Shown here piece by piece: positions 1 to 64,000 of a DNA stretch of 64,000 nt. Both the position numbers and the translations under genes were made by a program. Source of the stretch: Falsigemmobacter intermedius (GTDB lineage: Bacteria; Pseudomonadota; Alphaproteobacteria; Rhodobacterales; Rhodobacteraceae); assembly GCF_004054105.1 (NCBI RefSeq), contig NZ_SBLC01000009.1, forward strand, positions 1-64,000. Reading direction: 5' to 3'. The first letter of the stretch is position 1. Every line of letters begins with the position of its first letter. The notes beneath the pieces are model-generated. The model had not been told where the DNA came from and searched no databases. It was given only the letters and a program-made list of their open reading frames with translations.

Positions 1-840
1 CAGACGGAAAATTCTGACCTGCTGATCGATGCTCAGTGCCTTGACCTCGGCCTTGCGCTGCTGTGCCTCAAATCTCGCGATGAGGTCTTCCCAAGCGGGC
101 GAATAGGCGGCCACTGGTTCTGCTTGAACAGCAGGCTGCGTGCTCTGCGGTTGTGGAGCTGCGCCAGGGCTCGCGAGGGCCTCCGCAATCTGTAGGGCTT
201 CGTCAAAACCGACGGTCGTGTCCTTGGCTGCTTGAATATAAGCCGCCGCTCGACCTTGGATATATTTATTCCTCGCAATAAGAAAGTCAGCTGCACCAAT
301 GTCTTGGCGGCCGATGGAAGTCTGGAGTTGATCGAGGATCTGGCTGCCATGCCTATCCTTCGGGGTGCTGGTGGCGAGCGAGACGTTGTTCTCAAGGTTC
401 TCGCGAAGCAGTGCAATTTCAACCTGGCTCCGGCCTTCGATATGCAGGGCCTCGGCTTGGGCTTCAGTCAAGGGTGCGGCACCCCGTCCATGCTGGGCGA
501 TCATGCGTAGAGCGGTGCCCATGGCCCAATCCTGCGCCTGATTGCTTTCAGAATCGCCCCTGTGGCGCACGTCGGCGCGGAAGATCGCAATCTTCTTTTG
601 CTCGCGTTCAATGATGAACTCGAGGAACGTGCGGGCTTCAGCGACGGTCAGGCCTTGGACGGACATGGCATCGAACAGGTTGTTGCTTTCGACCGTTACG
701 ATTGCAGCACGGCGTCGTGCAATCAACGGTTCATTCGTCCGAAGGCTGATTTGAAGGATCCTGCCACCAGCGCGGGCAGGGGTGCGGCGACGCCAGACAT
801 AGGACGCGCCACGGCGGTAAAGATGCGACTGGAAAGTCAT
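1..840 (-). CDS. Tyrosine recombinase/integrase, N-terminal part (runs off left edge)
   Basis: An open frame of 280 codons reads leftwards from an ATG at 840-838 to the window edge with no stop. The start MTFQSHLYRRGASYVWRRR is the basic N-terminal arm typical of DUF6538-type phage and island integrases. A mostly helical region follows, as expected for the DNA-binding and core-binding parts. The catalytic domain with the R-H-R-Y residues would lie beyond the edge, so activity cannot be judged. The gene begins 130 bases from the 3' end of tRNA-Asn and points into the presumed element, the usual layout for integration at a tRNA 3' end. It could be a prophage or a genomic island; the cargo is out of view. 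Confidence 0.75.
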   Translation of the reverse strand, partial: MTFQSHLYRRGASYVWRRRTPARAGGRILQISLRTNEPLIARRRAAIVTVESNNLFDAMSVQGLTVAEARTFLEFIIEREQKKIAIFRADVRHRGDSESNQAQDWAMGTALRMIAQHGRGAAPLTEAQAEALHIEGRSQVEIALLRENLENNVSLATSTPKDRHGSQILDQLQTSIGRQDIGAADFLIARNKYIQGRAAAYIQAAKDTTVGFDEALQIAEALASPGAAPQPQSTQPAVQAEPVAAYSPAWEDLIARFEAQQRKAEVKALSIDQQVRIFRL

Positions 841-888
841 AGGATACCCTTAATGGACAGGGCAAATCCGATTATCGGCATCTCTTCC

Positions 889-910
889 GAGTGTGATACG
901 TATCACACTC
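889..910. promoter_or_regulatory. Perfect 22-bp palindrome with CRP-like core, upstream of integrase
   Basis: The half site GAGTGTGATAC is followed directly by its exact reverse complement. The core reads TGTGA-N6-TCACA, the CRP-type operator pattern. It lies 49 bases upstream of the integrase ATG and 60 bases from the tRNA. A repressor or excision-control site of the element is equally possible. That it is a palindrome is seen; that it is an operator is inferred. Confidence 0.55.
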
Positions 911-969
911 ACATGGTTTTCGCGCTATTTACGCAAAAATACCAAATTCATCAGAATGTTAGATGATTT

Positions 970-1044
970 TGGCTCCGGCGGTAGGGATCGAACCTACGAC
1001 CAATTGATTAACAGTCAACTGCTCTACCGCTGAGCTACGCCGGA
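970..1044 (-). tRNA. tRNA-Asn (anticodon GTT)
   Basis: Read on the minus strand, the acceptor stem pairs TCCGGCG with CGCCGGA, the discriminator is G and CCA is encoded. The anticodon loop CTGTTAA gives anticodon GTT, decoding AAC/AAU. The D arm and the GGTTCGATCC T arm are standard. Its 3' end faces the integrase gene, so it is the likely attachment site of the element on the left; the other att copy would be outside the window. Confidence 0.95.
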
Positions 1045-1055
1045 ACATGTGGGGT

Positions 1056-1084
1056 GGTATAGCTATGGTGTTCGGTGGCGTCCA
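1056..1084 (-). promoter_or_regulatory. Candidate sigma70 promoter of tRNA-Asn
   Basis: On the minus strand, TGGACG (1079-1084) and TATACC (1056-1061) are separated by 17 bases, placing transcription start a few bases before the tRNA 5' end at 1044. Position and spacing fit; the boxes are imperfect. Confidence 0.45.
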
Positions 1085-1132
1085 GAGGAAAAAATCAGAT
1101 TTTGTGAAGATTTTTCAATGGCCCGCGGGCCA

Positions 1133-2044
1133 TCACTCCGCGGGCAGTGACCAAAGGGCGTCCCGCCCCGGGGCGGGGCTCGCGAGGGCCTTATTGCGCT
1201 GATGAAGATCCAGCAGATGAGCCAGAACATTGCGGCCTGCGGCGGGCAGAAGGGAGGGATCGACGTCGGCATAGATCCTTGCGGCAAGCTCAGCCGCGCT
1301 GCCCGGGCCATCGCACAGTGCTGCGAGGATCTGCGCCTCGCGGCCCAGGCGGTGGCTGCGCAGATATTCCAGCCGGGGCAGGGCAGGCTCGACCGGGCTG
1401 CCGTGTCCCGGCCAGAGCACCCTTGGTGCCCGCGCGATCAGCCGATCAAGAGAGGTCATATAATCTGACATATCGCCATCGGGTGGCGAGACGATGCTGG
1501 TCGCCCAGCCCATCGCCAGATCGGCTGAGAAGATCCCGTCTCCCATCACGAAGCAGAGGTGGTTTCCGAGATGGCCGGGGGTGTGAAGCGCCTCAAGCTG
1601 CCAGCCGTCACCGGTCAGGATCTCGCCGTCGGCAATCAGGATGTCGGGCGTGAAGCTGTGGTCACAGCCCTCGCCGCCGCCAAGGTCCGACATTGCCTGC
1701 CACGCCGGATTCAGACCGTCCCTGGCTGTCCCGAAGGCGAAAACCGGAGCGCCGGTGGCCGCTTTCAGGGCCGGTGCCAGGTCGCTGTGATCATGATGGG
1801 CGTGGCTGACCAGGATTCGCGTGATCCGTTCTCCCGGGCTCAGGGCCGCGAGGATCGCCTGAAGATGGCTCGGATCATCCGGCCCGGGGTCGAGGAGCGT
1901 CACCTCTCCCTGGCCGATCAGATAGCTGTTGGTGCCCCGACCGGTGAGCGCAGAGGGATTGGGCGCGAGCAGGACGCGCAGAGTGTCGGTCAGGCGGACC
2001 GGCTGTCCGGGGGCTGCGGAATCAAACGGGTGGCCTGTGGTCAT
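1133..2044 (-). CDS. MBL-fold metallohydrolase with C-terminal winged helix
   Basis: A 303-residue cytoplasmic protein without a signal peptide. The metallo-beta-lactamase zinc motif H81-x-H83-x-D85-H86 (SHAHHDH) is intact, and the GHGSP near residue 212 fits a later metal ligand. Residues of about 225-290 look like the winged-helix tail of the LACTB2/BLACT group. Relatives hydrolyse thioesters or nucleic acids, so the substrate here is open. An AGGAG-like site precedes the ATG at 2044. The gene follows the 99-residue gene at 2074-2373 by 29 bases on the same strand, probably one transcript. Confidence 0.85.
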   Translation of the reverse strand: MTTGHPFDSAAPGQPVRLTDTLRVLLAPNPSALTGRGTNSYLIGQGEVTLLDPGPDDPSHLQAILAALSPGERITRILVSHAHHDHSDLAPALKAATGAPVFAFGTARDGLNPAWQAMSDLGGGEGCDHSFTPDILIADGEILTGDGWQLEALHTPGHLGNHLCFVMGDGIFSADLAMGWATSIVSPPDGDMSDYMTSLDRLIARAPRVLWPGHGSPVEPALPRLEYLRSHRLGREAQILAALCDGPGSAAELAARIYADVDPSLLPAAGRNVLAHLLDLHQRNKALASPAPGRDALWSLPAE

Positions 2045-2073
2045 CTCTCACTCCTGCGGCACTGCAAATGCAG

Positions 2074-2373
2074 TTAGACCGGGGAGACGAGAGAAAGAAA
2101 CACCCGATTTTCAGGCTCAGGCGGTTCCGGCGGGCCGGCCATGTGGCGCAGCATCTGCCCGACCCCGGGCAATGCCCCGACTGTGATGATCGAAAATCCG
2201 CTGCAGATGCGCGACAGGCCATCCTCAATCAGATCAACCTTAAGAAGATCCCCGACCTCAGGCATTTCGCGCGTGCAGAGCGAGAGAGGCAGGATCGCCA
2301 AGGCGCCCTGATCTTCGCACCACAACAAAAAAGCCTGCGATGTTTTCGAGCGGGACAGGACAATCGCTTCCAA
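2074..2373 (-). CDS. Small protein of unknown function, TTG start
   Basis: A 99-residue frame. The start is called at TTG 2373-2371 because GGGAGGAAAG stands just before it; the in-frame codons further upstream lack such a site. The sequence (SRSKTSQAFLLWCEDQG, then a Pro/Glu-rich end) matches no family I recognise and has no membrane segment. It lies 29 bases upstream of the MBL hydrolase gene on the same strand and is divergent from the HTH regulator at 2566, which may control it. Reality of the gene rests on the strong Shine-Dalgarno and context. Confidence 0.5.
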   Translation of the reverse strand: MEAIVLSRSKTSQAFLLWCEDQGALAILPLSLCTREMPEVGDLLKVDLIEDGLSRICSGFSIITVGALPGVGQMLRHMAGPPEPPEPENRVFLSLVSPV

Positions 2374-2507
2374 GCTTTCCTCCCTGTAAAACAGGCTACT
2401 CGTTACCGCACGATTGCCTGCCATGATGGCGATCACCTTTGTAACTGCAAAGACGCGGATTTGTGTCAGACTATTCAGCAATCCTATTGTTTTGCACGCA
2501 GGGGTTG

Positions 2508-2520
2508 TGACAGGCTGTCA
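2508..2520. promoter_or_regulatory. Inverted repeat TGACAG-G-CTGTCA between divergent genes
   Basis: A perfect 6-1-6 dyad lies 46 bases before the GTG of the HTH regulator, and CTGACAG recurs about 30 bases downstream. The site sits between two divergent genes, which suits an operator for the neighbouring regulator. Binding is inferred. Confidence 0.35.
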
Positions 2521-2565
2521 GAGTTAAGGAAGTTGAAATTCTCAAACACTGACAGAGGCGACAGC

Positions 2566-3396
2566 GTGAAAGAATTCAGGACCTCGTTTCAGACCGCCAC
2601 GGCCCGCCGGGCACAGTCTCCGCAGGAAATCCGGATGGTGCTTTCCGAGAACCTCCGGCAATTGCTCAGAAATGGCCCCTCCATTGCCTCGCTGTGTCGC
2701 GAACTGGGGCTGAACCGGACCCAGTTTCACCGCTTTCTCACCGGCGAAGCCTGTCCGCGGCAGGATGTTCTCAAGAAAATCTGCGATTATTTTGGTGTCG
2801 ACGGGCGGATCCTGCTGGAGCCGCTGGCGCAGATCCGTCCGCTTTCCGGAACCCCCGCAGATCCGCTTTTACGCAGGATTATCATGCCGGAAGGCAGCCG
2901 GCCTTTTGACGACTATTTCTTTCCTGATGGCGATTACCGCTATTGGCGGCGCTCTTTTTCCTGTGCCGGGCAATTTGTCAGCGGGCTGTGGCGGGTGCGC
3001 CGTGCAGGGGCTGTGAAGCAGGTGGATGGCTGGGATCTCTATCCCCATCCGGTGCGCAGCGGGACCCGGCGCTTTTCGCGTAAATCGCCATGGTCCGGTG
3101 TGGTGGTACAGACCTTTGACGGGCTGAAGATCTATACCCGCGCGGAGGACGAAACCATTATGACCTTCAGCTTTCTTGAATTCGGCGCGCCGAACTCCTC
3201 GCGCTATCTGCGCGGCCTCTCGGTCGTGGCGCGGCGCGAGATGGCGGGCGCAACCCGCACCACACCCCTTCTGGTTGAGCCGGTGGGCGCCGGACGCGGC
3301 GAATTGCTGCGCGCGGCGAGAGGATGTGGCATGATGGGGGTTGAGGCGCTGCCGCCCCGGCTGCGCGGGGTGCTTGAGTTGCGGGACAGTTTCTGA
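2566..3396 (+). CDS. XRE-like helix-turn-helix transcriptional regulator
   Basis: 276 residues from GTG 2566, preceded by an AGAGG-type ribosome site; ATG 2635 is a possible shorter start. Residues of about 35-85 form a helix-turn-helix of the XRE/lambda-repressor type (SIASLCRELGLNRTQFHRFL, then a second helical pair). The remaining two thirds form a beta-rich region with YRYWRR, GLWRVRRAG and GVVVQTFDGLKIY, probably ligand sensing or dimerisation; I cannot name the domain. It is divergent from the 99-residue gene and probably regulates it and itself through the TGACAG dyad. Confidence 0.7.
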   Translation: MKEFRTSFQTATARRAQSPQEIRMVLSENLRQLLRNGPSIASLCRELGLNRTQFHRFLTGEACPRQDVLKKICDYFGVDGRILLEPLAQIRPLSGTPADPLLRRIIMPEGSRPFDDYFFPDGDYRYWRRSFSCAGQFVSGLWRVRRAGAVKQVDGWDLYPHPVRSGTRRFSRKSPWSGVVVQTFDGLKIYTRAEDETIMTFSFLEFGAPNSSRYLRGLSVVARREMAGATRTTPLLVEPVGAGRGELLRAARGCGMMGVEALPPRLRGVLELRDSF

Positions 3397-3431
3397 GGGC
3401 GCGTGAGAGACTGCAGCAGGCGGGGCTGTGA

Positions 3432-3788
3432 TCAGCCCCGCAGCGGCAGGCCCGGGGCCACTGTCAGCGTGGCGTGGCGGCCCTGAAACTGAAAGCTGAA
3501 GCGCTGGCGCGGCGGCGGGGCGATGCGGGTGATATGCTCACTCTCCACCGAAATCTCCAGGGCGAGCAGCAGGGCGATGATCTCATCCTCATAGGCGCTG
3601 TCGGTGCCGTAAAAGCGCAGCCGCGCCGAATGCACCCCGCGCAACGTGTGGGTGAGGTGTCGAAAGCTTGCATCATCAATCAGCGATGACACAGGTTGCG
3701 GAGCGGGGACGGGAGCCTGAGCCTGCACGGGAATCCTCTGAGAGTTCAGTGGCCTGAGGCCGCTGGGGCCGACATGCCGGGCGGGCAC
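3432..3788 (-). CDS. Hypothetical protein
   Basis: 118 residues. The first 35 are Pro/Ala/Gln-rich; the rest (FRHLTHTLRGVHSARLRFYGTD... and FSFQFQGRHATLTVAPGLP) looks like a small alpha/beta fold. No family is recognised, and there is no signal peptide or membrane segment. It is convergent with the HTH regulator, with 35 bases between the stops. The start is uncertain because several codons near the N-terminus are possible. Coding bias resembles its neighbours. Confidence 0.5.
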   Translation of the reverse strand: MPARHVGPSGLRPLNSQRIPVQAQAPVPAPQPVSSLIDDASFRHLTHTLRGVHSARLRFYGTDSAYEDEIIALLLALEISVESEHITRIAPPPRQRFSFQFQGRHATLTVAPGLPLRG

Positions 3789-4015
3789 CTTAAACCGGGG
3801 CGGGCCGGGAGGACAGGAGCGCCCCGTTCACACCGCGTGAGAAGGCGAAGCTTTGCCGAAGCGCGCGCGTGGTCCTGGCGAAATCCGGCCTGGCAGGGAC
3901 GGCAAGCGTGTTGGTGCCGGGCGGCGTTACCCAGGAAGCCGCTCTCAGCGGATCAGACAGCCGCCTTGTGCCGCCCGTCAGGACAGCCACCCGTTTCCGT
4001 ATCGATGTAGGGAAG

Positions 4016-4099
4016 TGGTGGGCGACCCTGGAATCGAACCAGGCATGGGTCTCCCCGGCGGAGTTACAGTCCGCTGCCGCACCTTGCAGCACGTCGCCC
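4016..4099 (-). tRNA. tRNA-Tyr (GTA), copy 1 (promoter-distal)
   Basis: 84 bases with encoded CCA. GGGCGAC pairs with GTCGCCC in the acceptor stem, the loop ACTGTAACT gives anticodon GTA, and the long variable arm is that of a class II tRNA. It is identical to the two copies at 4182 and 4348 (period exactly 166). It is last in transcription order and separated from the only clear promoter by two terminator-like hairpins. Confidence 0.95.
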
Positions 4100-4123
4100 G
4101 AAGCTTCATGGCTTCATTTATTG

Positions 4124-4145
4124 AAAAAACCGCCCGTGGGCGGCT
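4124..4145 (-). terminator. Intrinsic terminator between tRNA-Tyr copies 2 and 1
   Basis: On the minus strand AGCCGCC-CACG-GGCGGTT is followed by a T run: a stable GC stem with a U tract. It is the same hairpin as at 4290-4311 and part of the 166-bp repeat unit. Confidence 0.75.
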
Positions 4146-4181
4146 CCCTCATCACAGCAGTCCTGCCCCTTCCTGAGGAAG

Positions 4182-4265
4182 TGGTGGGCGACCCTGGAAT
4201 CGAACCAGGCATGGGTCTCCCCGGCGGAGTTACAGTCCGCTGCCGCACCTTGCAGCACGTCGCCC
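4182..4265 (-). tRNA. tRNA-Tyr (GTA), copy 2
   Basis: Identical in all 84 bases to copies 1 and 3. Flanked on both sides by the repeated spacer that carries a terminator hairpin. I see no promoter of its own in the 82-base spacer upstream. Confidence 0.95.
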
Positions 4266-4289
4266 GACGCTTCATGGCTTCATTTATTG

Positions 4290-4311
4290 AAAAAACCGCC
4301 CGTGGGCGGCT
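4290..4311 (-). terminator. Intrinsic terminator between tRNA-Tyr copies 3 and 2
   Basis: GC hairpin with CACG loop followed by six T on the minus strand, about 36 bases after the 3' end of copy 3. It would end the transcript started at the promoter at 4449-4477 unless readthrough or processing intervenes. Confidence 0.75.
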
Positions 4312-4347
4312 CCCTCATCACAGCAGTCCTGCCCCTTCCTGAGGAAG

Positions 4348-4431
4348 TGGTGGGCGACCCTGGAATCGAACCAGGCATGGGTCTCCCCGGCGGAGTTACA
4401 GTCCGCTGCCGCACCTTGCAGCACGTCGCCC
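4348..4431 (-). tRNA. tRNA-Tyr (GTA), copy 3 (promoter-proximal)
   Basis: 84 bases, same sequence as the other two copies. Its 5' end is 17 bases downstream of the -10 box of a strong promoter. Probably the main source of tRNA-Tyr if the hairpins between copies terminate. Confidence 0.95.
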
Positions 4432-4448
4432 GACGCTGTGTGAGGGGG

Positions 4449-4477
4449 TATCTACCGGGGCACCACGGGGGCGTCAA
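4449..4477 (-). promoter_or_regulatory. Sigma70 promoter of the tRNA-Tyr array
   Basis: Minus strand TTGACG (4472-4477), 17-base spacer, TAGATA (4449-4454). Near-consensus and correctly placed for the tRNA starting at 4431. Confidence 0.8.
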
Positions 4478-4722
4478 GGGTTCTGTCGGAAGGAAAATGC
4501 AAATTCCCGGAAATTCGGGAAAAAAGTTTACAGCCACAGGGTTAGGCGGCGTTCGCGAAGTTCGTCGGGGCAGGGGCGACGCCCTGGCTTCTTGCGCCGG
4601 GCAGCGAAACACGGCACGAGGGCGGCTGCTTTGGCCCCGGACGATCTGCTTGCGGAATGGGGGGCTGCGCCGCCCTTGCGCGGAGAGATTTGGCAGCGCA
4701 TCCTGCCGTCAGGAGACAGACA

Positions 4723-5502
4723 ATGAAAAAACCGTCCTGGGTGATTGATAAAGAACGCTCGCGTCGCGCCTCAGCCGCAGAGACCGTCTGGCTCTTCGGT
4801 CTGCATGCCGTGCGCGATGCGCTGATGAACCCCAAGCGTGAAAAGCTGCGCCTTTTGCTGACGCGCAATGCCGCCGACAAACTGGCGGATGCGATCGCCG
4901 CCTCGGGCATGGAGCCCGAGATTGAGGATCCGCGCAAATTCAGCGCGCCGATCGATAAGGATTCGGTGCACCAGGGCGCGGCGCTTGAAGTGAAGGCTCT
5001 CGACTGGGGCAGCCTCAGCGATGTGGCCGCCGGGGGGGAGGGCAAGCCGCTGCTCGTTCTGCTCGACCGCGTGACCGATCCGCATAACGTCGGCGCGATT
5101 CTGCGCTCGGCAGAGGTGTTCGGCGCGCGCGCCGTGATCGCGCCGCGCCACCATTCGGCGCCCGAGACCGGTGCCCTGGCAAAAACCGCCTCCGGTGCGC
5201 TGGAGCGTCAGCCCTATCTGCGCGTGACCAACCTTTCCGAGGCCATGGTGACGCTGAAGGATATGGGCTACATCCTCCTTGGCCTTGATGGTCAGGCGGA
5301 TCAGACCCTGGCTCAGGGCGTTGCTGCCGCAAAGGGCCGCCCGATCGGGTTGGTCATGGGCGCGGAAGGCCCGGGCCTGCGTGAGAAAACCCGCGAGACC
5401 TGCGATGCGCTGGTCCGCGTTCCCTATGGCAGCGATTTCGGCTCTCTGAACGTGTCGAATGCCGCTGCCGTGGCGCTCTATGAGGCGGCGCGCGGGGAGT
5501 GA
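4723..5502 (+). CDS. rlmB: 23S rRNA (guanosine-2'-O-)-methyltransferase RlmB
   Basis: 259 residues from ATG 4723, with AGGAG ten bases upstream; a longer frame to 4657 is less likely. SpoU/TrmH family: an N-terminal substrate-binding region (LFGLHAVRDAL) and the knotted SAM-binding domain with motif 1 LDRVTDPHNVGAILRSAEVF, motif 2 GLVMGAEGPGLR and motif 3 VPYGSDFGSLNVSNAAAVAL. It methylates a conserved 23S rRNA guanosine (G2251 in E. coli). It is divergent from the tRNA-Tyr array, so translation-related genes sit together. Length and motifs are complete. Confidence 0.92.
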   Translation: MKKPSWVIDKERSRRASAAETVWLFGLHAVRDALMNPKREKLRLLLTRNAADKLADAIAASGMEPEIEDPRKFSAPIDKDSVHQGAALEVKALDWGSLSDVAAGGEGKPLLVLLDRVTDPHNVGAILRSAEVFGARAVIAPRHHSAPETGALAKTASGALERQPYLRVTNLSEAMVTLKDMGYILLGLDGQADQTLAQGVAAAKGRPIGLVMGAEGPGLREKTRETCDALVRVPYGSDFGSLNVSNAAAVALYEAARGE

Positions 5503-5664
5503 GATCACAGTTTCGCGAGCCTGGTACTTTTTCAGGGATTGCGCGTTATCTGTAACAGGTGCGGGTCCGGAACCCCCGCGCTGCGTCTCACTGTCCCTCG
5601 TTCCGTGACTGGCGCCTGGTCGTAAAGCCCGGGCGCCATTTTTCTTTTAAAGGGGGAGGAAAAG
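5503..5664. other. Intergenic stretch with terminator; possible small RNA
   Basis: 162 bases between rlmB and the CoA-binding gene. It contains a hairpin GCGGG/CCCGC near 5562-5580 and a terminator at 5610-5648. A short transcript ending at that terminator could start around 5540-5550, but the promoter boxes are weak. It may simply be the 3' UTR of rlmB. Confidence 0.3.
5610..5648 (+). terminator. Intrinsic terminator after rlmB
   Basis: TGGCGCC (5610-5616) pairs with GGCGCCA (5632-5638), followed by TTTTTCTTTT. Confidence 0.75.
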
Positions 5665-6093
5665 ATGCAAAATTCCAAGGAAAATTCAATTGATCAGGCG
5701 ATCTCGGCGGCAGGTGTCGTGGCGGTCGTCGGATTTTCGGCCAATGCCGATCGTCCGGTCTGGGGGGTGTCGCAGTACCTTCAGGCTGCGGGTCTGCGGA
5801 TTATCCCGGTCAACCCCGGCCTCGCGGGCCAGGTTCTGATGGGCGAAAAGGTCTATGCCTCGCTGAGCGAAATCCCCGCAGAAATCCCGGTGGATACCGT
5901 CGATGTCTTCCGCCGCTCGGATCAGGTGCCTGCAATTGCTGCTGAGGCGATTGCGCATCTGCCGTATCTGCGCACGCTCTGGCTGCAGATGGGGGTCACC
6001 AGCCCCGAGGCGCGGGCGCTCTCTGAGGAGAAGGGTGTGATCTTCGTCGAAGACCGCTGCCTGAAAGTTGAGCACCGCCTGAGAGCCGTCTGA
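5665..6093 (+). CDS. CoA-binding domain protein (YccU-like)
   Basis: 142 residues, ATG 5665 after GGGGGAGG. The protein is a single CoA-binding/Rossmann domain: [20 protein letters not shown] near residues 17-36, a strand RIIPVNPG, then [17 protein letters not shown], and a C-terminal EDRCLKVEH. Related to the CoA-binding part of succinyl-CoA synthetase but lacking catalytic parts; the family has no firmly known role. It stands alone between rlmB and a methyltransferase gene. Confidence 0.85.
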
Positions 6094-6103
6094 GGCCGCA
6101 AAG

Positions 6104-6127
6104 CCGCAGCGCCTCATTGCGCTGCGG
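6104..6127. other. Strong hairpin between CoA-binding gene and pcm
   Basis: CCGCAGCGC (6104-6112) and GCGCTGCGG (6119-6127) pair perfectly around a 6-base loop just after the stop at 6093. No T run follows, so it may be an mRNA 3' end structure rather than a full terminator. Confidence 0.45.
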
Positions 6128-6208
6128 TGCCAGCCGTGCCGACAGTTGCTCCGCCCGAAGCTTTGTGGCAGAACGTCGCACAAGATTAACACTATCAAAG
6201 GCCTGCCC

Positions 6209-6856
6209 ATGTCGGATTTTGCCGCGCGCCGTGTGATGATGGTCGACAACCAGGTCCGGCCTTCGGACGTGACCAAATACCCCGTCATCGCTGCCATGCT
6301 GGATGTTCCGCGTGAGAGCTTTGTCCCCGATCACCTGATCGAGGCTGCCTATATGGGCGAGAATCTGGTGGTGGCACCGGGTCGCGTTCTGCTGGAGCCG
6401 CGCACCTTCGCCAAGCTGCTCGACGCGGTTAATATCCAGAAAGATGAGCTGGTGCTCGATGTGGGCTCGGCGCTTGGGTATTCGGCCGCCGTGATCGGCC
6501 GGATGGCGCAGGCTGTCGTGGCCCTGGAAGAAGATGAGACCATGGCGGCTGTTGCCGCACAGCGTCTTGCCGCCGTGGACAATGTGGCCCCGGTGACCGG
6601 TGCGCTCAGCGCCGGTGTCATGGCCCAGGCGCCTTTTGATGTCATCCTCATTGAGGGCGGCGTTCAGGAAATTCCCGCCGCCCTTCTGGCGCAGCTGAAA
6701 GAGGGCGGCCGCATCGGCGCGCTCTTTATGGAGGCGGCTGTGGGTGTGGTGCGCGTTGGTGTGAAAGCCGGCGACGCAATCGCATGGCGGGATGCGTTTA
6801 ACGCGGCAGCGCCGGTGCTTGCAGATTTTGCACGCAAGCCGGAGTTCGCGCTTTAA
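6209..6856 (+). CDS. pcm: Protein-L-isoaspartate O-methyltransferase family protein
   Basis: 215 residues from ATG 6209 ([20 protein letters not shown]). The N-terminus and the SAM-binding motif [18 protein letters not shown] place it in the PCMT family; later [20 protein letters not shown] is the usual second conserved block. The family methylates isoaspartyl residues for protein repair. The Gly-rich motif is [10 protein letters not shown] rather than the common GTGSGY, so some doubt about substrate remains. It ends 32 bases before the TolC-like gene, probably cotranscribed, as is common in this family. Confidence 0.82.
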
Positions 6857-6888
6857 AGCCCTCAGACGGGGCGGAACAGGGGTTCAGA

Positions 6889-8286
6889 ATGGTGATCAGC
6901 AAGGCCCGGACGCTGATGATGGGGCTGGCAGCTGCGGTTATGACCGCCGCGCCGGTATTTTCTGAAACGCTTGGGGATGCGCTGGTCCTGGCCTATCGGA
7001 ACTCGCAGCTGCTTGAGCAGAACAGGGCGCTGCTGCGGGCGACCGATGAAGGGGTGGCGCGCTCCGTTGCCGCTCTGCGTCCCACGATCGATTTTGTGCT
7101 GCAGTCAGGCTATGCCAAGAACGACGTGCAGGTTTCGGCCGGGCCGGGTTTGACGCGGCAGACGCGGGTTGAGGCGCTGTCCACCACGGCCTCGCTGACC
7201 GCAAGTCTGGTGCTTTATAACGGCGGGGCGTCGCGCCTGGCCGTTCAGGCTGCCAAAGAATCGGTTCTGGCCACCCGTCAGGCTCTGATCGGGGTGGAGC
7301 AGAATGTTCTGCTGTCGGCGGTTCAGGCCTATATGAGGCTGCGTCTGGCGCAGGACATCGTTGCTCTGCGTCAGGGCAACGTCCGCGTCCTGGCCCGTGA
7401 GATGCAGGCCGCAACCGACCGTTTTGAACTGGGTGAGATCACCCGCACTGATGTCGCCCTGGCAGAGGCCCGTCTGGCGGCCGCCCGCGCGCAGCTGACC
7501 GCGGCTGAGGGTGATGTCCTCGTCGGGCGTGAGACCTATCAGCTTGCCGTCGGTCAGGCGCCCGGGCGTCTTTCGGCCCCGCCGCGCCAGCCCGTGACCG
7601 CCCGCAGCGTCGAGGAAGCCAAGCGCATCGCGCGTCAGCAGCATTATGCCATCCGTCAGATGCAGCACCAGCTCGCCGCCGCAGACCTCAATGTGAAGAT
7701 CGCTGAGGCTGCGATGGGCCCGAACATCGCGCTGAGTGCGGGGCTTTCGCACGACAATCAGGGCATGACCGACCGCACTCTCGGGCTGCGCCTGTCGCAG
7801 CCGATCTATCGCGGCGGAGCGCTGTCCTCTGAGCATCGCCGCGCGATTGCCAACCGCGATGCCGTTCGGGCGCAGCTTCACCATACCGTCGCTCAGGTCG
7901 AACAGGCCGTGGGTGAGGCCTGGGCGATGCGGCTTGTGACCTCAGCCTCGATCACCGCGATGGATCGCCAGATCACCGCCGCACGCGCCGCCTATGACGG
8001 TGTGCGCGAAGAGACCCGTCTTGGCGCGCGCACCACGCTTGATCTGCTGAACGCCGAGCAGGAACTTCTGAGCGCTCAGGCCAGCCGGCTTGAGGCGGTG
8101 ACGAGCCAATATGTTGCCAATTACAGCCTTCTGGCCGCGATGGGCTATCTGACGGTTGATCACCTGAAGCTCGGCATCCCGACCTATGATGTCAGCGCTT
8201 ATTATAACGCTGTTAAATCTGCTCCGGTAACCTCGCCCCAGGGGCAGCGGCTCGACCGCATTCTGCAGTCCAGCGGGCGGAAGTAA
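6889..8286 (+). CDS. tolC: TolC family outer membrane efflux protein
   Basis: 465 residues with a signal peptide (about 1-25, ending near PVFSE). Two outer-membrane-efflux-protein repeats are visible: LGDALVLAYRNSQLLEQNRA and the later ALSAGLSHDNQGMTDRTLGL... with long heptad-like helices (LRLAQDIVALRQGNVRVLAR). TolC forms a trimeric outer-membrane channel for type I secretion and drug efflux. No inner-membrane partner genes are adjacent, so it probably serves several systems. Length is usual for the family. Confidence 0.9.
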   Translation: MVISKARTLMMGLAAAVMTAAPVFSETLGDALVLAYRNSQLLEQNRALLRATDEGVARSVAALRPTIDFVLQSGYAKNDVQVSAGPGLTRQTRVEALSTTASLTASLVLYNGGASRLAVQAAKESVLATRQALIGVEQNVLLSAVQAYMRLRLAQDIVALRQGNVRVLAREMQAATDRFELGEITRTDVALAEARLAAARAQLTAAEGDVLVGRETYQLAVGQAPGRLSAPPRQPVTARSVEEAKRIARQQHYAIRQMQHQLAAADLNVKIAEAAMGPNIALSAGLSHDNQGMTDRTLGLRLSQPIYRGGALSSEHRRAIANRDAVRAQLHHTVAQVEQAVGEAWAMRLVTSASITAMDRQITAARAAYDGVREETRLGARTTLDLLNAEQELLSAQASRLEAVTSQYVANYSLLAAMGYLTVDHLKLGIPTYDVSAYYNAVKSAPVTSPQGQRLDRILQSSGRK

Positions 8287-8358
8287 GCCGCACGCGGTTG
8301 TGACGCTGCCTGCAAGCAGGTAGCATATCCGCGTGTGGCGCAGAGTAGACCGGAACAG

Positions 8359-8865
8359 ATGAGCGAACAGACCAGACCTTCGGGGGCCGATGAGGTGCTT
8401 TCCTCTCTGCGCCGGCTTGTCACCGATGAGGCCGCCTCCGCTGAGGGGGCAGCACCTGCGCCGCTGCGGCTGACCGCTGCGCGCCCCGCGCGGCTGATGC
8501 TGACCCCCGCGCTGCGGGTGGATGCGCCCGCGCCCGCCCCTGCGGTGCCCAGGCTTGAGGGGATTGAGGCTGAGCTTGCAGCCCGGGATGCAATGCTTGC
8601 GGCAGAGGAGGCTCCCTTCATTGAGGATGAGCCCGGGCAGATCACGCGGCAGGGCGCGGGGCTGTTGTCCTGGCCCGATGAGCCTGAGGCCGAAGCCGAG
8701 GAAGAGGCCCGCCGCGATGAAGAGATTCTGCGCAGTCTGATCCGCGACGTTCTTCGGGAAGAGTTGCAGGGCGATCTGGGGGAGCGGGTGACCCGAAATA
8801 TCCGCAAGATTGTGCGTGCTGAGGTGGCCCGGGTGCTGACCGTCTCGACCGCGCGCCGCGACTGA
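8359..8865 (+). CDS. PopZ/DUF2497-like C-terminal helical protein
   Basis: 168 residues from ATG 8359; GTG 8335 is an alternative start. The first 110 residues are Ala/Pro/Glu-rich and probably disordered. The C-terminal 50 (DEEILRSLIRDVLREELQGD, then RNIRKIVRAEVARVL) form amphipathic helices resembling the C-terminal oligomerisation region of the alphaproteobacterial pole organiser PopZ and its DUF2497 relatives. The likeness is short and the assignment tentative. It follows tolC by 72 bases, an order I associate with this family. Confidence 0.6.
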   Translation: MSEQTRPSGADEVLSSLRRLVTDEAASAEGAAPAPLRLTAARPARLMLTPALRVDAPAPAPAVPRLEGIEAELAARDAMLAAEEAPFIEDEPGQITRQGAGLLSWPDEPEAEAEEEARRDEEILRSLIRDVLREELQGDLGERVTRNIRKIVRAEVARVLTVSTARRD

Positions 8866-8885
8866 AGGCTGCCTTTATCGGCCTT

Positions 8886-8910
8886 AAGCCGTCCATCCGG
8901 GCGGCTTTTT
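8886..8910 (+). terminator. Intrinsic terminator after the PopZ-like gene
   Basis: AAGCCG-CC pairs with GG-CGGCTT around a short loop and runs into TTTTT. Confidence 0.65.
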
Positions 8911-8950
8911 CATTTCAGATGGCCGCATCGTCGGGCGGCGCCCTGCTAAA

Positions 8951-8984
8951 ACGAAAGCCGCGCCCGTGAGGGCGCGGCTTTCGT
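8951..8984. terminator. Perfect 15-bp stem, terminator of the minus-strand gene at 9021
   Basis: ACGAAAGCCGCGCCC, loop GTGA, exact complement. On the minus strand it is followed by TTTTAG. It lies between convergent genes. Confidence 0.7.
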
Positions 8985-9020
8985 CATCAGCCTGACCGGA
9001 GACCGGTCAGGTCACAGACC

Positions 9021-9347
9021 TCAGGCAGCGTCGTGCATATCGGCTTCGAGAGCCGCACGGCGTTCCGATTCTTCGCGCGAGAGTGCGACCGAGGTGCGCA
9101 CGCCTTTTGCGACAAATTCCATCAGGCCTTTGACCACACGCTCGTTCGGGTCAATCCCGGCGCAGGACAGAACTTCACGGCCATCACGCGAGCGCGCCCA
9201 GCGGGCGATCTGCTCGGGTCCGTTGCCATATTTTTTGTCGTCAGCGATCGCATCATCGAGAGCGGCGAGTACAACGGCTGCAAAAAGCTTGCGTGCGCGT
9301 TGGCCCTGCTCAAAGTTAAATGCGCTGCCGTCAACGAAATCAGCCAT
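9021..9347 (-). CDS. Small conserved Rhodobacteraceae protein (DUF6280-like)
   Basis: 108 residues from ATG 9347 (MADFVDGSAFNFEQGQRARK); upstream in-frame codons to 9443 look like leader. The body is soluble and charged, with KLFAAVVLAALDDAIADDKK and EQIARWARSRDGREVLSCAG. I recognise it as a protein widespread and highly conserved in Rhodobacterales and usually labelled DUF6280; its role is unknown. Its isolated setting with its own terminator, next to a 400-base gap, suggests independent regulation. Confidence 0.7.
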   Translation of the reverse strand: MADFVDGSAFNFEQGQRARKLFAAVVLAALDDAIADDKKYGNGPEQIARWARSRDGREVLSCAGIDPNERVVKGLMEFVAKGVRTSVALSREESERRAALEADMHDAA

Positions 9348-9750
9348 TTCGTCGTCCTTGGATAGTCGTGTTGGAATACAGTCATGCGTCTTAAGACGTC
9401 CGACCTGACTTAGGCCCTTTTTGCATTCCGGGGAAATACCCATTTGGAATGTCTGCCATGCAACCTGTGCATGACTGGGGTCGTCAATGTCCTCAGTTTA
9501 GCGCTAGACCGGCGAATAGTTGGATGGATGTGGGGGTGCAGGGAACTTCTGTCAAGGCACCGGACCTGCGTCATTGTCGCAGGGGCACGCCTTCGTGATT
9601 TCCCCTCTTGACCTGCCTTTTTGCTGGCCAAGAAGCCGGGCCTCAGGCTAAGATGCATTCCAAGATCCGCAAAGGCGGGCGGTCCTGATCATAAGGGGCC
9701 GGACGGGCAGTTTTATTTAAAAAGATCAAACACAAGACAGGCGGTCTGCA
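9348..9750. other. 403-base intergenic region between divergent genes
   Basis: No convincing gene. Near the left end are a 12-bp palindrome CGTCTTAAGACG (9387-9398) in the 5' leader of the small gene and an inverted pair CATTCC (9424-9429) / GGAATG (9446-9451). The right end should hold the ftsW promoter; an AT-rich TTTTATTTAAAAAG stretch stands about 40 bases before the ATG. It also marks the left border of the detached dcw fragment. Confidence 0.4.
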
Positions 9751-10914
9751 ATGACGGATATGGTGCATGGCACTCTGCCCGCGCGGGCGGGGGATCCGGT
9801 TCTTCCGCGCTGGTGGCGCACCATCGACAAGTGGTCGATGGGGGCGGTTATGGCGCTTTTTTGCATCGGTCTGCTGCTGGGGCTTGCCGCCTCGGTGCCG
9901 CTCGCAGAGCGCAATGACCAGCCCGCGTTCTATTATGTGACGCGTCAGCTGGCCTTCGGCGGCCTTGCAATTCTTGCAATGGTCCTCGTCTCGATGATGG
10001 AGCCGCGACAGATCCGGCGTCTGGGAATCGTGCTCTTTGCGGTGACGCTGGTTTCGCTCTTTCTGCTGCCGTTCTTCGGGACGAACTATGGCAAAGGCGC
10101 GGTGCGCTGGTTCTCGATCGGCTTCGGCTCGGTCCAGCCCTCTGAGTTTCTCAAGCCCGGCTTTATCATCGTCTCCGCCTGGCTGATGGCGGCGGCCCAG
10201 GATCTCAACGGTCCGCCGGGGCGGGCCTGGTCTTTCGGCCTTTTGCTCATCGTGGTGGCGCTGCTGGTTCTGCAGCCGGACTTCGGCCAGGCCTCTCTGG
10301 TACTTTTCGGCTGGGGCGTGGTCTATTTCATCTCCGGAGCCCCCATGCGCATTCTGCTGGTGGTCGGTGGTCTCATCGTGGCCGGGGGCGTTGTCGCCTA
10401 TGGCAGCTCCGACCACTTCGCAGGCCGGATCAACGGCTATCTGGCCGCTGAGATCGATCCGCGCACCCAGATCGGCTATGCCACCACCGCCATTCAGAAC
10501 GGCGGCTTCTTTGGCGTCGGCGTGGGTGAGGGGCAGGTGAAATGGCAGCTGCCCGACGCGCATACCGACTTCATTATTGCCGTGGCGGCTGAGGAATATG
10601 GCGTCGTTCTCGTCTCGATCATTCTCTTTCTTTATGCAGCGATCCTGATGCGGTCACTGATGCGGCTGACGCGCGAGCGCGATCCCTTCATTCGCCTGGC
10701 GGGTTCGGGGCTTGCCTGTATTTTCGCGGTTCAGGCCATGGTGAACATGGGCGTGGCCGTGCGACTTCTGCCGACCAAGGGGATGACGCTGCCTTTCGTG
10801 TCCTATGGCGGCTCCTCGGTGGTGGCTGCGGGGATCACGCTTGGCATGTTGTTTGCCATGACCCGTCACCGTCCGCAGGGGCAGATCAGTGACTTCTTCC
10901 GCCGGAGGGTCTGA
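9751..10914 (+). CDS. ftsW: Lipid II polymerase/division protein FtsW
   Basis: 387 residues, about ten membrane segments, SEDS family. Diagnostic blocks are present: [24 protein letters not shown], then [20 protein letters not shown] with HTDFI, and [14 protein letters not shown] near the end. It polymerises septal peptidoglycan at the division site. It overlaps closely with murG (1 base between stop and ATG), so ftsW-murG-murC form an operon. murD, which normally precedes it, is absent here. Confidence 0.93.
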
Positions 10915-10915
10915 C

Positions 10916-12010
10916 ATGAGCCAGGCACCGCTGCTTCTGATCGCTGCCGGGGGGACCGGCGGCCATATGTTCCCGGCGCAGGCGCTGGCTGAGGCGATGA
11001 TCGCGCGTGGCTGGCGGGTGACGCTCTCGACCGATGAGCGCGGCGCGCGCTACGCCGGGGGCTTTCCGGCGCAGGTGACGATTGAGAAAGTCAGCGCAGC
11101 GACCTTTGCCCGGGGCGGCGCTGCGGGCAAAGCCCTCGTGCCGTTTCGTATCGCCGGGGGGGTGGCTGCGGCCACGGCCTCGATGCTGAAAGACCGGCCG
11201 GCGGTGGTGGTGGGCTTTGGCGGCTATCCGTCGATCCCGGCGCTTTGTGCGGCCACCGCGCTGCGCATTCCGCGGATGATCCATGAACAGAACGGCGTTC
11301 TGGGCAAGGTGAACCGGCTTTTTGCAAAGCGCGTCCATCGGGTCGCCTGCGGTACCTGGCCGACCGATCTGCCCGCCGGGGTGGAGGGGATCCACACCGG
11401 AAACCCGGTGCGCGCCGCTGTGCTGGAGCGGGCTGGCGCGCCCTATATCGTGCCGGGCGATTATCCGATGAATCTCCTGATCATCGGCGGCAGCCAGGGC
11501 GCGCGGATTTTGTCCGATGTGGTCCCGGCTGCGATGGCAGCGCTGCCTGAGGCGATGCGGGACAATCTTATCATCTCACACCAAGCCCGCTCAGAAGATC
11601 GCGACCGGGTGGTTGAGGCCTATGCCAATGCCGGCATCCGCGCCGATGTGCAGCCCTTCTTCAGCGATATTCCGGCCCGTCTGGCCGAGGCGCAGCTGGT
11701 GATCTCCCGCTCGGGGGCCTCTTCTGTGGCCGACATCTCTGTGATCGGGCGTCCGTCGATTCTGATCCCCTTTGCGGCCGCGACCGGGGATCATCAGACC
11801 GCCAATGCCCGCGGGCTGGTGAATGCCGAAGCGGCGAACCTGATGCCCGAGGCGCAATGCACCCCCGAGGCTCTGGCGGAGGCCACGGCCTTTCTGCTAT
11901 CGCAACCGGAGGCGGCTTTGCAGATGTCACGCAATGCCCTGGCCGCGAGCCGGCCGGATGCCACCGGAACCCTTGTGACCCTTGTCAGTGAACTTTCCAG
12001 GACTGCCTGA
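10916..12010 (+). CDS. murG: UDP-GlcNAc:lipid I N-acetylglucosaminyltransferase MurG
   Basis: 364 residues from ATG 10916, with a GGAGG ribosome site inside the end of ftsW. GT-B fold: [18 protein letters not shown] near the start, [28 protein letters not shown] and the UDP-sugar site [20 protein letters not shown]. It converts lipid I to lipid II on the inner face of the cytoplasmic membrane, feeding FtsW. Full length. Confidence 0.94.
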
Positions 12011-12013
12011 ACG

Positions 12014-13420
12014 ATGAATATCACCGCCACCAAACTGCCGCATGAACTTGGCCCGATCCACTTTATCGGCATGGGCGGCATTGGCATGTCCGGGATCGCG
12101 GAAGTCCTGATTACGCTGGGCTACCGCGTGCAGGGCTCTGACGCCAAAGCCTCTAAGATCACCGATCGTCTGGTGACCCTGGGCGCGGTCTTCTTTGAGG
12201 GCCAGCGCGCTGAGAACATCGGCGAGGCGGCGGTGGTGGTGATCTCCTCTGCCATCAAAAAAGGCAACCCCGAGCTGGAAGAGGCCCGTCGTCGCGGCCT
12301 TCCGGTGGTGCGCCGTGCCGAGATGCTGGCCGAACTGATGCGCCTGAAGTCCAACGTGGCGATTGCCGGAACCCATGGCAAAACCACCACGACCACCATG
12401 GTGGCAACGCTTCTTGATAAGGGCGGTTTTGATCCGACAGTGATCAACGGCGGCGTGATCCATGCCTATGGCTCAAACGCGCGCGCGGGGGCGGGTGAGT
12501 GGATGGTGGTGGAGGCCGACGAGTCCGACGGCTCCTTCAACCGACTGCCCGCGACCATCGCGATCGTGACCAATATCGACCCCGAGCACATGGAGCATTG
12601 GGGCAGCTTTGACGCTTTGCGCAAAGGCTTCACGGATTTCGTTTCAAACATTCCCTTCTATGGTCTGGCCGTCTGCTGCACGGATCATCCCGAGGTGCAG
12701 TCGCTGGTGGGCCGTGTCACCGACCGCCGCATCGTAACTTTTGGCTTCAATGCCCAGGCCGATGTGCGGGCGATCAATCTGACCTATCAGGCCGGTGTCG
12801 CGCATTTTGATGTGGCGCTGCAGGGCGAGGGGGAGGGCGAGCTGATCGAAGGGTGCACCCTGCCGATGCCGGGCGATCACAACGTCTCGAATGCACTTTC
12901 AGCTGTGGCCGTGGCGCGTCATCTGGGCATGTCGAAAGAGGACATCCGCGCCGCTCTGGCAGGCTTTGGCGGGGTGAACCGCCGCTTCACCAAGGTGGGG
13001 GAAGTGGACGGGGTGACCATCATCGATGACTACGGCCATCACCCGGTGGAGATTGCCGCCGTGCTGAAGGCGGCCCGTCAGTCCACGGCGGGTCGGGTGA
13101 TTGCGGTGCACCAGCCGCATCGCTATTCGCGCCTGTCGAGCCTTTTTGAGGATTTCTGCACCTGTTTTAACGAGGCGGATGTGGTGGCGATCGCAGAGGT
13201 TTACAGCGCCGGAGAAGAGCCGATCCCGGGCGCTGAGCGTGATGATCTGGTGGCGGGGCTGATCGCCCATGGCCATCGTCATGCCCGTGCGATCCTTGAT
13301 GAAGGCGATCTTGTGCGTCTTGTGCGCGAGCAGGCGCGGCCCGGGGATTTTGTGGTCTGCCTCGGTGCGGGCACGATTTCGGCTTGGGCCAATGGCCTTC
13401 CTGCGCGTCTGAACGCGTGA
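12014..13420 (+). CDS. murC: UDP-N-acetylmuramate--L-alanine ligase MurC
   Basis: 468 residues, start 3 bases after murG stop. Contains the N-terminal Rossmann block [17 protein letters not shown], the ATP loop [16 protein letters not shown], the central domain ([20 protein letters not shown]) and C-terminal [19 protein letters not shown]. It adds L-Ala to UDP-MurNAc in the cytoplasm. Complete and in the normal order after murG. The usual next genes after DUF2484 (murB, ddl, ftsQ, ftsA, ftsZ) are missing. Confidence 0.94.
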
Positions 13421-13439
13421 TCGCGCGGCTGTCGCGGTC

Positions 13440-13682
13440 ATGGGCATGATCCTTACCGCAGCGGCCCTCTGGCTGGTGGCGGCGGTGATCGTCACCTCGC
13501 GCCAGGCCATGGCGCTTGCCGGTCTGGCGCGGCTGGCGCTGGTGGTGACGGGGGTTCCGCTTGTGGGCTGGATCACCTATGCCCTGGGCCCTTTGCCGGG
13601 CCTCGGAGGTTTGCTGATCGGTGCGGCGGTATTGCTGCGCTGCCGTCTGCCGCGCCTGACGGCGCGGGGCGGGCGCGAGTGA
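13440..13682 (+). CDS. DUF2484 small membrane protein
   Basis: 80 residues (start at ATG 13440 or 13446) with two to three hydrophobic segments: ILTAAALWLVAAVIV, LALVVTGVPLVGWITYAL and GLLIGAAVLLRC. I recognise it as DUF2484, which in Rhodobacteraceae sits between murC and murB. The function is unknown, but its constant place points to the cell envelope or division. It is the last gene of the dcw fragment here. Confidence 0.75.
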   Translation: MGMILTAAALWLVAAVIVTSRQAMALAGLARLALVVTGVPLVGWITYALGPLPGLGGLLIGAAVLLRCRLPRLTARGGRE

Positions 13683-13687
13683 CCGCC

Positions 13688-14035
13688 TCAGCCGTGTGTG
13701 GCGGTCTTTGAGAAGACGTTCATAATCATCACCCCGGTCAGGATGAAGCCGATGCCGATCAGGGCCGGGGTGTCGAGCTTCTGGCCAAACAGTCCCCATG
13801 CGATCAGCGCGGTCAGCACGATGCCGACGCCGGACCAGATCGCATAAGCGACGCCCAGCGGGATGTGGCGCAGCGCAAGCGAGAGGCCGTAAAAGGCGCA
13901 TCCGTAGCAGATGAGCATGATCACAGTCGGCCAGAGCCGGGTGAACTGGGCCGATTTCAGCAGGGCCGAAGAGCCTGCCACTTCAAAGCAGATCGCGATC
14001 ATCAGGGCGACCCAGGAGAGTGTGGCAGGGGACAT
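13688..14035 (-). CDS. Small multidrug resistance (SMR) family transporter
   Basis: 115 residues from ATG 14035, four membrane helices. SMR hallmarks: the membrane glutamate in ICFEVAGSSALLKSA (helix 1), the helix 3 motif GVAYAIWSGVGIVLTALI, and the C-terminal GIGFILTGVMIMN. EmrE/SugE relatives exchange protons for cationic drugs, guanidinium or polyamines; the substrate is not evident. It is convergent with DUF2484, with five bases between the stops, right at the point where the division cluster is interrupted. Confidence 0.88.
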   Translation of the reverse strand: MSPATLSWVALMIAICFEVAGSSALLKSAQFTRLWPTVIMLICYGCAFYGLSLALRHIPLGVAYAIWSGVGIVLTALIAWGLFGQKLDTPALIGIGFILTGVMIMNVFSKTATHG

Positions 14036-14137
14036 GGGGACCTTTTTCCAGCAGTGTGAGGGGGGGGGGAGGCCGGGGCGGGCGCTGCCCTCCCCGGACC
14101 CCTCCCGGAGTATTTTTAAAAACCAAAGCAAAGAAGA

Positions 14138-14164
14138 GCGCCGCCCCCGGGGAGGGAGCGGCGC
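14138..14164 (-). terminator. Intrinsic terminator after gltA
   Basis: On the minus strand GCGCCGC and GCGGCGC pair with CCC/GGG extension; a T-rich stretch (TCTTCTTTG) follows. Confidence 0.6.
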
Positions 14165-14179
14165 GGGATGTGTCTGAGT

Positions 14180-15475
14180 TCAGCGGCCTTCGACCGGGGT
14201 ATAGTCGCGGGCGGCAGCGCCGACATAAAGCTGGCGCGGGCGACCGATCTTGCCTGCCGGATCCGAGATCATCTCTTTCCACTGGGCGATCCAGCCCACT
14301 GCACGCGAGAGCGCGAAGATCGGGGTGAACATCGAGGTCGGGAAGCCCATGGCCTCAAGGATGATGCCCGAGTAGAAATCGACGTTGGGGTAGAGCTTCT
14401 TCTCAACGAAGTAGGGGTCTTCGAGGGCGATCCGCTCAAGCTCTTTGGCGACCTTGAGGGTTTCATTGTCCTGGATGCCGAGGAGGTTCAGCACCTCATC
14501 TGCGGATTCCTTCATGACCTTGGCGCGCGGGTCGAAGTTTTTATAGACGCGGTGACCAAAGCCCATCAGGCGGAAGGGGTCATTTTTGTCTTTCGCGCGG
14601 GCGATGAATTCCGGGATGCGATCGACGGTGCCGATCTCGCGCAGCATTTCAAGGCAGGCCTGGTTGGCGCCGCCGTGAGCCGGGCCCCAGAGGCAGGCGA
14701 TGCCGGCTGCGATACAGGCGAAGGGGTTGGCGCCCGAGGAGCCTGCCAGACGCACGGTCGAGGTCGAGGCGTTCTGCTCGTGGTCGGCATGGAGCATCAT
14801 GATGCGGTCCATGGCCTTTTCGAGGATCGGGTTGACCACATAGTCTTCCGCCGGGACGGCAAAGCACATCCGCAGGAAGTTGGCCGAATAGGACAGGTCG
14901 TTCTTCGGATAAACGAAGGGCTGACCGATCGAGTATTTATAGGCCATGGCGGCGATGGTCGGGATCTTGGCGATCATGCGGATCGCCGAGACCTCGCGGT
15001 GCCAGGGGTCATTCACATCGGTCGAATCGTGGTAGAAGGCCGACATGGCGCCCACGACGCCGACCATGGTCGCCATCGGGTGGGCATCGCGGCGGAAGCC
15101 GCGGAAGAAGTTGTGCATCTGCTCATGCACCATGGTGTGACGGGTCACACGGGTCTCAAAGTCGGCGAGCTGTGCTGCGGTCGGCAGTTCTCCGTAGAGC
15201 AGCAGGTAGCAGACTTCGAGGTGATGCGAATGTTCTGCAAGCTGTTCGATCGGATAGCCGCGATAGAGCAGTTCACCTTTATCGCCATCGATATAGGTGA
15301 TGGTCGATTCGCACGATGCCGTCGAGGTAAAGCCGGGATCGAAGGTGAAGACATCCGCCTGGCCGTAGAGCTTACGGATGTCGAGGACGTCCGGACCCAC
15401 GGTCGGTGACATCACCGGCAAATCGTAGGTCTTATCGTCGAGTGTCAGCTTAGCGATCCTGGTTGGCGTCGACAT
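14180..15475 (-). CDS. gltA: Citrate synthase
   Basis: 431 residues, the length of type II (hexameric) citrate synthases. Catalytic blocks: [36 protein letters not shown] (His) and [16 protein letters not shown] (His/Arg region), with the catalytic Asp expected in the C-terminal part. It condenses acetyl-CoA and oxaloacetate at the entry of the TCA cycle. It lies 73 bases downstream of gltX on the same strand, with a GC hairpin between; promoter sequence could not be fixed. Confidence 0.95.
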
Positions 15476-15548
15476 CCGTGGTCCCTCTTCTTCGGGCCGG
15501 GGGGCAGTCCTTGTCCCCCGGCGAAAGTCTTGCCGCTTGACGAAGGGG

Positions 15549-16988
15549 TCAGGCCTCCCCGGGCCAGCCCGCAGCCTCCGTCAGCCGCGCGATCGTCTCC
15601 TGCCGGCCAAGGACCAGCATCATATCAAAGACACTAGGCGTTACTGAGCGACCTGCAAGAGCTGCCCGCAAAGGCGCTGCGATCTTACCCATTCCCAGCC
15701 CGTGTTCGGCGGCGGTTTCAGCAACAAGTGCCTCCAGCGCCTCGCGTTCCCAGGTAACACCCTCCAGGAGCGGCGTCAATTGGTTCAGTATACCACGGGA
15801 TACAGTATCGAGCGAAGCCAGCGCCTTCGGCTCAGGCGAGAGCGGGCGGTCGCTGAGAATATAGGCGGCTTTGTCGAGCAGTTCCGGGAAGGTCTTGGCC
15901 CGTTCCTTCAGGCTGTTCATGCCCGCCAGCAGCAGCGGTTTCTGCGCTGCGGTCAGGGCCGGGCGGTCAGCCGCGATGAGGAAAGCTTCGATTTCGCGCA
16001 ACAGGGTTTCATTCTCCATGGCAGCGATATGTTGCCCGGAAAGGTTTTCCAGTTTCTTAAAATCAAGGCGGGCGGGGGCTTTGCCGATTCCGCCAAGACC
16101 GAACCATTCCAGCGCCTGGGCGTCAGAGAAGAATTCATTGTCGCCATGCGCCCAGCCAAGGCGGCTGAGGTAGTTGCGCATGGCAACAGCCGGATAGCCG
16201 AGGGCGGCATATTCATGCAGGCCAACCGCGCCGTGGCGTTTCGAGAGTTTCTTGCCATCCGGCCCGTGGATCAGCGGGATATGCGCCCAGACCGGGACCT
16301 CCCAATCCATGGCGTTATAGACCATCTGCTGGCGGGCGGCATTGTTGAGGTGGTCATCGCCGCGGATCACATGGGTCACGCCCATGTCGTGGTCATCGAC
16401 CACCACCGCCAGCATATAGACCGGCGTGCCGTCCGAGCGCAGGACGATCATATCGTCAAGCGTGGCGTTTTTCACGCGAACCGTGCCCTGCACGGCGTCT
16501 TCGATCAGCGTCTCGCCTTCGCGCGGCGCCTTCATGCGGATCACATAGGGCGCATCGGGATGGGTTGAGGGATCGGCATCGCGCCAGGGGCTTTGGAAGA
16601 CCGGATAGCGGCCGGCAGCTTTTTCGGCTTCGCGGAAGGCTTCGATTTCAGCGGCGGTGGAGAAGCACTTATAGGCGCGGCCACGGGCCAGCATTTCATG
16701 CGCCACTTCGGCATGGCGGGGGGCGCGTTCAAACTGGCTGATCGCTTCGCCGTCCCAGTCCAGGCCAAGCCAGGTCAGGCCCTGCAAAATCGCGGCAGTG
16801 GCTTCCGGGGTAGAGCGTTCACGGTCGGTGTCTTCGATACGCAGCAGAAATTTACCGCCGCGGCCACGGGCAAAGAGCCAGTTGAACAGAGCCGTGCGCG
16901 CACCGCCGATATGCAGATATCCGGTGGGCGAGGGAGCGAAGCGCGTGACCACGGGGCGGGTGTCGGAGAGCTCGGTGGGGCCGGTCAT
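15549..16988 (-). CDS. gltX: Glutamyl-tRNA synthetase
   Basis: 479 residues from ATG 16988 ([20 protein letters not shown]). Class I synthetase: the HIGH-type motif [16 protein letters not shown] and the KMSKS-type motif [10 protein letters not shown], with a helical anticodon-binding C-terminus. Alphaproteobacteria often hold two gltX copies, one charging tRNA-Gln for transamidation; which one this is cannot be said. The gene is divergent from comEC. Confidence 0.93.
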
Positions 16989-17074
16989 CGGGGGCCTTTC
17001 GGTTAACCTTTGAGAAACTATCACAGGCGTAGCTTCGGATATGCCTGTCTAGAAAATTGAGGGGGGCGCGGCAA

Positions 17075-19120
17075 GTGTCAGGGCAGCGCGGGGGGCAGGG
17101 GCGCAGGGCCCGACCCGGCCTGGAAAGGCGGGGGCAGCGGTTGCTGCCATGGCTGCCGCTGCCGGTTGCCCTGGGGATCCAGGCCTGGTTTCTCTGGCCC
17201 GGGATGCCGGGGCCGGCCCCCTGTCTTATCGCGGCCGCTCTGCTGCTTTTGCCGCTCGCGGCCCATCGCTTCGGGCGCTACCGGCTGTTTCTGGCCGCGC
17301 TGATGCTTGCCTCAGGGGCTGCGGGCTTCCTGGCGGCAGAGCTGCGTGCGCGCAGTCTGGCGGCTCCGGTGCTGACGGGGCGCTGGTATGGCCCGGTTGA
17401 AGGGCGCGTCATTCATGTTGATCGCAGCGCGGGTGACCGGATGCGGATCACCCTTGATGAGCTGCGGCCCGTGGCGCGGGGGAACTGGCCCCGGAAGCTG
17501 CGGCTGACGCTGCAGCCGGGGGACGCGGAGGCGCCGCCGCAGCCGGGTCAGCGGGTGATGCTGACGGCCTGGCTCTCGCCGCCGGAGGGGCCGGCGGAGC
17601 CGGGGGGCTTCAACTTTGCGCGACACGCCTGGTTTGACGGCCTGGGGGCGGTGGGATCGGCCCGCAGCCCGGTCCTTCGGCTGCCGGACGGCGAGGGCGG
17701 GTCGGCAACAACGGTGGCACGGCTTCGGATGTATCTCTCGGCGGCGATCCAGGCCCGCATTCCGGGCGAGCCGGGGGCCTTTGCCGCCGCTATGCTGACG
17801 GGCGACCGCTCGGGCATGGGGGCCGGGGCGGTGGCGGATCTGCGCGATTCGAACCTCTATCACCTCGTGTCGATTTCCGGGGTGCATATGAGCCTGCTGG
17901 CAGGCTTTGTGTACCAGGCGCTGCGCTTTCTGTTCGCGCTCTGGCCGGCGCTTGCCATGCGGCTTGCGGCGCATAAGCTGGCGGCGGCGGTGGCGCTGCC
18001 GGTCTCGGTGTTCTACCTGGTGCTGTCGGGCGGTGATGTTGCCACGCTGCGGGCCTTCATCATGGTGGCGGTTATGCTGGGTGCGATCCTTGCGGACCGT
18101 CGCGCGCTCTCGCTGCATTCGGTGGGGCTGGCGGCGCTGCTCATCCTGCTGCTGCAACCCGAGGGGCTGACAGAGCCGGGATTTCAGATGTCTTTTGCCG
18201 CCACCACCGCGCTGATTGCGGGGCTTGAGGCATTGCGCAGGCGCGGTCTGCCGCCGGTCCTGGCGCCCGTGCTGCTGGTGGTCGCGGGCTCAGCGCTGGC
18301 GGGACTGGCGAGTGCGCCCTATGCGGCGGCGCATTTCTATCGCGCGACGCCGCTGGGGCTTTTGCCCAATCTGCTGGCCTCGCCCCTGATGGGGTTTCTG
18401 GTTATGCCGGGTGGTGTGCTGATGGCGCTGCTCGCCCCTTTTGGCCTCGAAGCCCCCGCCCGGCTGATGCTGGGGGCGGGGACCTGGGCGACGCTGGAAG
18501 TTGCTGCTTTTGCCGCCGGCTTTGAGGGCATGGTGCAGCCTGTGGCGCGGCCTGCGGCCTATGGACTGCCGCTGCTGAGCCTCGGCGGAATGATCCTGGT
18601 ACTGGCCGGGCGGCGCGTAAGGCTGGCGGGATTTGTGATTCTTCTGCTGGGGGCGAGCGCATTTATCCGGCCTGATCGGCCTGGCCTTCTGATTTCCCCG
18701 GATGCGAGGCTTCTGGGGCTGATGACGCCGGAGGGGCGGGCGCTCTCGCATGGAAGGGGAGCGGGGTTTGCGGCGAGGTCCTGGCTCGCCGCCGACGGGG
18801 ACAGTGCCACGCCTGCGCAGGCCGCGGCGCGCCCGGGCTTCACCGGCCCGCCCGAGGATCGCCGCTTCACCTTCGGATCTTTGCGGGGGCGCTATCTGCG
18901 CAGGCTGCCTGAAGGGGATCTCTGCGACGGCGCGGATCTGGTGATTCTCGCCTTCCCTGCGCCTGCGGGAGAGGCGGGCTGTCGCCTGATCGACACGGTG
19001 GAGATCGCGGCCTCCGGGGCCATGGCACTGAGCGGGGACGGGCAGGGCGGTCTTCTGATCCGGTCTGCCCGCGAAACACCGCCAAAGGCCTGGACCCAGC
19101 GACCTTTGCGCCTGCCCTAG
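17075..19120 (+). CDS. comEC: ComEC/Rec2-like competence DNA channel
   Basis: 681 residues from GTG 17075 with GAGGGG upstream; TTG 17057 is an alternative. About ten membrane segments. An N-terminal DUF4131 region (GRWYGPVEGRVIHVDRSAGD) is followed by the Competence domain (LYHLVSISGVHMSLLAGFVY). ComEC carries single-stranded DNA across the inner membrane in transformation. The C-terminal soluble part (from about 560) lacks an HxHxDH zinc motif, so the nuclease-like domain is degenerate or lost. It is convergent with lexA, 7 bases apart. Confidence 0.85.
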   Translation: MSGQRGGQGRRARPGLERRGQRLLPWLPLPVALGIQAWFLWPGMPGPAPCLIAAALLLLPLAAHRFGRYRLFLAALMLASGAAGFLAAELRARSLAAPVLTGRWYGPVEGRVIHVDRSAGDRMRITLDELRPVARGNWPRKLRLTLQPGDAEAPPQPGQRVMLTAWLSPPEGPAEPGGFNFARHAWFDGLGAVGSARSPVLRLPDGEGGSATTVARLRMYLSAAIQARIPGEPGAFAAAMLTGDRSGMGAGAVADLRDSNLYHLVSISGVHMSLLAGFVYQALRFLFALWPALAMRLAAHKLAAAVALPVSVFYLVLSGGDVATLRAFIMVAVMLGAILADRRALSLHSVGLAALLILLLQPEGLTEPGFQMSFAATTALIAGLEALRRRGLPPVLAPVLLVVAGSALAGLASAPYAAAHFYRATPLGLLPNLLASPLMGFLVMPGGVLMALLAPFGLEAPARLMLGAGTWATLEVAAFAAGFEGMVQPVARPAAYGLPLLSLGGMILVLAGRRVRLAGFVILLLGASAFIRPDRPGLLISPDARLLGLMTPEGRALSHGRGAGFAARSWLAADGDSATPAQAAARPGFTGPPEDRRFTFGSLRGRYLRRLPEGDLCDGADLVILAFPAPAGEAGCRLIDTVEIAASGAMALSGDGQGGLLIRSARETPPKAWTQRPLRLP

Positions 19121-19127
19121 GCGGCGC

Positions 19128-19820
19128 TTAGTAGTTGCGGATCAGCCCGACCAGGCGGCCCTGAACACGCACAGCGCCCTCGGGGAGCACGCGGGTTTCA
19201 TAGGCCGGGTTTGCCGCCTCAAGTGCGATCTGTCCGCCCTTGCGGCGATAGCGCTTAAGGGTGGCCTCCTGCTCTTCGATCAGCGCCACGACGATATCGC
19301 CGTTGTCCGCCGTGGCCTGCTGACGGATCACCACGATGTCGCCGTCATTGATCCCGGCCTCAATCATCGAATCGCCGCGCACTTCGAGGGCGAAATGCTG
19401 CCCCCGTCCGCCCAGCATTGAGCCGGGCACGGCCACATGATGCGAGACATGCGAAATCGCCTCAATCGGCACACCCGCCGCGATGCGGCCCATAACCGGC
19501 AGCTCCATCGCATGGATGACCGCGGCTTCCGGCAGAGCGGCGGGCAGGGCGGTGACCACGGGCTCAGTGCGCCGCGGGCGGTTGCGGTTCTCGCGACGCT
19601 CCATGGCCTCAGGCAGGCGCAGGATCTCAATGGCGCGGGCGCGATGAGCGAGGCGGCGGATAAAGCCGCGCTCTTCCAGGGCGGTGATCAGGCGGTGAAT
19701 GCCCGATTTGGACTTCAGGTCCAGCGCCTCTTTCATCTCATCGAAAGAGGGGGGAACACCCTCTGCATCCACACGGCTGCGGATGAAGTCCAGCAGTTCA
19801 AGCTGTTTGCGGGTGAGCAT
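19128..19820 (-). CDS. lexA: SOS repressor LexA
   Basis: 230 residues. Winged-helix N-terminus ([20 protein letters not shown]), a longer linker than in E. coli, and an S24 peptidase domain. The self-cleavage bond is A115-G116 in [10 protein letters not shown]; the catalytic dyad is S151 (GDSMIEAG) and K189 (ATLKRY). RecA-stimulated autocleavage relieves repression of DNA-repair genes. A perfect SOS box lies at 19851-19865, so the gene represses itself. All key residues present. Confidence 0.96.
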
Positions 19821-19850
19821 CCCGGTCCTCCGGTCGAAGTTTCATCCTGT

Positions 19851-19865
19851 GTTCTGCCACCGTTC
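19851..19865 (-). promoter_or_regulatory. LexA (SOS) box, GTTC-N7-GTTC
   Basis: GTTC at 19851-19854 and GTTC at 19862-19865 with exactly 7 bases between, the direct-repeat SOS box of alphaproteobacteria. It lies 30 bases upstream of the lexA ATG. Confidence 0.85.
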
Positions 19866-19898
19866 CCGGTTTGTGTCAATCCTGCCTGGGATCTGACC

Positions 19899-21077
19899 TC
19901 AGATGGCCAGCCAGAGTGCCGGATCTCCCGCCGCAGCGGCAGGGGCATGAGGCGGGCGCAGGAGAAGGGCGTTGGCCTCTGAAAGCGGCACCAGAAAGGC
20001 GCTTTCCTGGCTGTCTCCGGCGCGCAGGACAGGGCCTTCCGTGCCCTCTTCGACGATGGCACGCATGTAATGAGCGCGGTTGCCATTGGCCTCAACAGCA
20101 TGGGCGAGCGTGGCACGGCGCAGGACGGGCGCAACCTCGCGCAGGCCCTGCAGGCGGCGCAGCAGCGGCAGCAGGAAAAGATGGCTGCAGACGATGGCAG
20201 AGACCGGATTGCCCGGCAGGCCAAGAAAGACGCTATTGCCAAGCCGCCCCGACATCAGCGGCTTGCCCGGACGCAGGGCGACCTTGTGAAAGGCCATATC
20301 AATGCCCATCCCCCGCGCCACACCCGCCACCAGATCATGATCGCCCACAGAGGCGCCGCCGATGGTCACGATCACATCGGCGCCCTCTGCCAGGGCGATC
20401 ACATCGCGCAGAGCCTCCACCCGGTCGCGGGCGAGCGGCATCAGCCGCACCTCAGCTCCGGCCGTTTCAGCCAGGGCTTTGATGGCGAAGGTGTTTGAGC
20501 AGATGATCTGATCCTCGCGCGGGGCCTCGCCGGGCAGGACCAGTTCATCCCCGGTGGCGATCAGCGCCACCACCGGTCGGCGCGCGACCTGCGGGCGGGC
20601 CACATTCATCGCCGCCAGCAGCGCGAGATCAGCCGGGCGCAGCAGCCGCGGCCCCGGGAGGCTGTGACCGGCCGCGAAATCAGAGCCTGCGCGGCGGATA
20701 TGGGCCGTCGCGCTGGTCTCATTGATGGTGATCTGCCCCTCCGTGGCGGTGACATTCTCCTGGATCACCACGCGGTCGGCACCCGCAGGCAGGGGGGCGC
20801 CGGTAAAGATCCGCACGGCCTGACCTTGTGCGATCCGGCCCGTCCAGGCACCGCCTGCCTGTGCCTCTCCGATCACCTTAAGGGTCTCGCCGGGCTGAGG
20901 ATCGCCGCTGACGGCATAGCCGTCCATCGCTGAAGCCGTGAAGGGCGGCTGCGCCCGTGCGGCCTGCACCTCACCTGACAGGACGCGCCCGGCGGCCTTC
21001 GCCAGGGGCACTTCCTCTGAGGCCAGCGGCACGGCCAGCGACAAAAGCCGCTCGAGAGCTTCAGCGACTGAGATCAT
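19899..21077 (-). CDS. moeA: Molybdopterin molybdenumtransferase MoeA
   Basis: 392 residues. Domain order of the family: N-terminal region with [13 protein letters not shown], the MogA-like domain with [19 protein letters not shown], and the C-terminal beta domain with [15 protein letters not shown] before it. It inserts molybdate into adenylylated molybdopterin. Its ATG overlaps the moaC stop (ATGA), so it is translationally coupled in trpC-moaC-moeA. It lies 78 bases upstream of lexA on the same strand, though lexA has its own SOS box in the gap. Confidence 0.93.
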
Positions 21078-21544
21078 TCCGCCTCGTAACGGCCCGATTT
21101 GCCGCCTTCTTTGATGTGAAGATGAATGCCGCCGATTTCCATGCTCTTCTCAGCGGCTTTCAGCATGTCATAGACCGTGAGCCCCGCAACCGAAACCGCC
21201 GTCAGAGCCTCCATCTCAACCCCGGTTTTCCCGGCGGTTTTGACCGTGGCCTCAATGCGCACGCCCGGCAGCGCCGGATCGGCTGTCAGTTCCAGCGCCA
21301 CTTTGGTCAGCGGCAGCGGATGGCAGAGCGGGATCAGATCTGCGGTCTTCTTCGCGGCCATAATGCCCGCCAGACGCGCGATCCCCAGGACATCGCCTTT
21401 CCCGGCGCGACCTTCCGAGACGAGCGCCAGAGTCTCTGCGCTCATCTTCACAAAGCCTTTGGCAATGGCCATGCGCGATGTCTCAACCTTTTCCGAGACA
21501 TCGACCATATGGGCCTGACCTGCCGCGTCAAAATGGGTCAGCAT
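21074..21544 (-). CDS. moaC: Cyclic pyranopterin monophosphate synthase MoaC
   Basis: 156 residues. Contains [18 protein letters not shown] at the N-terminus, the [15 protein letters not shown] block and the [20 protein letters not shown] signature with the catalytic lysines downstream. It forms cPMP in molybdenum cofactor synthesis. It overlaps trpC at one end and moeA at the other, each by ATGA. The trpC-moaC-moeA order is usual in this family. Confidence 0.95.
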
Positions 21545-22350
21545 CAGATCGCTCCGGTCAGCGGCTGTGCCAGCAGCGCCCGGGTGGCGGCGGTGACATC
21601 CTCCTGACGCATCAGGCTTTCGCCGATCAGGAAGCGGCGCACGCCATATTGCGCCATATCGGCAAGATCGGCGGGGGTGAAGAGACCCGATTCACAGACC
21701 ACCTGACGCTCCTCCGAGACACGGCGCGAGAGCTGGCGGGTAACGTCAAGCGAGAGCTCAAAGGTGTGCAGATTGCGGTTGTTGATGCCGATCAGCGGCG
21801 AGCGGAGATGGCTGGTGCGCTCAAGCTCGGGCAGGTCATGCACTTCGATCAGCGCATCCATGCCAAGGTCAATCGCCGCATCTTCAAGGTCTTTGGCCAG
21901 CGCATCATCGACGGATGCCATGATGATCAGAATGCAGTCGGCGCCCCAGGCGCGGGCCTCCTGGACCTGCCAGGTGTCGAAGAGGAAATCTTTGCGCAGG
22001 CAGGGCAGGCTGCAGGCCTCACGCGCCTGCATCAGAAACTCCGGCGCGCCCTGAAAAGACGGCGTATCGGTCAGCACCGAAAGGCAGGCGGCACCGCCTG
22101 CTTCATAGGCCTGTGCCAGCGCGGCGGGATCGAAGTCTGCGCGGATCAGGCCCTTTGAGGGGCTGGCTTTCTTGATCTCAGCGATCAGGCCATAGCCGGT
22201 CTGCGCAGCCCTGCTCAGCGCCGCGCCGAAGCCGCGCGGGGCCGGGGCGGCCGCGACCTGCGCCTGCAGATCCGAGAGCGGCAGCGCGGCTTTCGCAGCA
22301 GCGATCTCTTCGAGTTTATAGGCTTTGATGCGTTCCAGGATCGTGGACAT
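21544..22350 (-). CDS. trpC: Indole-3-glycerol phosphate synthase TrpC
   Basis: 268 residues from ATG 22350 ([20 protein letters not shown]), with GGAGG just upstream; the longer frame to 22590 lies in the gap and ung. TIM-barrel signatures: [19 protein letters not shown] with the catalytic lysine, [17 protein letters not shown], and [15 protein letters not shown]. It closes the indole ring in tryptophan synthesis. It follows ung by 56 bases; ung separates it from trpD. Confidence 0.95.
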
Positions 22351-22406
22351 GGCGGGTCCTCCTTGACAAGTGCTAGCGCGGGGAGGCGCGAAAGGGAAGC
22401 GGGCGC

Positions 22407-23057
22407 TCAGGCGGCCCAGTCGATCGGGGGCGAACCGCGGGCAGTCAGCCAGTGATTCACCTGCGAGAAGGGCCTGGAGCCGAAAAACCCGCGCGAGGCA
22501 GAAAGCGGTGAGGGATGGGCAGAAGTGACGATCAGATGATCCCCGCCCACGACCAGCGGCGCGGCAAAGGCCTGGGCCGGTTTGCCCCAAAGCACAAAGG
22601 CCGTTGGCTTTTCGGCGACCCGCGCCAGAACCTGACGCGCCAGCTCCTGCCAGCCCCAGGATTTATGGCCAAAGCTCTCGCCCTCCGGCAGGGTCAGCAC
22701 AGTGTTCAGAAGCAGAACCCCCTGATCGACCCAGGGTGTCAGATCCCCCGAAAGCCGCGCCACCCCCAGATCGTCATGAAGCTCGCGAAAGATATTGGCC
22801 AGCGAGCGCGGCAGCGGATGGGTACCCGGCGGGACGGAAAAGGCCAGCCCCATGGCATGATGCGCATTGGGATAGGGGTCCTGGCCGAGGATCACCACCC
22901 GAACCCGCTCCGGCGGCAGAGCAAGGGCCGCAAAGACCCGCGAAGGCCCCGGCAGCCAGGGCTTTTGTTCAGCGCTCAGCCGCGCCTCAAGGGCCGGCCA
23001 CTGGTCCTGAAAAAAGGGCAGATCCGCCCAGGGGGCAGGCAGGGAAATCGCGCTCAT
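22407..23057 (-). CDS. ung: Uracil-DNA glycosylase Ung (family 1)
   Basis: 216 residues. Water-activating motif [20 protein letters not shown], the middle [12 protein letters not shown], and the leucine-loop motif [20 protein letters not shown] are all intact. It removes uracil from DNA as the first step of base excision repair. Its ATG is 2 bases after the trpD stop, so it is read as part of the trpG-trpD transcript; this position is unusual and discussed in the findings. Confidence 0.95.
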
Positions 23058-23059
23058 GC

Positions 23060-24085
23060 TCAGGCGGCGGGCAGAGCGGGCGAGAGGCGGCGCAGCACCT
23101 CAACCACACGCAGGCCCTTGCCGCTGTCGATCGCTTCAGCCGCCAGAGCGGCCCCGGCTTTCAGATCCGCCACTTTATCGGCCACCAGCAGCGCGGCTGC
23201 TGAATTGAGCAGAACCGCATCGCGGTACGCGCCCTTTTCCCCGTTCAAAAGCCGCAGCAGGGCCTGGGCATTCTCTTTCGGCGTGCCGCCGACGATGGCC
23301 TCAAAGGGATGAACCGGCAGACCTGCGTCTTCGGGATGAACCTCAAACTCGCGGATCTGACCCCCGGCGAGTTCCGCAACATGGCTTGGTGCGGCGATCG
23401 ACAGCTCATCGGTGCCGTCGCCGCCATGCATGATCCAGACCTTCTCTGAGCCGAGCTTCTGCAGCGTTTCCGCCATCGGACGGCACAGGTCTTTGCTGAA
23501 AGTGCCGGTCAGCTGGCGTTTGACACCGGCCGGATTGGTCAGCGGACCCAGAATGTTGAAAATCGTGCGGGTGCCAAGCTCCGCCCGGACGGGGCCGACA
23601 TGGCGCATCGCCGGATGGTGCATGGGCGCCATCATAAAGCCGATCCCGGCCTCTGACATACAGGCCTCAACCACATCGGGGCCGACCATGACATTGAGCC
23701 CGAGTTCAGTCAGCGCATCGGCAGACCCGGATTTCGATGAGAGATTGCGGTTGCCGTGTTTGGCGACCGGCACACCCGCTGCCGCCACAACCAGCGCCGT
23801 GGCAGTCGAAATGTTCAGCGTGCTTTTACCGTCTCCGCCGGTGCCGACGATATCGATCGCGCCTGCGGGCGCCTTTGCAGGCACACCACGCGCGCGCATC
23901 ACGGTGGCTGCGGCGGTATATTCATCCACCGTCTCGCCGCGGGTGCGCAGCGCCATCAGAAAGCCGCCCATCTGTGCGGGGGTGGCCTCTCCGGCGAAAA
24001 GAACGGCGAAGGCCTGTTCGGCTTCTGCGCGGGTCAGCGGGCGGGTGCAGGCGGCGGCGATCAGCGGCTTCAGGGCGTTGCTCAT
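23060..24085 (-). CDS. trpD: Anthranilate phosphoribosyltransferase TrpD
   Basis: 341 residues. PRPP/Mg motif [20 protein letters not shown] near residue 80, [18 protein letters not shown] and [19 protein letters not shown]. It joins anthranilate to PRPP, the second step of the tryptophan branch. Its ATG overlaps the trpG stop, consistent with coupled synthesis. Complete. Confidence 0.95.
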
Positions 24086-24663
24086 GCCGGCACCTCCGCG
24101 CGCGAGAGAAAGTTTTTCAGCATCGCATGACCATGCTCAGAGGCGATGGATTCCGGGTGGAACTGCACGCCTTCGATGGGCAGATCGCGGTGGCGCAGCC
24201 CCATGATGAGGCCGTCTTTCGTCTCAGCCGTCACCTCAAGGCTGGCGGGCAGGCCGGCGCGTTCCACGATCAGCGAGTGATAGCGCGTGGCCGTCAGCGG
24301 TGAGGGCAGGCCCGCGAAAACGCCTTTCCCTTCATGATACATCTGATCGGTCTTGCCGTGGATCGCCTCAGGGGCCCGGATCACCTTGCCACCAAAGGCC
24401 TGACCGATGGTCTGATGACCAAGGCAGACGCCCATCAGCGGGATCTTCGCCTCTGCAGCCGCAAGGGTCAGCGGCAGGCAGATCCCCGCCTGATCCGGAT
24501 CACAGGGGCCGGGCGAGAGCACGATGGCGGAGGGGTTCAGGCCAAGAGCTTCCTGCACGTTCAGCGCGTCATTGCGCACCACTTTCACATCGGCTCCGAG
24601 TTCACCGAAGTAGTGCACCAGATTAAAGGTGAAGCTGTCGTAATTGTCGATCAGAAGCAGCAT
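24082..24663 (-). CDS. trpG: Anthranilate synthase glutamine amidotransferase component TrpG
   Basis: 193 residues, class I amidotransferase. The triad is Cys80 ([10 protein letters not shown]), His169 and Glu171 (GVQFHPESI). It supplies ammonia to TrpE; the same protein may also serve PabB. It is the first gene of trpG-trpD-ung-trpC-moaC-moeA in this window. trpE is not upstream: the next gene to the right is divergent. Confidence 0.95.
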
Positions 24664-24973
24664 GCGGTCCTCACCCTTTGCTCTCGGGGTCCACGCACAC
24701 TGCGGGGACGCGGGCGGGCCGTCTGCCGGTTCCGCCGCACGGCCGGTCAGGGCACGGGGATCTCAAGGGCTTATCGCGCATCCCGGATGCCGGGGCAAGC
24801 GGATGCGGGCTCTGCAAAAGAGCCTGACTGACGGTCACAAAGTGAAAAACACTTTGCCAGATCATCTCAAGGGTGTGATTTTCCCTGCTGGAACCCGGGA
24901 GAGGTGTCGCTATAACAGTGCCAAAGATCCGGCACTCCGCGCATCAGGAGCCGGAAGAGGTGCAGGAGGATGC
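24664..24973. other. 310-base intergenic region upstream of trpG and yibQ-like gene
   Basis: Divergent promoters are expected here. I see a 7-bp hairpin CAAAGTG-AAAAA-CACTTTG (24838-24856). I looked for a trp leader peptide with tandem Trp codons on the minus strand and found none. A good ribosome site (GCAGGAGG) precedes the yibQ-like ATG. Confidence 0.4.
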
Positions 24974-26569
24974 ATGCCGCGTGGATTTCTGGCAGGTGTG
25001 GTAAGCGGTGGTCTCGCCGGTGCCCTTGGTCTCGCAGGGATTTCGCTGGTCCTGCCACCGCCGAAGGCCACAGTGCCCGAGGCTGTCTCATCGCCCGCGT
25101 CGCCTGCCGAAAGCCCTGCAGAGCTTCCGGGCGGCGAGGTGTCCTCCGCTCAGGCCGGGGCTGAGGCTGGCGCTGAGGTTGGCGCTGCGGCGCAGGCTTC
25201 CGGCGCCGCTTCTGACGTGACTGCGGTGCCTGTGCCGGAAGCTCCGGTAGCGGCTGAGCCTTCGGAGGCTGCGGTTGACACTGTGCCCCAGGAGGTGCCT
25301 GAGGTGGTGGCCTCCGGTGACCCGCAGGAGGCGGCAGGCGCTGCCACAGCCGCGCCCTCTGACGACGCTGCGGCTGAAAGCGACGCCGCTTCGCCGGACA
25401 GCGCCCCCGCTCAGACAGAGCAGAGTGCATCGGCACTTGCGGAGCCTTCTCAACAGACCGCCGATCCGGCGGAGATCGTCCCGGCTGACGGGATGCCCGC
25501 AGCGCAGCCGATGCCGGAGGGCGATGCCACCGCCCGGGCCGCCCTGCCGCAAAGTGCCGATCCCTCCGCGGCCGCGCAGGACACCCCGCTCGGGGCTGAG
25601 CCGGGCACGGATGCCTCTGACGCCGCTCAGGCAAAAACTGAGAGCGAGGCTCCGGCAGAGACCCCTGAGCCGGAGGGCGATGCCACCGGACAGGTGGCGG
25701 CCCCGCCTGATGCGGATCTGCCGCAGACCTCCGGGGCGGAGGCTGGCCTTCCGGGCGAGGAAAGCGCCTCCGGTCGTCCCCGCCTTTTGCAGCCCGCTCC
25801 GTCGCTGAGCGATGCGGCTGAGGGGGTCACGCGCAATCGCCTTCCCAGCATCGGCAGCGCGCCTGCGGCGATCCTTGATGAAACACAGCCCTTGGCGGAT
25901 GCCATGACGCGCAATGCGCGCAGCTTTGCCAACCCGTCGGGCCGCCCGCCTTTCGCCGTTCTGCTGCTTGATGATGGCGCAATCGCAACAGCGGATCTGG
26001 CCACGGTGGCTGCCTCAAAGCTGCCGCTGACGCTGGTGGTGGATCCCGCTGCGGCTGAGGCGCCTGAGCGTGCAGCGCTCTGGCGCGCTGCGGGGCAGGA
26101 GGTGGCCCTGCTGGCCGGGGGCATCGCCGCCGGGGCGAAAGGCAGCGACGGAGAGATTGCGGTTGAGGCTATGGTGAAAGCCATCCCTCAGGCCCTGGCG
26201 CTCGTGGCTCCGACGGCGGGAAGTGCGCTGCAAAGCGACCGGATGGCAGCGGCGGCTGTTGTGCCTGCGCTGGCGGCGCGGGGCTTTGGTCTGGTGACCT
26301 GGGATCAGGGGCTCAATGCCGCCGATCAGGTCGCGCGGCGCGAAGGGCTGGCTGCGGCCACCATCTACCGCGATCTGAGCGGGCGCGATGACAGCGGCCC
26401 GGTGATGACCCGCGCGCTGGACCGGGCTGCCTTTAAAGCGCAGCAGGACGGGCGGGCGCTGGTCTTCGGGCGGCTGGACCCGGCGACGATCGAAGCGCTG
26501 ATGAGCTGGTCGCTGTCGGCCCGTGCCGCCTCACTCACCCCCGCGCCTCTCTCGGCTGTTCTGAAATAG
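24974..26569 (+). CDS. YibQ-like divergent polysaccharide deacetylase with long low-complexity linker
   Basis: 531 residues from ATG 24974. An N-terminal signal-anchor (GFLAGVVSGGLAGALGLAGI), then about 270 residues of Ala/Pro/Glu/Asp-rich repeat-like sequence, then a globular domain from about residue 310 (FAVLLLDDGAIATADLATVA, LPLTLVVDPAA, ALVAPTAGSALQSDRM, GFGLVTWDQGL). The last part matches the divergent polysaccharide deacetylase (DUF610/YibQ) family, a NodB-like fold often without the metal site. Likely anchored in the inner membrane and acting in the periplasm; the substrate is unknown. Confidence 0.75.
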   Translation: MPRGFLAGVVSGGLAGALGLAGISLVLPPPKATVPEAVSSPASPAESPAELPGGEVSSAQAGAEAGAEVGAAAQASGAASDVTAVPVPEAPVAAEPSEAAVDTVPQEVPEVVASGDPQEAAGAATAAPSDDAAAESDAASPDSAPAQTEQSASALAEPSQQTADPAEIVPADGMPAAQPMPEGDATARAALPQSADPSAAAQDTPLGAEPGTDASDAAQAKTESEAPAETPEPEGDATGQVAAPPDADLPQTSGAEAGLPGEESASGRPRLLQPAPSLSDAAEGVTRNRLPSIGSAPAAILDETQPLADAMTRNARSFANPSGRPPFAVLLLDDGAIATADLATVAASKLPLTLVVDPAAAEAPERAALWRAAGQEVALLAGGIAAGAKGSDGEIAVEAMVKAIPQALALVAPTAGSALQSDRMAAAAVVPALAARGFGLVTWDQGLNAADQVARREGLAAATIYRDLSGRDDSGPVMTRALDRAAFKAQQDGRALVFGRLDPATIEALMSWSLSARAASLTPAPLSAVLK

Positions 26570-26684
26570 GTTCCGGTTCTTCGCTGTCCCCCGAATGGCG
26601 GGGAGTGCGCCCCGTCAGAAGGGCGCCCCCGATCCTATGTCCGCGCGCCGTTACGATCCGCCAGGGGCAGGCCCGCGCGGTGCC

Positions 26685-26825
26685 TCAGCGCCAGAAGATC
26701 AGCCATTCCACCAGATCGACGAGGCGGCGCAAAACCCCTCGCGTCAGTCCGGTTCCTAAAAGGCTGTCGAGCAGGATGCCCGCAGCGATAACAGCAAGAA
26801 GGATCAGCGCCAGCCGGTTGGTCAC
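26685..26825 (-). CDS. Tiny membrane protein downstream of gap
   Basis: 46 residues from GTG 26825-26823 with AAGGAG seven bases upstream. Start MTNRLALILLAVIAAGILLD is one hydrophobic helix; the end RLVDLVEWLIFWR is amphipathic and aromatic. I recall similar ~45-residue proteins next to gap in Rhodobacteraceae, with the same MTNRLA start and WR end. No function is known. It is separated from gap by 104 bases that contain a terminator, so it may have its own promoter or depend on readthrough. Confidence 0.65.
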   Translation of the reverse strand: MTNRLALILLAVIAAGILLDSLLGTGLTRGVLRRLVDLVEWLIFWR

Positions 26826-26884
26826 GGGAGGGCTCCTTAAAAGGGGACATCGGGCGACAGCCTATACCATCGTCGTTATCCAAT

Positions 26885-26913
26885 CAAAAAGGCGCCCCGA
26901 AGGGCGCCTTTTC
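26885..26913. terminator. Terminator after gap (11-bp perfect stem)
   Basis: AAAAGGCGCCC, loop CGAA, exact complement with flanking A and T runs; works on the minus strand after gap. Confidence 0.85.
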
Positions 26914-26929
26914 AGAATTTCGGTAGTGC

Positions 26930-27931
26930 TCAGAGCAGTTTGCCCATGGCGGCGGCGACATCGGCCATACGCGCCGAGAAGCCCCACTCGTTGTCGTACC
27001 ACGAGAGCACGCGCACCATGCGCTTGCCGACCACACGGGTCTGATCCGGCGCGAAGGTCGAGGATTCGGTGGTGTGGTTGAAGTCGATCGAGACTTTCGG
27101 CTCGGGGTCATAGCCCAGAATGCCTTTCAGCGGACCGGCAGCGGCTTCGCGGACGATCTCATTGATGTCTTCAACGGTGACGTCTTTGCCCGCAAAGAAG
27201 GTCAGATCCACGCAGGAGACATTCGGGGTCGGCACGCGGATGGCCGAACCGTCCAGCTTTCCGGCCAGCGAGGGCAGCACTTCGCCGATGGCTTTTGCCG
27301 CACCGGTGGTGGTCGGGATCATCGACATCGCGGCCGCACGGGCGCGGTAGAGATCCGAGTGACGACGATCAAGCGTCGGCTGGTCACCGGTATAGGAGTG
27401 GATCGTGGTCATGATGCCGGACTCGATGCCCACGGCTTCATGCAGAACTTTTGCCAGCGGTGCGAGGCAGTTGGTGGTGCAGGATGCGTTCGAGATGACC
27501 AGGTGATCGGCGGTCAGCGCGTCATGGTTGACGCCGTAAACCACGGTCAGATCGGCCTTTTTCGCCGGAGCCGAGACCAGCACGCGCTTTGCGCCGTGGT
27601 TCAGGTGAACGGCGGCTTTCGAGCGGTCATTGAACTTGCCCGAGCATTCCAGAACGATGTCGACACCGGTCCAGTCCAGCTCTTCCGGGTTATAGGTCGA
27701 CATCATGCGGATCGGGCCCTGACCCACATCCATGGTGCCCTCACCGATGGTGATATTGCCGGCGAAACGGCCGTGCACGCTGTCGTATTTCAGCAGATGC
27801 GCGTTGGTTTCCACCGGCCCGGTTGCGTTCATGGCAACCACTTTCACATCTTCGCGGGCTGCTTCGATGATATGCGCCAGCGTGCAGCGCCCGATGCGGC
27901 CGAAACCGTTGATGCCGAGAGTGATGGTCAT
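26930..27931 (-). CDS. gap: Glyceraldehyde-3-phosphate dehydrogenase
   Basis: 333 residues from ATG 27931 with GGAGG upstream. NAD-binding start TITLGINGFGRIGRCTLAHI, catalytic Cys151 in SNASCTTNCLAPL, and the C-terminal VLSWYDNEWGFSARMADV. It converts glyceraldehyde 3-phosphate to 1,3-bisphosphoglycerate in either direction. The first residues (residue 32-40 region, VVAMNATGP) do not settle whether NAD or NADP is preferred. No pgk or tkt adjoins it. Confidence 0.95.
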   Translation of the reverse strand: MTITLGINGFGRIGRCTLAHIIEAAREDVKVVAMNATGPVETNAHLLKYDSVHGRFAGNITIGEGTMDVGQGPIRMMSTYNPEELDWTGVDIVLECSGKFNDRSKAAVHLNHGAKRVLVSAPAKKADLTVVYGVNHDALTADHLVISNASCTTNCLAPLAKVLHEAVGIESGIMTTIHSYTGDQPTLDRRHSDLYRARAAAMSMIPTTTGAAKAIGEVLPSLAGKLDGSAIRVPTPNVSCVDLTFFAGKDVTVEDINEIVREAAAGPLKGILGYDPEPKVSIDFNHTTESSTFAPDQTRVVGKRMVRVLSWYDNEWGFSARMADVAAAMGKLL

Positions 27932-27966
27932 GGAATGCCTCCGTGGGAAACGTTTGGGCTGCGATA

Positions 27967-27987
27967 CACGGGTTTTTCCCACCCGTG
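27967..27987. promoter_or_regulatory. Inverted repeat in the gap 5' leader
   Basis: CACGGGT and ACCCGTG separated by seven bases, 36 bases upstream of the gap ATG. Could be an operator or an mRNA leader hairpin. Confidence 0.3.
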
Positions 27988-28142
27988 AAGGCACAAAGCC
28001 CGGGTTCTGAGGGTGTTATCGCAAACAACCCATCACGCCCGGGTGAGGGGCCGCGGGCTTCGTGCTGACTTAGACCGGCGCTGGCTGACGGGGCCCGGCG
28101 GGCAGGGGCGGCGAATCGTCCGCCGCCCCGCCGCCGCTCTGT

Positions 28143-28901
28143 TCAGTCTGCCGCTTTTGCCGCTTCGCGCTGCTGGCTCACGATCTGGCGCATGCCGTCA
28201 AGCGGTACATAGCCGCGCAGCATGGTCTCGCGCAGGATGAAAGTGGGCGTGCCGTTGATCTGCAAAGACGAGGCCAGCTGCTGGTTCGCACCGATCACGG
28301 CCAGCGTCTCAGGCGCTTCCATGGCGGGTTTCACCTCATCCCAGGCAAGGCCGATCTCTTTCGCGAGGCCGGAGAGGGCCGCCTCATTGGCCGGACCTTT
28401 CAGCGAGATCAGCGCGTCATGGGCCTTTTTATAGACTTCATCCCCGCCCAGATTCCGCGCCGCGATCGCGAATTTCGACGAGGCCAGCGAATCCTCTCCG
28501 AGGATCGGGAATTCTTTCATGACGAGCCTGATATTGCCGTCGCTGCGGACCAGCTCTTCCACCTCGGTCCAGGCCTTGCGGCAATAGCCGCAACGGTAGT
28601 CGACAAATTCCACAAGGGTCAGATCGCCCTCAGGGTTGCCACCTGCCCAGTCGGCGGGGTTATTGAAGATGGTATCGGCATTGGCGCGCAGAAACTCGGT
28701 CTCGCCCATGGCCTGGGCTTCCTGCTGGCGCTGCTCCAGCACGCCGATGGCCTCCATCAGAACTTCCGGATTTTCCAGCAGATAGCCGCGGACCGCCGCG
28801 CCAAAGGCCGTGCGCTCAGCTTCGGACATCGCGGAGAGATCAAGGGCAGAAGCCGGGGCGGCCAGCCCCAGGCTCAGGGCGGCGGCGGTGAGAAAGCGCA
28901 T
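28143..28901 (-). CDS. DsbA/Com1-like periplasmic thiol oxidoreductase
   Basis: 252 residues from ATG 28901. Signal peptide about 1-19 (MRFLTAAALSLGLAAPASA). A helical N-terminal region (Com1 scaffold type) is followed by a thioredoxin fold with active site CGYC (FVDYRCGYCRKAW) and the cis-Pro loop INGTPTF. It acts in periplasmic disulfide formation or isomerisation. Stands alone between gap and the divergent aminotransferase gene. Confidence 0.88.
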   Translation of the reverse strand: MRFLTAAALSLGLAAPASALDLSAMSEAERTAFGAAVRGYLLENPEVLMEAIGVLEQRQQEAQAMGETEFLRANADTIFNNPADWAGGNPEGDLTLVEFVDYRCGYCRKAWTEVEELVRSDGNIRLVMKEFPILGEDSLASSKFAIAARNLGGDEVYKKAHDALISLKGPANEAALSGLAKEIGLAWDEVKPAMEAPETLAVIGANQQLASSLQINGTPTFILRETMLRGYVPLDGMRQIVSQQREAAKAAD

Positions 28902-29014
28902 ATCACGTCTCCGGGAAGGGGCCGGCGTCCCGGCGTCTTGGCAGGTCAGAGCCCTTGACCCAAACCGCAAAGCGGGCAAGACGAGGGCGTCGCGTGAGAA
29001 CCATAGGGGGAATG

Positions 29015-30157
29015 ATGCGGGTTTCAAGCCGGGGTGATGTCGATCCGTTCATTGTGATGGATGTCATGGAAAAAGCGCGTCAGGCCGAAGCCGCCGGACG
29101 CTCAATCATTCATATGGAAGTGGGACAGCCGGGCACGCCCGCCCCTGCTGCCGCGCGCGACGCGCTGACCAAAGCGATGTCGGAAGATGCGCTTGGCTAT
29201 ACGGTGGCCCTCGGACTGCCCGAACTGCGTGCCGGCATCGCGAAGCTTTATAAGACCTGGTATGGCGTCGATCTGAACCCCGAGCGGGTGATCGTCACCG
29301 CAGGCTCTTCGGCGGCCTTTGTCCTGGCCTTTACCGCGCTTTTTGATGCGGGCGATAAGGTGGGCCTTGGTCTGCCGGGTTATCCCAGCTACCGCCATAT
29401 CATGAAGGCGCTCTCGCTTGATCCGGTGGGTATGCAGACCACTGAGGCGACCCGCTTCCAGCCCACCGGCGCGATGCTGCCCGATGATCTTGAGGGTCTG
29501 ATCGTGGCCAGCCCCGGCAATCCCACCGGCACCATGCTGGGCCATGCCGAACTGAAAGAGATTGCCGACGCCTGCGCCGCGAAGGGCATCACCTTCATCT
29601 CGGATGAGATCTATCACGGGCTGCATTATGAAGGGCGCGGGGTTTCGGCCCTGGAAGTCACCGATGATGTGGTCGTCATCAACAGCTTCTCAAAATACTT
29701 CTCGATGACCGGCTGGCGCATCGGCTGGATGGTGGTGCCGGAGGATCTGGTGCGCCGCATTGAGCGCCTTGCGCAGAACATGTTCATCTGCCCGCCCCAT
29801 GCCAGCCAGATCGCGGCACTTGCCGCGCTTGACTGCATTGAGGAGCTGGAAGCCAACCGCGCCGTCTACGCGGAAAACCGCCGGTTGATGCTGGAGGGCC
29901 TGCCGAAAGCGGGTTTCCCGAAGATCGCGCCGCCGGACGGGGCCTTCTTTATCTATGCCGATGTCTCGGATCTGACAGAAGACAGCCGGGAGCTTGCGGC
30001 CGAGATTCTCGAAAAAGCCGGGGTGGCGGTGACGCCGGGTCTCGACTTCGATCCGGAGCGCGGATTGCAGACGCTGCGATTCTCTTATGCGCGGGCGACG
30101 GAAGATATCGCTGAAGGTCTGCGGCGCCTGAAGGCCTGGTTTGAAGCGCGGGGCTGA
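29015..30157 (+). CDS. Class I/II PLP-dependent aminotransferase
   Basis: 380 residues from ATG 29015 (ATG 29012 just before is equally possible; AGGGGG precedes both). Fold type I: substrate region HMEVGQPGTPAP, SPGNPTGTM, FISDEIYHGLHY and the PLP lysine in NSFSKYFSMTGWRIGW, with the conserved Arg in LQTLRFSYAR. Related to aspartate/alanine-type aminotransferases; the exact amino acid is not clear. Monocistronic, followed by its own terminator. Confidence 0.88.
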   Translation: MRVSSRGDVDPFIVMDVMEKARQAEAAGRSIIHMEVGQPGTPAPAAARDALTKAMSEDALGYTVALGLPELRAGIAKLYKTWYGVDLNPERVIVTAGSSAAFVLAFTALFDAGDKVGLGLPGYPSYRHIMKALSLDPVGMQTTEATRFQPTGAMLPDDLEGLIVASPGNPTGTMLGHAELKEIADACAAKGITFISDEIYHGLHYEGRGVSALEVTDDVVVINSFSKYFSMTGWRIGWMVVPEDLVRRIERLAQNMFICPPHASQIAALAALDCIEELEANRAVYAENRRLMLEGLPKAGFPKIAPPDGAFFIYADVSDLTEDSRELAAEILEKAGVAVTPGLDFDPERGLQTLRFSYARATEDIAEGLRRLKAWFEARG

Positions 30158-30182
30158 GGCTGACCGCTGCCGTTTTGCCGAA

Positions 30183-30212
30183 CTGCCGCCGCCCCTCGGG
30201 GCGGCGGTTTGC
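30183..30212 (+). terminator. Intrinsic terminator after the aminotransferase gene
   Basis: CCGCCGCCCC pairs with GGGGCGGCGG and is followed by TTTGCGTT. Confidence 0.65.
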
Positions 30213-30249
30213 GTTCGGGCGGGTGTAAGGCTGCGGCTGGCCGCCGAAT

Positions 30250-30276
30250 GAAAACACCGCCCCGAGGGGCGGTGTG
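30250..30276 (-). terminator. Intrinsic terminator after bamE
   Basis: On the minus strand ACACCGCCCC pairs with GGGGCGGTGT and is followed by TTTC. Confidence 0.7.
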
Positions 30277-30316
30277 AGCGGGACGCGCTGCGGCGATCCG
30301 AAAGCGATACGGGGCG

Positions 30317-30796
30317 TTACAGGCGGCCGCGACGGCTGCCGTCGTCGAAGAACTGGCCGGGGTTGAAACGACCCACATTGCCCAGCATCTGCGCCACAAA
30401 GCCCGATTTGGTGACGCCATTGTCGGTTACACGGCGCGAAAGCGTGACCACACGGCCCTGTTCAAGGCCAAAGCGCTCAATCTGTTCGACCCGGCCCTGA
30501 GCGTCAAAGCTGATTGCCAGGACCTGACGATCGGATTCTTTCGGTGCGAGCGGGCCGCGGCTTTCCCAGCGGCTCTGCACGTAATACCAGCCGCTGTCTG
30601 CCATCAGACCACCGATCGAGGGACGGCCGACTTTATTGCCGACGGTCGCGCGGGTGTCCTTGCCGATCTGAATGGTCGAGAGATCTTCATCGCCCGGCGT
30701 AAAGCCGTGGTTGCGCACCGAGGTCGTGCAGGCGCCAAGCGCGCCGATCACGATTGCTGCCAGTGCCATCCGCACAGCCGGAAATGCCCTTGCCAT
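30317..30796 (-). CDS. bamE: Outer membrane assembly lipoprotein BamE (SmpA/OmlA)
   Basis: 159 residues from ATG 30796. Lipobox IGALGAC puts the lipidated cysteine at residue 23. The SmpA/OmlA domain follows: STIQIGKDTRATVGNKVGRP and a GWYYVQSRWESRG strand pair. BamE is an outer-membrane lipoprotein of the BAM complex that folds beta-barrel proteins. Divergent from the DUF177 gene, 99 bases apart, an arrangement common in this family. Confidence 0.9.
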   Translation of the reverse strand: MARAFPAVRMALAAIVIGALGACTTSVRNHGFTPGDEDLSTIQIGKDTRATVGNKVGRPSIGGLMADSGWYYVQSRWESRGPLAPKESDRQVLAISFDAQGRVEQIERFGLEQGRVVTLSRRVTDNGVTKSGFVAQMLGNVGRFNPGQFFDDGSRRGRL

Positions 30797-30895
30797 CGTG
30801 TCCTCTTGCCTTGACTCTCTCTGCTGCCTATCCGGCTTACAGAAACCCTGCGTGTCGTTCAAGTTCCGACACGCGCATTGCTGAAGGAGAGCGCC

Positions 30896-31438
30896 ATGGC
30901 CGCAGAAGAGATCCGGTCCAACCGCATCCGCACAGCCGAGCTGACCGGCAACCGCAAACGCAGCTTTAAAATCCGTCCGGGCAAACCGGGGCTCGCGGCG
31001 CTGGCTGAAGAACTCGGGCTGCAGGCGATCAAAGATCTGACCTTCAAAGGCGAGCTGGCCCCGGCCGGGCGCGAGGATGTCTCGCTGATCGCGCAGCTTG
31101 AGGCCGATGTGGTGCAGTCCTGTGTGGTGACCCTTGCGCCGGTCCCGGCAAAGATCAAAGTTCCGGTTGAGCGTCATTATGTGGCCGGCATGGAATATCC
31201 CGATGCCGAAGAAGCCGAGATGCCCGAGGACGACACCCGCGAGCCGCTGCCCGATGCGATCGATCTCGATGCCGTGCTGATCGAGGCGCTGGCGCTGGCG
31301 CTTCCGGATTACCCGCGGGCTGCAGGGGCAGAGACGGTGGTTCTTCAGGCGGTTCCGCCCGGTGCAGAGCCGATTGAAGAGGAAAAGGTGAAGCCTTTTG
31401 CCGCACTTGCAGCGCTGAAGGCGAAGCTGGAAAAATAA
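30896..31438 (+). CDS. DUF177 (YceD) protein
   Basis: 180 residues from ATG 30896, AAGGAG upstream. DUF177 features: an N-terminal basic strand region, then [20 protein letters not shown] with the conserved cysteine, and an acidic [19 protein letters not shown] stretch. YceD/DUF177 is linked to 23S rRNA accumulation and is encoded before rpmF in most bacteria, as here. Cytoplasmic. Confidence 0.88.
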
Positions 31439-31452
31439 GCACTCGAAAGGTC

Positions 31453-31480
31453 TTGCGCCCGGCCGGAAACTGTCTATTTT
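31453..31480 (+). promoter_or_regulatory. Candidate promoter for rpmF-plsX-fabH
   Basis: TTGCGC (31453-31458), 16-base spacer, TATTTT (31475-31480), about 110 bases before rpmF. Confidence 0.4.
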
Positions 31481-31587
31481 CCGCGCTTCGCAAGACATGT
31501 CATGCCGACGCCCTGCGAATCCGGGGCTCGGCACGATTTACGCAACAGATTCAGGGGCGTGTCCCCGACAAGCCCGAGGTTGATAAA

Positions 31588-31791
31588 ATGGCAGTTCCGC
31601 AGAACCGAGTCACCCGTTCGCGTCGCAACATGCGTCGTGCGCATGACGCTCTGGTGGCAGCGAACCCGAACGAGTGCAGCAACTGCGGTGAGCTGAAGCG
31701 CCCGCACCACGTCTGCGGCGCATGCGGTCACTACGACTCGCGTGAAATCGTTGCGACCGCTGCAGTCGACACCGATGAGGACGCAGCTTAA
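31588..31791 (+). CDS. rpmF: 50S ribosomal protein L32
   Basis: 67 residues from ATG 31588. [20 protein letters not shown] is the standard L32 start. The zinc ribbon cysteines C30, C33, C43 and C46 ([18 protein letters not shown]) are all present, so this is the zinc-binding form. It sits between DUF177 and plsX as in most Proteobacteria. Confidence 0.96.
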
Positions 31792-31819
31792 GGCTGCGTC
31801 TGGTATCTGAATCTCTGTC

Positions 31820-32938
31820 ATGACCCAGAGCCGACCGGACCCGCGCGCCCCTGTTGCATCGGCGACGAACCTGCAACAGCTCGTGATTTCGGTCGACGCC
31901 ATGGGTGGTGATCGCGGCCCTGAGGCTGTGATTGGCGGGCTTGAGCTTGCCGCGGCAGAGCATCCTGATGCCCGATTTATTCTGCATGGCGACCAGGCCG
32001 TGCTGACTCCGCTTCTGGATCAGAAGCGGAGTCTTTCGTCTGTCGTGACCCTGCGCCATGCGGTGCGGGCTGTCACGATGCACGACAAGCCGTCTCAGAT
32101 CATGCGCAGCGGTCAGGACACCTCGATGTGGTCCTGCATCGAGGCGGTGCGTCTGAAAGAGGCCCAGGTTGCCGTCTCCTGCGGCAATACCGGCGCGCTG
32201 ATGGCGGTTAGCATGATCCGCCTGCGCCGCCTGCGCGGTGTGACCCGTCCGGCGATCGCCTGCCTCTGGCCCTCGCGCAATCAGGCGGGTTTCAACGTCA
32301 TGCTCGACGTGGGCGCCGATGTGAAAGCCGATCCGGAAGATCTTTTGCAATATGCGCGGATGGGGGCTGCCTATGCCCGCACAGCGCTGTCGCTGGATGT
32401 TCCGCGTGTGGGGCTTTTGAACGTCGGCACCGAAGAGCACAAAGGCCGCCCCGAGATGCGCACCGCCTATGAGCTGGTGCAGGAAGCCTCGGAGGACGGT
32501 GCTTTCAGCTTTGAGGGATTCGTTGAGGGCGGTGACATCCCCGGTGACCGGGTGGATGTCATCGTGACCGACGGGTTCTCCGGGAATATCGCTCTCAAAA
32601 CCGGTGAGGGCACTGCGAAATTTGTCGGAGAGGTGCTGAAAAGCACGCTCAGATCCACCCTGCTGTCGAAAGTCGGCGCCCTGCTGGCGATGTCTTCGCT
32701 GAAGAAGATGCAGCTGCGGATTGATCCGCGCCGCGTCAACGGCGGGGTCTTTCTGGGGCTGAACGGCGCTGTGGTGAAATCCCACGGCTCCTCGGATGCG
32801 ACCGGTGTGGCGGCGGCGATCTCGCTGGCCTGCCAGCTTGCGCGCGAGGACTTTACCGGCCGGATCGCGGCGCAGGTTGCGCCCGCAGCAGCAGCAGGGC
32901 AGGATGCGGCCTCCGATGGGGAAGGAGCCTCGAACTGA
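31820..32938 (+). CDS. plsX: Phosphate acyltransferase PlsX
   Basis: 372 residues from ATG 31820 with a non-conserved first 20 residues; the domain starts at VISVDAMGGDRGPEAVIGG. VAVSCGNTGALMAVSMI, LDVGADVKADPEDLLQYARM and VIVTDGFSGNIALKTGEG are diagnostic. It makes acyl-phosphate from acyl-ACP for phospholipid synthesis, at the membrane. One base separates its stop from fabH. Confidence 0.94.
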   Translation: MTQSRPDPRAPVASATNLQQLVISVDAMGGDRGPEAVIGGLELAAAEHPDARFILHGDQAVLTPLLDQKRSLSSVVTLRHAVRAVTMHDKPSQIMRSGQDTSMWSCIEAVRLKEAQVAVSCGNTGALMAVSMIRLRRLRGVTRPAIACLWPSRNQAGFNVMLDVGADVKADPEDLLQYARMGAAYARTALSLDVPRVGLLNVGTEEHKGRPEMRTAYELVQEASEDGAFSFEGFVEGGDIPGDRVDVIVTDGFSGNIALKTGEGTAKFVGEVLKSTLRSTLLSKVGALLAMSSLKKMQLRIDPRRVNGGVFLGLNGAVVKSHGSSDATGVAAAISLACQLAREDFTGRIAAQVAPAAAAGQDAASDGEGASN

Positions 32939-32939
32939 T

Positions 32940-33911
32940 ATGACTATTCGTGCCGTCGTCAGGGGCGTGGGGCATTATCTGCCCGAACGCGTAGTGCCCA
33001 ACAGCTGGTTCGAGGAGATTGTCGAGACCTCCAATGAATGGATCGTCTCGCGCTCCGGGATCGAGCGGCGGCATTTCGCGGCAGAGGGTCAGACCACGTC
33101 GGATCTGGCGATTCGCGCGGGCAATGCCGCACTCGCGGATGCCGGGCTGACGGCGGATGATATCGACGCGATCATCGTTGCGACCTCGACTGCCGATTTC
33201 ACCTTTCCCTCGGCAGCCACCATGGTTCAGGCCGGGCTGGGCATGACCAAAGGCTTTGCCTTTGACGTGCAGGCCGTTTGTGCGGGCTTCATTTTTGCGC
33301 TTGGCAATGCCGATGCTCTGATCCGGGGTGGCGTGGCCAAACGGGTTATGGTGATCGGCGCTGAGACGTTCTCGAGGCTGATGGACTGGACCGACCGGAC
33401 CACCTGCGTGCTGTTCGGGGATGGCGCCGGCGCGCTGATCCTTGAAGCTCAGGAGCTGTCGGGCACCACGGAGGATCGGGGTGTTCTCTCGGTCGATCTG
33501 AACTCAGACGGTCGCCAGAAGGGCATTTTGCACGTTGATGGCGGCGTTTCGACCGGTGTGGTCGGTCATCTGCGTATGGAAGGCAAAGAAGTCTTCCGCC
33601 ATGCGGTCGAAAAGCTGGCTTCAACCGCGAAAACCGCGCTGGAAAAAGCCGATCTGACCGCAGAGGACGTCGACTGGATCGTGCCGCATCAGGCCAATAT
33701 CCGCATCATTGAGGGCACGGCCCGCAAGATGGGTCTGGGCATGGATAAGGTGATCGTGACCGTTCAGGATCACGGCAATACCTCGGCCGCCTCGATTCCC
33801 CTGGCGCTCTCGGTCGGCAAGGCTGAAGGCAAGATCCGGCAGGGTGATCTGGTCGTCACTGAGGCGATTGGCGGCGGTCTGGCCTGGGGTGCGGTGGTTC
33901 TTCGCTGGTAA
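32940..33911 (+). CDS. fabH: Beta-ketoacyl-ACP synthase III FabH
   Basis: 323 residues from ATG 32940. Catalytic triad: Cys114 (DVQAVCAGFIFAL), His in DWIVPHQANIRIIEGTARKM and Asn in VQDHGNTSAASIPLAL. It starts fatty acid synthesis by condensing acetyl-CoA with malonyl-ACP. plsX-fabH-ihfA-merR follows in the usual order. Confidence 0.96.
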   Translation: MTIRAVVRGVGHYLPERVVPNSWFEEIVETSNEWIVSRSGIERRHFAAEGQTTSDLAIRAGNAALADAGLTADDIDAIIVATSTADFTFPSAATMVQAGLGMTKGFAFDVQAVCAGFIFALGNADALIRGGVAKRVMVIGAETFSRLMDWTDRTTCVLFGDGAGALILEAQELSGTTEDRGVLSVDLNSDGRQKGILHVDGGVSTGVVGHLRMEGKEVFRHAVEKLASTAKTALEKADLTAEDVDWIVPHQANIRIIEGTARKMGLGMDKVIVTVQDHGNTSAASIPLALSVGKAEGKIRQGDLVVTEAIGGGLAWGAVVLRW

Positions 33912-33989
33912 GCGCCTGAGCGCAGAGGCTTTCTGTTGACACACCCCCCTGGTGCCGCCAATCTGGTGACACAGTCCCGGGGGGTTGAT

Positions 33990-34292
33990 ATGAGTGATAA
34001 GACTCTGACACGGATGGATCTCAGCGAAGCGGTGTTCCGCGAAGTGGGTTTGTCCCGTAACGAATCTGCACAACTGGTTGAAGCTGTGCTGAAACATGTC
34101 TCTGACGCGCTGGTGGAAGGGGAGACCGTGAAGATCTCTTCTTTCGGTACCTTCTCGGTCCGGGACAAAGCGGCCCGGGTGGGCCGCAATCCCAAGACCG
34201 GTGAGGAAGTGCCGATCAGCCCGCGCCGCGTGCTGTCTTTCCGGCCGTCTCATCTGATGAAAGACCGGGTCGCGGCGGGCTCGGCCAGTTGA
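33990..34292 (+). CDS. ihfA: Integration host factor subunit alpha
   Basis: 100 residues from ATG 33990. HU/IHF fold: [40 protein letters not shown] with the DNA-intercalating [11 protein letters not shown] arm. With IhfB it bends DNA in replication, recombination and transcription. It lies 14 bases before the MerR-like gene, as in many alphaproteobacteria. Confidence 0.94.
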
Positions 34293-34306
34293 AAGGCTAA
34301 GGGCGG

Positions 34307-35164
34307 ATGGAGAAATCCCCCGAGGCATTCCGGACAATCAGCGAAGTTGCCGGGATCCTCGACGTTCCGGCGCATGTCCTGCGGTTCTGGGAGACACGTT
34401 TCCCCCAGATCCGCCCTGTAAAAAGAGCGGGTGGCCGGCGGTATTACCGCCCCACCGATGTTGCTCTGTTGTCTGGCATCCGTCTGTTGCTGCACGATCA
34501 GGGCATGACGATTCGCGGCGTTCAGCGCATTCTGCGTGAGCAGGGCGTGCGGCATGTCTGCTCGCTGGCAGCCGAAGGGCTTGGCCTTGAGGCTGAGGCC
34601 GAATGGCAGGAAGAAGCCCGTCGCCCCGTCACCATTATTCGTCCGAAAGCGGAAGAGCCGGTTCCTATGGCCGATGTGCTGGCCTGGCCCGGCCCTGTTG
34701 CCATGCCCTCGGTTGCACGGGCGGCGACTTCGGGTGTGGCGATGTCTGCGGGTTTTGGTGAAGCCCCTGAGGGCTTTCACGCCGGCGGCGATTTCGTTCC
34801 GCCGCCGTTTCAGGGCTTGACCTGGTCAGCCGCGCCGCCAGCCTCATTCGCCGAAGCCGAAGCCGAAGCCGAAGCCGAAGCCGAAGCCGAAGCCGAAGCC
34901 GAAGCCGAAGCCGAAGCCGCGGTCATCGCCGCGCCGGAGACGGCAGGCCACACGACAGCGGAGACGGAGATGACACAGGCCCCGGCACAGAGCATGACGG
35001 CCGCTTTGGGGCGCCTGCCGGCCAGCGAGGGCAGGGATGTTGCAGCGCTGCTGCGTCGGGCGCGGCTGGGCGGATTGCGGCCGGGTGCGCAGGCTCAGGT
35101 GGCGGTCATTGCGGCGGATCTGCGGGCCCTGCGGGAACTGATTTCGCAAAGTCCTGGTCAATAA
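34307..35164 (+). CDS. MerR-family regulator with Ala-Glu repeat
   Basis: 285 residues. An N-terminal MerR helix-turn-helix ([20 protein letters not shown], then [20 protein letters not shown]) at residues 8-80 fits the short MerR-like regulators always encoded after ihfA. The rest is unusual: an Ala/Pro/Glu-rich region with eleven Ala-Glu dipeptides from a perfect GCCGAA hexamer run at 34850-34915, then a helical C-terminus ([20 protein letters not shown]). The repeat could vary in length by slippage without frameshift. Targets unknown. Confidence 0.85.
34850..34915 (+). repeat. Hexanucleotide repeat (GCCGAA)x11
   Basis: Eleven perfect copies in tandem, in frame, coding (AE)11 inside the MerR-family gene. 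Confidence 0.95.
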
Positions 35165-35186
35165 GCAAAAAAATGAATTTTGCCTC

Positions 35187-35214
35187 TTGCCGCTGCCGCA
35201 GAATTCGCTACATA
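35187..35214 (+). promoter_or_regulatory. Candidate promoter of tRNA-Pro
   Basis: TTGCCG (35187-35192), 16-base spacer, TACATA (35209-35214), ten bases before the tRNA start. Confidence 0.55.
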
Positions 35215-35224
35215 TCCTCCTCGT

Positions 35225-35302
35225 CGGGCCGTGGCGCAGCCTGGTTAGCGCGTCCGTCTGGGGGGCGGAAGGTCGTGAGTTCGAATCTCACCGGCCCGAC
35301 CA
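35225..35302 (+). tRNA. tRNA-Pro (anticodon GGG)
   Basis: 78 bases with encoded CCA. Acceptor CGGGCCG pairs with CGGCCCG, discriminator A. The anticodon loop CTGGGGG gives GGG, reading CCC/CCU. D and T arms are regular. Confidence 0.95.
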
Positions 35303-35311
35303 CTGTAAAAG

Positions 35312-35346
35312 GCCCGCCTGCAGATTTCTGCAGTGCGGGCTTTTTT
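35312..35346 (+). terminator. Intrinsic terminator after tRNA-Pro
   Basis: GCCCGC-CTGCAG pairs with CTGCAG-T-GCGGGC, followed by TTTTTT, ten bases after the tRNA. Confidence 0.9.
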
Positions 35347-35377
35347 CATTTCCGGCAAATGTCTCCGAACTGAGGGT

Positions 35378-36454
35378 ATGATGGCTGAAGGTGTGCTTCC
35401 CGCGCAGGTGATCCGTGAGCTGATCGCGGCTGGCGCAATTTCGCTCGACGCCCCGCTGGCGCCCGGTCAGGTGCAGCCGGCCAGCCTTGATCTGCGGCTC
35501 GGGACCGTGGCTTACCGCGTGCGGGCGTCTTTCCTTGCGGGCAAGGGGCGCACGGTCACAGAGCGGATCTCAGAATTCGGCATGCACCGGATTGATCTCT
35601 CGGAAGGTGCGGTGCTGGAGAAGGGCTGCGTCTATCTGGTGCCGCTTATGGAATCTCTCGCGCTGCCCGAGGGGGTGTCTGCGGTTGCCAACGCCAAAAG
35701 CTCCACCGGACGTCTCGATCTGCTGACCCGGACGATCATTGATCAGGGCACCGAATTTGACCGGATCCCTGAGGGCTACACCGGTCCGCTTTACGCCGAG
35801 ATCTGTCCGCGCAGCTTCTCGGTGCTGGTGCGACCGGGCATGCGGCTCAATCAGCTGCGCCTGCGTCAGGGTGAGGCGCAACTGAGTGATGAGGCTCTGC
35901 GCGCTCTGCATGCGGCGACGCCGCTTGTGGATGGTGAGCCGGTGATCTCGGCGGGTCTGGGCTTCTCGGTCGATCTGAAGCCCGCTGAGGGCGATCTGGT
36001 CGGCTACCGGGCCAAACCCCATACCGGTGTGATCGATCTGGACCGCATCGGCGCTTATGATCCGGCAGACTTCTGGGAAGAGATCCGCACCCGCGACGGG
36101 CGTATCATTCTTGATCCGGGTGCGTTTTACATCCTGGTCAGCCGTGAAGCGGTGACCATTCCCCCCGATCATGCCGCGGAAATGGCCCCCTATATCGCCA
36201 TGGTCGGTGAATTCCGCGTGCATTACGCAGGCTTCTTCGATCCGGGGTTTGGCCATGCCGCTGCCGGTGGGGCGGGGTCGCGCGGTGTGCTTGAGGTGCG
36301 CTGTCACGAAGCGCCCTTCGTGCTTGAGCACGGTCAGGTGGTGGGGCGTCTGGTCTATGAAAAGATGCGCGAAGTGCCGGATGTGCTTTACGGTCAGGGC
36401 ATTGCGTCGAATTATCAGGGGCAGGGCCTCAAACTCTCCAAGCACTTCCGCTGA
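35378..36454 (+). CDS. dcd: 2'-Deoxycytidine 5'-triphosphate deaminase, double-length form
   Basis: 358 residues from ATG 35378 (or 35381) with GAGGG upstream, about twice the E. coli Dcd. Two dUTPase-like halves: the first holds LDLRLGTVAYRVRASF, NAKSSTGRLDLLTRTIIDQG and YAEICPRSFSVLVRPGMRLN; the second has GAFYILVSREAVTIPPDHAA and a diverged core. It deaminates dCTP to dUTP for thymidylate synthesis. This long form is the alphaproteobacterial type. Interestingly ung, which removes misincorporated dU, is in the same window. Confidence 0.88.
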   Translation: MMAEGVLPAQVIRELIAAGAISLDAPLAPGQVQPASLDLRLGTVAYRVRASFLAGKGRTVTERISEFGMHRIDLSEGAVLEKGCVYLVPLMESLALPEGVSAVANAKSSTGRLDLLTRTIIDQGTEFDRIPEGYTGPLYAEICPRSFSVLVRPGMRLNQLRLRQGEAQLSDEALRALHAATPLVDGEPVISAGLGFSVDLKPAEGDLVGYRAKPHTGVIDLDRIGAYDPADFWEEIRTRDGRIILDPGAFYILVSREAVTIPPDHAAEMAPYIAMVGEFRVHYAGFFDPGFGHAAAGGAGSRGVLEVRCHEAPFVLEHGQVVGRLVYEKMREVPDVLYGQGIASNYQGQGLKLSKHFR

Positions 36455-36457
36455 CAT

Positions 36458-36486
36458 AAAAAAAGCGCCCCGTGGGGCGCTTTTTT
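36458..36486. terminator. Bidirectional terminator between dcd and cpaB
   Basis: AGCGCCCC, loop GT, GGGGCGCT flanked by A7 and T6 runs, between convergent genes. Confidence 0.9.
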
Positions 36487-36492
36487 AAAACG

Positions 36493-37344
36493 TCAGTTGG
36501 TGCAGGGGATCGGGATTTCCACCACATCCGCCCCGCGCCGGGTTTTGATTGTGCAGACCTTTTCGACCTCGGGTGCGGCGCGCTCACTCGGGCGCTCTGC
36601 GCCGATGAGAGAGCGGCGGTCCACATCCACCACTTCGGGAGCGCCATCCTCAGCCACGCCCATCAGCGCCAGGTTCAACCGCCCCGTGACCTGCGCCTGA
36701 GCGAGACGTGCCACCTGCTGCGGCGTGGCCTCAACCGTGATGGTGCGCGCCACAGCCGCCTTCGATCCGCCGGTATCTTCAGAACGCTGGTCCAGCGCGA
36801 TCACCGTGATTCCGGTTTCGATAATCTTGGTAAACTGGCCGGAGACATCATCCGTCAGCCCGGCGCTGTTGCCGGTCCAATAGACATCGACCCGGTCGCC
36901 GATCCGCACGAGGCCTGCCACGCCCGAGACGGCATCCACCTGAATGGTGAAGGCACGCATACCGCGCGAGAGGCGCGTGTTCAGCCCGCCGTCTTCACCC
37001 GGGGCGCTGACTTTGCTGACGAGAATCGGCTCAAACTTCTCCATCTGGCGCACGACCGTTCGGGTCTGCGGCTTATCTTCGGGGAAGAGAACTTTGTAAT
37101 CGGTAAAGGCGTTTTCCGGCACCGAATTGGCGGGCCAGGCGATCAGACGCAGATCGTTTTTCGTCAGAATATGACCAAAGGGCAGGGCCTTATTGGCGAC
37201 AAAGACATTGACGGTGGGGACCACCTGTTTCAGCGCCGCCTGCTCGCGCTGCTGGCTTTGGTTGATGAACTGCGCGGTTTTCCAGGCAGCAAAGCCCGCA
37301 AGCGCGAGGCCCAGGACCAGAACAAGGGGAAAAATATTGCGCAT
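36493..37344 (-). CDS. cpaB: Flp pilus assembly protein CpaB (orphan)
   Basis: 283 residues from ATG 37344; GGAG is six bases upstream, which favours it over GTG 37350. One N-terminal membrane segment (PLVLVLGLALAGFAAW), a SAF domain near residues 50-110 (VFVANKALPFGHILTKNDLR), and the RcpC/CpaB C-terminal region (VDVYWTGNSAGLTDDV, RTITVEATPQQVARLAQAQ). CpaB sits in the periplasm between the Tad secretin and the inner membrane machinery. Here it follows two pilin genes but cpaC, cpaE, cpaF and tadBC are absent; a terminator follows directly. Confidence 0.88.
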   Translation of the reverse strand: MRNIFPLVLVLGLALAGFAAWKTAQFINQSQQREQAALKQVVPTVNVFVANKALPFGHILTKNDLRLIAWPANSVPENAFTDYKVLFPEDKPQTRTVVRQMEKFEPILVSKVSAPGEDGGLNTRLSRGMRAFTIQVDAVSGVAGLVRIGDRVDVYWTGNSAGLTDDVSGQFTKIIETGITVIALDQRSEDTGGSKAAVARTITVEATPQQVARLAQAQVTGRLNLALMGVAEDGAPEVVDVDRRSLIGAERPSERAAPEVEKVCTIKTRRGADVVEIPIPCTN

Positions 37345-37387
37345 GCTCACTCCGTTACGGCTTCAGACGGCAGATGGCCGGGGGTGG

Positions 37388-37582
37388 TCATTCCGACGCC
37401 CCGCTTTCGCTGACCCTCGAGCTGAGGTTTTCGGCGAAGAGGATGACTGCATCTGCGAAGGGCAGCATTACCAGCACCGCAAGTCCGATGACCAGAGCGG
37501 AGAGCAAAACAAAGTCCACCGTCGCAACGCCGGACTCATCCCGGGCCCATTGCACAAGTTTCTGCCGGAATTTCACGAGCAT
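37388..37582 (-). CDS. Flp-type pilin-like small protein
   Basis: 64 residues from ATG 37582 with GAGAGG upstream. Layout: basic leader (FRQKLVQWARDESG), then TVDFVLLSALVIGLAVLVML as a single hydrophobic helix, then a short polar tail. This is the type IVb prepilin plan, with cleavage expected after the Gly of DESG. At mature positions 5-6 it has Asp-Phe where classical Flp pilins have Glu-Tyr. It lies between the main pilin gene and cpaB; could be a minor pilin. Confidence 0.7.
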   Translation of the reverse strand: MLVKFRQKLVQWARDESGVATVDFVLLSALVIGLAVLVMLPFADAVILFAENLSSRVSESGASE

Positions 37583-37650
37583 TCTTTCGTCCTCTCACGT
37601 CCTTCAGCCGCAGACCGGATCCGGGAAAAAATCAAAGGCTTCAACGAAAC

Positions 37651-37677
37651 TGAGGCTGCACCTGGGGTGCAGCCTCA
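37651..37677. other. Perfect 12-bp stem-loop between the two pilin genes
   Basis: TGAGGCTGCACC (37651-37662), loop TGG, exact complement (37666-37677). It is 65 bases after the main pilin stop at 37743 in transcription order. No T run follows on the minus strand, so a partial terminator or an mRNA 3' end that favours the first gene is more likely than full termination. Confidence 0.6.
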
Positions 37678-37742
37678 GGCCGACCTAACATGAGCATCCC
37701 GCTTTCGAAACAACCTGCGAAGCGGTGCTGAGCGGGTTTGCT

Positions 37743-37970
37743 TTATTGGCCGCCTTTTTCAAAGCCGTCGTCGAATGCTGTGGTGGTACCGGTCTCGGTA
37801 TCGCCAATCGCCTTGGCCATGTCGGCAGTCACTTCACCGATGGCGCCCGAGATCTGGGTCACGACCAGCACGCCCAGGCCGACGATGGCAGCGGTCAGAA
37901 CAACCCAGTCAACAGTCACAGCGCCCGATTCGTCGTTGCGGAATTTGTTCAGGATGTTTGCGAGTTTCAT
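37743..37970 (-). CDS. Flp-family type IVb pilin
   Basis: 75 residues from ATG 37970, GGAG nine bases upstream; the open frame extends further upstream but without pilin features. Leader MKLANILNKFRNDESG, then AVTVDWVVLTAAIVGLGVLV as the helix, and a Gly/Thr-rich tail. Processing by a TadV/CpaA-type peptidase is expected after Gly16. Asp-Trp replaces Glu-Tyr at mature positions 5-6, a form I have seen in Rhodobacteraceae pilins. Probably the major pilin of a Tad system encoded elsewhere. Confidence 0.8.
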   Translation of the reverse strand: MKLANILNKFRNDESGAVTVDWVVLTAAIVGLGVLVVTQISGAIGEVTADMAKAIGDTETGTTTAFDDGFEKGGQ

Positions 37971-38366
37971 AGCAGTGCTCCGGTTAAACAGGTGATGTTG
38001 TTTGTGTTCAGGGCGGCTCCTGGCTGCCGCTCTGGCAGGGTCGTGAGCCGGGTTAATCTCTTCGCTTTCGTCTCCGGCGGGTTCCTTTCGTCCCGCCTTC
38101 CTCGTTGGCATGAGCTTATATAGCCCCTGAATCGTGGCATGATCTGGGCCGCCTTTGGGTATTTCCAGGGGGCATTCATTTTTCTTTAATTTGTTCAACA
38201 TACTGTTTTTACTAAATAATTATTGATCACATTATCGGTATTCGGGCAAAACCAGGCCAATTGGCCCGATTTGATACAGTTCTGGCGCGATTTCGGCGGG
38301 GCTCTGGGCCCGGGCGTGAAACTCTGGCAGGCTCTGGCAAAGGCCGGGGAACAGGCAGGGCAGGCG
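37971..38366. other. 396-base intergenic region, AT-rich, between pilin and transglycosylase genes
   Basis: The stretch 38165-38235 is much richer in A+T than its surroundings and probably holds divergent promoters. A palindrome GGCCAATTGGCC-like site lies near 38257-38270. The pilin leader mRNA would be long (up to about 200 bases). The open frames here on both strands look like non-coding extensions of the flanking genes. Confidence 0.4.
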
Positions 38367-39233
38367 ATGCGACGACTCAGATATGTGACAGCCCTGGTCT
38401 GGCTCTCCGCGCTGGTGGTGCCGGGGGTGCCCGCACCTGTGGCGCAGGCCGAAGGCACAGAGGCCCGGGCGGATTTCACCTTCCGCCGCATCCGCCCCCC
38501 TGCGCCGGGAGAGGCACGCCGCCTTGTGCAGATCGACCCGGCGGAGCAGGCGCGGCTGATGGCCGTTCCGGCAGCGCGCCCGGATCCGGTTGCCGCTTCG
38601 GCTCCGCCGGCGGGTCCTGCCAAGCCATCGGCACCGGGGCTTTTCGACTGGTACTGGGAGGCGGTCTCCCCCGTGCTGAACGATCGCAGCGACCGCTTTG
38701 CCCGTGCGCTTGAGATGCTGGGCAAGGGGCCGGGGGGCAGCATCGTCCCGGCGCCCAGAATGCAGACGATGCAGGAGATGGCCGGAGCCTATGGCACGCA
38801 TATTCTGCGGGCGACCATCGGGACCCGGGTCTCCCCGGCCCTGGTTCTGGCGGTCATGGGGGTCGAAAGCGGCGGCCGGGCCGAGGCGGTCAGTTCCGCA
38901 GGGGCCGTGGGGCTGATGCAGCTGATCCCCGCCACGGCCGAGCGCTTTGGCGTCTCTGACAGCACGGATCCGCAGCAAAACATCAAAGGCGGCGTGGCCT
39001 ATCTCGACTGGCTTTTGAAAGAATTTGATTCGGACCCGGTGCTGGCCCTCGCGGCTTATAATGCCGGTGAAGGGGCGGTGCGAAAAAATGACGGTGTCCC
39101 GCCCTATGCCGAGACGCGGGCCTATGTGCCCAAAGTCCTCGCCGCCTGGCAGGTCGCCCAGGGGCTTTGCCTGACGCCGCCTGAACTGGTGACGGATCCC
39201 TGCGTGTTCCGGATCATCTCCGCCGGGGGTTAA
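38367..39233 (+). CDS. Lytic transglycosylase, SLT family
   Basis: 288 residues from ATG 38367. Signal peptide about 1-29 (VWLSALVVPGVPAPVAQA), a Pro/Ala-rich linker, then a goose-lysozyme-like SLT domain from about residue 155: catalytic Glu in AVMGVESGGRAEAVSSAGAV, then GLMQLIPATAERFGV, NIKGGVAYLDWLLKEF and ALAAYNAGEGAVRK. It cleaves peptidoglycan between MurNAc and GlcNAc in the periplasm. Its closeness to pilin genes may reflect wall passage of pili, but that is a guess. Confidence 0.9.
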   Translation: MRRLRYVTALVWLSALVVPGVPAPVAQAEGTEARADFTFRRIRPPAPGEARRLVQIDPAEQARLMAVPAARPDPVAASAPPAGPAKPSAPGLFDWYWEAVSPVLNDRSDRFARALEMLGKGPGGSIVPAPRMQTMQEMAGAYGTHILRATIGTRVSPALVLAVMGVESGGRAEAVSSAGAVGLMQLIPATAERFGVSDSTDPQQNIKGGVAYLDWLLKEFDSDPVLALAAYNAGEGAVRKNDGVPPYAETRAYVPKVLAAWQVAQGLCLTPPELVTDPCVFRIISAGG

Positions 39234-39607
39234 AGGTCGATTGATCCGTCAGGTGCGGGCGTGAGTCCCGGCCCGCCGGAGGCTTCGGGCAGGTCAGGGG
39301 GCGGCGGCGCATTGGGCCTGCGCCGGATCAGCACATCGCCGTTGGGCAGACGCTCCGGCGCCTCATAGTGCTGCACATCGCCCAGAAGGGCTGCGAGATC
39401 GCGCAGCATGGGGCCAAGCCCCTGCATCCCCTCCTGCATCTGTCGCAGTGCGGGATCAAGCTCACCCATCAGGCTTTGCAGAAGGCTGCGTGCGCCGCGG
39501 CCAAGAAGGTCAAACCCTTCTTCAGCCGAAGGCGGCGGCGAGGGCGGCTCCTGCGCTGCAAGCGGCGCGGCAAGAAGGCTCAGGGACAGGGCGAGGGCTC
39601 TCATCAT
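39230..39607 (-). CDS. Exported small protein of unknown function
   Basis: 125 residues. Signal peptide about 1-19 (MMRALALSLSLLAAPLAAQE), then a helical middle (FDLLGRGARSLLQSLMGELD, LRQMQEGMQGLGPMLRDLAA) and a Pro-rich tail with YEAPERLPNGDVLIRRRP. Similar exported proteins occur in Rhodobacteraceae and are sometimes mislabelled as AAA ATPase; there is no P-loop. The stop overlaps that of the transglycosylase. Function unknown. Confidence 0.65.
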   Translation of the reverse strand: MMRALALSLSLLAAPLAAQEPPSPPPSAEEGFDLLGRGARSLLQSLMGELDPALRQMQEGMQGLGPMLRDLAALLGDVQHYEAPERLPNGDVLIRRRPNAPPPPDLPEASGGPGLTPAPDGSIDL

Positions 39608-39739
39608 CGCTCCACTCTGCCACCCCGGCGCAGGTGCGTCACGCGGGCAGATGCTGCGTCACCGGGATGTGATCGGCCCGTCGATGGCCCGGTGAGGACA
39701 GGCTGCCCCCCTGAGAGAGGGCACTCGCTTCCTCGTGGC

Positions 39740-40423
39740 TCAGGCCGCGCGGGCGCGCTCGATCTCTTCCCAGGCGGCGTTGACGGCGATCAGGCGCTCT
39801 TCGGCCAGGCGCACGGCCTCGGGGGGGATGCCGCGGGCCACCAGGCGGTCGGGATGATTGGCGCGCACGGCGGCTTTCCAGGCAGCCCGGATCTCGCTCA
39901 GCGTGGCCTCAGGCGAGACATCGAGAATGTCATAAGGATCATGCGGAAGATCCGGCACCAGGCGCTCTTTCAGCCCGCGCACGCAGGTGGCGCTGAGCCC
40001 GAAAATGCGCGCAACCTCGTCGAGAAATTCATTTTCCAGCGCGTGATAATCGCCATCGGCGAGCGCCACATGAAACAGCCCCTCCATGATGTTCATCAGC
40101 GTCTCGCGGTCGCCTTTGAACATCGCGGCAATCTTGCGGGCATAGGCCTCAAAACCTGCCACATCCTGACGGGCGAGGTTGAACACACGCGCGGCATTCG
40201 CCTCCTCGCCGGGCGGAATGGTAAAGATGCGGCGAAAGGCCGAGACTTCATCGCGGGTGACTTCCCCGTCCGCCTTGGCCATTTTCGCACCAAGCGCGAT
40301 GATGGCGATGGTGAAAGCCACCGTGCGCTCAGGCGGGGTGCGCAGGCGGTCGAAAACAGCAGTCAGCCCTTCGCCATTGGCGAGAGCTGCGAGGGCATCG
40401 GAGATACGGGTCCAGAGTGACAT
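39740..40423 (-). CDS. TerB-J-domain protein (DjlA-like co-chaperone)
   Basis: 227 residues. An N-terminal TerB-like helical domain (FTIAIIALGAKMAKADGEVT, then ETLMNIMEGLFHVALADGDY) binds metal in relatives. The C-terminal J domain at residues 160-225 (DPYDILDVSPEATLSEIRAA, HPD in RANHPDRL) would stimulate DnaK. DjlA has a membrane anchor, which is missing here, so this is the soluble type common in alphaproteobacteria. Confidence 0.85.
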   Translation of the reverse strand: MSLWTRISDALAALANGEGLTAVFDRLRTPPERTVAFTIAIIALGAKMAKADGEVTRDEVSAFRRIFTIPPGEEANAARVFNLARQDVAGFEAYARKIAAMFKGDRETLMNIMEGLFHVALADGDYHALENEFLDEVARIFGLSATCVRGLKERLVPDLPHDPYDILDVSPEATLSEIRAAWKAAVRANHPDRLVARGIPPEAVRLAEERLIAVNAAWEEIERARAA

Positions 40424-40454
40424 GAGGGCATCTTACTGTGCCCCCCGCAGACTG

Positions 40455-40943
40455 TCAGTTCAGAATTTTCTGCATCAGGATCAAATCATGGTAGGAGCCG
40501 AATTTGAACCCGGCCTCGCGCATGATCCCCGCCTCAAGGTAGCCGATGGCGGCGTGGAAGGCGCGGCCTGCCGGATTGCCGCCTGAGACACCGGCAACCA
40601 TGATGTGATGGCCACGGCTGCGGGCATGATCTTCGAGAGCTGCCATCAGGCGGCGACCGATGCCCCGGCCATGGGCCCCGGGGGCAAGGATGATCGTATG
40701 CTCCATCGCGCGGCGATAGCCCTCGCCGCCGCGGAACTGGGTGTAGCTGGCAAAGCCAAGGATCGCGCCGCCCTCATCCCAGACCAGAAACCCATGCCCC
40801 AGCACCGCCTTATCGCGGATAGAGGCCTGAAGCTCGGTCACGGTTTTCTCCTGGGGATTAAAGGTCACCAGGGTGTCGCGGATCAGCGGGTTCCAGAACT
40901 CAAGGATCTTCGCGGCATCATCGGAACGGGCAGGGCGGATCAA
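40455..40943 (-). CDS. GNAT N-acetyltransferase (phosphinothricin/methionine sulfoximine type)
   Basis: 162 residues. Acetyl-CoA motif HGRGIGRRLMAALEDHARSR, with the preceding strand YRRAMEHTIILAPG and C-terminal FHAAIGYLEAGIMREAGFKFG. The last block resembles the Pat/MddA group that acetylates phosphinothricin or oxidised methionine analogues; the real substrate is not known. It overlaps the VOC gene by ATGA, so the two are coupled. Confidence 0.85.
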   Translation of the reverse strand: MIRPARSDDAAKILEFWNPLIRDTLVTFNPQEKTVTELQASIRDKAVLGHGFLVWDEGGAILGFASYTQFRGGEGYRRAMEHTIILAPGAHGRGIGRRLMAALEDHARSRGHHIMVAGVSGGNPAGRAFHAAIGYLEAGIMREAGFKFGSYHDLILMQKILN

Positions 40944-41551
40944 AGGCGAATCTCTCCGTGAGGGGTGGTGAAATGAGCGCTCAGGCCGGGCGGGCCCTGC
41001 AGAACAGACAGGCGCGGCTCCTGCATCAGCGGGGTGAGCACAGCGCGTAATTCATCGGCATCGGGGTGAAAAATCTGCAAAGCCTGCAGGCGGATGCCGT
41101 GATCGGGCAGGCGTCTGGCCGGATGGGCCTCGCCCTCCCAGGAAATCAGCGCGGGAAAGGTGTCGTCAAAGGGCAGGGTGCCGCTGTCGGTCACCGCCAT
41201 CTGCCAGCGGAGATCCCCCCGGCTGAGGGCCGCAACGCGCCCCGCCCCGTCAGGGGCCATGGCCAGGGTGTCCGCCAGATCCTCACAGCGGCAGACCCAG
41301 TGGCTGAGGCGCGGCCCCCCCCGGAAATGATCAAGGTTGAACCAGCGTGGCTGCGCAGGCTGCGGGGCCTCGGGATCAATGGCAATGAGTTCCAGATATT
41401 CCCCGGGGCCCAGCGACAGCAGGCGGTTGTGTGTGCCCATCAGCGGATGCTGCCCGCCGGGCGCAAATTCGGCACCAAAAAGCTTCGCCAGCGGCTCTGC
41501 GGCGCCCGCGAGCGTCTCGGCAGAGATCACCAGATGATCCGGTCTGAGCAT
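40940..41551 (-). CDS. VOC/glyoxalase-like domain protein
   Basis: 203 residues from ATG 41551. MLRPDHLVISAETLAGAAEP and the later NRLLSLGPGEYLELIAIDPE are the start of a Glyoxalase_3-type VOC fold; His and Glu positions that could bind metal are present (DHLVI, EYLEL). Enzymatic role unknown. First gene of a pair with the GNAT gene. The terminator of the mutase gene lies upstream. Confidence 0.75.
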   Translation of the reverse strand: MLRPDHLVISAETLAGAAEPLAKLFGAEFAPGGQHPLMGTHNRLLSLGPGEYLELIAIDPEAPQPAQPRWFNLDHFRGGPRLSHWVCRCEDLADTLAMAPDGAGRVAALSRGDLRWQMAVTDSGTLPFDDTFPALISWEGEAHPARRLPDHGIRLQALQIFHPDADELRAVLTPLMQEPRLSVLQGPPGLSAHFTTPHGEIRL

Positions 41552-41620
41552 AGGGTTCAGGCTCCTGCTGTCGCGCCTGAGAGTGGCGCGGTCGCTTTCC
41601 GGCCACAAGGGGCCTTGGGG

Positions 41621-41655
41621 GAAAAAGCGAAGCGCCACCCCGGGGGGCGGCGCTC
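41621..41655 (-). terminator. Intrinsic terminator after methylmalonyl-CoA mutase gene
   Basis: On the minus strand AGCGCC-CCCC pairs with GGGG-GGCGCT with one mismatch; TTTTT follows a few bases later. Confidence 0.55.
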
Positions 41656-41674
41656 TGCCGGGTTTTCGGGCAGC

Positions 41675-43807
41675 TCAGCCCCGCGCGGCGCGGATCAGCT
41701 TCAGCACATCACGGGCCGCATCCGGGATATTGGTGCCCGGACCAAAGATCGCCTTCACCCCGCGGTCATAGAGATACTGGTAATCCTGCTGCGGGATCAC
41801 GCCGCCGCAGATCACCAGGATCTCCCCCGCGCCTGCGGCCTCAAGCGCCTCAATGAGTTTCGGCGCAAGGGTCTTATGGCCCGCTGCCTGAGAAGAGATG
41901 CCGACGACATGAACGTCATTGTCGATCGCATCCTGCGCCGCCTCTTCCGGGGTCTGGAAGAGCGGGCCCACGTCAACGTCAAAGCCGATATCGGCAAAGG
42001 CCGTGGCGATGACTTTTGCGCCGCGGTCATGGCCGTCCTGGCCCATTTTCACCACCAGCATCCGCGGGCGGCGGCCCTCTTCGGCTGCAAAGTCTTCCAC
42101 GTCTTTCTGAATGGCCGCGAAGCCTTCGTCGCCTTCATAGGCGGCACCGTAAACACCTGCCAAAGTCTTCACCTCTGCACGATGGCGCCCGAAGGTGCCT
42201 TCCATAGCCAGCGAAATCTCACCCACCGTCGCGCGCGCGCGGGCGCATTCGACGGCGGCCTCCAGAAGGTTACCGCCCTCAACGGTGCGGCGGCCAAGCT
42301 CCAGCAGCGCGGCCTGGCATTTCGCCTCATCGCGGCTGGCGCGAACCTGCTCGAGGCGCGCAATCTGGCTTTCACGAACCTTCTGGTTGTCGATTTCGAG
42401 AATATCGATCGGGTCTTCTTTGTCTTTGCGGTATTTGTTGACGCCGACGATCACTTCCTCGCCGCGGTCAATCATCGCCTGACGGCGCGCGGCGGTTTCT
42501 TCAATCCTGAGCTTGGGCATGCCCGAGGCCACGGCCTTGGTCATGCCGCCCATCTCTTCGATCTCTTCGATCAGCGCCCAGGCTTTCTCAGCCAGCTCCG
42601 CCGTCAGGCTTTCGACGTAATAGGAACCCGCCAGCGGATCGACGACATTGGTGATGCCGGTTTCTTCCTGCAGGATCAGCTGGGTGTTGCGGGCGATGCG
42701 GGCGGAAAATTCCGTCGGCAGCGCAATCGCTTCATCAAGCGCGTTGGTGTGCAGCGATTGCGTGCCGCCAAGCGCTGCCGCCATGGCCTCATAGGCGGTG
42801 CGGATGACGTTGTTATAGGGGTCCTGCTCCTGGAGCGAGACGCCCGAGGTCTGGCAGTGCGTCCGCAGCATCAGCGAGCCCTGCTTCTTCGGCTCAAATT
42901 CGGACATGATGCGGTGCCAGAGCAGTCGCGCGGCCCGCAGTTTGGCGGCTTCCATGAAGAAGTTCATGCCGATGGCGAAGAAGAACGACAGACGCCCCGC
43001 GAAGTCATCGACATTCATCCCGGCCTTCAGCGCCGCGCGGACATATTCGCGCCCGTCGGCCAGGGTGAAGGCCAGCTCCTGCACCAGGTTCGCGCCCGCT
43101 TCCTGCATGTGATAGCCGGAAATCGAGATCGAGTTGAACTTCGGCATGTTTTTCGAAGTATACTCAATGATATCCGCGATGATCTTCATCGAAGGCTCGG
43201 GCGGATAGATATAGGTGTTGCGGACCATAAATTCCTTCAGAATGTCATTCTGAATGGTGCCCGCGAGCAGCGATTTGTCGTGACCCTGCTCTTCGCCGGT
43301 GACGATGAAATTCGCCAGAATCGGGATCACCGCGCCGTTCATCGTCATCGAGACCGAGACTTTATCGAGCGGGATGCCGTCAAAGAGGATCTTCATGTCC
43401 TCGACCGAGTCGATGGCCACACCGGCTTTACCCACATCGCCCACCACGCGGGGGTGATCCGAATCGTAGCCGCGGTGCGTCGCCAGATCGAAGGCCACCG
43501 AGACGCCCTGCTGACCGGCCGCCAGCGCTTTGCGGTAAAAGGCGTTCGATTCCTCTGCCGTCGAGAAGCCTGCATATTGCCGGATCGTCCAGGGACGGCC
43601 TGCATACATGGTGGCCTTCACGCCGCGGGTGAAAGGCGCAATGCCGGGCAGGCTGCCCATATGCGGCAGGTTGGCGACGTCCTCTTCGGTGTAGAGCGGC
43701 TTGACGCGAATGCCCTCCAGCGTCTCACGCGAGAGCTTCTCCTCAGGGTCCGCTCCCTTCAGTTCTTTGCTTGCCACCTGACGCCATTGATCGAGTTTCC
43801 CGGTCAT
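41675..43807 (-). CDS. scpA: Methylmalonyl-CoA mutase, single-chain
   Basis: 710 residues. The catalytic TIM barrel covers residues 1-550 ([57 protein letters not shown]). The C-terminal B12 domain has the cobalt-binding DGHDRG with D591 and H593, then [20 protein letters not shown]. It converts methylmalonyl-CoA to succinyl-CoA, the end of propionyl-CoA assimilation. It lies downstream of pccA on the same strand, but a plus-strand gene and 650 bases separate them. Confidence 0.95.
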
Positions 43808-43887
43808 CGGCAGATCTCCTCACTCAGATGCGGGGAAAACCCCCGGATTGTCTTGGGTTTCGCGCAGGCCTCACCTATGTGTGAAGC

Positions 43888-44379
43888 ATGAGACATGCGC
43901 TGAAATTCACATTCGTTTTCCTGGCCGCCCTTGGCCTCAGCCCGCTGCGCGCTGAGACCCCGGTTGAGGCTCCGGTTGAGAGCCCGATTGAGGCCCCGGC
44001 TGCGGTCCCCTCTCCGGCCGGACCCTTCGCCGCCGCAGAGATAGCGCTGAGCGAACAGCAGTATAACACCCGGCCGCTGGTGGTTTTCGCCGACAGTGCC
44101 GACAACCCGCAGTTTCAGCGCCAGCTGCATCTTCTGCAGGCAGGTCTGGGCGATCTGGCCGAGCGTGACGTGGTGGTCATTCTCGACACCGATCCGGCAG
44201 CCGCCTCTGAATGGCGTCGCCGCCTGCGCCCGAGCGGGTTTTCGGTTGTGCAGCTCGACAAAGATCTGACGCCGGTGTTCCGCAAACCCTCTCCTTGGGA
44301 TGTGCGCGAAATCACCCGTGCCATCGACCGTCTGCCCTCGCGCCGCCAGGAAGTACTGGAGCAGTTTCCGGGGCGCTGA
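43888..44379 (+). CDS. DUF4174 exported protein
   Basis: 163 residues. Signal peptide about 1-22 (HALKFTFVFLAALGLSPLRA), a Pro/Glu repeat-like stretch (EAPVESPIEAPAA), then a thioredoxin-like DUF4174 domain: RPLVVFADSADNPQFQRQLH, VVVILDTDPAA and RRRLRPSGFSVVQLDKDL. No Cys-x-x-Cys, so not a redox enzyme. It lies in the plus direction between the mutase and pccA genes, a place I recall for this family in Rhodobacteraceae. Confidence 0.75.
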   Translation: MRHALKFTFVFLAALGLSPLRAETPVEAPVESPIEAPAAVPSPAGPFAAAEIALSEQQYNTRPLVVFADSADNPQFQRQLHLLQAGLGDLAERDVVVILDTDPAAASEWRRRLRPSGFSVVQLDKDLTPVFRKPSPWDVREITRAIDRLPSRRQEVLEQFPGR

Positions 44380-44454
44380 ACCGCGCCCCGGCCGATGCCC
44401 CGCTGCGCCGGTCCTGACAGGGTTCAGGATCAGATCCGGCGCAGGTGCCATGGC

Positions 44455-46458
44455 TTATTCGAACTCCATGATCACTTCATCGACCTTCAGGCTGGCGCCG
44501 GGGGCCGCGTTGATCTTTTTCACCACGCCTTTGCGTTCGGCCCGCAGGATGTTTTCCATCTTCATGGCCTCGACGGTGGCCAGCGCCTGACCCTCCTGAA
44601 CCTCATCGCCTTCGGCCACGTTGATCTTCACGACCAGACCCGGCATCGGGCAGAGCAGGAACTTCGAGGTGTCCGGCGGCATCTTCTCGGGCATCAGCTT
44701 CGCGAGTTCCGCCGCGCGCGGGCTGCGCACCGCGACCTTCAGATCGGCCCCGCGCAGACGCATGCGGAAGCCCTGCGGGATCTCGGCGGTTTTGATCACC
44801 ACCGGCTCGCCGTTGACCTCTGAGCGGGCAAGCTGCTGACCCGGCGTCCAGTCCGAGGTGACGCGCAGATCTTCGCCGCCCTCAAAGCTGACGGTTGAGC
44901 CGTCCCTGTCGGCCTTGATGGTGACCGGGAAATCCTGACCGGCCAGGCTCACCACCCATTTGTCGCCAACGCGGCGCTGGTGGTTGTCCATGGTGCCCGA
45001 GATTTTCGTGCGGCGAATCTCGGCCACGCGGTTCATCGCGGCAGCCACGGCGGCGACCTTTTTCAGATCCGCCTCCGACAGCGTCGCGCCCTGGAAGCCC
45101 TCAGGGTATTCCTCAGCGATGAAGGCGGTGGTGATATCGCCCGAGACGAATTTCGGGTGATCCATCACGGCGCCCACGAAGGGCAGGTTGTGACCGATTC
45201 CTTCGACCTCAAAGGTATCGAGCGCGATGCGCATTTCCTCGATCGCCTGCGCGCGGGTCGGTGCCCAGGTGCAGAGTTTGGCGATCATCGGGTCGTAATA
45301 CATCGAGATCTCGCCGCCCTCATAGACGCCGGTATCATTGCGCACCACGCCGCCACGGGTGGTCTCACCTTCCACCGGCGGGCGATAGCGGGTCAGACGG
45401 CCGATCGAGGGCAGGAAGTTGCGGTAGGGATCTTCGGCGTAAAGGCGACTCTCCATCGCCCAGCCGTTGATCTTCAGATCTTCCTGTTTGAAGGGCAGCG
45501 GCTCGCCATTGGCGACGCGGATCATCATCTCCACGAGATCGATGCCGGTGATGAGTTCGGTGACCGGATGTTCCACCTGCAGACGGGTGTTCATCTCGAG
45601 GAAGTAGAAGTTTCGGTTGCCGTCGACGATAAATTCCACGGTGCCCGCCGAGGTATAGCCCACGGCTTTCGCCAGCGCGCAGGCCTGCTCGCCCATGGCT
45701 TTGCGGGTGGCCTCATCAAGGAAGGGCGAGGGCGCTTCTTCGATGACCTTCTGGTTGCGGCGCTGGATCGAGCATTCGCGCTCATGCAGATAGACGCAGT
45801 TGCCGTGTTTGTCGGCGAGCACCTGAATTTCGATGTGGCGCGGCTGGGTGACGAATTTCTCGATGAAAATCCGGTCGTCGCCGAAGGAGTTGCGCGCCTC
45901 ATTCTGCGACATCTCAAAGCCTTCGCGGGCTTCCTGCTCGTTCCAGGCGATGCGCATGCCCTTGCCGCCGCCACCGGCAGAGGCTTTGATCATCACCGGA
46001 TAGCCGATCTCGCCCGAGATCTTCACCGCTTCCTCAGCATCGGCGATCAGACCCATATAGCCGGGAACGGTGTTCACACCGGCGTCCTGGGCGATCTTTT
46101 TCGAGGTGATCTTATCGCCCATGGCTTCAATGGCGGGCGAGGGCGGGCCGATGAAGACCACGCCTTCTTTTTCGAGGGCAGCGGCGAAATCCATCCGCTC
46201 GGACAGGAAGCCGTAACCGGGGTGGACGGCCTGTGCGCCGGTCTGGCGGATCGCATCCATGATCTTATCGATCACGATATAGGACTGGTTGGCCGGAGGC
46301 GGGCCGATGTGGACGGCTTCATCAGCCATCCGCACATGCAGAGCGTTGCGGTCAGCATCGGAATAAACGGCGACCGTTTTGATCCCCATTTTCCGCGCGG
46401 TCTTAATCACGCGGCAGGCAATCTCGCCCCGGTTCGCGATCAGGATCTTCTCAAACAT
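44455..46458 (-). CDS. pccA: Propionyl-CoA carboxylase alpha subunit (biotin carboxylase + BCCP)
   Basis: 667 residues. Biotin carboxylase start KILIANRGEIACRVIKTARK, ATP-grasp loop KASAGGGGKGMRIAW, then FIEKFVTQPRHIEIQVLADK. A BT region follows and the biotinyl domain ends the chain with Lys633 in VEAMKMENIL. With PccB it carboxylates propionyl-CoA to (S)-methylmalonyl-CoA. It is last in the pccB-...-pccA series; acetyl-CoA use by the same complex cannot be excluded. Confidence 0.94.
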   Translation of the reverse strand: MFEKILIANRGEIACRVIKTARKMGIKTVAVYSDADRNALHVRMADEAVHIGPPPANQSYIVIDKIMDAIRQTGAQAVHPGYGFLSERMDFAAALEKEGVVFIGPPSPAIEAMGDKITSKKIAQDAGVNTVPGYMGLIADAEEAVKISGEIGYPVMIKASAGGGGKGMRIAWNEQEAREGFEMSQNEARNSFGDDRIFIEKFVTQPRHIEIQVLADKHGNCVYLHERECSIQRRNQKVIEEAPSPFLDEATRKAMGEQACALAKAVGYTSAGTVEFIVDGNRNFYFLEMNTRLQVEHPVTELITGIDLVEMMIRVANGEPLPFKQEDLKINGWAMESRLYAEDPYRNFLPSIGRLTRYRPPVEGETTRGGVVRNDTGVYEGGEISMYYDPMIAKLCTWAPTRAQAIEEMRIALDTFEVEGIGHNLPFVGAVMDHPKFVSGDITTAFIAEEYPEGFQGATLSEADLKKVAAVAAAMNRVAEIRRTKISGTMDNHQRRVGDKWVVSLAGQDFPVTIKADRDGSTVSFEGGEDLRVTSDWTPGQQLARSEVNGEPVVIKTAEIPQGFRMRLRGADLKVAVRSPRAAELAKLMPEKMPPDTSKFLLCPMPGLVVKINVAEGDEVQEGQALATVEAMKMENILRAERKGVVKKINAAPGASLKVDEVIMEFE

Positions 46459-46494
46459 GTGTCCTCCTTGGTGTGCTCTGGCGGGAGCACGAAA

Positions 46495-46529
46495 TAAAAA
46501 GACCCCCCGCAGCCAAAGCTGCGGGAGGC
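46495..46529 (-). terminator. Intrinsic terminator after the glycine-zipper lipoprotein gene
   Basis: On the minus strand CCCGCAGC, loop TTTG, GCTGCGGG, then TCTTTTTAT. It would separate the small genes from pccA, which then needs its own promoter or readthrough. Confidence 0.8.
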
Positions 46530-46574
46530 CCGAATTGAGAAACGTCAGACGCGCAGGCGTCTGCGTTCAAATGC

Positions 46575-46826
46575 TTAGTAGCAGCTGCCGGTGACAGCGC
46601 AGGAACCGCCGCCCACGACTGCGCCCATGAGCGCGCCCTGGGTTTTCGAACCACCGGTTGCACCGGCGATGAGAGCGCCGGCAGCAGCACCACCGACGGT
46701 GCGCACGGCTGCACTGTTGGTCGGTGCGTTGTTGTAGCCCTGGTTGCCGTAGCCATAGCCCTGCTGCTGAACGCAGCCGGCGAGGCCAAGAGCGAGGACC
46801 GGAATGAGAAGGAATGATTTACGCAT
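46575..46826 (-). CDS. Glycine-zipper lipoprotein
   Basis: 83 residues. Lipobox LGLAGC puts the lipidated cysteine at residue 18. After a Gln/Gly/Tyr/Asn-rich stretch comes a glycine-zipper helix (VGGAAAGALIAGATGG, then GALMGAVVGGG) of the Rick_17kDa/YMGG type, and a CAVTGSCY end with two more cysteines. Probably outer-membrane, perhaps part of a multimeric pore-like or structural assembly; function unknown. Confidence 0.75.
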   Translation of the reverse strand: MRKSFLLIPVLALGLAGCVQQQGYGYGNQGYNNAPTNSAAVRTVGGAAAGALIAGATGGSKTQGALMGAVVGGGSCAVTGSCY

Positions 46827-47019
46827 GAGAGACTGCCTCGACAGGTTGTTGTCTGAGGCGAGATTACTGCGTCATTCTGACCAAAGAAAGAGCGTCGTGG
46901 GGAAATCCGCCGATCCCGCAGCGCGCTCACGAAGCTGTGCGCAAAGAGGCGCGAAAAGCGCCCGGCTGCCGGAGCGCGGCGCGGGGAGGCGCTGTGCAGA
47001 AAACCGGCAGCCGGAGACG

Positions 47020-47427
47020 TCATTCGTCGTCCTCGTCGTCGTAGAAGTCGTCCTCATCATCCCAGGCGTCTTCCGCAGGCGTCTCAAAGACAGCCGGGAA
47101 AGAGGCGCGGGCGCGGGCGACGTCGATTTTCAGCATGGCCTCATAAGAGGCGGGATCGAACGGATCTTCTGCGGGAACGACTTCGCGGCCAAAAAGCCAG
47201 GACAGGCGTCCGGCATCCAGGTTGCCACGCTCAAAGGGCTCTTCGCCGAAATGGTCCCACAGGGCCTTCAGGAAGCCTTCATCTGCGCGCAGATCGGCCT
47301 TCGCACGGTCTTTGTACCGCTCGCGACGGATGATCTTGGTGGCACCACCTTTGTGGTTGGCGCGGCGGATGACGAATTGATAATCCGTGCTGGGCAGACG
47401 CCCGGGGAAACCACGGTGTTTCAGCAT
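47020..47427 (-). CDS. Unknown protein with acidic tail, in the pcc region
   Basis: 135 residues from ATG 47427 with GGAGG upstream. MLKHRGFPGRLPSTDYQFVI, then RADEGFLKALWDHFGEEPFE and a very acidic C-terminus (EDAWDDEDDFYDDEDDE). Cytoplasmic by appearance. I have seen this protein between pccB and pccA in Rhodobacteraceae, but no function is attached. A role in binding or regulating the carboxylase is only a guess from position. Confidence 0.65.
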   Translation of the reverse strand: MLKHRGFPGRLPSTDYQFVIRRANHKGGATKIIRRERYKDRAKADLRADEGFLKALWDHFGEEPFERGNLDAGRLSWLFGREVVPAEDPFDPASYEAMLKIDVARARASFPAVFETPAEDAWDDEDDFYDDEDDE

Positions 47428-47483
47428 GTTTTGCCTCCTGTAACGATACGCAGGAAGCGCGGCTCTGCCCGAAGCCAAACCCC

Positions 47484-47503
47484 GGGCAGGCCATCGCCTG
47501 CCC
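47484..47503. other. Hairpin between two small genes of the pcc region
   Basis: GGGCAGGC, loop CATC, exact complement, between the 44-residue lipoprotein gene and the acidic-tail gene. No clear T run on the minus strand; may stabilise the upstream mRNA. Confidence 0.5.
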
Positions 47504-47526
47504 GCGGGCCGTAATCTGAGATCAGA

Positions 47527-47661
47527 TTATTTGTATTTGCCGGTGTAAACCGGTTCTGCCGGAACCGGCTCAGTGACGTAGACCGGCTCTTCTTTTTTTG
47601 CGCAGGCAGCGATGAAAGCAACGAGCGACAGCGCGACGACGGCGCGAACGGTTTTGGACAT
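47527..47661 (-). CDS. 44-residue lipoprotein
   Basis: Start ATG 47661, AGGAG seven bases upstream. MSKTVRAVVALSLVAFIAAC gives a lipobox with Cys20; the mature part KKEEPVYVTEPVPAEPVYTG is only about 25 residues, Glu/Pro/Val/Tyr-rich. I recognise it as the tiny lipoprotein found in Rhodobacteraceae pcc operons. Its length is below common gene-calling limits. Function unknown. Confidence 0.75.
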   Translation of the reverse strand: MSKTVRAVVALSLVAFIAACAKKEEPVYVTEPVPAEPVYTGKYK

Positions 47662-47854
47662 GGACTGCTCCTGTTATCCTGGTGGTCCGGGGCCTGTTGA
47701 CCCGGATGAGAGATGATTACCACGGCGGATATGCCGCCGCCAGCGCCGAGCATAACGCCAAACCGGGTATTCCCGCACACATTTCCTGCGCAATTTGCGC
47801 TCTGTGGCTGCCCTGCATCACCGGACAGGCGGAAATCTTCCTGGCGGGCGCCCA

Positions 47855-48253
47855 TCAGAACTGCTCCCAGAGGCAGGCGTCGCCTTCGATGCTGAAAGCC
47901 TCAAAGAACTGAGTCGCATCCGGAGTGATTTCACCGAAGGTGACCGGAATATCCGAGAGCGACACAATGATCTGCTCGGGCAGCGGACCGGTACCGGTCG
48001 TCACCCGTGGCAGAGCAAAGCTGTTGCAGAGATATTCCATATCAGCGCTGGCCGTTTCAAAGGGGATGGTACCGCCCTCGCGCGCGATGGCGGGGGCGAT
48101 GAAGCGGAAGCGGGCGCTGAGCCCCATGGGACCGGGCTGGTTCAGGATCACATCCTGAAGCGTCACAGCCTGTCCCGAGGGGACGGGGATCAGCTCCTGC
48201 CCGGTGACGGGCAGGGCGGATCCCAGCAGAAAGACAATGGCAGCTGCCCGCAT
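47855..48253 (-). CDS. DUF6497-like exported protein
   Basis: 132 residues with a signal peptide of about 19 (IVFLLGSALPVTGQ). Mature part: LIPVPSGQAVTLQDVILNQP, RFRFIAPAIAREGGTIPFE, a conserved C in MEYLCNSFALP and another in GDACLWEQF, likely a disulfide. It lies directly after pccB (21 bases) on the same strand. Family known only as DUF6497; the role in the periplasm and any link to propionate use are unknown. Confidence 0.7.
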   Translation of the reverse strand: MRAAAIVFLLGSALPVTGQELIPVPSGQAVTLQDVILNQPGPMGLSARFRFIAPAIAREGGTIPFETASADMEYLCNSFALPRVTTGTGPLPEQIIVSLSDIPVTFGEITPDATQFFEAFSIEGDACLWEQF

Positions 48254-48274
48254 AATACCCTCTCGGTTGTCAGA

Positions 48275-49807
48275 TCAGAGAGGGATATTGTCGTGCTTTT
48301 TCCAAGGGTTCACGAGCTTTTTGTTGCGCAGGCTGGCGAAGGCGCGGGCCACGCGGCGGCGGGTCGACTGCGGCATGATCACCTCATCGATGAAGCCGCG
48401 CTCTGCCGCCACGAAGGGATTGGCGAAGCGGTCTTCATAATCTTTGGTGCGCGCGGCGATCTTTTCTTTATCCGCCAGTTCCGAGCGGTAGAGGATCTCA
48501 ACCGCGCCTTTCGCGCCCATCACTGCGATTTCTGCAGTGGGCCAGGCGTAGTTGAAGTCCCCGCGCAGGTGCTTGGACGACATCACGTCATAAGCGCCGC
48601 CGTAAGCTTTACGGGTGATGACGGTGACTTTCGGCACGGTGGCTTCGCCATAAGCAAAGAGCAGCTTCGCGCCGTGCTTGATGACGCCGCCATATTCCTG
48701 CGAGGTGCCGGGCAGGAAGCCGGGCACGTCCACAAGCGTCAGGATCGGGATCTCAAAGGCATCGCAGAAGCGCACGAAACGCGCCGCTTTGCGCGAGCTG
48801 TCGATATCAAGGCAGCCTGCCAGAACCATCGGCTGGTTGGCCACCACACCCACGGTCTGGCCTTCCATGCGGATGAATCCGGTGATGATATTGCCGGCAA
48901 AATCTTTCTGGATCTCAAAGAAGTCGCCTTCATCGGCGATCTTCGTGATGAGTTCCTTCATGTCATAGGGCTGGTTCGGGTTGTCCGGGATCAGGCTGTC
49001 GAGGCTGGGCTCAACGCGCTTCGGATCGTCAAAGAAGGGACGCACCGGCGCTTTTTCGCGGTTGTTGAGCGGCAGGAAGTCGAAGAGACGGCGGGTCTCA
49101 AGGATGGCTTCCACATCGTTCTCATAGGCGCCGTCAGCGACCGAGGATTTTTTCGTATGGGTCGAAGCCCCGCCGAGTTCTTCGGCCGTCACCACCTCAT
49201 TGGTCACCGTTTTGACCACATCGGGGCCGGTGACGAACATGTAAGAGCTGTCTTTCACCATGAAGATGAAGTCGGTCATTGCGGGGCTGTAGACCGCACC
49301 ACCGGCACAGGGGCCCATGATGAGCGAGATCTGCGGCACCACGCCCGAGGCGGTGATATTGCGCTGGAAGACCTCAGCATAGCCCGCGAGAGAGCCCACG
49401 CCCTCCTGAATGCGCGCGCCGCCCGAGTCGTTCATGCCGATCACCGGGGCGCCGTTCTGCAGCGCCATATCCATGATCTTGCAGATCTTCTGCGCATGGG
49501 TCTCCGAGAGCGAGCCGCCAAAGACGGTGAAGTCCTGCGAAAAGACATAGACCTGACGGCCGTTGATCGTGCCCCAGCCGGTGATGACGCCATCGCCTGC
49601 GGGGCGGTCGTTTTCCATGCCGAACTCGGTCGAGCGATGGGCGACGAACATATCGAACTCTTCAAAAGAGCCCTCATCGAGCAGCAGATCAATCCGCTCG
49701 CGCGCGGTCAGCTTGCCCTTGGCATGCTGCGCGTCGATCCTGCGCTGGCCGCCGCCGAGGCGGGCCGCGGCGCGGCGGTCTTCAAGCTCCTGCAGGATGT
49801 CTTTCAT
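48275..49807 (-). CDS. pccB: Propionyl-CoA carboxylase beta subunit (carboxyltransferase)
   Basis: 510 residues from ATG 49807 with GGAGG-like site. Carboxyltransferase hallmarks: [78 protein letters not shown] and [20 protein letters not shown]. It transfers CO2 from carboxybiotin to propionyl-CoA. First gene of the operon. The promoter region has TTTGCAAA-type sites. Complete. Confidence 0.95.
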
Positions 49808-49878
49808 CGCATGTCCTCCGAGTGGTCCGGTTGCAACCATAGGGCAGGGCAGGGGTGCGACAAAGTGGTTTCCGGCAA

Positions 49879-49927
49879 ATTTGCAAATAAGTTGCAGCAC
49901 AGACTGTGCGAATTGAAAATTTGCGAA
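49879..49927. promoter_or_regulatory. TTTGCAAA-type sites upstream of pccB (possible PccR/ScfR operator)
   Basis: ATTTGCAAAT (49879-49888, palindrome), TTGCA again 11 bases on (49892-49896) and TTTGCGAA (49920-49927). PccR of Rhodobacter sphaeroides binds paired TTTGCAAA boxes four bases apart before pcc genes. Only one perfect box is here and the second is degenerate and one base closer, so the match is partial. Confidence 0.35.
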
Positions 49928-50076
49928 TACTTCCGGCGTCCCGCTTTGCTAAGCGTCAGCCATGTTTGCGGTTTATCCGCCGATGTTCCTCTCTGTTCCC
50001 GAAATGATCTGGTATTTTGCTCTCGATTCAGGCAGTTATAACGCTACGCCCGGTTAACCAGTGCAGCCCGCCCGCC

Positions 50077-50508
50077 ATGAAACGCAAGACCCCCAAAAAG
50101 AAGCCGAGGCGGATGCCCGAGCATCAGTGGGTCTATATCATGTCCAATGACTCCATGCCGGGGCTTCTGAAGATCGGCATGACCACAACCAGCCCGCAGC
50201 AGCGCAACCGCGAACTGGGCTCTGCCACCGGGGTGCCAACGCCCTTCCGGCTGGAATATTCGCTCGAGGTCAGCAATGCCCGCCGGGTTGAGCAGGTGAT
50301 CCACAAGGAACTCTCGGCCTATCGGGTGAACCGCCGGCGCGAGTTTTTTGAGATCGATCTCAAGGATGCCATCCGGCGGTTGAAATCGGTCGCAAAGCCG
50401 CGCCGCCTGCCGCTGCATGGCCCGGCTGTCGTTCTCAGCTATGGCTTTGAGCTGGTGACGGCGGTGGTCGTGCTCTGGCTCTTTACCGGCTGGTGGTTCG
50501 CCTATTGA
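50077..50508 (+). CDS. T5orf172/MUG113 (GIY-YIG-like) protein with C-terminal membrane helix
   Basis: 143 residues from ATG 50077. A basic start (MKRKTPKKKPRR), then a T5orf172/MUG113-type domain at residues 17-105: VYI at 19-21, KIGMT at 32-36, Arg43, Glu72, and the EFF at 89-91, all positions kept in GIY-YIG nucleases. Residues 116-141 (VVLSYGFELVTAVVVLWLFT...) form one membrane helix. Such domains are usual in phage and mobile DNA; a membrane anchor is uncommon. Nuclease activity is inferred from family only. Confidence 0.75.
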   Translation: MKRKTPKKKPRRMPEHQWVYIMSNDSMPGLLKIGMTTTSPQQRNRELGSATGVPTPFRLEYSLEVSNARRVEQVIHKELSAYRVNRRREFFEIDLKDAIRRLKSVAKPRRLPLHGPAVVLSYGFELVTAVVVLWLFTGWWFAY

Positions 50509-50515
50509 GCAGCAA

Positions 50516-50543
50516 AAAGCCCCGGCGCGGCGGCCGGGGCTTT
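50516..50543. terminator. Bidirectional terminator between convergent genes
   Basis: AAAGCCCCGGC pairs with GCCGGGGCTTT around a six-base loop. Confidence 0.85.
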
Positions 50544-50562
50544 CGTTGGTTCTGCCTGAAGA

Positions 50563-51879
50563 TCAGGCGTTGTCTTTGATCAGCTGCTTTGCAACCACAT
50601 CGTGGTTCAGCCAGAGCACCGGGCCTTCCGGATCGGAGGCCGCGCCGAAGATCAGCCTGCCGGTGGCGTTGAGCACATGGTGGCTCAGCGCGTCCGAGAC
50701 CAGCACCTTCAGGTCCTTATGCAGGTTCACGATGTCCTGCGAGGTGCCGATGGTCTGCTCGGCCTGTCCGGGGCTGTTGGGCATCGGCCAGGCTTCGAAG
50801 TTGTAATAGGGCTGCATCTCGGGCGAGCTCTGGAAGTCGCGCACTTTCTGCAGCAGATCTTCCAGCGCAACGCCGTCTTTCAGCAACGCCTGGCATTCCG
50901 CCCAGACCGCATCGGCAAAAGCACCGCCCTGCTCATGGCGCAGCGCATCCAGCAGCGGCAGGAGCGAGAGTTCCAGACCCGCGAAAACATCCGAAGAGTT
51001 GGTGCGGATTTCCGGGCAGTTGAAGACCGAGGCTTTAATGCCCTTGTCCCAGGCCGCTTTGGCGAAGTTCTCAAGGCGCATTTTGGCATAGCCCTGAGTG
51101 TAGTTGGTATAGGTCTGCCATTTGTATTCGCCATCGATCAGCACCGAGGTGCCGTGATAGCCATAGGCGGTGTAGCGGACCTGAGCACCCGAAGCCTCAA
51201 CCCGCTCACGGATTTTCGACGAGGCTTCCAGCAGATAGCCAAAGGTATTGGCCGAGACTTCATCGAAGTTCTGCAGGATCAGCTTGCCCAGATCGCTGTC
51301 GATCAGTGCCTGGCTCGACATGTGGCGCGCGCCGCGGCCCTTGTAGATGCGGTTTGCGATCACCAGGAAGACTTTCGCCTTCGGGATGCCACCGGCCATG
51401 GTATGGGCGAAATAGACATTCTTGCCCGAGGGGATCAGGGCATCAATCTGCTCCATCACCTCCGCCAGGGCGGTCTTGAAGCGGGTCTGGCCCAGCTGGC
51501 GGCATTTTTCGATGTGATCGAAATCGAGCTTTTCGTCCTGCCAGGTGTCCACGGTCAGCGCGTTCACCAGATCGGTGGGCGTCGGCTCGCCCGCCGGGGC
51601 GTCGAGATCAAAGCCCGCCATCAGCGGGACGTTGATGATTTTGCCGCCCAGGTTGGCTTCAGCCGTCGCCAGTTCTTCGTCGGTCAGTTTGCGCAGAGTG
51701 TTGTTCTCGTCGCGACGGCCAACGGTGATACCGATGATGGTCATGCCTGCGGCTTTGGCTTCATTGACGAGGCCGGTGGCATAACCACGGCCAAAAAGTT
51801 CGCCAAACAGCACGAAGACGTCGCCCTGGCCGAAGAGAGTGTTCTCCTGCAGGGTTTTTTGCGGGACAGGTTGTTTCAT
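50563..51879 (-). CDS. FabMG-like protein (annotated elsewhere as enoyl-ACP reductase family)
   Basis: 438 residues. A Rossmann-like start (VLFGELFGRGYATGLVNEAK, MTIIGITVGRRDE), then FDHIEKCRQLGQTRFKTALA, NVYFAHTMAGGIPKAKVFLV, TAYGYHGTSVLIDGEYKWQT and VFNCPEIRTNSSDVFAGLEL. I recognise these blocks as the family labelled FabMG in public annotation; it has no clear sequence tie to FabI/FabK/FabL/FabV and I know no in-depth biochemistry. Single gene with its own terminator, not linked to other fatty-acid genes. Cytoplasmic. Confidence 0.6.
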   Translation of the reverse strand: MKQPVPQKTLQENTLFGQGDVFVLFGELFGRGYATGLVNEAKAAGMTIIGITVGRRDENNTLRKLTDEELATAEANLGGKIINVPLMAGFDLDAPAGEPTPTDLVNALTVDTWQDEKLDFDHIEKCRQLGQTRFKTALAEVMEQIDALIPSGKNVYFAHTMAGGIPKAKVFLVIANRIYKGRGARHMSSQALIDSDLGKLILQNFDEVSANTFGYLLEASSKIRERVEASGAQVRYTAYGYHGTSVLIDGEYKWQTYTNYTQGYAKMRLENFAKAAWDKGIKASVFNCPEIRTNSSDVFAGLELSLLPLLDALRHEQGGAFADAVWAECQALLKDGVALEDLLQKVRDFQSSPEMQPYYNFEAWPMPNSPGQAEQTIGTSQDIVNLHKDLKVLVSDALSHHVLNATGRLIFGAASDPEGPVLWLNHDVVAKQLIKDNA

Positions 51880-52021
51880 CTTTTCCTACAAAGGCTGTCG
51901 TTTGCGCGCGAAGGTAAAGGGAAGTGCCGCGCGGTGCCAGTGGTTATTGCACCGCAGGGGGTGACGCAGGGGAAACGACGGGCTGTCCTGCGGCTGATGC
52001 AGTCTGTGGCAGGCCGCAGTT

Positions 52022-52050
52022 TGATTGACAATCCGGGTAAAAATATCGCT
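52022..52050 (+). promoter_or_regulatory. Candidate promoter of the hyuA operon
   Basis: TTGATT (52022-52027), 17-base spacer, TATCGC (52045-52050), in the most AT-rich part of the gap before hyuA. Confidence 0.35.
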
Positions 52051-52108
52051 TTTAGCGTTAAAATTCGGAGCGGCCCGGCAGGTTCGGGCATAAGGCTGAG
52101 AGGGTGAG

Positions 52109-54211
52109 ATGGCTGAGGCATCAGGGCAATTGCCGGAAGGGCGCGGCGTCCGTGTCGGAATTGACGTCGGAGGCACATTCACCGACTTCGTGCTGCATGA
52201 TCCTGTGGGCGGGCGGCTGGTCTTTTTCAAAGAGCCCTCCACCCCGGATGAGCCGTCGCGCGCGCTGTTGCAGGGGCTGCACACGCTCCTGACCCGCGAG
52301 GGGATTGCCTTTGATCAGGTCGGCGCGCTGATGCATGGCACGACCATCGGTCTGAATGCCATCATTCAGCGTAAAGGCGCTAAAATCGGGCTGATCGTCT
52401 CCCGCGGGTTTCGCGATATTCTTGAGATCGCCCGCTGCCGGATGCCCTCCTCCTTTGATCTGCATGCTGACAAAGAGACCCCCCTGGTGCCGCGTGAGCG
52501 GGTGCTGGAGCTGAACGCGCGGCTGAACTCTGACGGCAGTCTCGCTGCCGCCCCCGAGGCCGGGGAAATCGCCGCGCTGGGCGCGCAGCTTCGGGCGATG
52601 GATCTCGATGCCGCCGCGCTGGTCACCGTGAACGGCTATCTCGATCCGGCCTTTGAAGAGGGGCTGGCCGCGCAGATTGCCGAAGTCTCGGGGCTGGAGA
52701 TTTCCGCCGCCGCCGTGATCTGGCCTGAGATCCGCGAATATGAACGCGCGCTGGTCGCCTGCCTCAATGCCTATATCCAGCCGCTGATGCATCGCTATTT
52801 TGACGGGCTGATTGCAGGTCTGTCGCAGATGGGCGTCACTGCGCCGGTGCTGGTGACGGCCTCCAACGGCGGCTCGCTTTCCGTGGCCTCTGCCCGGGCG
52901 CGGCCGGTTGAGACGGTGCTCTCTGGCCCCGCCTCGGGTGTCATGGCCGCCGTGCGTCTGGCGGAAGCGGCGCGGGCGGCGGGCGATCTGACGGGCCAGG
53001 GGATCGTGACCTTTGACATGGGCGGCACCTCCTCAGATATCGCCATTGCCGGGGGCGCGACGCCGGAACTGGCAACCCGCACCGATATTGGCGGTCTGCC
53101 GCTGGTGCTGCCGGTGGTCGATGTCTCGGCCATTGGCGCGGGCGGCGGCTCGGTGGTCTGGGTCGATCCGCATGGTCTTTTGAAGGTCGGCCCGCAGAGC
53201 GCGGGGGCGGCACCGGGTCCGGTCTGCTACGGACGCGGTGGCACGGCCCCGGCGGTGACGGACTGCTATCTGACGCTTGGCTATATTGATCCGGCAGGGT
53301 TTCTTGGCGGGCGGATGCAGCTTGATGCGGCGGCGGCTGAAGCGGCGCTGGCGCAGATCGGCGCAAAGCTTGGCTATGAGGGCAGCCCCCGCGACGTTGC
53401 CGCCCGCACGGCAGAAGGGGCGCTGGCCGTCACCACCGCAGGCATGGCCAGCGCGCTTTACAAAACTCTGGCCGAGCGCGGGCTGGACCCGCGTGGCTTT
53501 GCGCTGATGCCCTTTGGCGGGGCGGGGCCGACCCATGCCAGCCGTCTGGCCGAAGAGACCGGCATCCGCCACGTCATCGTGCCCCCCGCTGCAGGCACCT
53601 TCTGCGCCCAAGGCGCCGCCGGGGCCGATCTGCGCCGCGATTTCGTGCGCAGCTTTCGCCTTGATGTGACGCCGGCTCTGACCGCGCCCCTGAGCGCCGC
53701 CTTTGCCGCGCTCGAAGGCGAAGCCGCCCTCTGGCTCGATGCGGAAAACGGCACCGCGCGTCCGCGCCGTTTTGAGCGGGCTGCCGATATGCGCTATCAC
53801 GGCCAAGCCTATGAGCTGCGCGTGCGTCTCGACGACGATCTGAGCGCTGAGGCCGCCCGCGCCGCCTTTGAGGCTGAGCATAAGCGCATCTACGGCTTTG
53901 CAGACCCGGAAGGGCGCATTGCCATCGGAACCATCCGCCTTGCGGCCATTGGTCCTGCTGATCCGCTGCTGCCGCCGAAGCTGACGTCCGGCGCAGAGGC
54001 TGCCCCCAAAGGTCATCGTCCGCTCTGGCTCGGGGATCGCTGGCATGAGGCCGCGGTCTGGCGGCGTGCCGCCCTTGCGCCGGGGCTCAGCCTCAGCGGT
54101 CCTGCCGTGATAGAGCAGGACGATACCACCACCATTCTTCTGCCGGGCTGGACCGCCCGTGTGGATGAGGCCGGAAACCTGCATCTCGAAAGGCTCACCG
54201 ATGCAGCTTGA
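52109..54211 (+). CDS. hyuA: Hydantoinase/oxoprolinase family protein, subunit A
   Basis: 700 residues. ATP-binding N-terminus VGIDVGGTFTDFVLHD (residues 16-31), LMHGTTIGLNAIIQRKGAKI, the central TFDMGGTSSDIAIAGG and GAGGGSVVWVDPHGLLKVGP, and MPFGGAGPTHASRLAEETGI. The family hydrolyses 5-oxoproline, hydantoins or N-methylhydantoin with ATP, or carboxylates ketones. Subunit B is next, overlapping by 11 bases, so both form one complex. The specific substrate cannot be read from sequence. Confidence 0.9.
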   Translation: MAEASGQLPEGRGVRVGIDVGGTFTDFVLHDPVGGRLVFFKEPSTPDEPSRALLQGLHTLLTREGIAFDQVGALMHGTTIGLNAIIQRKGAKIGLIVSRGFRDILEIARCRMPSSFDLHADKETPLVPRERVLELNARLNSDGSLAAAPEAGEIAALGAQLRAMDLDAAALVTVNGYLDPAFEEGLAAQIAEVSGLEISAAAVIWPEIREYERALVACLNAYIQPLMHRYFDGLIAGLSQMGVTAPVLVTASNGGSLSVASARARPVETVLSGPASGVMAAVRLAEAARAAGDLTGQGIVTFDMGGTSSDIAIAGGATPELATRTDIGGLPLVLPVVDVSAIGAGGGSVVWVDPHGLLKVGPQSAGAAPGPVCYGRGGTAPAVTDCYLTLGYIDPAGFLGGRMQLDAAAAEAALAQIGAKLGYEGSPRDVAARTAEGALAVTTAGMASALYKTLAERGLDPRGFALMPFGGAGPTHASRLAEETGIRHVIVPPAAGTFCAQGAAGADLRRDFVRSFRLDVTPALTAPLSAAFAALEGEAALWLDAENGTARPRRFERAADMRYHGQAYELRVRLDDDLSAEAARAAFEAEHKRIYGFADPEGRIAIGTIRLAAIGPADPLLPPKLTSGAEAAPKGHRPLWLGDRWHEAAVWRRAALAPGLSLSGPAVIEQDDTTTILLPGWTARVDEAGNLHLERLTDAA

Positions 54212-56192
54212 TCCCGTTACCCTTGAGATCCTGAACAACAAAGTCGCGGCCATCACGGAAGAGATGTGCCTGACGCTGCAGCGCACGGGTCGCACCCTCT
54301 ACGTCAAAGAGACCGCCGATTTCGCCTGTGCGCTGGCGGGGGCCGACGGCCGCTTCTTTGCCTATCCGCGCTCGATCGGGGTGTCGGGCTTTGTGGGGCT
54401 GGAATGCGCGCCGACCATCGCGGCGGTTGAGGCGATGACGGGGCCTTTGCAGCCTGGTGATGTCATTCTGACCAATGACCCTTACCTCTCCAAAGGGCTC
54501 GCCACTCATCTGCCCGATCTGCATATGATCGAGCCCTATTTCCACGAGGGCCGGATCGTCGCCTGGGGCTGGTGCTTTGTGCATTGCTCGGACGTGGGCG
54601 GGCGTGTGCCCTCCTCCATCTCGCCCATGAACACCGAGATCTTCCAGGAAGGTCTGCGCATTCCCCCGGTGCGGCTGATGCGCGGCGGTGAGATGGTGCC
54701 GGAGGTACGCGCTTTCCTTGATGCGAACTCCCGCACGCCTGAGGCCAATATGGGCGATATCCGCGCCATGCTGGCTGCTCTCGCTGCCGGACGTCGCCGG
54801 GTGGAGCAGGTGGTGGCGCAGCATGGCGCGGATGTGGTCGTGCAGGCCTCTGTTGATCTGGTGGCGCTGGCGGGCAAAAAGGCACGCGCTGTCATCGCCT
54901 CAATGCCTGAGGGCGAGTACAGCTTCTCGGATTATCTTGACGATGATGCGGTCAGCGATCTGCCGGTGCGGCTGGCGCTGAAGATGACGCTGAAAGACGG
55001 CGGCGTCTGTCTGGATTTCACCGGATCGGACCCGCAGGTTCAGGCGGCGATGAATATCCCCTCGCACGGGCGGCCGCATTCCTGGCTGACGCTGCGCGTG
55101 CTGGCGCTGGTCTCCACGCTCGATCCTTCAGTGCCGCTGAATGCGGGGCTGCTGGATCCGGTCTCGATCATCGCGCCGGAAGGCACCATCGTGAACCCCC
55201 TGATGCCTGCGGCCACAGGTGTGCGCCATGCGGCGGCAGTGCGGGTGAATGATCTTCTGAACGGGGCCTTCGGTCTGGCGCTGCCTGAGGCGCTTCCGGC
55301 GGCCTCTTCCGGCACCATCATCCCGGTCGTGGTGACCGAGCCGGACGGGCGCGGCGGGCGCAATGTGCAGGTGGTCGAGCCGATGATCGGCGGCACCGGC
55401 GGGCGCTTTGGTCACGACGGTGTGGACGGGCGCGACAGCGGTATCTCAAACCTTGCCAATAACCCGGCTGAGACGGTTGAGGCGGAACTGGGCGTCACCT
55501 TCCTCAGCTACGCTTTGCGGCCTGACAGCGGCGGGGCCGGGCAGTGGCGCGGCGGCGCGGGCATGGCGCTGAGCTTCCGGATTGATCGCGAGGGCTCCTT
55601 CGTGCTGGCCCGCGGGATGGAGCGTCTGAAGTTCCGTCCATGGGGCCGCGAAGGCGGACGCCCCGGTGCGCCTGCCGCGCTGATCGTGAATGAGGGCCGC
55701 GCCGATGAGCGCCGCCTTGGCAAGATCGATATGCTGCCCGTGAAACGCGGCGACACCGTGACCTTCCTGACGCCTGGTGCGGGTGGCTATGGCGACCCGA
55801 TGGCGCGGGACCCGGAGGTGGTTTTGCGCGATGTCGCCGCCGGGCTGGTCAGCCCGGAGGCCGCGCTGGGCGACTACGGCGTGGTGATCCGTGAAGGCGC
55901 GGTTGACGCCGCTGCGACCGCTGCTGCCCGTGCCGCAGCCCGCCCCTCGGAGGGCCGCATCGATTTCGGACCGGAGCGGCGCCACTGGGATGCGGTGTTC
56001 CCGGCGGATCTGATGGACCGCTTCAACGCGGCGCTTCTCTCGCTTCCGGCCGGCACCCGCAGCAGCCGGCGCAGCCGCGCTCTGCGGGCAGCCCTTTCGC
56101 TGCTGCCTGAGGGCTTCCCGCAGGTGGCCGCTTCAGCCGGGCAGGCTCAGGCCGCACGCGCGGCCCTGGAAGAGGAGATGGCCCATGGCTGA
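54201..56192 (+). CDS. hyuB: Hydantoinase/oxoprolinase family protein, subunit B
   Basis: 663 residues from ATG 54201 (MQLDPVTLEILNNKVAAITE). Blocks of the B subunit: TNDPYLSKGLATHLPDLHMI, HCSDVGGRVPSSISPMNTEI, then LDFTGSDPQVQAAMNIP and PDSGGAGQWRGGAGM, GAGGYGDPMARDPEVVLRDV near the end. It forms a complex with HyuA for ring opening. Its longer C-terminus (Ala/Arg-rich) is not conserved. The stop overlaps the VOC gene start. Confidence 0.9.
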   Translation: MQLDPVTLEILNNKVAAITEEMCLTLQRTGRTLYVKETADFACALAGADGRFFAYPRSIGVSGFVGLECAPTIAAVEAMTGPLQPGDVILTNDPYLSKGLATHLPDLHMIEPYFHEGRIVAWGWCFVHCSDVGGRVPSSISPMNTEIFQEGLRIPPVRLMRGGEMVPEVRAFLDANSRTPEANMGDIRAMLAALAAGRRRVEQVVAQHGADVVVQASVDLVALAGKKARAVIASMPEGEYSFSDYLDDDAVSDLPVRLALKMTLKDGGVCLDFTGSDPQVQAAMNIPSHGRPHSWLTLRVLALVSTLDPSVPLNAGLLDPVSIIAPEGTIVNPLMPAATGVRHAAAVRVNDLLNGAFGLALPEALPAASSGTIIPVVVTEPDGRGGRNVQVVEPMIGGTGGRFGHDGVDGRDSGISNLANNPAETVEAELGVTFLSYALRPDSGGAGQWRGGAGMALSFRIDREGSFVLARGMERLKFRPWGREGGRPGAPAALIVNEGRADERRLGKIDMLPVKRGDTVTFLTPGAGGYGDPMARDPEVVLRDVAAGLVSPEAALGDYGVVIREGAVDAAATAAARAAARPSEGRIDFGPERRHWDAVFPADLMDRFNAALLSLPAGTRSSRRSRALRAALSLLPEGFPQVAASAGQAQAARAALEEEMAHG

Positions 56193-56880
56193 CACTGCGG
56201 TTTTTAACCTGCCGGTCGATCATCTCGTGGCCCTTGTGCCGGATCTGGAGGCCGCGGGCGCGGCCTTTCGGGCGGCGGGCTTCACCACGACCCCGCTCGC
56301 GCACCACAGCGCGGCCATGGGGACGGCCAATATCTGTGTGATGTTCGGAAATGGCTATCTGGAACTGATGGGCATCGTCACTGAGACCGAGGCCAATGCG
56401 GGCTGGCGCAGCCTGCTGGCCCAGGGTCCGGGGCTGCGGGGCGTGGCCTTTGAAAGCCAGGATATCGCGGCCACGCATCACGCGCTGGAACAGGCCGCGC
56501 TTGCGCCTGAGCCGGTTCGCCATTTTGCGCGAAACGTGCCGGAGGGGGAGCTGCGTTTCTCGATCACCCGCCTCTCGCGCGAGATCACGCCGGGGCTGCA
56601 ATGTCTTTACTGTCAGCACCATACCCGCGACCTCCTTTGGCTGCCGCATCTGATGCAGCATGACAATCAGGCGGTTGCGATGCTTGGTGCCTGCCTTCCG
56701 GATGCGGCCTCTCTGGCACCGCTGCAGGTGCCCGATCTGCTGGCGGCAGAGGCGCTTTTGCCGCTGACGGCAGGGCCGTCGGCACTGACACTCTCGCTCA
56801 CTGGGGGCGCGGCCCCGCCCTCAGAGGCCGCGCTCGCCGGGGTTTTTGCGATCTCGGGTCTTTCCCTTCAGTTCCGGTGA
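56185..56880 (+). CDS. VOC/Glyoxalase_3-like protein in the hyu operon
   Basis: 231 residues. FNLPVDHLVALVPDLEAAGA and ANICVMFGNGYLELMGIVTE are the first beta-alpha-beta-beta-beta unit; YCQHHTRDLLWLPHLMQHDN is the second part, rich in His. The set may bind a divalent metal. It overlaps hyuB (8 bases) and the FAD gene, so it belongs to the operon. Possible roles are epimerase, dioxygenase or lyase; unproved. Confidence 0.75.
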   Translation: MADTAVFNLPVDHLVALVPDLEAAGAAFRAAGFTTTPLAHHSAAMGTANICVMFGNGYLELMGIVTETEANAGWRSLLAQGPGLRGVAFESQDIAATHHALEQAALAPEPVRHFARNVPEGELRFSITRLSREITPGLQCLYCQHHTRDLLWLPHLMQHDNQAVAMLGACLPDAASLAPLQVPDLLAAEALLPLTAGPSALTLSLTGGAAPPSEAALAGVFAISGLSLQFR

Positions 56881-58166
56881 TGCCTATGCCCTCATGGCCC
56901 GATACCCCGCCCTCACCGCTCTGGCAGCGCCTGTCGCGTGAGAGCTTCACTGCCCCGAAACTGACCGAAGCCACCCGGGCCGATGCCGTCGTGGTCGGCG
57001 GCGGGATCACCGGACTTTCGACCGCGCTGTCGCTGCGCGAGCGCGGGCTGAGCGTCATCCTGCTGGAGGCGGTCACCATCGGTGCCGGTGCCTCTGGTCG
57101 TGCCAATGGTCAGGTCATCGGGACGCTGACCCGCATGCCGCCCGATCAGATCCGCGAAAAGATCGGCCAGCCTTTCCTTGATCTGGTGGCAGGCTCAGCC
57201 GACCGGCTCTTCGCGCTGGTGGAGCGGTTCAACATCGATTGCGATGCGCGGCGCAGCGGCTGGCTGCAACCGGCCCACAGCGCGGGCCGCGCAAAACGCG
57301 CCGCAGGGCTTGCAGCGGGCTGGGCGCGGGCCGGGGCCGACACCCAGGCGCTCAGCCGCGAGGACGTGACCGATCTGATCGGCGCACCGGGCTATCAGGG
57401 CGGCTGGCTGCACCGGGGTGGGGGGCATATCAACCCCTATGCCTTCACGCTCGGCCTTGCCCGTGGCGTCGCAGGCGAAGGCGTGCAGATCTTTGAGCAC
57501 TCTCCCGCCCTCGGCCTTCAGCGCGCGGGAGAGGACTGGCGCGTCACCACGCCTGAGGGAGAGGTCCGCGCCCGCTATGTGGTGCTGGCCACCGCCGCCC
57601 ATACCGGCGATCTCTGGCCCGGGCTGGCTCAGAGCCTGGTGCCGGTCACCTCCTATCAGACGGCAACCGCGCCGCTCGGGGCGCTGGCCGATCAGATCCT
57701 GCCGGGGGATCAGGCCTTTTCAGACACCCGTCAGGATCTGCGCTATATGCGCAAAGACCGCGAGGGGCGTCTGGTGTCAGGCGCGGCGCTGGCGGTGCAG
57801 ATAGGCGCGAAGTTCCGACTGCCGCGCGCGGTGCGCCGCCGTCTGGGGGAGCTGTTCCCCGCGCTGTCAAAGGCGCAGATGCCGGAATTCTGGGGCGGGC
57901 GCATCGGCATGACCACCGACCGGCTGCCGCATCTGCACCGCACCGATGACGGGCTTGCGGCCTTTGTCGGCTGCAACGGGCGCGGGCTCGGGCTTTGCTG
58001 CGCCATGGGGCCTCTGCTGGCCGATGCGGTCACCGGTCTGCCGGAGGAGGACCTGGCGCTGAAGCCGCAGCCGATCCGCCGGTTGCCGCTCCATTTCTTC
58101 GTCAAACGTTTTGCCCGGATGATCCTGCCCTGGCTGCGCTGGCAGGACAGCCGCGAGGTGAAATGA
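56880..58166 (+). CDS. FAD-dependent amine/amino-acid oxidoreductase (DAO family)
   Basis: 428 residues from ATG 56880 overlapping the VOC stop. Dinucleotide-binding motif VVVGGGITGLSTALSLRERG (residues 38-57), the second motif IGAGASGRANGQVIGTL, and C-terminal GCNGRGLGLCCAMGPLLAD. The layout matches DAO-type enzymes such as gamma-glutamylputrescine or sarcosine oxidases, which oxidise amines or N-methyl groups. In this operon it probably acts on an amine released after ring opening. Confidence 0.85.
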   Translation: MPMPSWPDTPPSPLWQRLSRESFTAPKLTEATRADAVVVGGGITGLSTALSLRERGLSVILLEAVTIGAGASGRANGQVIGTLTRMPPDQIREKIGQPFLDLVAGSADRLFALVERFNIDCDARRSGWLQPAHSAGRAKRAAGLAAGWARAGADTQALSREDVTDLIGAPGYQGGWLHRGGGHINPYAFTLGLARGVAGEGVQIFEHSPALGLQRAGEDWRVTTPEGEVRARYVVLATAAHTGDLWPGLAQSLVPVTSYQTATAPLGALADQILPGDQAFSDTRQDLRYMRKDREGRLVSGAALAVQIGAKFRLPRAVRRRLGELFPALSKAQMPEFWGGRIGMTTDRLPHLHRTDDGLAAFVGCNGRGLGLCCAMGPLLADAVTGLPEEDLALKPQPIRRLPLHFFVKRFARMILPWLRWQDSREVK

Positions 58167-58167
58167 C

Positions 58168-58199
58168 AAAAGCCCCCGGTGTCAGGCCGGGGGCTTTTT
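58168..58199. terminator. Bidirectional terminator between the two convergent operons
   Basis: AAAAGCCCCCGG pairs exactly with CCGGGGGCTTTT around a seven-base loop, between stops at 58166 and 58201. Confidence 0.9.
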
Positions 58200-58200
58200 G

Positions 58201-59055
58201 CTAGGGACCGGCGGGGGCCGTGGGACTGGCCTGCCAGTGATGTTTTTCGCTGAGGCTGTTGTGCCAGTCGGCAAGATCACAGGCCCGCGCGATCCAGGCC
58301 CCCGGGGTCTCGCGCACTTCTGCCAGCAGGGTCTCCAGAACCTTCAGGCGATGCGCGCGCGGGGTGATATAGTCATGCACCGTCAGCATCAGCAGGCCGC
58401 CGAAGTCCTGCAGCCCGCGCCATTCCTGCTGCCAGATCTCCAGCACCTGCGCGGGGGCGAAGGGCGGGGCCAGATCCCCGCCGCCGCCTAAGAACTTCCA
58501 ATAGACCGCGTCATCCATGGCCCATTGCACCGGAATTTCCGTCACGCCGCCGATCTGATAGGGATGATCGAAGCCCGAGAGAGAACTGTCGTAAAGCCCG
58601 AGCCGCTGCACCTCAGCCAGCATATGCGGCGTCATCTCCCAGGCCGGAGAGCGAAAGCCCCGGGGGCGCTGGCCGGTCTGACGGTGAAAGAGGTCAAGCG
58701 AGCGCTCCAGCGCCTCGGAAAACTCTGCATCGCTGATTTCGGTGACGAATTCATGAAACCAGCCGTGCAGCCCCACTTCATGCCCGCCCGCGATCAACCG
58801 GGGCAGCAGATAAGGATGCGCTTCAGCCACCGCGCCTGGCACATAGAAGCTGCCCCTGATGTCAAAACGTTCAAGCAGATCCAGCACCCGCCAGATCCCC
58901 TCGCGCAGGCCAAAGCGGCGCTGCTCCAGATGCGAGAGGTAAAGCGGCCCGCTGCGGTCGCGGTTGATCCAGGCCCAGGGGCTGTCGCTGTCGACATCCA
59001 TCGAAAAGACGAAGGCCGCGCGTTTCCCCTCGGGCCAGGGATAGGGCTGATGCAT
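58201..59055 (-). CDS. NodB-fold polysaccharide deacetylase-like hydrolase (possible cyclic amidase)
   Basis: 284 residues, no signal peptide, so cytoplasmic. NodB motifs in the variant form: FSMDVDSDS (D20, D22) in place of TFDDG, HGWFHE with H97 and H101 as metal ligands, and R135 in GFRSPAWEM. The absence of export and the DVDSD/HGWFHE pattern fit the PuuE allantoinase and cyclic imide hydrolase branch rather than cell-wall deacetylases. It is 6 bases after dppF, last in the transporter operon. Confidence 0.8.
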   Translation of the reverse strand: MHQPYPWPEGKRAAFVFSMDVDSDSPWAWINRDRSGPLYLSHLEQRRFGLREGIWRVLDLLERFDIRGSFYVPGAVAEAHPYLLPRLIAGGHEVGLHGWFHEFVTEISDAEFSEALERSLDLFHRQTGQRPRGFRSPAWEMTPHMLAEVQRLGLYDSSLSGFDHPYQIGGVTEIPVQWAMDDAVYWKFLGGGGDLAPPFAPAQVLEIWQQEWRGLQDFGGLLMLTVHDYITPRAHRLKVLETLLAEVRETPGAWIARACDLADWHNSLSEKHHWQASPTAPAGP

Positions 59056-59061
59056 CGCGGC

Positions 59062-60038
59062 TCAGCCCGGTTCGCGCAGATGGCAGGCCAGCTCCGTGCC
59101 TTTGCTGCCCTGGTGCAGCGCGGGCATCGACAGGCGGCATTCCTCAGCGGCGATCGGGCAGCGGGTGGAGAACACGCAGCCGGGCGGCGGATTGGCGGGG
59201 CTGGGCAGATCGCCGCTCAGAAGGATGCGGCTGCGCCGCGCGCGGGCACCCGCTTCGGGCAGGGGCACGGCTGAGAGAAGCGCCTGGGTATAGGGATGGC
59301 GCGGATCGGCAAAAAGCGCCTGTGTGGGGCCGCTTTCAACGATTTTTCCCAAGTACATCACCGCCACGCGGTCCGCGAAATGGCGAACGACGGACAGGTC
59401 ATGGCTGATGAAAAGATAGGCCAGCCCCAGCCGCTTTTGCAGATCAAGAAGCAGGTTCAGGATCTGCGAACGGATCGATACATCAAGCGCCGAGACCGGC
59501 TCATCGAGCACCAGAAGCTTCGGCTCAGCCGCAAGGGCGCGCCCGATGACCAGACGCTGGCGCTGCCCGCCGGAAAATTCATGCGGCCGGCGTGTTGCGT
59601 GATCGGGATGCAGGCCCACCAGGCTCAGCAGTTCCGCCACCCGCTCGCGGATCGCCGCTGCACTCAGATACCCTTGGGCTTCGAGCGGCTCTGCCAGCGA
59701 CTGGCCCACCGTCATCTTCGGATCAAGCGCCGAGACGGGGTCCTGCCAGACGACCTGCATCTTTGCCGCCAGCGCCCGGCGCTCTGCCGTGGTGGAGGCT
59801 GAGAGGGCCTCGCCCTCAAACCTCACGCTGCCTTCCGTGGGGCGGGTCAGGCCGAGGATCGCATTGCCGAGGGTGGATTTGCCGCAGCCCGATTCCCCTA
59901 CCACCGCCAGGCTTTCGCCGGGGTTCAGCGAGAGGGAGACACCACTTACGGCCTTTACTTCGCCGACCTGACCGCCCCAAAGGCCGCCGCGGATCGGGTA
60001 GCGGACGTGAAGGTCACGGACCTCAAGAAGCGGCGCAG

Positions 60039-60042
<4 letters not shown>
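59062..60042 (-). CDS. Peptide/nickel-type ABC transporter ATP-binding protein (DppF-like)
   Basis: 326 residues. Walker A VVGESGCGKSTLGNAILG, Q-loop MQVVWQDPVSALDP, signature EFSGGQRQRLVIGRAL, Walker B LLVLDEPVSALDVSIR, and the oligopeptide C-terminal tail with CVFSTRCPIAAEECR. Energises import together with the DppD-like subunit. It overlaps the upstream gene by ATGA. Confidence 0.93.
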
Positions 60043-61010
<968 letters not shown>

Positions 61011-61019
61011 AAGCGCTCC

Positions 61020-61865
61020 TTACCGATGACCGGTCTCGATGCGGTCGCGGAAGTGATCGCCGATCACATTCACCGAAAGCACCAGAAGAAAAAGGCAAAG
61101 TCCCGGGATCGTGGCGATCCACCAGGCCTGAGCCACATAGTTTTTACCCACCGCCAGCATGGAGCCCCAGCTTGCGGTCGGGGGCTGCACGCCCAGACCC
61201 AGGAAGGAGAGCGAGGCCTCAAAGAGCACCATCAGCCCGAATTCCAGCGTGGCCACCACGATCAGCGCACCCGCGATATTGGGCAGGATGTGGCGCAGGA
61301 TGATGCGGGGCTGCGAGACGCCGCTGAACTGCGCCAGCCGCACGAAGGCCGCGCTGGAGAGGCTCAGGGTCTGGCCGTAGGCCACGCGGGCATAGCGCGG
61401 CCAGCGGGTGAGGGCGAGGACCACCACCACATTGGTCAGGCTTGGCCCGATGATCGCCACCGAGATGATCGCCAGCAGCAGGGCCGGGACGGAGAGCACG
61501 ATATCGGCGGCCCGCATGATCAGCGTCTCCACCCAGCCGCGGCGGGTGCTGGCAATGACGCCCAGAAGCGTGCCGACAACGCCTGACAGGATCACGGAAC
61601 TGAAGGCCACCAGCAGCGAAACCCGGGCCCCGTAGATCACCCGCGACAGGATATCGCGGCCGATCTCATCGGTGCCCAGCAGATAGAAATTGCCGCGCGA
61701 TTCAAAGCCCGGCGCTTTCAGCCGCGCCATCAGGTTTTGCGAGGCCGGATCATGGGGCGCGATCAGCGGCGCAAAGACCGCGACCAGCACCAGCAGCACC
61801 ATGATCAGCAAAAAGGGCAGCAGCATCTTATGCGTGCGGGCGCTGGCAAGAAGTGAAGATGCCAT
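61020..61865 (-). CDS. ABC transporter permease (DppC-like)
   Basis: 281 residues, about five to six membrane helices. N-terminal LPFLLIMVLLVLVAVFAPLI and the OppC leader PHDPASQNLMARLKAPG, LLGTDEIGRDILSRVIYGAR, and the EAA-like loop in the middle. Forms the channel with the DppB-like subunit in the inner membrane. One base from dppB. Confidence 0.93.
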   Translation of the reverse strand: MASSLLASARTHKMLLPFLLIMVLLVLVAVFAPLIAPHDPASQNLMARLKAPGFESRGNFYLLGTDEIGRDILSRVIYGARVSLLVAFSSVILSGVVGTLLGVIASTRRGWVETLIMRAADIVLSVPALLLAIISVAIIGPSLTNVVVVLALTRWPRYARVAYGQTLSLSSAAFVRLAQFSGVSQPRIILRHILPNIAGALIVVATLEFGLMVLFEASLSFLGLGVQPPTASWGSMLAVGKNYVAQAWWIATIPGLCLFLLVLSVNVIGDHFRDRIETGHR

Positions 61866-61866
61866 C

Positions 61867-62793
61867 TCAGCGGCCCCCCGTCACACGAATGCGCGGATCG
61901 ATCAGCCCGTAAAGCAGATCCGCAATCAGGTTGAGCAGAATGGCCGTGACCGCGCCCAGCATCACGATCCCCTGCACCAGAGTGAAATCCCGCGCATTGA
62001 TCGCCTGAACGGTCAGCTGGCCCAGACCCGGCCAGGCAAAGACGCTTTCGACCACCACAGCCCCCGCCAGCAGGTTGGCGATCTCAAGCGCCGAGATGGT
62101 CACCAGCGGAACCGAGGCATTGCGGCTGATGTGGCGCAGCAGAATGGTGAACTGCGACAGCCCCTTCGAGCGGCCCGTGCGGACATAGCCCTTGCCCAGT
62201 TCCTCCAGCACCGCGGTGCGGGTGACGCGGGCAAAGGTCGCCATGGACAGGATCCCAAGGCTGATCGCGGGCAGGATCACCGAATCAAAGCTCCGCGCTC
62301 CTGAGGGGGGCAGCCATTTCAGCCAGACCGCGAAAATCATGATCAGAAGGATCGCAGACCAGAAGGTCGGCAGCGACTGTCCGGCCAGCGCAAGCCCGGT
62401 TGCGGCCCGGGCCTCAGCCCTGCCGCGCCGCATCGCCATAATGACGCCCAGCGGAATGCCGATGCCGCAGGCCACCACAAGTGCCCCGGCGGCCAGCCCG
62501 AGGGTATAGGGCAGGCGGCTTTTGATCAGATCCCAGACCGGCACGTTCTGCACGATAGACTGGCCCAGATCAAAGCGCAGCAGATCGCCTAAGTAGGCCA
62601 GATATTGCACCATCAGCGGGCGGTCAAATCCAAGCGCCACCCGCATCCGCTCAATATCCGCCGCCGAGGCATCCTGCGGCACCAGCAGCAGAACCGGATC
62701 GCCCGAGAGGCGCTGCAGAAAGAAGATCAGCGTCATGACGCCGAGAATTGCGATCAGCGACTGCAGCAGGCGCCGGGCAAGAAAAAGGATCAT
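61867..62793 (-). CDS. ABC transporter permease (DppB-like)
   Basis: 308 residues, six membrane helices: ILFLARRLLQSLIAILGVMT, LGLAAGALVVACGIGIPLGV, and the EAA loop (VLEELGKGYVRTGRSKGLSQ). Typical OppB/DppB. Its ATG overlaps the stop of the GntR gene, so regulator and transporter are coupled. Confidence 0.93.
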   Translation of the reverse strand: MILFLARRLLQSLIAILGVMTLIFFLQRLSGDPVLLLVPQDASAADIERMRVALGFDRPLMVQYLAYLGDLLRFDLGQSIVQNVPVWDLIKSRLPYTLGLAAGALVVACGIGIPLGVIMAMRRGRAEARAATGLALAGQSLPTFWSAILLIMIFAVWLKWLPPSGARSFDSVILPAISLGILSMATFARVTRTAVLEELGKGYVRTGRSKGLSQFTILLRHISRNASVPLVTISALEIANLLAGAVVVESVFAWPGLGQLTVQAINARDFTLVQGIVMLGAVTAILLNLIADLLYGLIDPRIRVTGGR

Positions 62794-63545
62794 GAGGTCA
62801 CCTGAGCGGCGCGGCGGCGACGGGCAGGGGCGGGACGGCCGCTCTGCACCCGGGCACCGGATTCGAGAAAGCGCTCGAGAAGCCAGGTCTCCAGCGCGCG
62901 GTTGGCAGCTTGAAGATGCTCCAGCGCCTCATTGCGGCGGCCCTCCGTCAGGGCCTGAACAAGGCGGGCGCGGGGGGCCGGCGTATAGCGGACCGGGCCG
63001 GTGTCTTCAAAAAAGTTCACCAGCCGGACTGAGCGGTCCCAGAGATCATTCAGCCAGCCCTGCACCATGGGCATCGACAGCGCCTCTGCCACGCTTTCGA
63101 TGATCTCGCGCTCTGCGGCGCGGATGGCGGCAGAGCCGGTCGGATCATCATCAAAGCGCTGCATCAGTGCGGCGTGGCGACCCGCCAGGGCGGCCAGCTT
63201 TTCGCGGGCCAGCTCATCGAGCGTGGCGGTGGTCAGGATCGGCTCCAGATGGCGGCGGGCGGCGCAGACTTCGCGGATCTCGGGGGCCGAGACCGGGGTG
63301 ACGCGCCAGCCGCTGCGGGGGCTGGAAGACACCAGGCCGCTTTCCTGCAGCGCCCTGAGGGCCGCGCGCAACGCGCCGCGCCCGATGTCAAAATCGCGCG
63401 CCAGAACCACCTCTGAGAGCCGCGCCCCGGGGGGCAGCACGCAGGAAACGATCGCGTCGCGCAGGATGCGCGTCGCCTGCAGGCTGTCGCCTGTCGCGGG
63501 AGAGGCCGGAGCCTCTGGCGTGGTGTGATCTGGTATCTCAGTCAT
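62790..63545 (-). CDS. GntR family (FCD-type) transcriptional regulator
   Basis: 251 residues from ATG 63545. N-terminal winged helix (LQATRILRDAIVSCVLPPGA, ARLSEVVLARDFDIGRGALR, ALRALQESGLVSSSPRSGWR), then an FCD effector domain, all-helical (EVCAARRHLEPILTTATLDE, AALMQRFDDDPTGSAAIRAA). FCD domains bind small carboxylates with a metal. It lies at the head of the transporter operon and next to the divergent binding-protein gene, so it most likely controls both. Confidence 0.88.
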   Translation of the reverse strand: MTEIPDHTTPEAPASPATGDSLQATRILRDAIVSCVLPPGARLSEVVLARDFDIGRGALRAALRALQESGLVSSSPRSGWRVTPVSAPEIREVCAARRHLEPILTTATLDELAREKLAALAGRHAALMQRFDDDPTGSAAIRAAEREIIESVAEALSMPMVQGWLNDLWDRSVRLVNFFEDTGPVRYTPAPRARLVQALTEGRRNEALEHLQAANRALETWLLERFLESGARVQSGRPAPARRRRAAQVTS

Positions 63546-63837
63546 GTTCGCTTGATGCCATCGCGCCGAAGCTTTGAAAAGCCTGCTCTTTGCAGAGATT
63601 TCAAACCCGATCCGCCTGAATCGCATGAACGGAAAGGATAAATCGCTCCATTGGAAAGAAATTTCTCCGGTGCTCACCGGGAAAAGAACAGCCTCCCTGA
63701 GATGCGCTGAAAAAGGGAATGCCGCGAGCATTGCAGGAATCGAGCCGTTGTGACAGCTTTTGGCCATGGTAGTCGCGCAAACTGCGATCTCAGAATAATC
63801 GGCGGACAGGCTCCGCCCCCGGCAATGGATTGAACTG
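63546..63837. promoter_or_regulatory. Divergent control region between the GntR gene and binding-protein gene
   Basis: 292 bases. It holds an AGAAATTTCT palindrome (near 63657-63666) within the longer GGAAAGAAATTTCTCC, a plausible operator. Promoter boxes are not clear on either strand. Confidence 0.4.
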
Positions 63838-64000
63838 ATGGCTCTGAAATCCTGGGTCACCGCGGCCCTTCTGGCGGCCACTTCGCTTTCGGGTTTTGCT
63901 GCGCCGCTGGCGGCGAAAGAGACCCTGGTCGTGGATTTTGTGGCTGAACCCGCCTCGCTCGATCCCCATGGCCAATGGGACGTGGCAAGCTACACGGTCT
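63838..64000 (+). CDS. ABC transporter substrate-binding protein, start only
   Basis: 54 codons before the right edge. Signal peptide MALKSWVTAALLAATSLSGF...AAPLAA, then KETLVVDFVAEPASLDPHGQ, the standard start of SBP_bac_5 (peptide/nickel) binding proteins. It is divergent from the dppBCDF-like genes and would be their periplasmic receptor. Confidence 0.85.
   Translation, partial: MALKSWVTAALLAATSLSGFAAPLAAKETLVVDFVAEPASLDPHGQWDVASYTV

What the first reader, a model, noticed from the sequence alone, without database searches (positions are those of the whole stretch)
58201..59055. Cytoplasmic NodB-fold enzyme that may be a cyclic amidase, not a sugar deacetylase
No signal peptide, variant motifs DVDSD and HGWFHE, and a place in a transporter/hydantoinase neighbourhood fit the PuuE allantoinase or cyclic imide hydrolase branch.
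Basis: partly seen in the sequence, partly recalled or inferred. Interest (0 to 1): 0.5.

Follow-up and report, generated by a model that had tools for sequence, protein, structure and literature searches.

The report
Cytoplasmic NodB-fold enzyme, probable imide ring-opener
A bacterial enzyme that looks like a sugar deacetylase belongs instead to a small-molecule branch of that fold that probably opens nitrogen rings, and in this lineage it has lost the partner genes its relatives keep beside it, while the copy in a sister species is broken.

Summary
In detail: 58201-59055 (-) encodes a 284-aa NodB-fold protein with no visible signal peptide, DVDSD at residues 20-24 and HGWFHE at 97-102. It is not a PuuE allantoinase: it scores 36.9 bits against a 424.6 cut-off, keeps the metal site that PuuE lost, and the genome has a real PuuE elsewhere. 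It is not placed with classical polysaccharide deacetylases. It belongs to a metal-binding cytoplasmic branch with HpPgdA and PDB 3rxz; papers link HpPgdA to cyclic imide hydrolases. In its own clade an SDR oxidoreductase gene lies beside it in 20 of 24 loci examined, and a gamma-glutamyltransferase-type amidase in 17 of 24, mostly inside a peptide-type ABC importer operon. This order resembles fungal HxnW-HxnM-HxnN. My reading: a zinc-type hydrolase of a cyclic imide or related cyclic amide; substrate unknown. The sister species' copy is broken, and the window copy carries three clustered odd changes just after the catalytic histidine. So it may be an orphan, re-tuned or starting to decay.

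The parts
58201..59055 (-). NodB-fold (CE4-like) cytoplasmic hydrolase, 284 aa
   Evidence: ORF and Pfam PF01522; relatives and trees
58984..58998 (-). Motif I D20-V-D22-S-D: predicted catalytic Asp20 and metal ligand Asp22
   Evidence: aligned to HpPgdA Asp12/Asp14; 114 of 114 relatives
58750..58767 (-). Motif II H97-G-W-F-H101-E: two predicted metal ligands
   Evidence: aligned to HpPgdA His86/His90; PuuE has W at 101
58510..58539 (-). Branch signature E173-x-P-x-x-W178-x-x-D181-D182
   Evidence: strict in 105 of 114 relatives, in none of 21 classical TFDD controls
58360..58377 (-). Motif V: H227 (predicted catalytic His) followed by window-only changes W229Y, S231T, G232P
58168..58199 (.). 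Shared terminator-like hairpin between the two convergent gene sets
   Evidence: read directly: GCCCCCGG / CCGGGGGC with A and T runs
59062..60042 (-). DppF-type ABC ATPase
60039..61010 (-). DppD-type ABC ATPase
   Evidence: relatives in clade operons
61020..61865 (-). DppC-type permease
   Evidence: relatives in clade operons
61867..62793 (-). DppB-type permease
62790..63881 (-). GntR-family regulator (true start probably further downstream than the ORF start)
   Evidence: a divergent substrate-binding protein gene begins at the window's end
52109..54211 (+). HyuA (hydantoinase/oxoprolinase family A)
54201..56192 (+). HyuB (hydantoinase/oxoprolinase family B)
56185..56880 (+). VOC / Glyoxalase_3 protein
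56877..58166 (+). FAD-dependent oxidoreductase (DAO family; nearest NCBIfam model L-pipecolate oxidase, far below its cut-off)

Best explanation
The protein is a cytoplasmic, metal-dependent hydrolase of the HpPgdA/3rxz branch of the NodB fold that opens the ring of a small cyclic imide or related cyclic amide brought in by the linked peptide-type importer. Predicted mechanism: Asp22, His97 and His101 hold a divalent metal (probably zinc) and its water; Asp20 activates the water, which attacks a ring carbonyl; His227 protonates the leaving ring nitrogen; the E-x-P-x-x-W-x-x-DD segment helps shape a small pocket. In the ancestral island an SDR would make the imide and a GGT-type amidase would cut the resulting half-amide; both are lost here, so in this lineage the enzyme works without them, on a shifted substrate or with other amidases, or is on its way out. 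Shown: fold family, conserved residues, tree position, gene order, absence of the partners, broken sister copy. Inferred: metal, reaction, substrate class, order of steps, that the absence is a loss.
For: Active-site residues match HpPgdA one for one and are identical in 114 of 114 relatives. The careful tree separates the branch from classical deacetylases with 100/100, and PuuE, a ring-opener, falls on the same side. PMC9304392 and PMC8478523 (passages): fungal HxnM, over 60% identical to the P. putida cyclic imide hydrolase, has HpPgdA as closest structural homologue, and acts between an SDR (HxnW) and an amidase (HxnN). Bacterial neighbours repeat this: SDR on the same strand within 2 kb in 62 of 121 loci, only on the other strand in none, background 1 SDR per 67 kb; in the window clade SDR 20 of 24, GGT 17 of 24. 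Other subgroups carry a different amide hydrolase: isoaspartyl peptidase, HyuAB, amidase. Of five HpPgdA-orthologue loci, three have a dihydropyrimidinase with a nitrilase or asparaginase, and all five a CobW-type GTPase.
Against: No substrate or activity was tested. HpPgdA, the closest studied branch member, was inactive on allantoin and on acetylated sugars, polyamines and dipeptides, and the same paper cites deacetylase activity on crude peptidoglycan (passages). SDR and hydrolase genes are common; my hydrolase reference set was drawn from these same neighbourhoods, and still 56 of 126 loci show neither partner. The window locus itself lacks SDR and GGT. AU tests leave open whether the window clade branches first on the non-classical side (p 0.18) or joins HpPgdA (p 0.42). 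In the larger quick tree the non-classical group had only 81% SH-aLRT.
Confidence: 0.55

Rival explanations
1. It is a small-molecule N-deacylase: it removes acetyl or another acyl group from an imported amine, amino acid or peptide in the cytoplasm, using the same metal chemistry as classical NodB enzymes.
For: Same catalytic residues as deacetylases; importers of the peptide and polyamine type beside the family (PMC3084791 passages); a GGT or isoaspartyl peptidase next door could be peptide-processing.
Against: HpPgdA was inactive on N-acetyl polyamines and N-acetyl dipeptides (PMC3084791 passages); a dihydropyrimidinase beside three of five HpPgdA-orthologue loci and the HxnM precedent point to ring opening.
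Confidence: 0.22
2. In this lineage the gene is vestigial: it worked with the SDR and GGT, lost its job when they were lost, and is drifting.
For: The F. faecalis copy has an internal deletion and a frameshift that remove the signature segment and the catalytic His (G675 has a contig of the same length and is evidently the same assembly); NodB dN/dS 0.27 for residues 1-173 against 0.034-0.137 for ten other genes of the cluster (HyuB and VOC not computed), while in a species pair with the full operon it is 0.140, like GGT 0.132; window changes W229Y, S231T, G232P at otherwise clade-fixed positions.
Against: The window ORF is full length, keeps every predicted catalytic residue and departs from positions fixed in the rest of its clade only at those three; polarised changes fall 8 on F. 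faecalis, 3 on the window branch, 25 unresolved. The F. faecalis break rests on one draft assembly.
Confidence: 0.25
3. It is a PuuE-type allantoinase.
For: PuuE shares the fold and falls on the same side of the tree; weak TIGR03212 match.
Against: 36.9 bits against 424.6; the genome's PuuE has N/E/W where this protein has D20/D22/H101; a PuuE of 501 bits is elsewhere in the genome; grouping the clade with PuuE costs 13.8 log units, AU p 0.042.
Confidence: 0.02
4. It is a peptidoglycan or chitin deacetylase.
For: Same Pfam family; usual annotation of its relatives is polysaccharide deacetylase; HpPgdA is cited as active on crude peptidoglycan (PMC3084791 passages).
Against: No visible signal peptide; no TFDD motif; attachment to three classical subgroups rejected; neighbours of relatives are mostly importers and catabolic enzymes.
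Confidence: 0.03

Closest known systems
HpPgdA (HP0310, PDB 3qbu) of Helicobacter pylori
   Same: Non-secreted NodB fold; same metal and catalytic residues; HGxxHE and E-x-P-x-x-W-x-x-DD segments.
   Different: About 26% identity over the printed stretches; of five HpPgdA-orthologue loci none showed the SDR-GGT pair, three have a dihydropyrimidinase with a nitrilase or asparaginase, five a CobW-type GTPase.
Cyclic imide hydrolases: P. putida YZ-26 imidase and Aspergillus HxnM
   Same: Related to HpPgdA according to PMC9304392 (passages); the order SDR, ring-opener, amidase resembles HxnW, HxnM, HxnN.
   Different: No sequence was available for a direct test; HxnN is called an amidase, whereas the bacterial clade uses a GGT-type Ntn hydrolase.
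PDB 3rxz (putative polysaccharide deacetylase; Mycobacterium by recall)
   Same: Closest solved structure by sequence, 36% identity over 253 residues, same motifs.
   Different: Function not stated in the search result; different subgroup.
PuuE allantoinase (PDB 3cl6)
   Same: Fold; ring-opening chemistry; same side of the tree.
   Different: Metal ligands and signature residues not kept, own model not met.

Membership tests
NodB fold / Pfam PF01522 | Match above the curated cut-off | tested here: met
   60.9 bits against 23.1
Classical CE4 polysaccharide deacetylase | Secretion signal or membrane anchor | tested here: not met
   Motif I is 20 residues from the start, W7-P8 conserved. Read by eye; no signal-peptide program was available
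Classical CE4 polysaccharide deacetylase | TFDD-type motif I and placement in the classical clade | tested here: not met
   D-V-D motif; 100/100 split and AU tests; support 81 in the larger quick tree
PuuE allantoinase (TIGR03212) | Score above equivalog cut-off | tested here: not met
   36.9 against 424.6
PuuE allantoinase (TIGR03212) | Metal-less active site | tested here: not met
   D20, D22, H97, H101 all kept
HpPgdA / cyclic imide hydrolase branch | Asp-His-His metal site plus catalytic Asp and His | tested here: met
   Alignment to HpPgdA D14, H86, H90, D12, H247
HpPgdA / cyclic imide hydrolase branch | Sequence kinship with the characterised P. putida imidase | not tested
HpPgdA / cyclic imide hydrolase branch | One clade with HpPgdA excluding others | tested here: inconclusive
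   AU p 0.42 for holding them together; not in the best tree
Cyclic imide hydrolase (EC 3.5.2.16) | Hydrolysis of cyclic imides | not testable with these tools
   No assay
SDR-NodB-GGT-Dpp operon of the clade | SDR and GGT beside the NodB gene | tested here: not met
   Both absent from the window locus; in the whole genome the best matches are a 42% GGT on another contig with its own transporter genes and SDRs of at most 37% identity

The most novel reading that the evidence does not exclude
Alphaproteobacteria carry an undescribed type of catabolic island in which a constant cytoplasmic NodB-fold ring-opener is paired with an SDR and with any one of several unrelated amide hydrolases (GGT, isoaspartyl peptidase, HyuAB, amidase, nitrilase, asparaginase), each suited to the half-amide released. 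The GGT and isoaspartyl peptidase versions would recycle glutarimide- and aspartimide-type products of peptides as gamma-glutamyl and beta-aspartyl compounds.
Probability: 0.2. Interest if true: 0.6.

Novelty: new variant of a known kind. Interest (0 to 1): 0.42.

Why it matters
A set of proteins annotated 'polysaccharide deacetylase' in soil and marine bacteria probably does not touch polysaccharides. The shared neighbours turn a vague annotation into a short testable list of cyclic imides and amides, would give HpPgdA (substrate specificity called unknown in PMC9304392) a chemical hypothesis, and the window lineage may show the same enzyme in the act of losing its partners.

Tried and rejected
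PuuE allantoinase: rejected. Classical deacetylase: rejected. HyuAB as the obligatory partner of the NodB: weakened, because HyuAB with its own transporter stands without an annotated NodB in the stretches seen in Shinella (there with VOC and FAD genes), Neorhizobium (no FAD gene annotated beside it; its NodB operon is elsewhere on the plasmid) and Paroceanicella (FAD gene on the other strand) (PLSDB gene tables are incomplete). For a link: islands with both in two Agrobacterium plasmids; Roseomonas has a different NodB-SDR pair (34% to the window) beside HyuAB; HyuA-HyuB-SDR-NodB runs (L159); and among 289 other family genomes 2 of the 4 with a close HyuA also have the NodB clade, which 10 have, hypergeometric p 0.006 (the two searches drew 295 and 290 genomes, so the sets are nearly but not exactly the same). 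AlphaFold on the single sequence gave pLDDT 45 and was not used. A pattern scan of genome contigs gave one relative, F. faecalis. Paper searches whose listings (titles and abstract starts) show no paper on this gene order: (12 of 145 listed); the library holds open-licence papers only. Homarine catabolism was a guess and led nowhere. The first LacI comparison used a wrong frame; corrected values are. My pattern for the SDR glycine motif matched none of the 12 SDRs shown, though YxxxK is present in all 12; L058 reads TGGCGIIGG there. Not followed: over 420 of the 442 plasmid records and 43 of 143 places.

Full report
Observation. The ORF at 58201-59055 (-) is real, 284 aa, with a Pfam Polysacc_deac_1 match of 60.9 bits. 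DVDSD is residues 20-24, HGWFHE residues 97-102. No signal peptide is visible. The genome (4.05 Mb, 151 contigs) has three NodB-fold matches: this one, a true PuuE of 501 bits on contig 98, and a 308-aa PuuE-like protein on contig 2.

Branch. The nearest solved structures by sequence include 3rxz (E 1.8e-44), HpPgdA 3qbu (1.6e-17) and PuuE 3cl6 (5.5e-12). In an alignment with 114 relatives (of 117 proteins extracted, the window's own copy and two short ones, one of them F. faecalis, are not counted), D20, D22, H97, H101, R135, E173, P175, D182 and H227 are identical in all 114. D20, D22, H97, H101 and H227 align with HpPgdA Asp12, Asp14, His86, His90 and His247, which hold the metal and its water (PMC3084791, passages). 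The genome's own PuuE has N, E and W at positions 20, 22 and 101. The segment E-x-P-x-x-W-x-x-DD is found strictly in 105 of 114 relatives and in none of 21 TFDD controls. A careful tree of 39 chosen rows splits nine classical TFDD proteins from the other 30 with 100/100, and PuuE falls with the others. A larger quick tree of 98 rows gave that non-classical group 81% SH-aLRT. AU tests reject attaching the clade to each of three classical subgroups (p 3.9e-7, 0.010, 3.1e-5) and weakly reject PuuE (0.042). They do not settle whether the window clade branches first on the non-classical side (0.18) or joins HpPgdA (0.42).

Neighbours of relatives. E <= 1e-30 relatives occur in 61 of 295 family genomes and 48 of 385 class genomes, 143 distinct places; I fetched 100 of them, plus 17 of 442 plasmid records. 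Of 121 loci scored, 62 have an SDR on the same strand within 2 kb and none only on the opposite strand; beyond 3 kb there is one SDR per 67 kb. The loci are related to each other and one plasmid appears twice (L047 and L060), so this is no formal probability. None of 21 TFDD control loci showed an SDR, but their flanks are only about 1.5 kb. In the window clade I count 24 distinct loci (L215, L229): SDR 20, GGT 17, neither 3 (window, F. faecalis, Burkholderia L065). Usual order: GntR, SBP, DppB, DppC, SDR, NodB, GGT, DppD, DppF, sometimes RidA. The 16 GGT rows checked (15 distinct) keep the T-[TS]-H motif, and the 12 SDRs shown keep YxxxK.

Other subgroups carry another amide hydrolase: SDR-NodB-isoaspartyl peptidase (L049, L050, L053, L055-L057, L157, L217, L218; L051 without a detected SDR), HyuA-HyuB-SDR-NodB-Dpp (L052, L075, L078, L101, L159), amidase (L154). 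With an enlarged reference set, itself taken from such neighbourhoods, 44 of 126 loci have a C-N hydrolase on the same strand within 3 kb (GGT 17, isoaspartyl peptidase 10, creatininase family 9, HyuB 5, amidase 5, others fewer), and 56 of 126 have neither hydrolase nor SDR. Of five loci with an HpPgdA orthologue (L178 is 73% identical to 3qbu over the printed stretches), L220, L222 and L225 have a dihydropyrimidinase (L220: 575 bits, above cut-off) and a nitrilase-type amidase or an asparaginase; all five have a CobW-type GTPase.

Precedent. In Aspergillus, SDR HxnW makes 3-hydroxypiperidine-2,6-dione, HxnM opens that imide, and amidase HxnN frees the nitrogen; HxnM is 64% identical to the P. 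putida cyclic imide hydrolase and structurally closest to HpPgdA (PMC9304392, PMC8478523; passages). The bacterial gene order suggests the same logic. That step is inference.

The window island. In Agrobacterium leguminum and A. tumefaciens CFBP5877 a single stretch of about 25 kb carries relatives of all the window cluster's genes (window against A. leguminum: HyuA 65%, HyuB 75%, FAD protein 63%, VOC 44%, DppB 72%, SBP 67%, AHS 70%, M81 66%, NodB 54%; LacI 40%) plus SDR, GGT, a second SBP and a second ABC transporter. In the window genome SBP, amidohydrolase, M81 and LacI genes follow at and just outside the window's end; SDR, GGT, second SBP and second transporter are not in the stretch seen. 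The window protein nests among members of SDR-GGT operons (97/90), so loss is the simpler reading.

State of the gene. The F. faecalis copy matches residues 1-173 and then has an internal deletion and a frameshift, losing the signature segment and catalytic His. NodB dN/dS between window and F. faecalis (residues 1-173) is 0.27; ten other genes of the cluster range 0.034-0.137. In the pair G234/G676 with the full operon NodB is 0.140, GGT 0.132, SDR 0.067, and GntR, whose ORF starts may be off, 0.237. Polarised changes fall 8 on F. faecalis, 3 on the window, 25 unresolved. The window copy departs from residues fixed in the rest of its clade only at W229Y, S231T and G232P, right after His227. 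Position 232 is G in 113 of 114 relatives. One other clade member (L046) has five such departures, so the number is not unusual; the clustering is.

Verdict.

Noticed in passing
L004:10001-10753 (Falsigemmobacter faecalis): The sister-species NodB gene is broken by an internal deletion and a frameshift, while the twelve other genes of the cluster are present as long ORFs 77-96% identical to the window's.
   Followed up: yes
own genome contig 2, about 122008-122655 (L006, L207): A 308-aa PuuE-like protein without the metal ligands (101 bits, below the allantoinase cut-off) that groups with PuuE on a long branch in the quick tree; function unknown.
   Followed up: partly
L220, L222, L225: Close orthologues of Helicobacter HpPgdA in Rhodobacteraceae lie with a dihydropyrimidinase, a nitrilase or asparaginase, an ABC importer and a CobW-type GTPase; this hints at HpPgdA's unknown substrate.
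   Followed up: partly
L073, L084, L091, L116, L126, L129, L130: A further subgroup has two SDR genes in tandem before the NodB gene, an ABC ATPase, and an agmatinase-family match within about 5 kb in all seven (on the other strand in two).
   Followed up: no
L228 and L229 (Agrobacterium plasmids): Catabolic island of about 25 kb combining HyuAB, VOC, FAD oxidoreductase, M81, amidohydrolase, two transporters and the SDR, NodB and GGT genes; its substrate is unknown.
   Followed up: partly
own genome contig 95 (L206:8044-9648): A GGT about 42% identical to the operon GGT sits with peptide-type transporter genes and no NodB.
   Followed up: no
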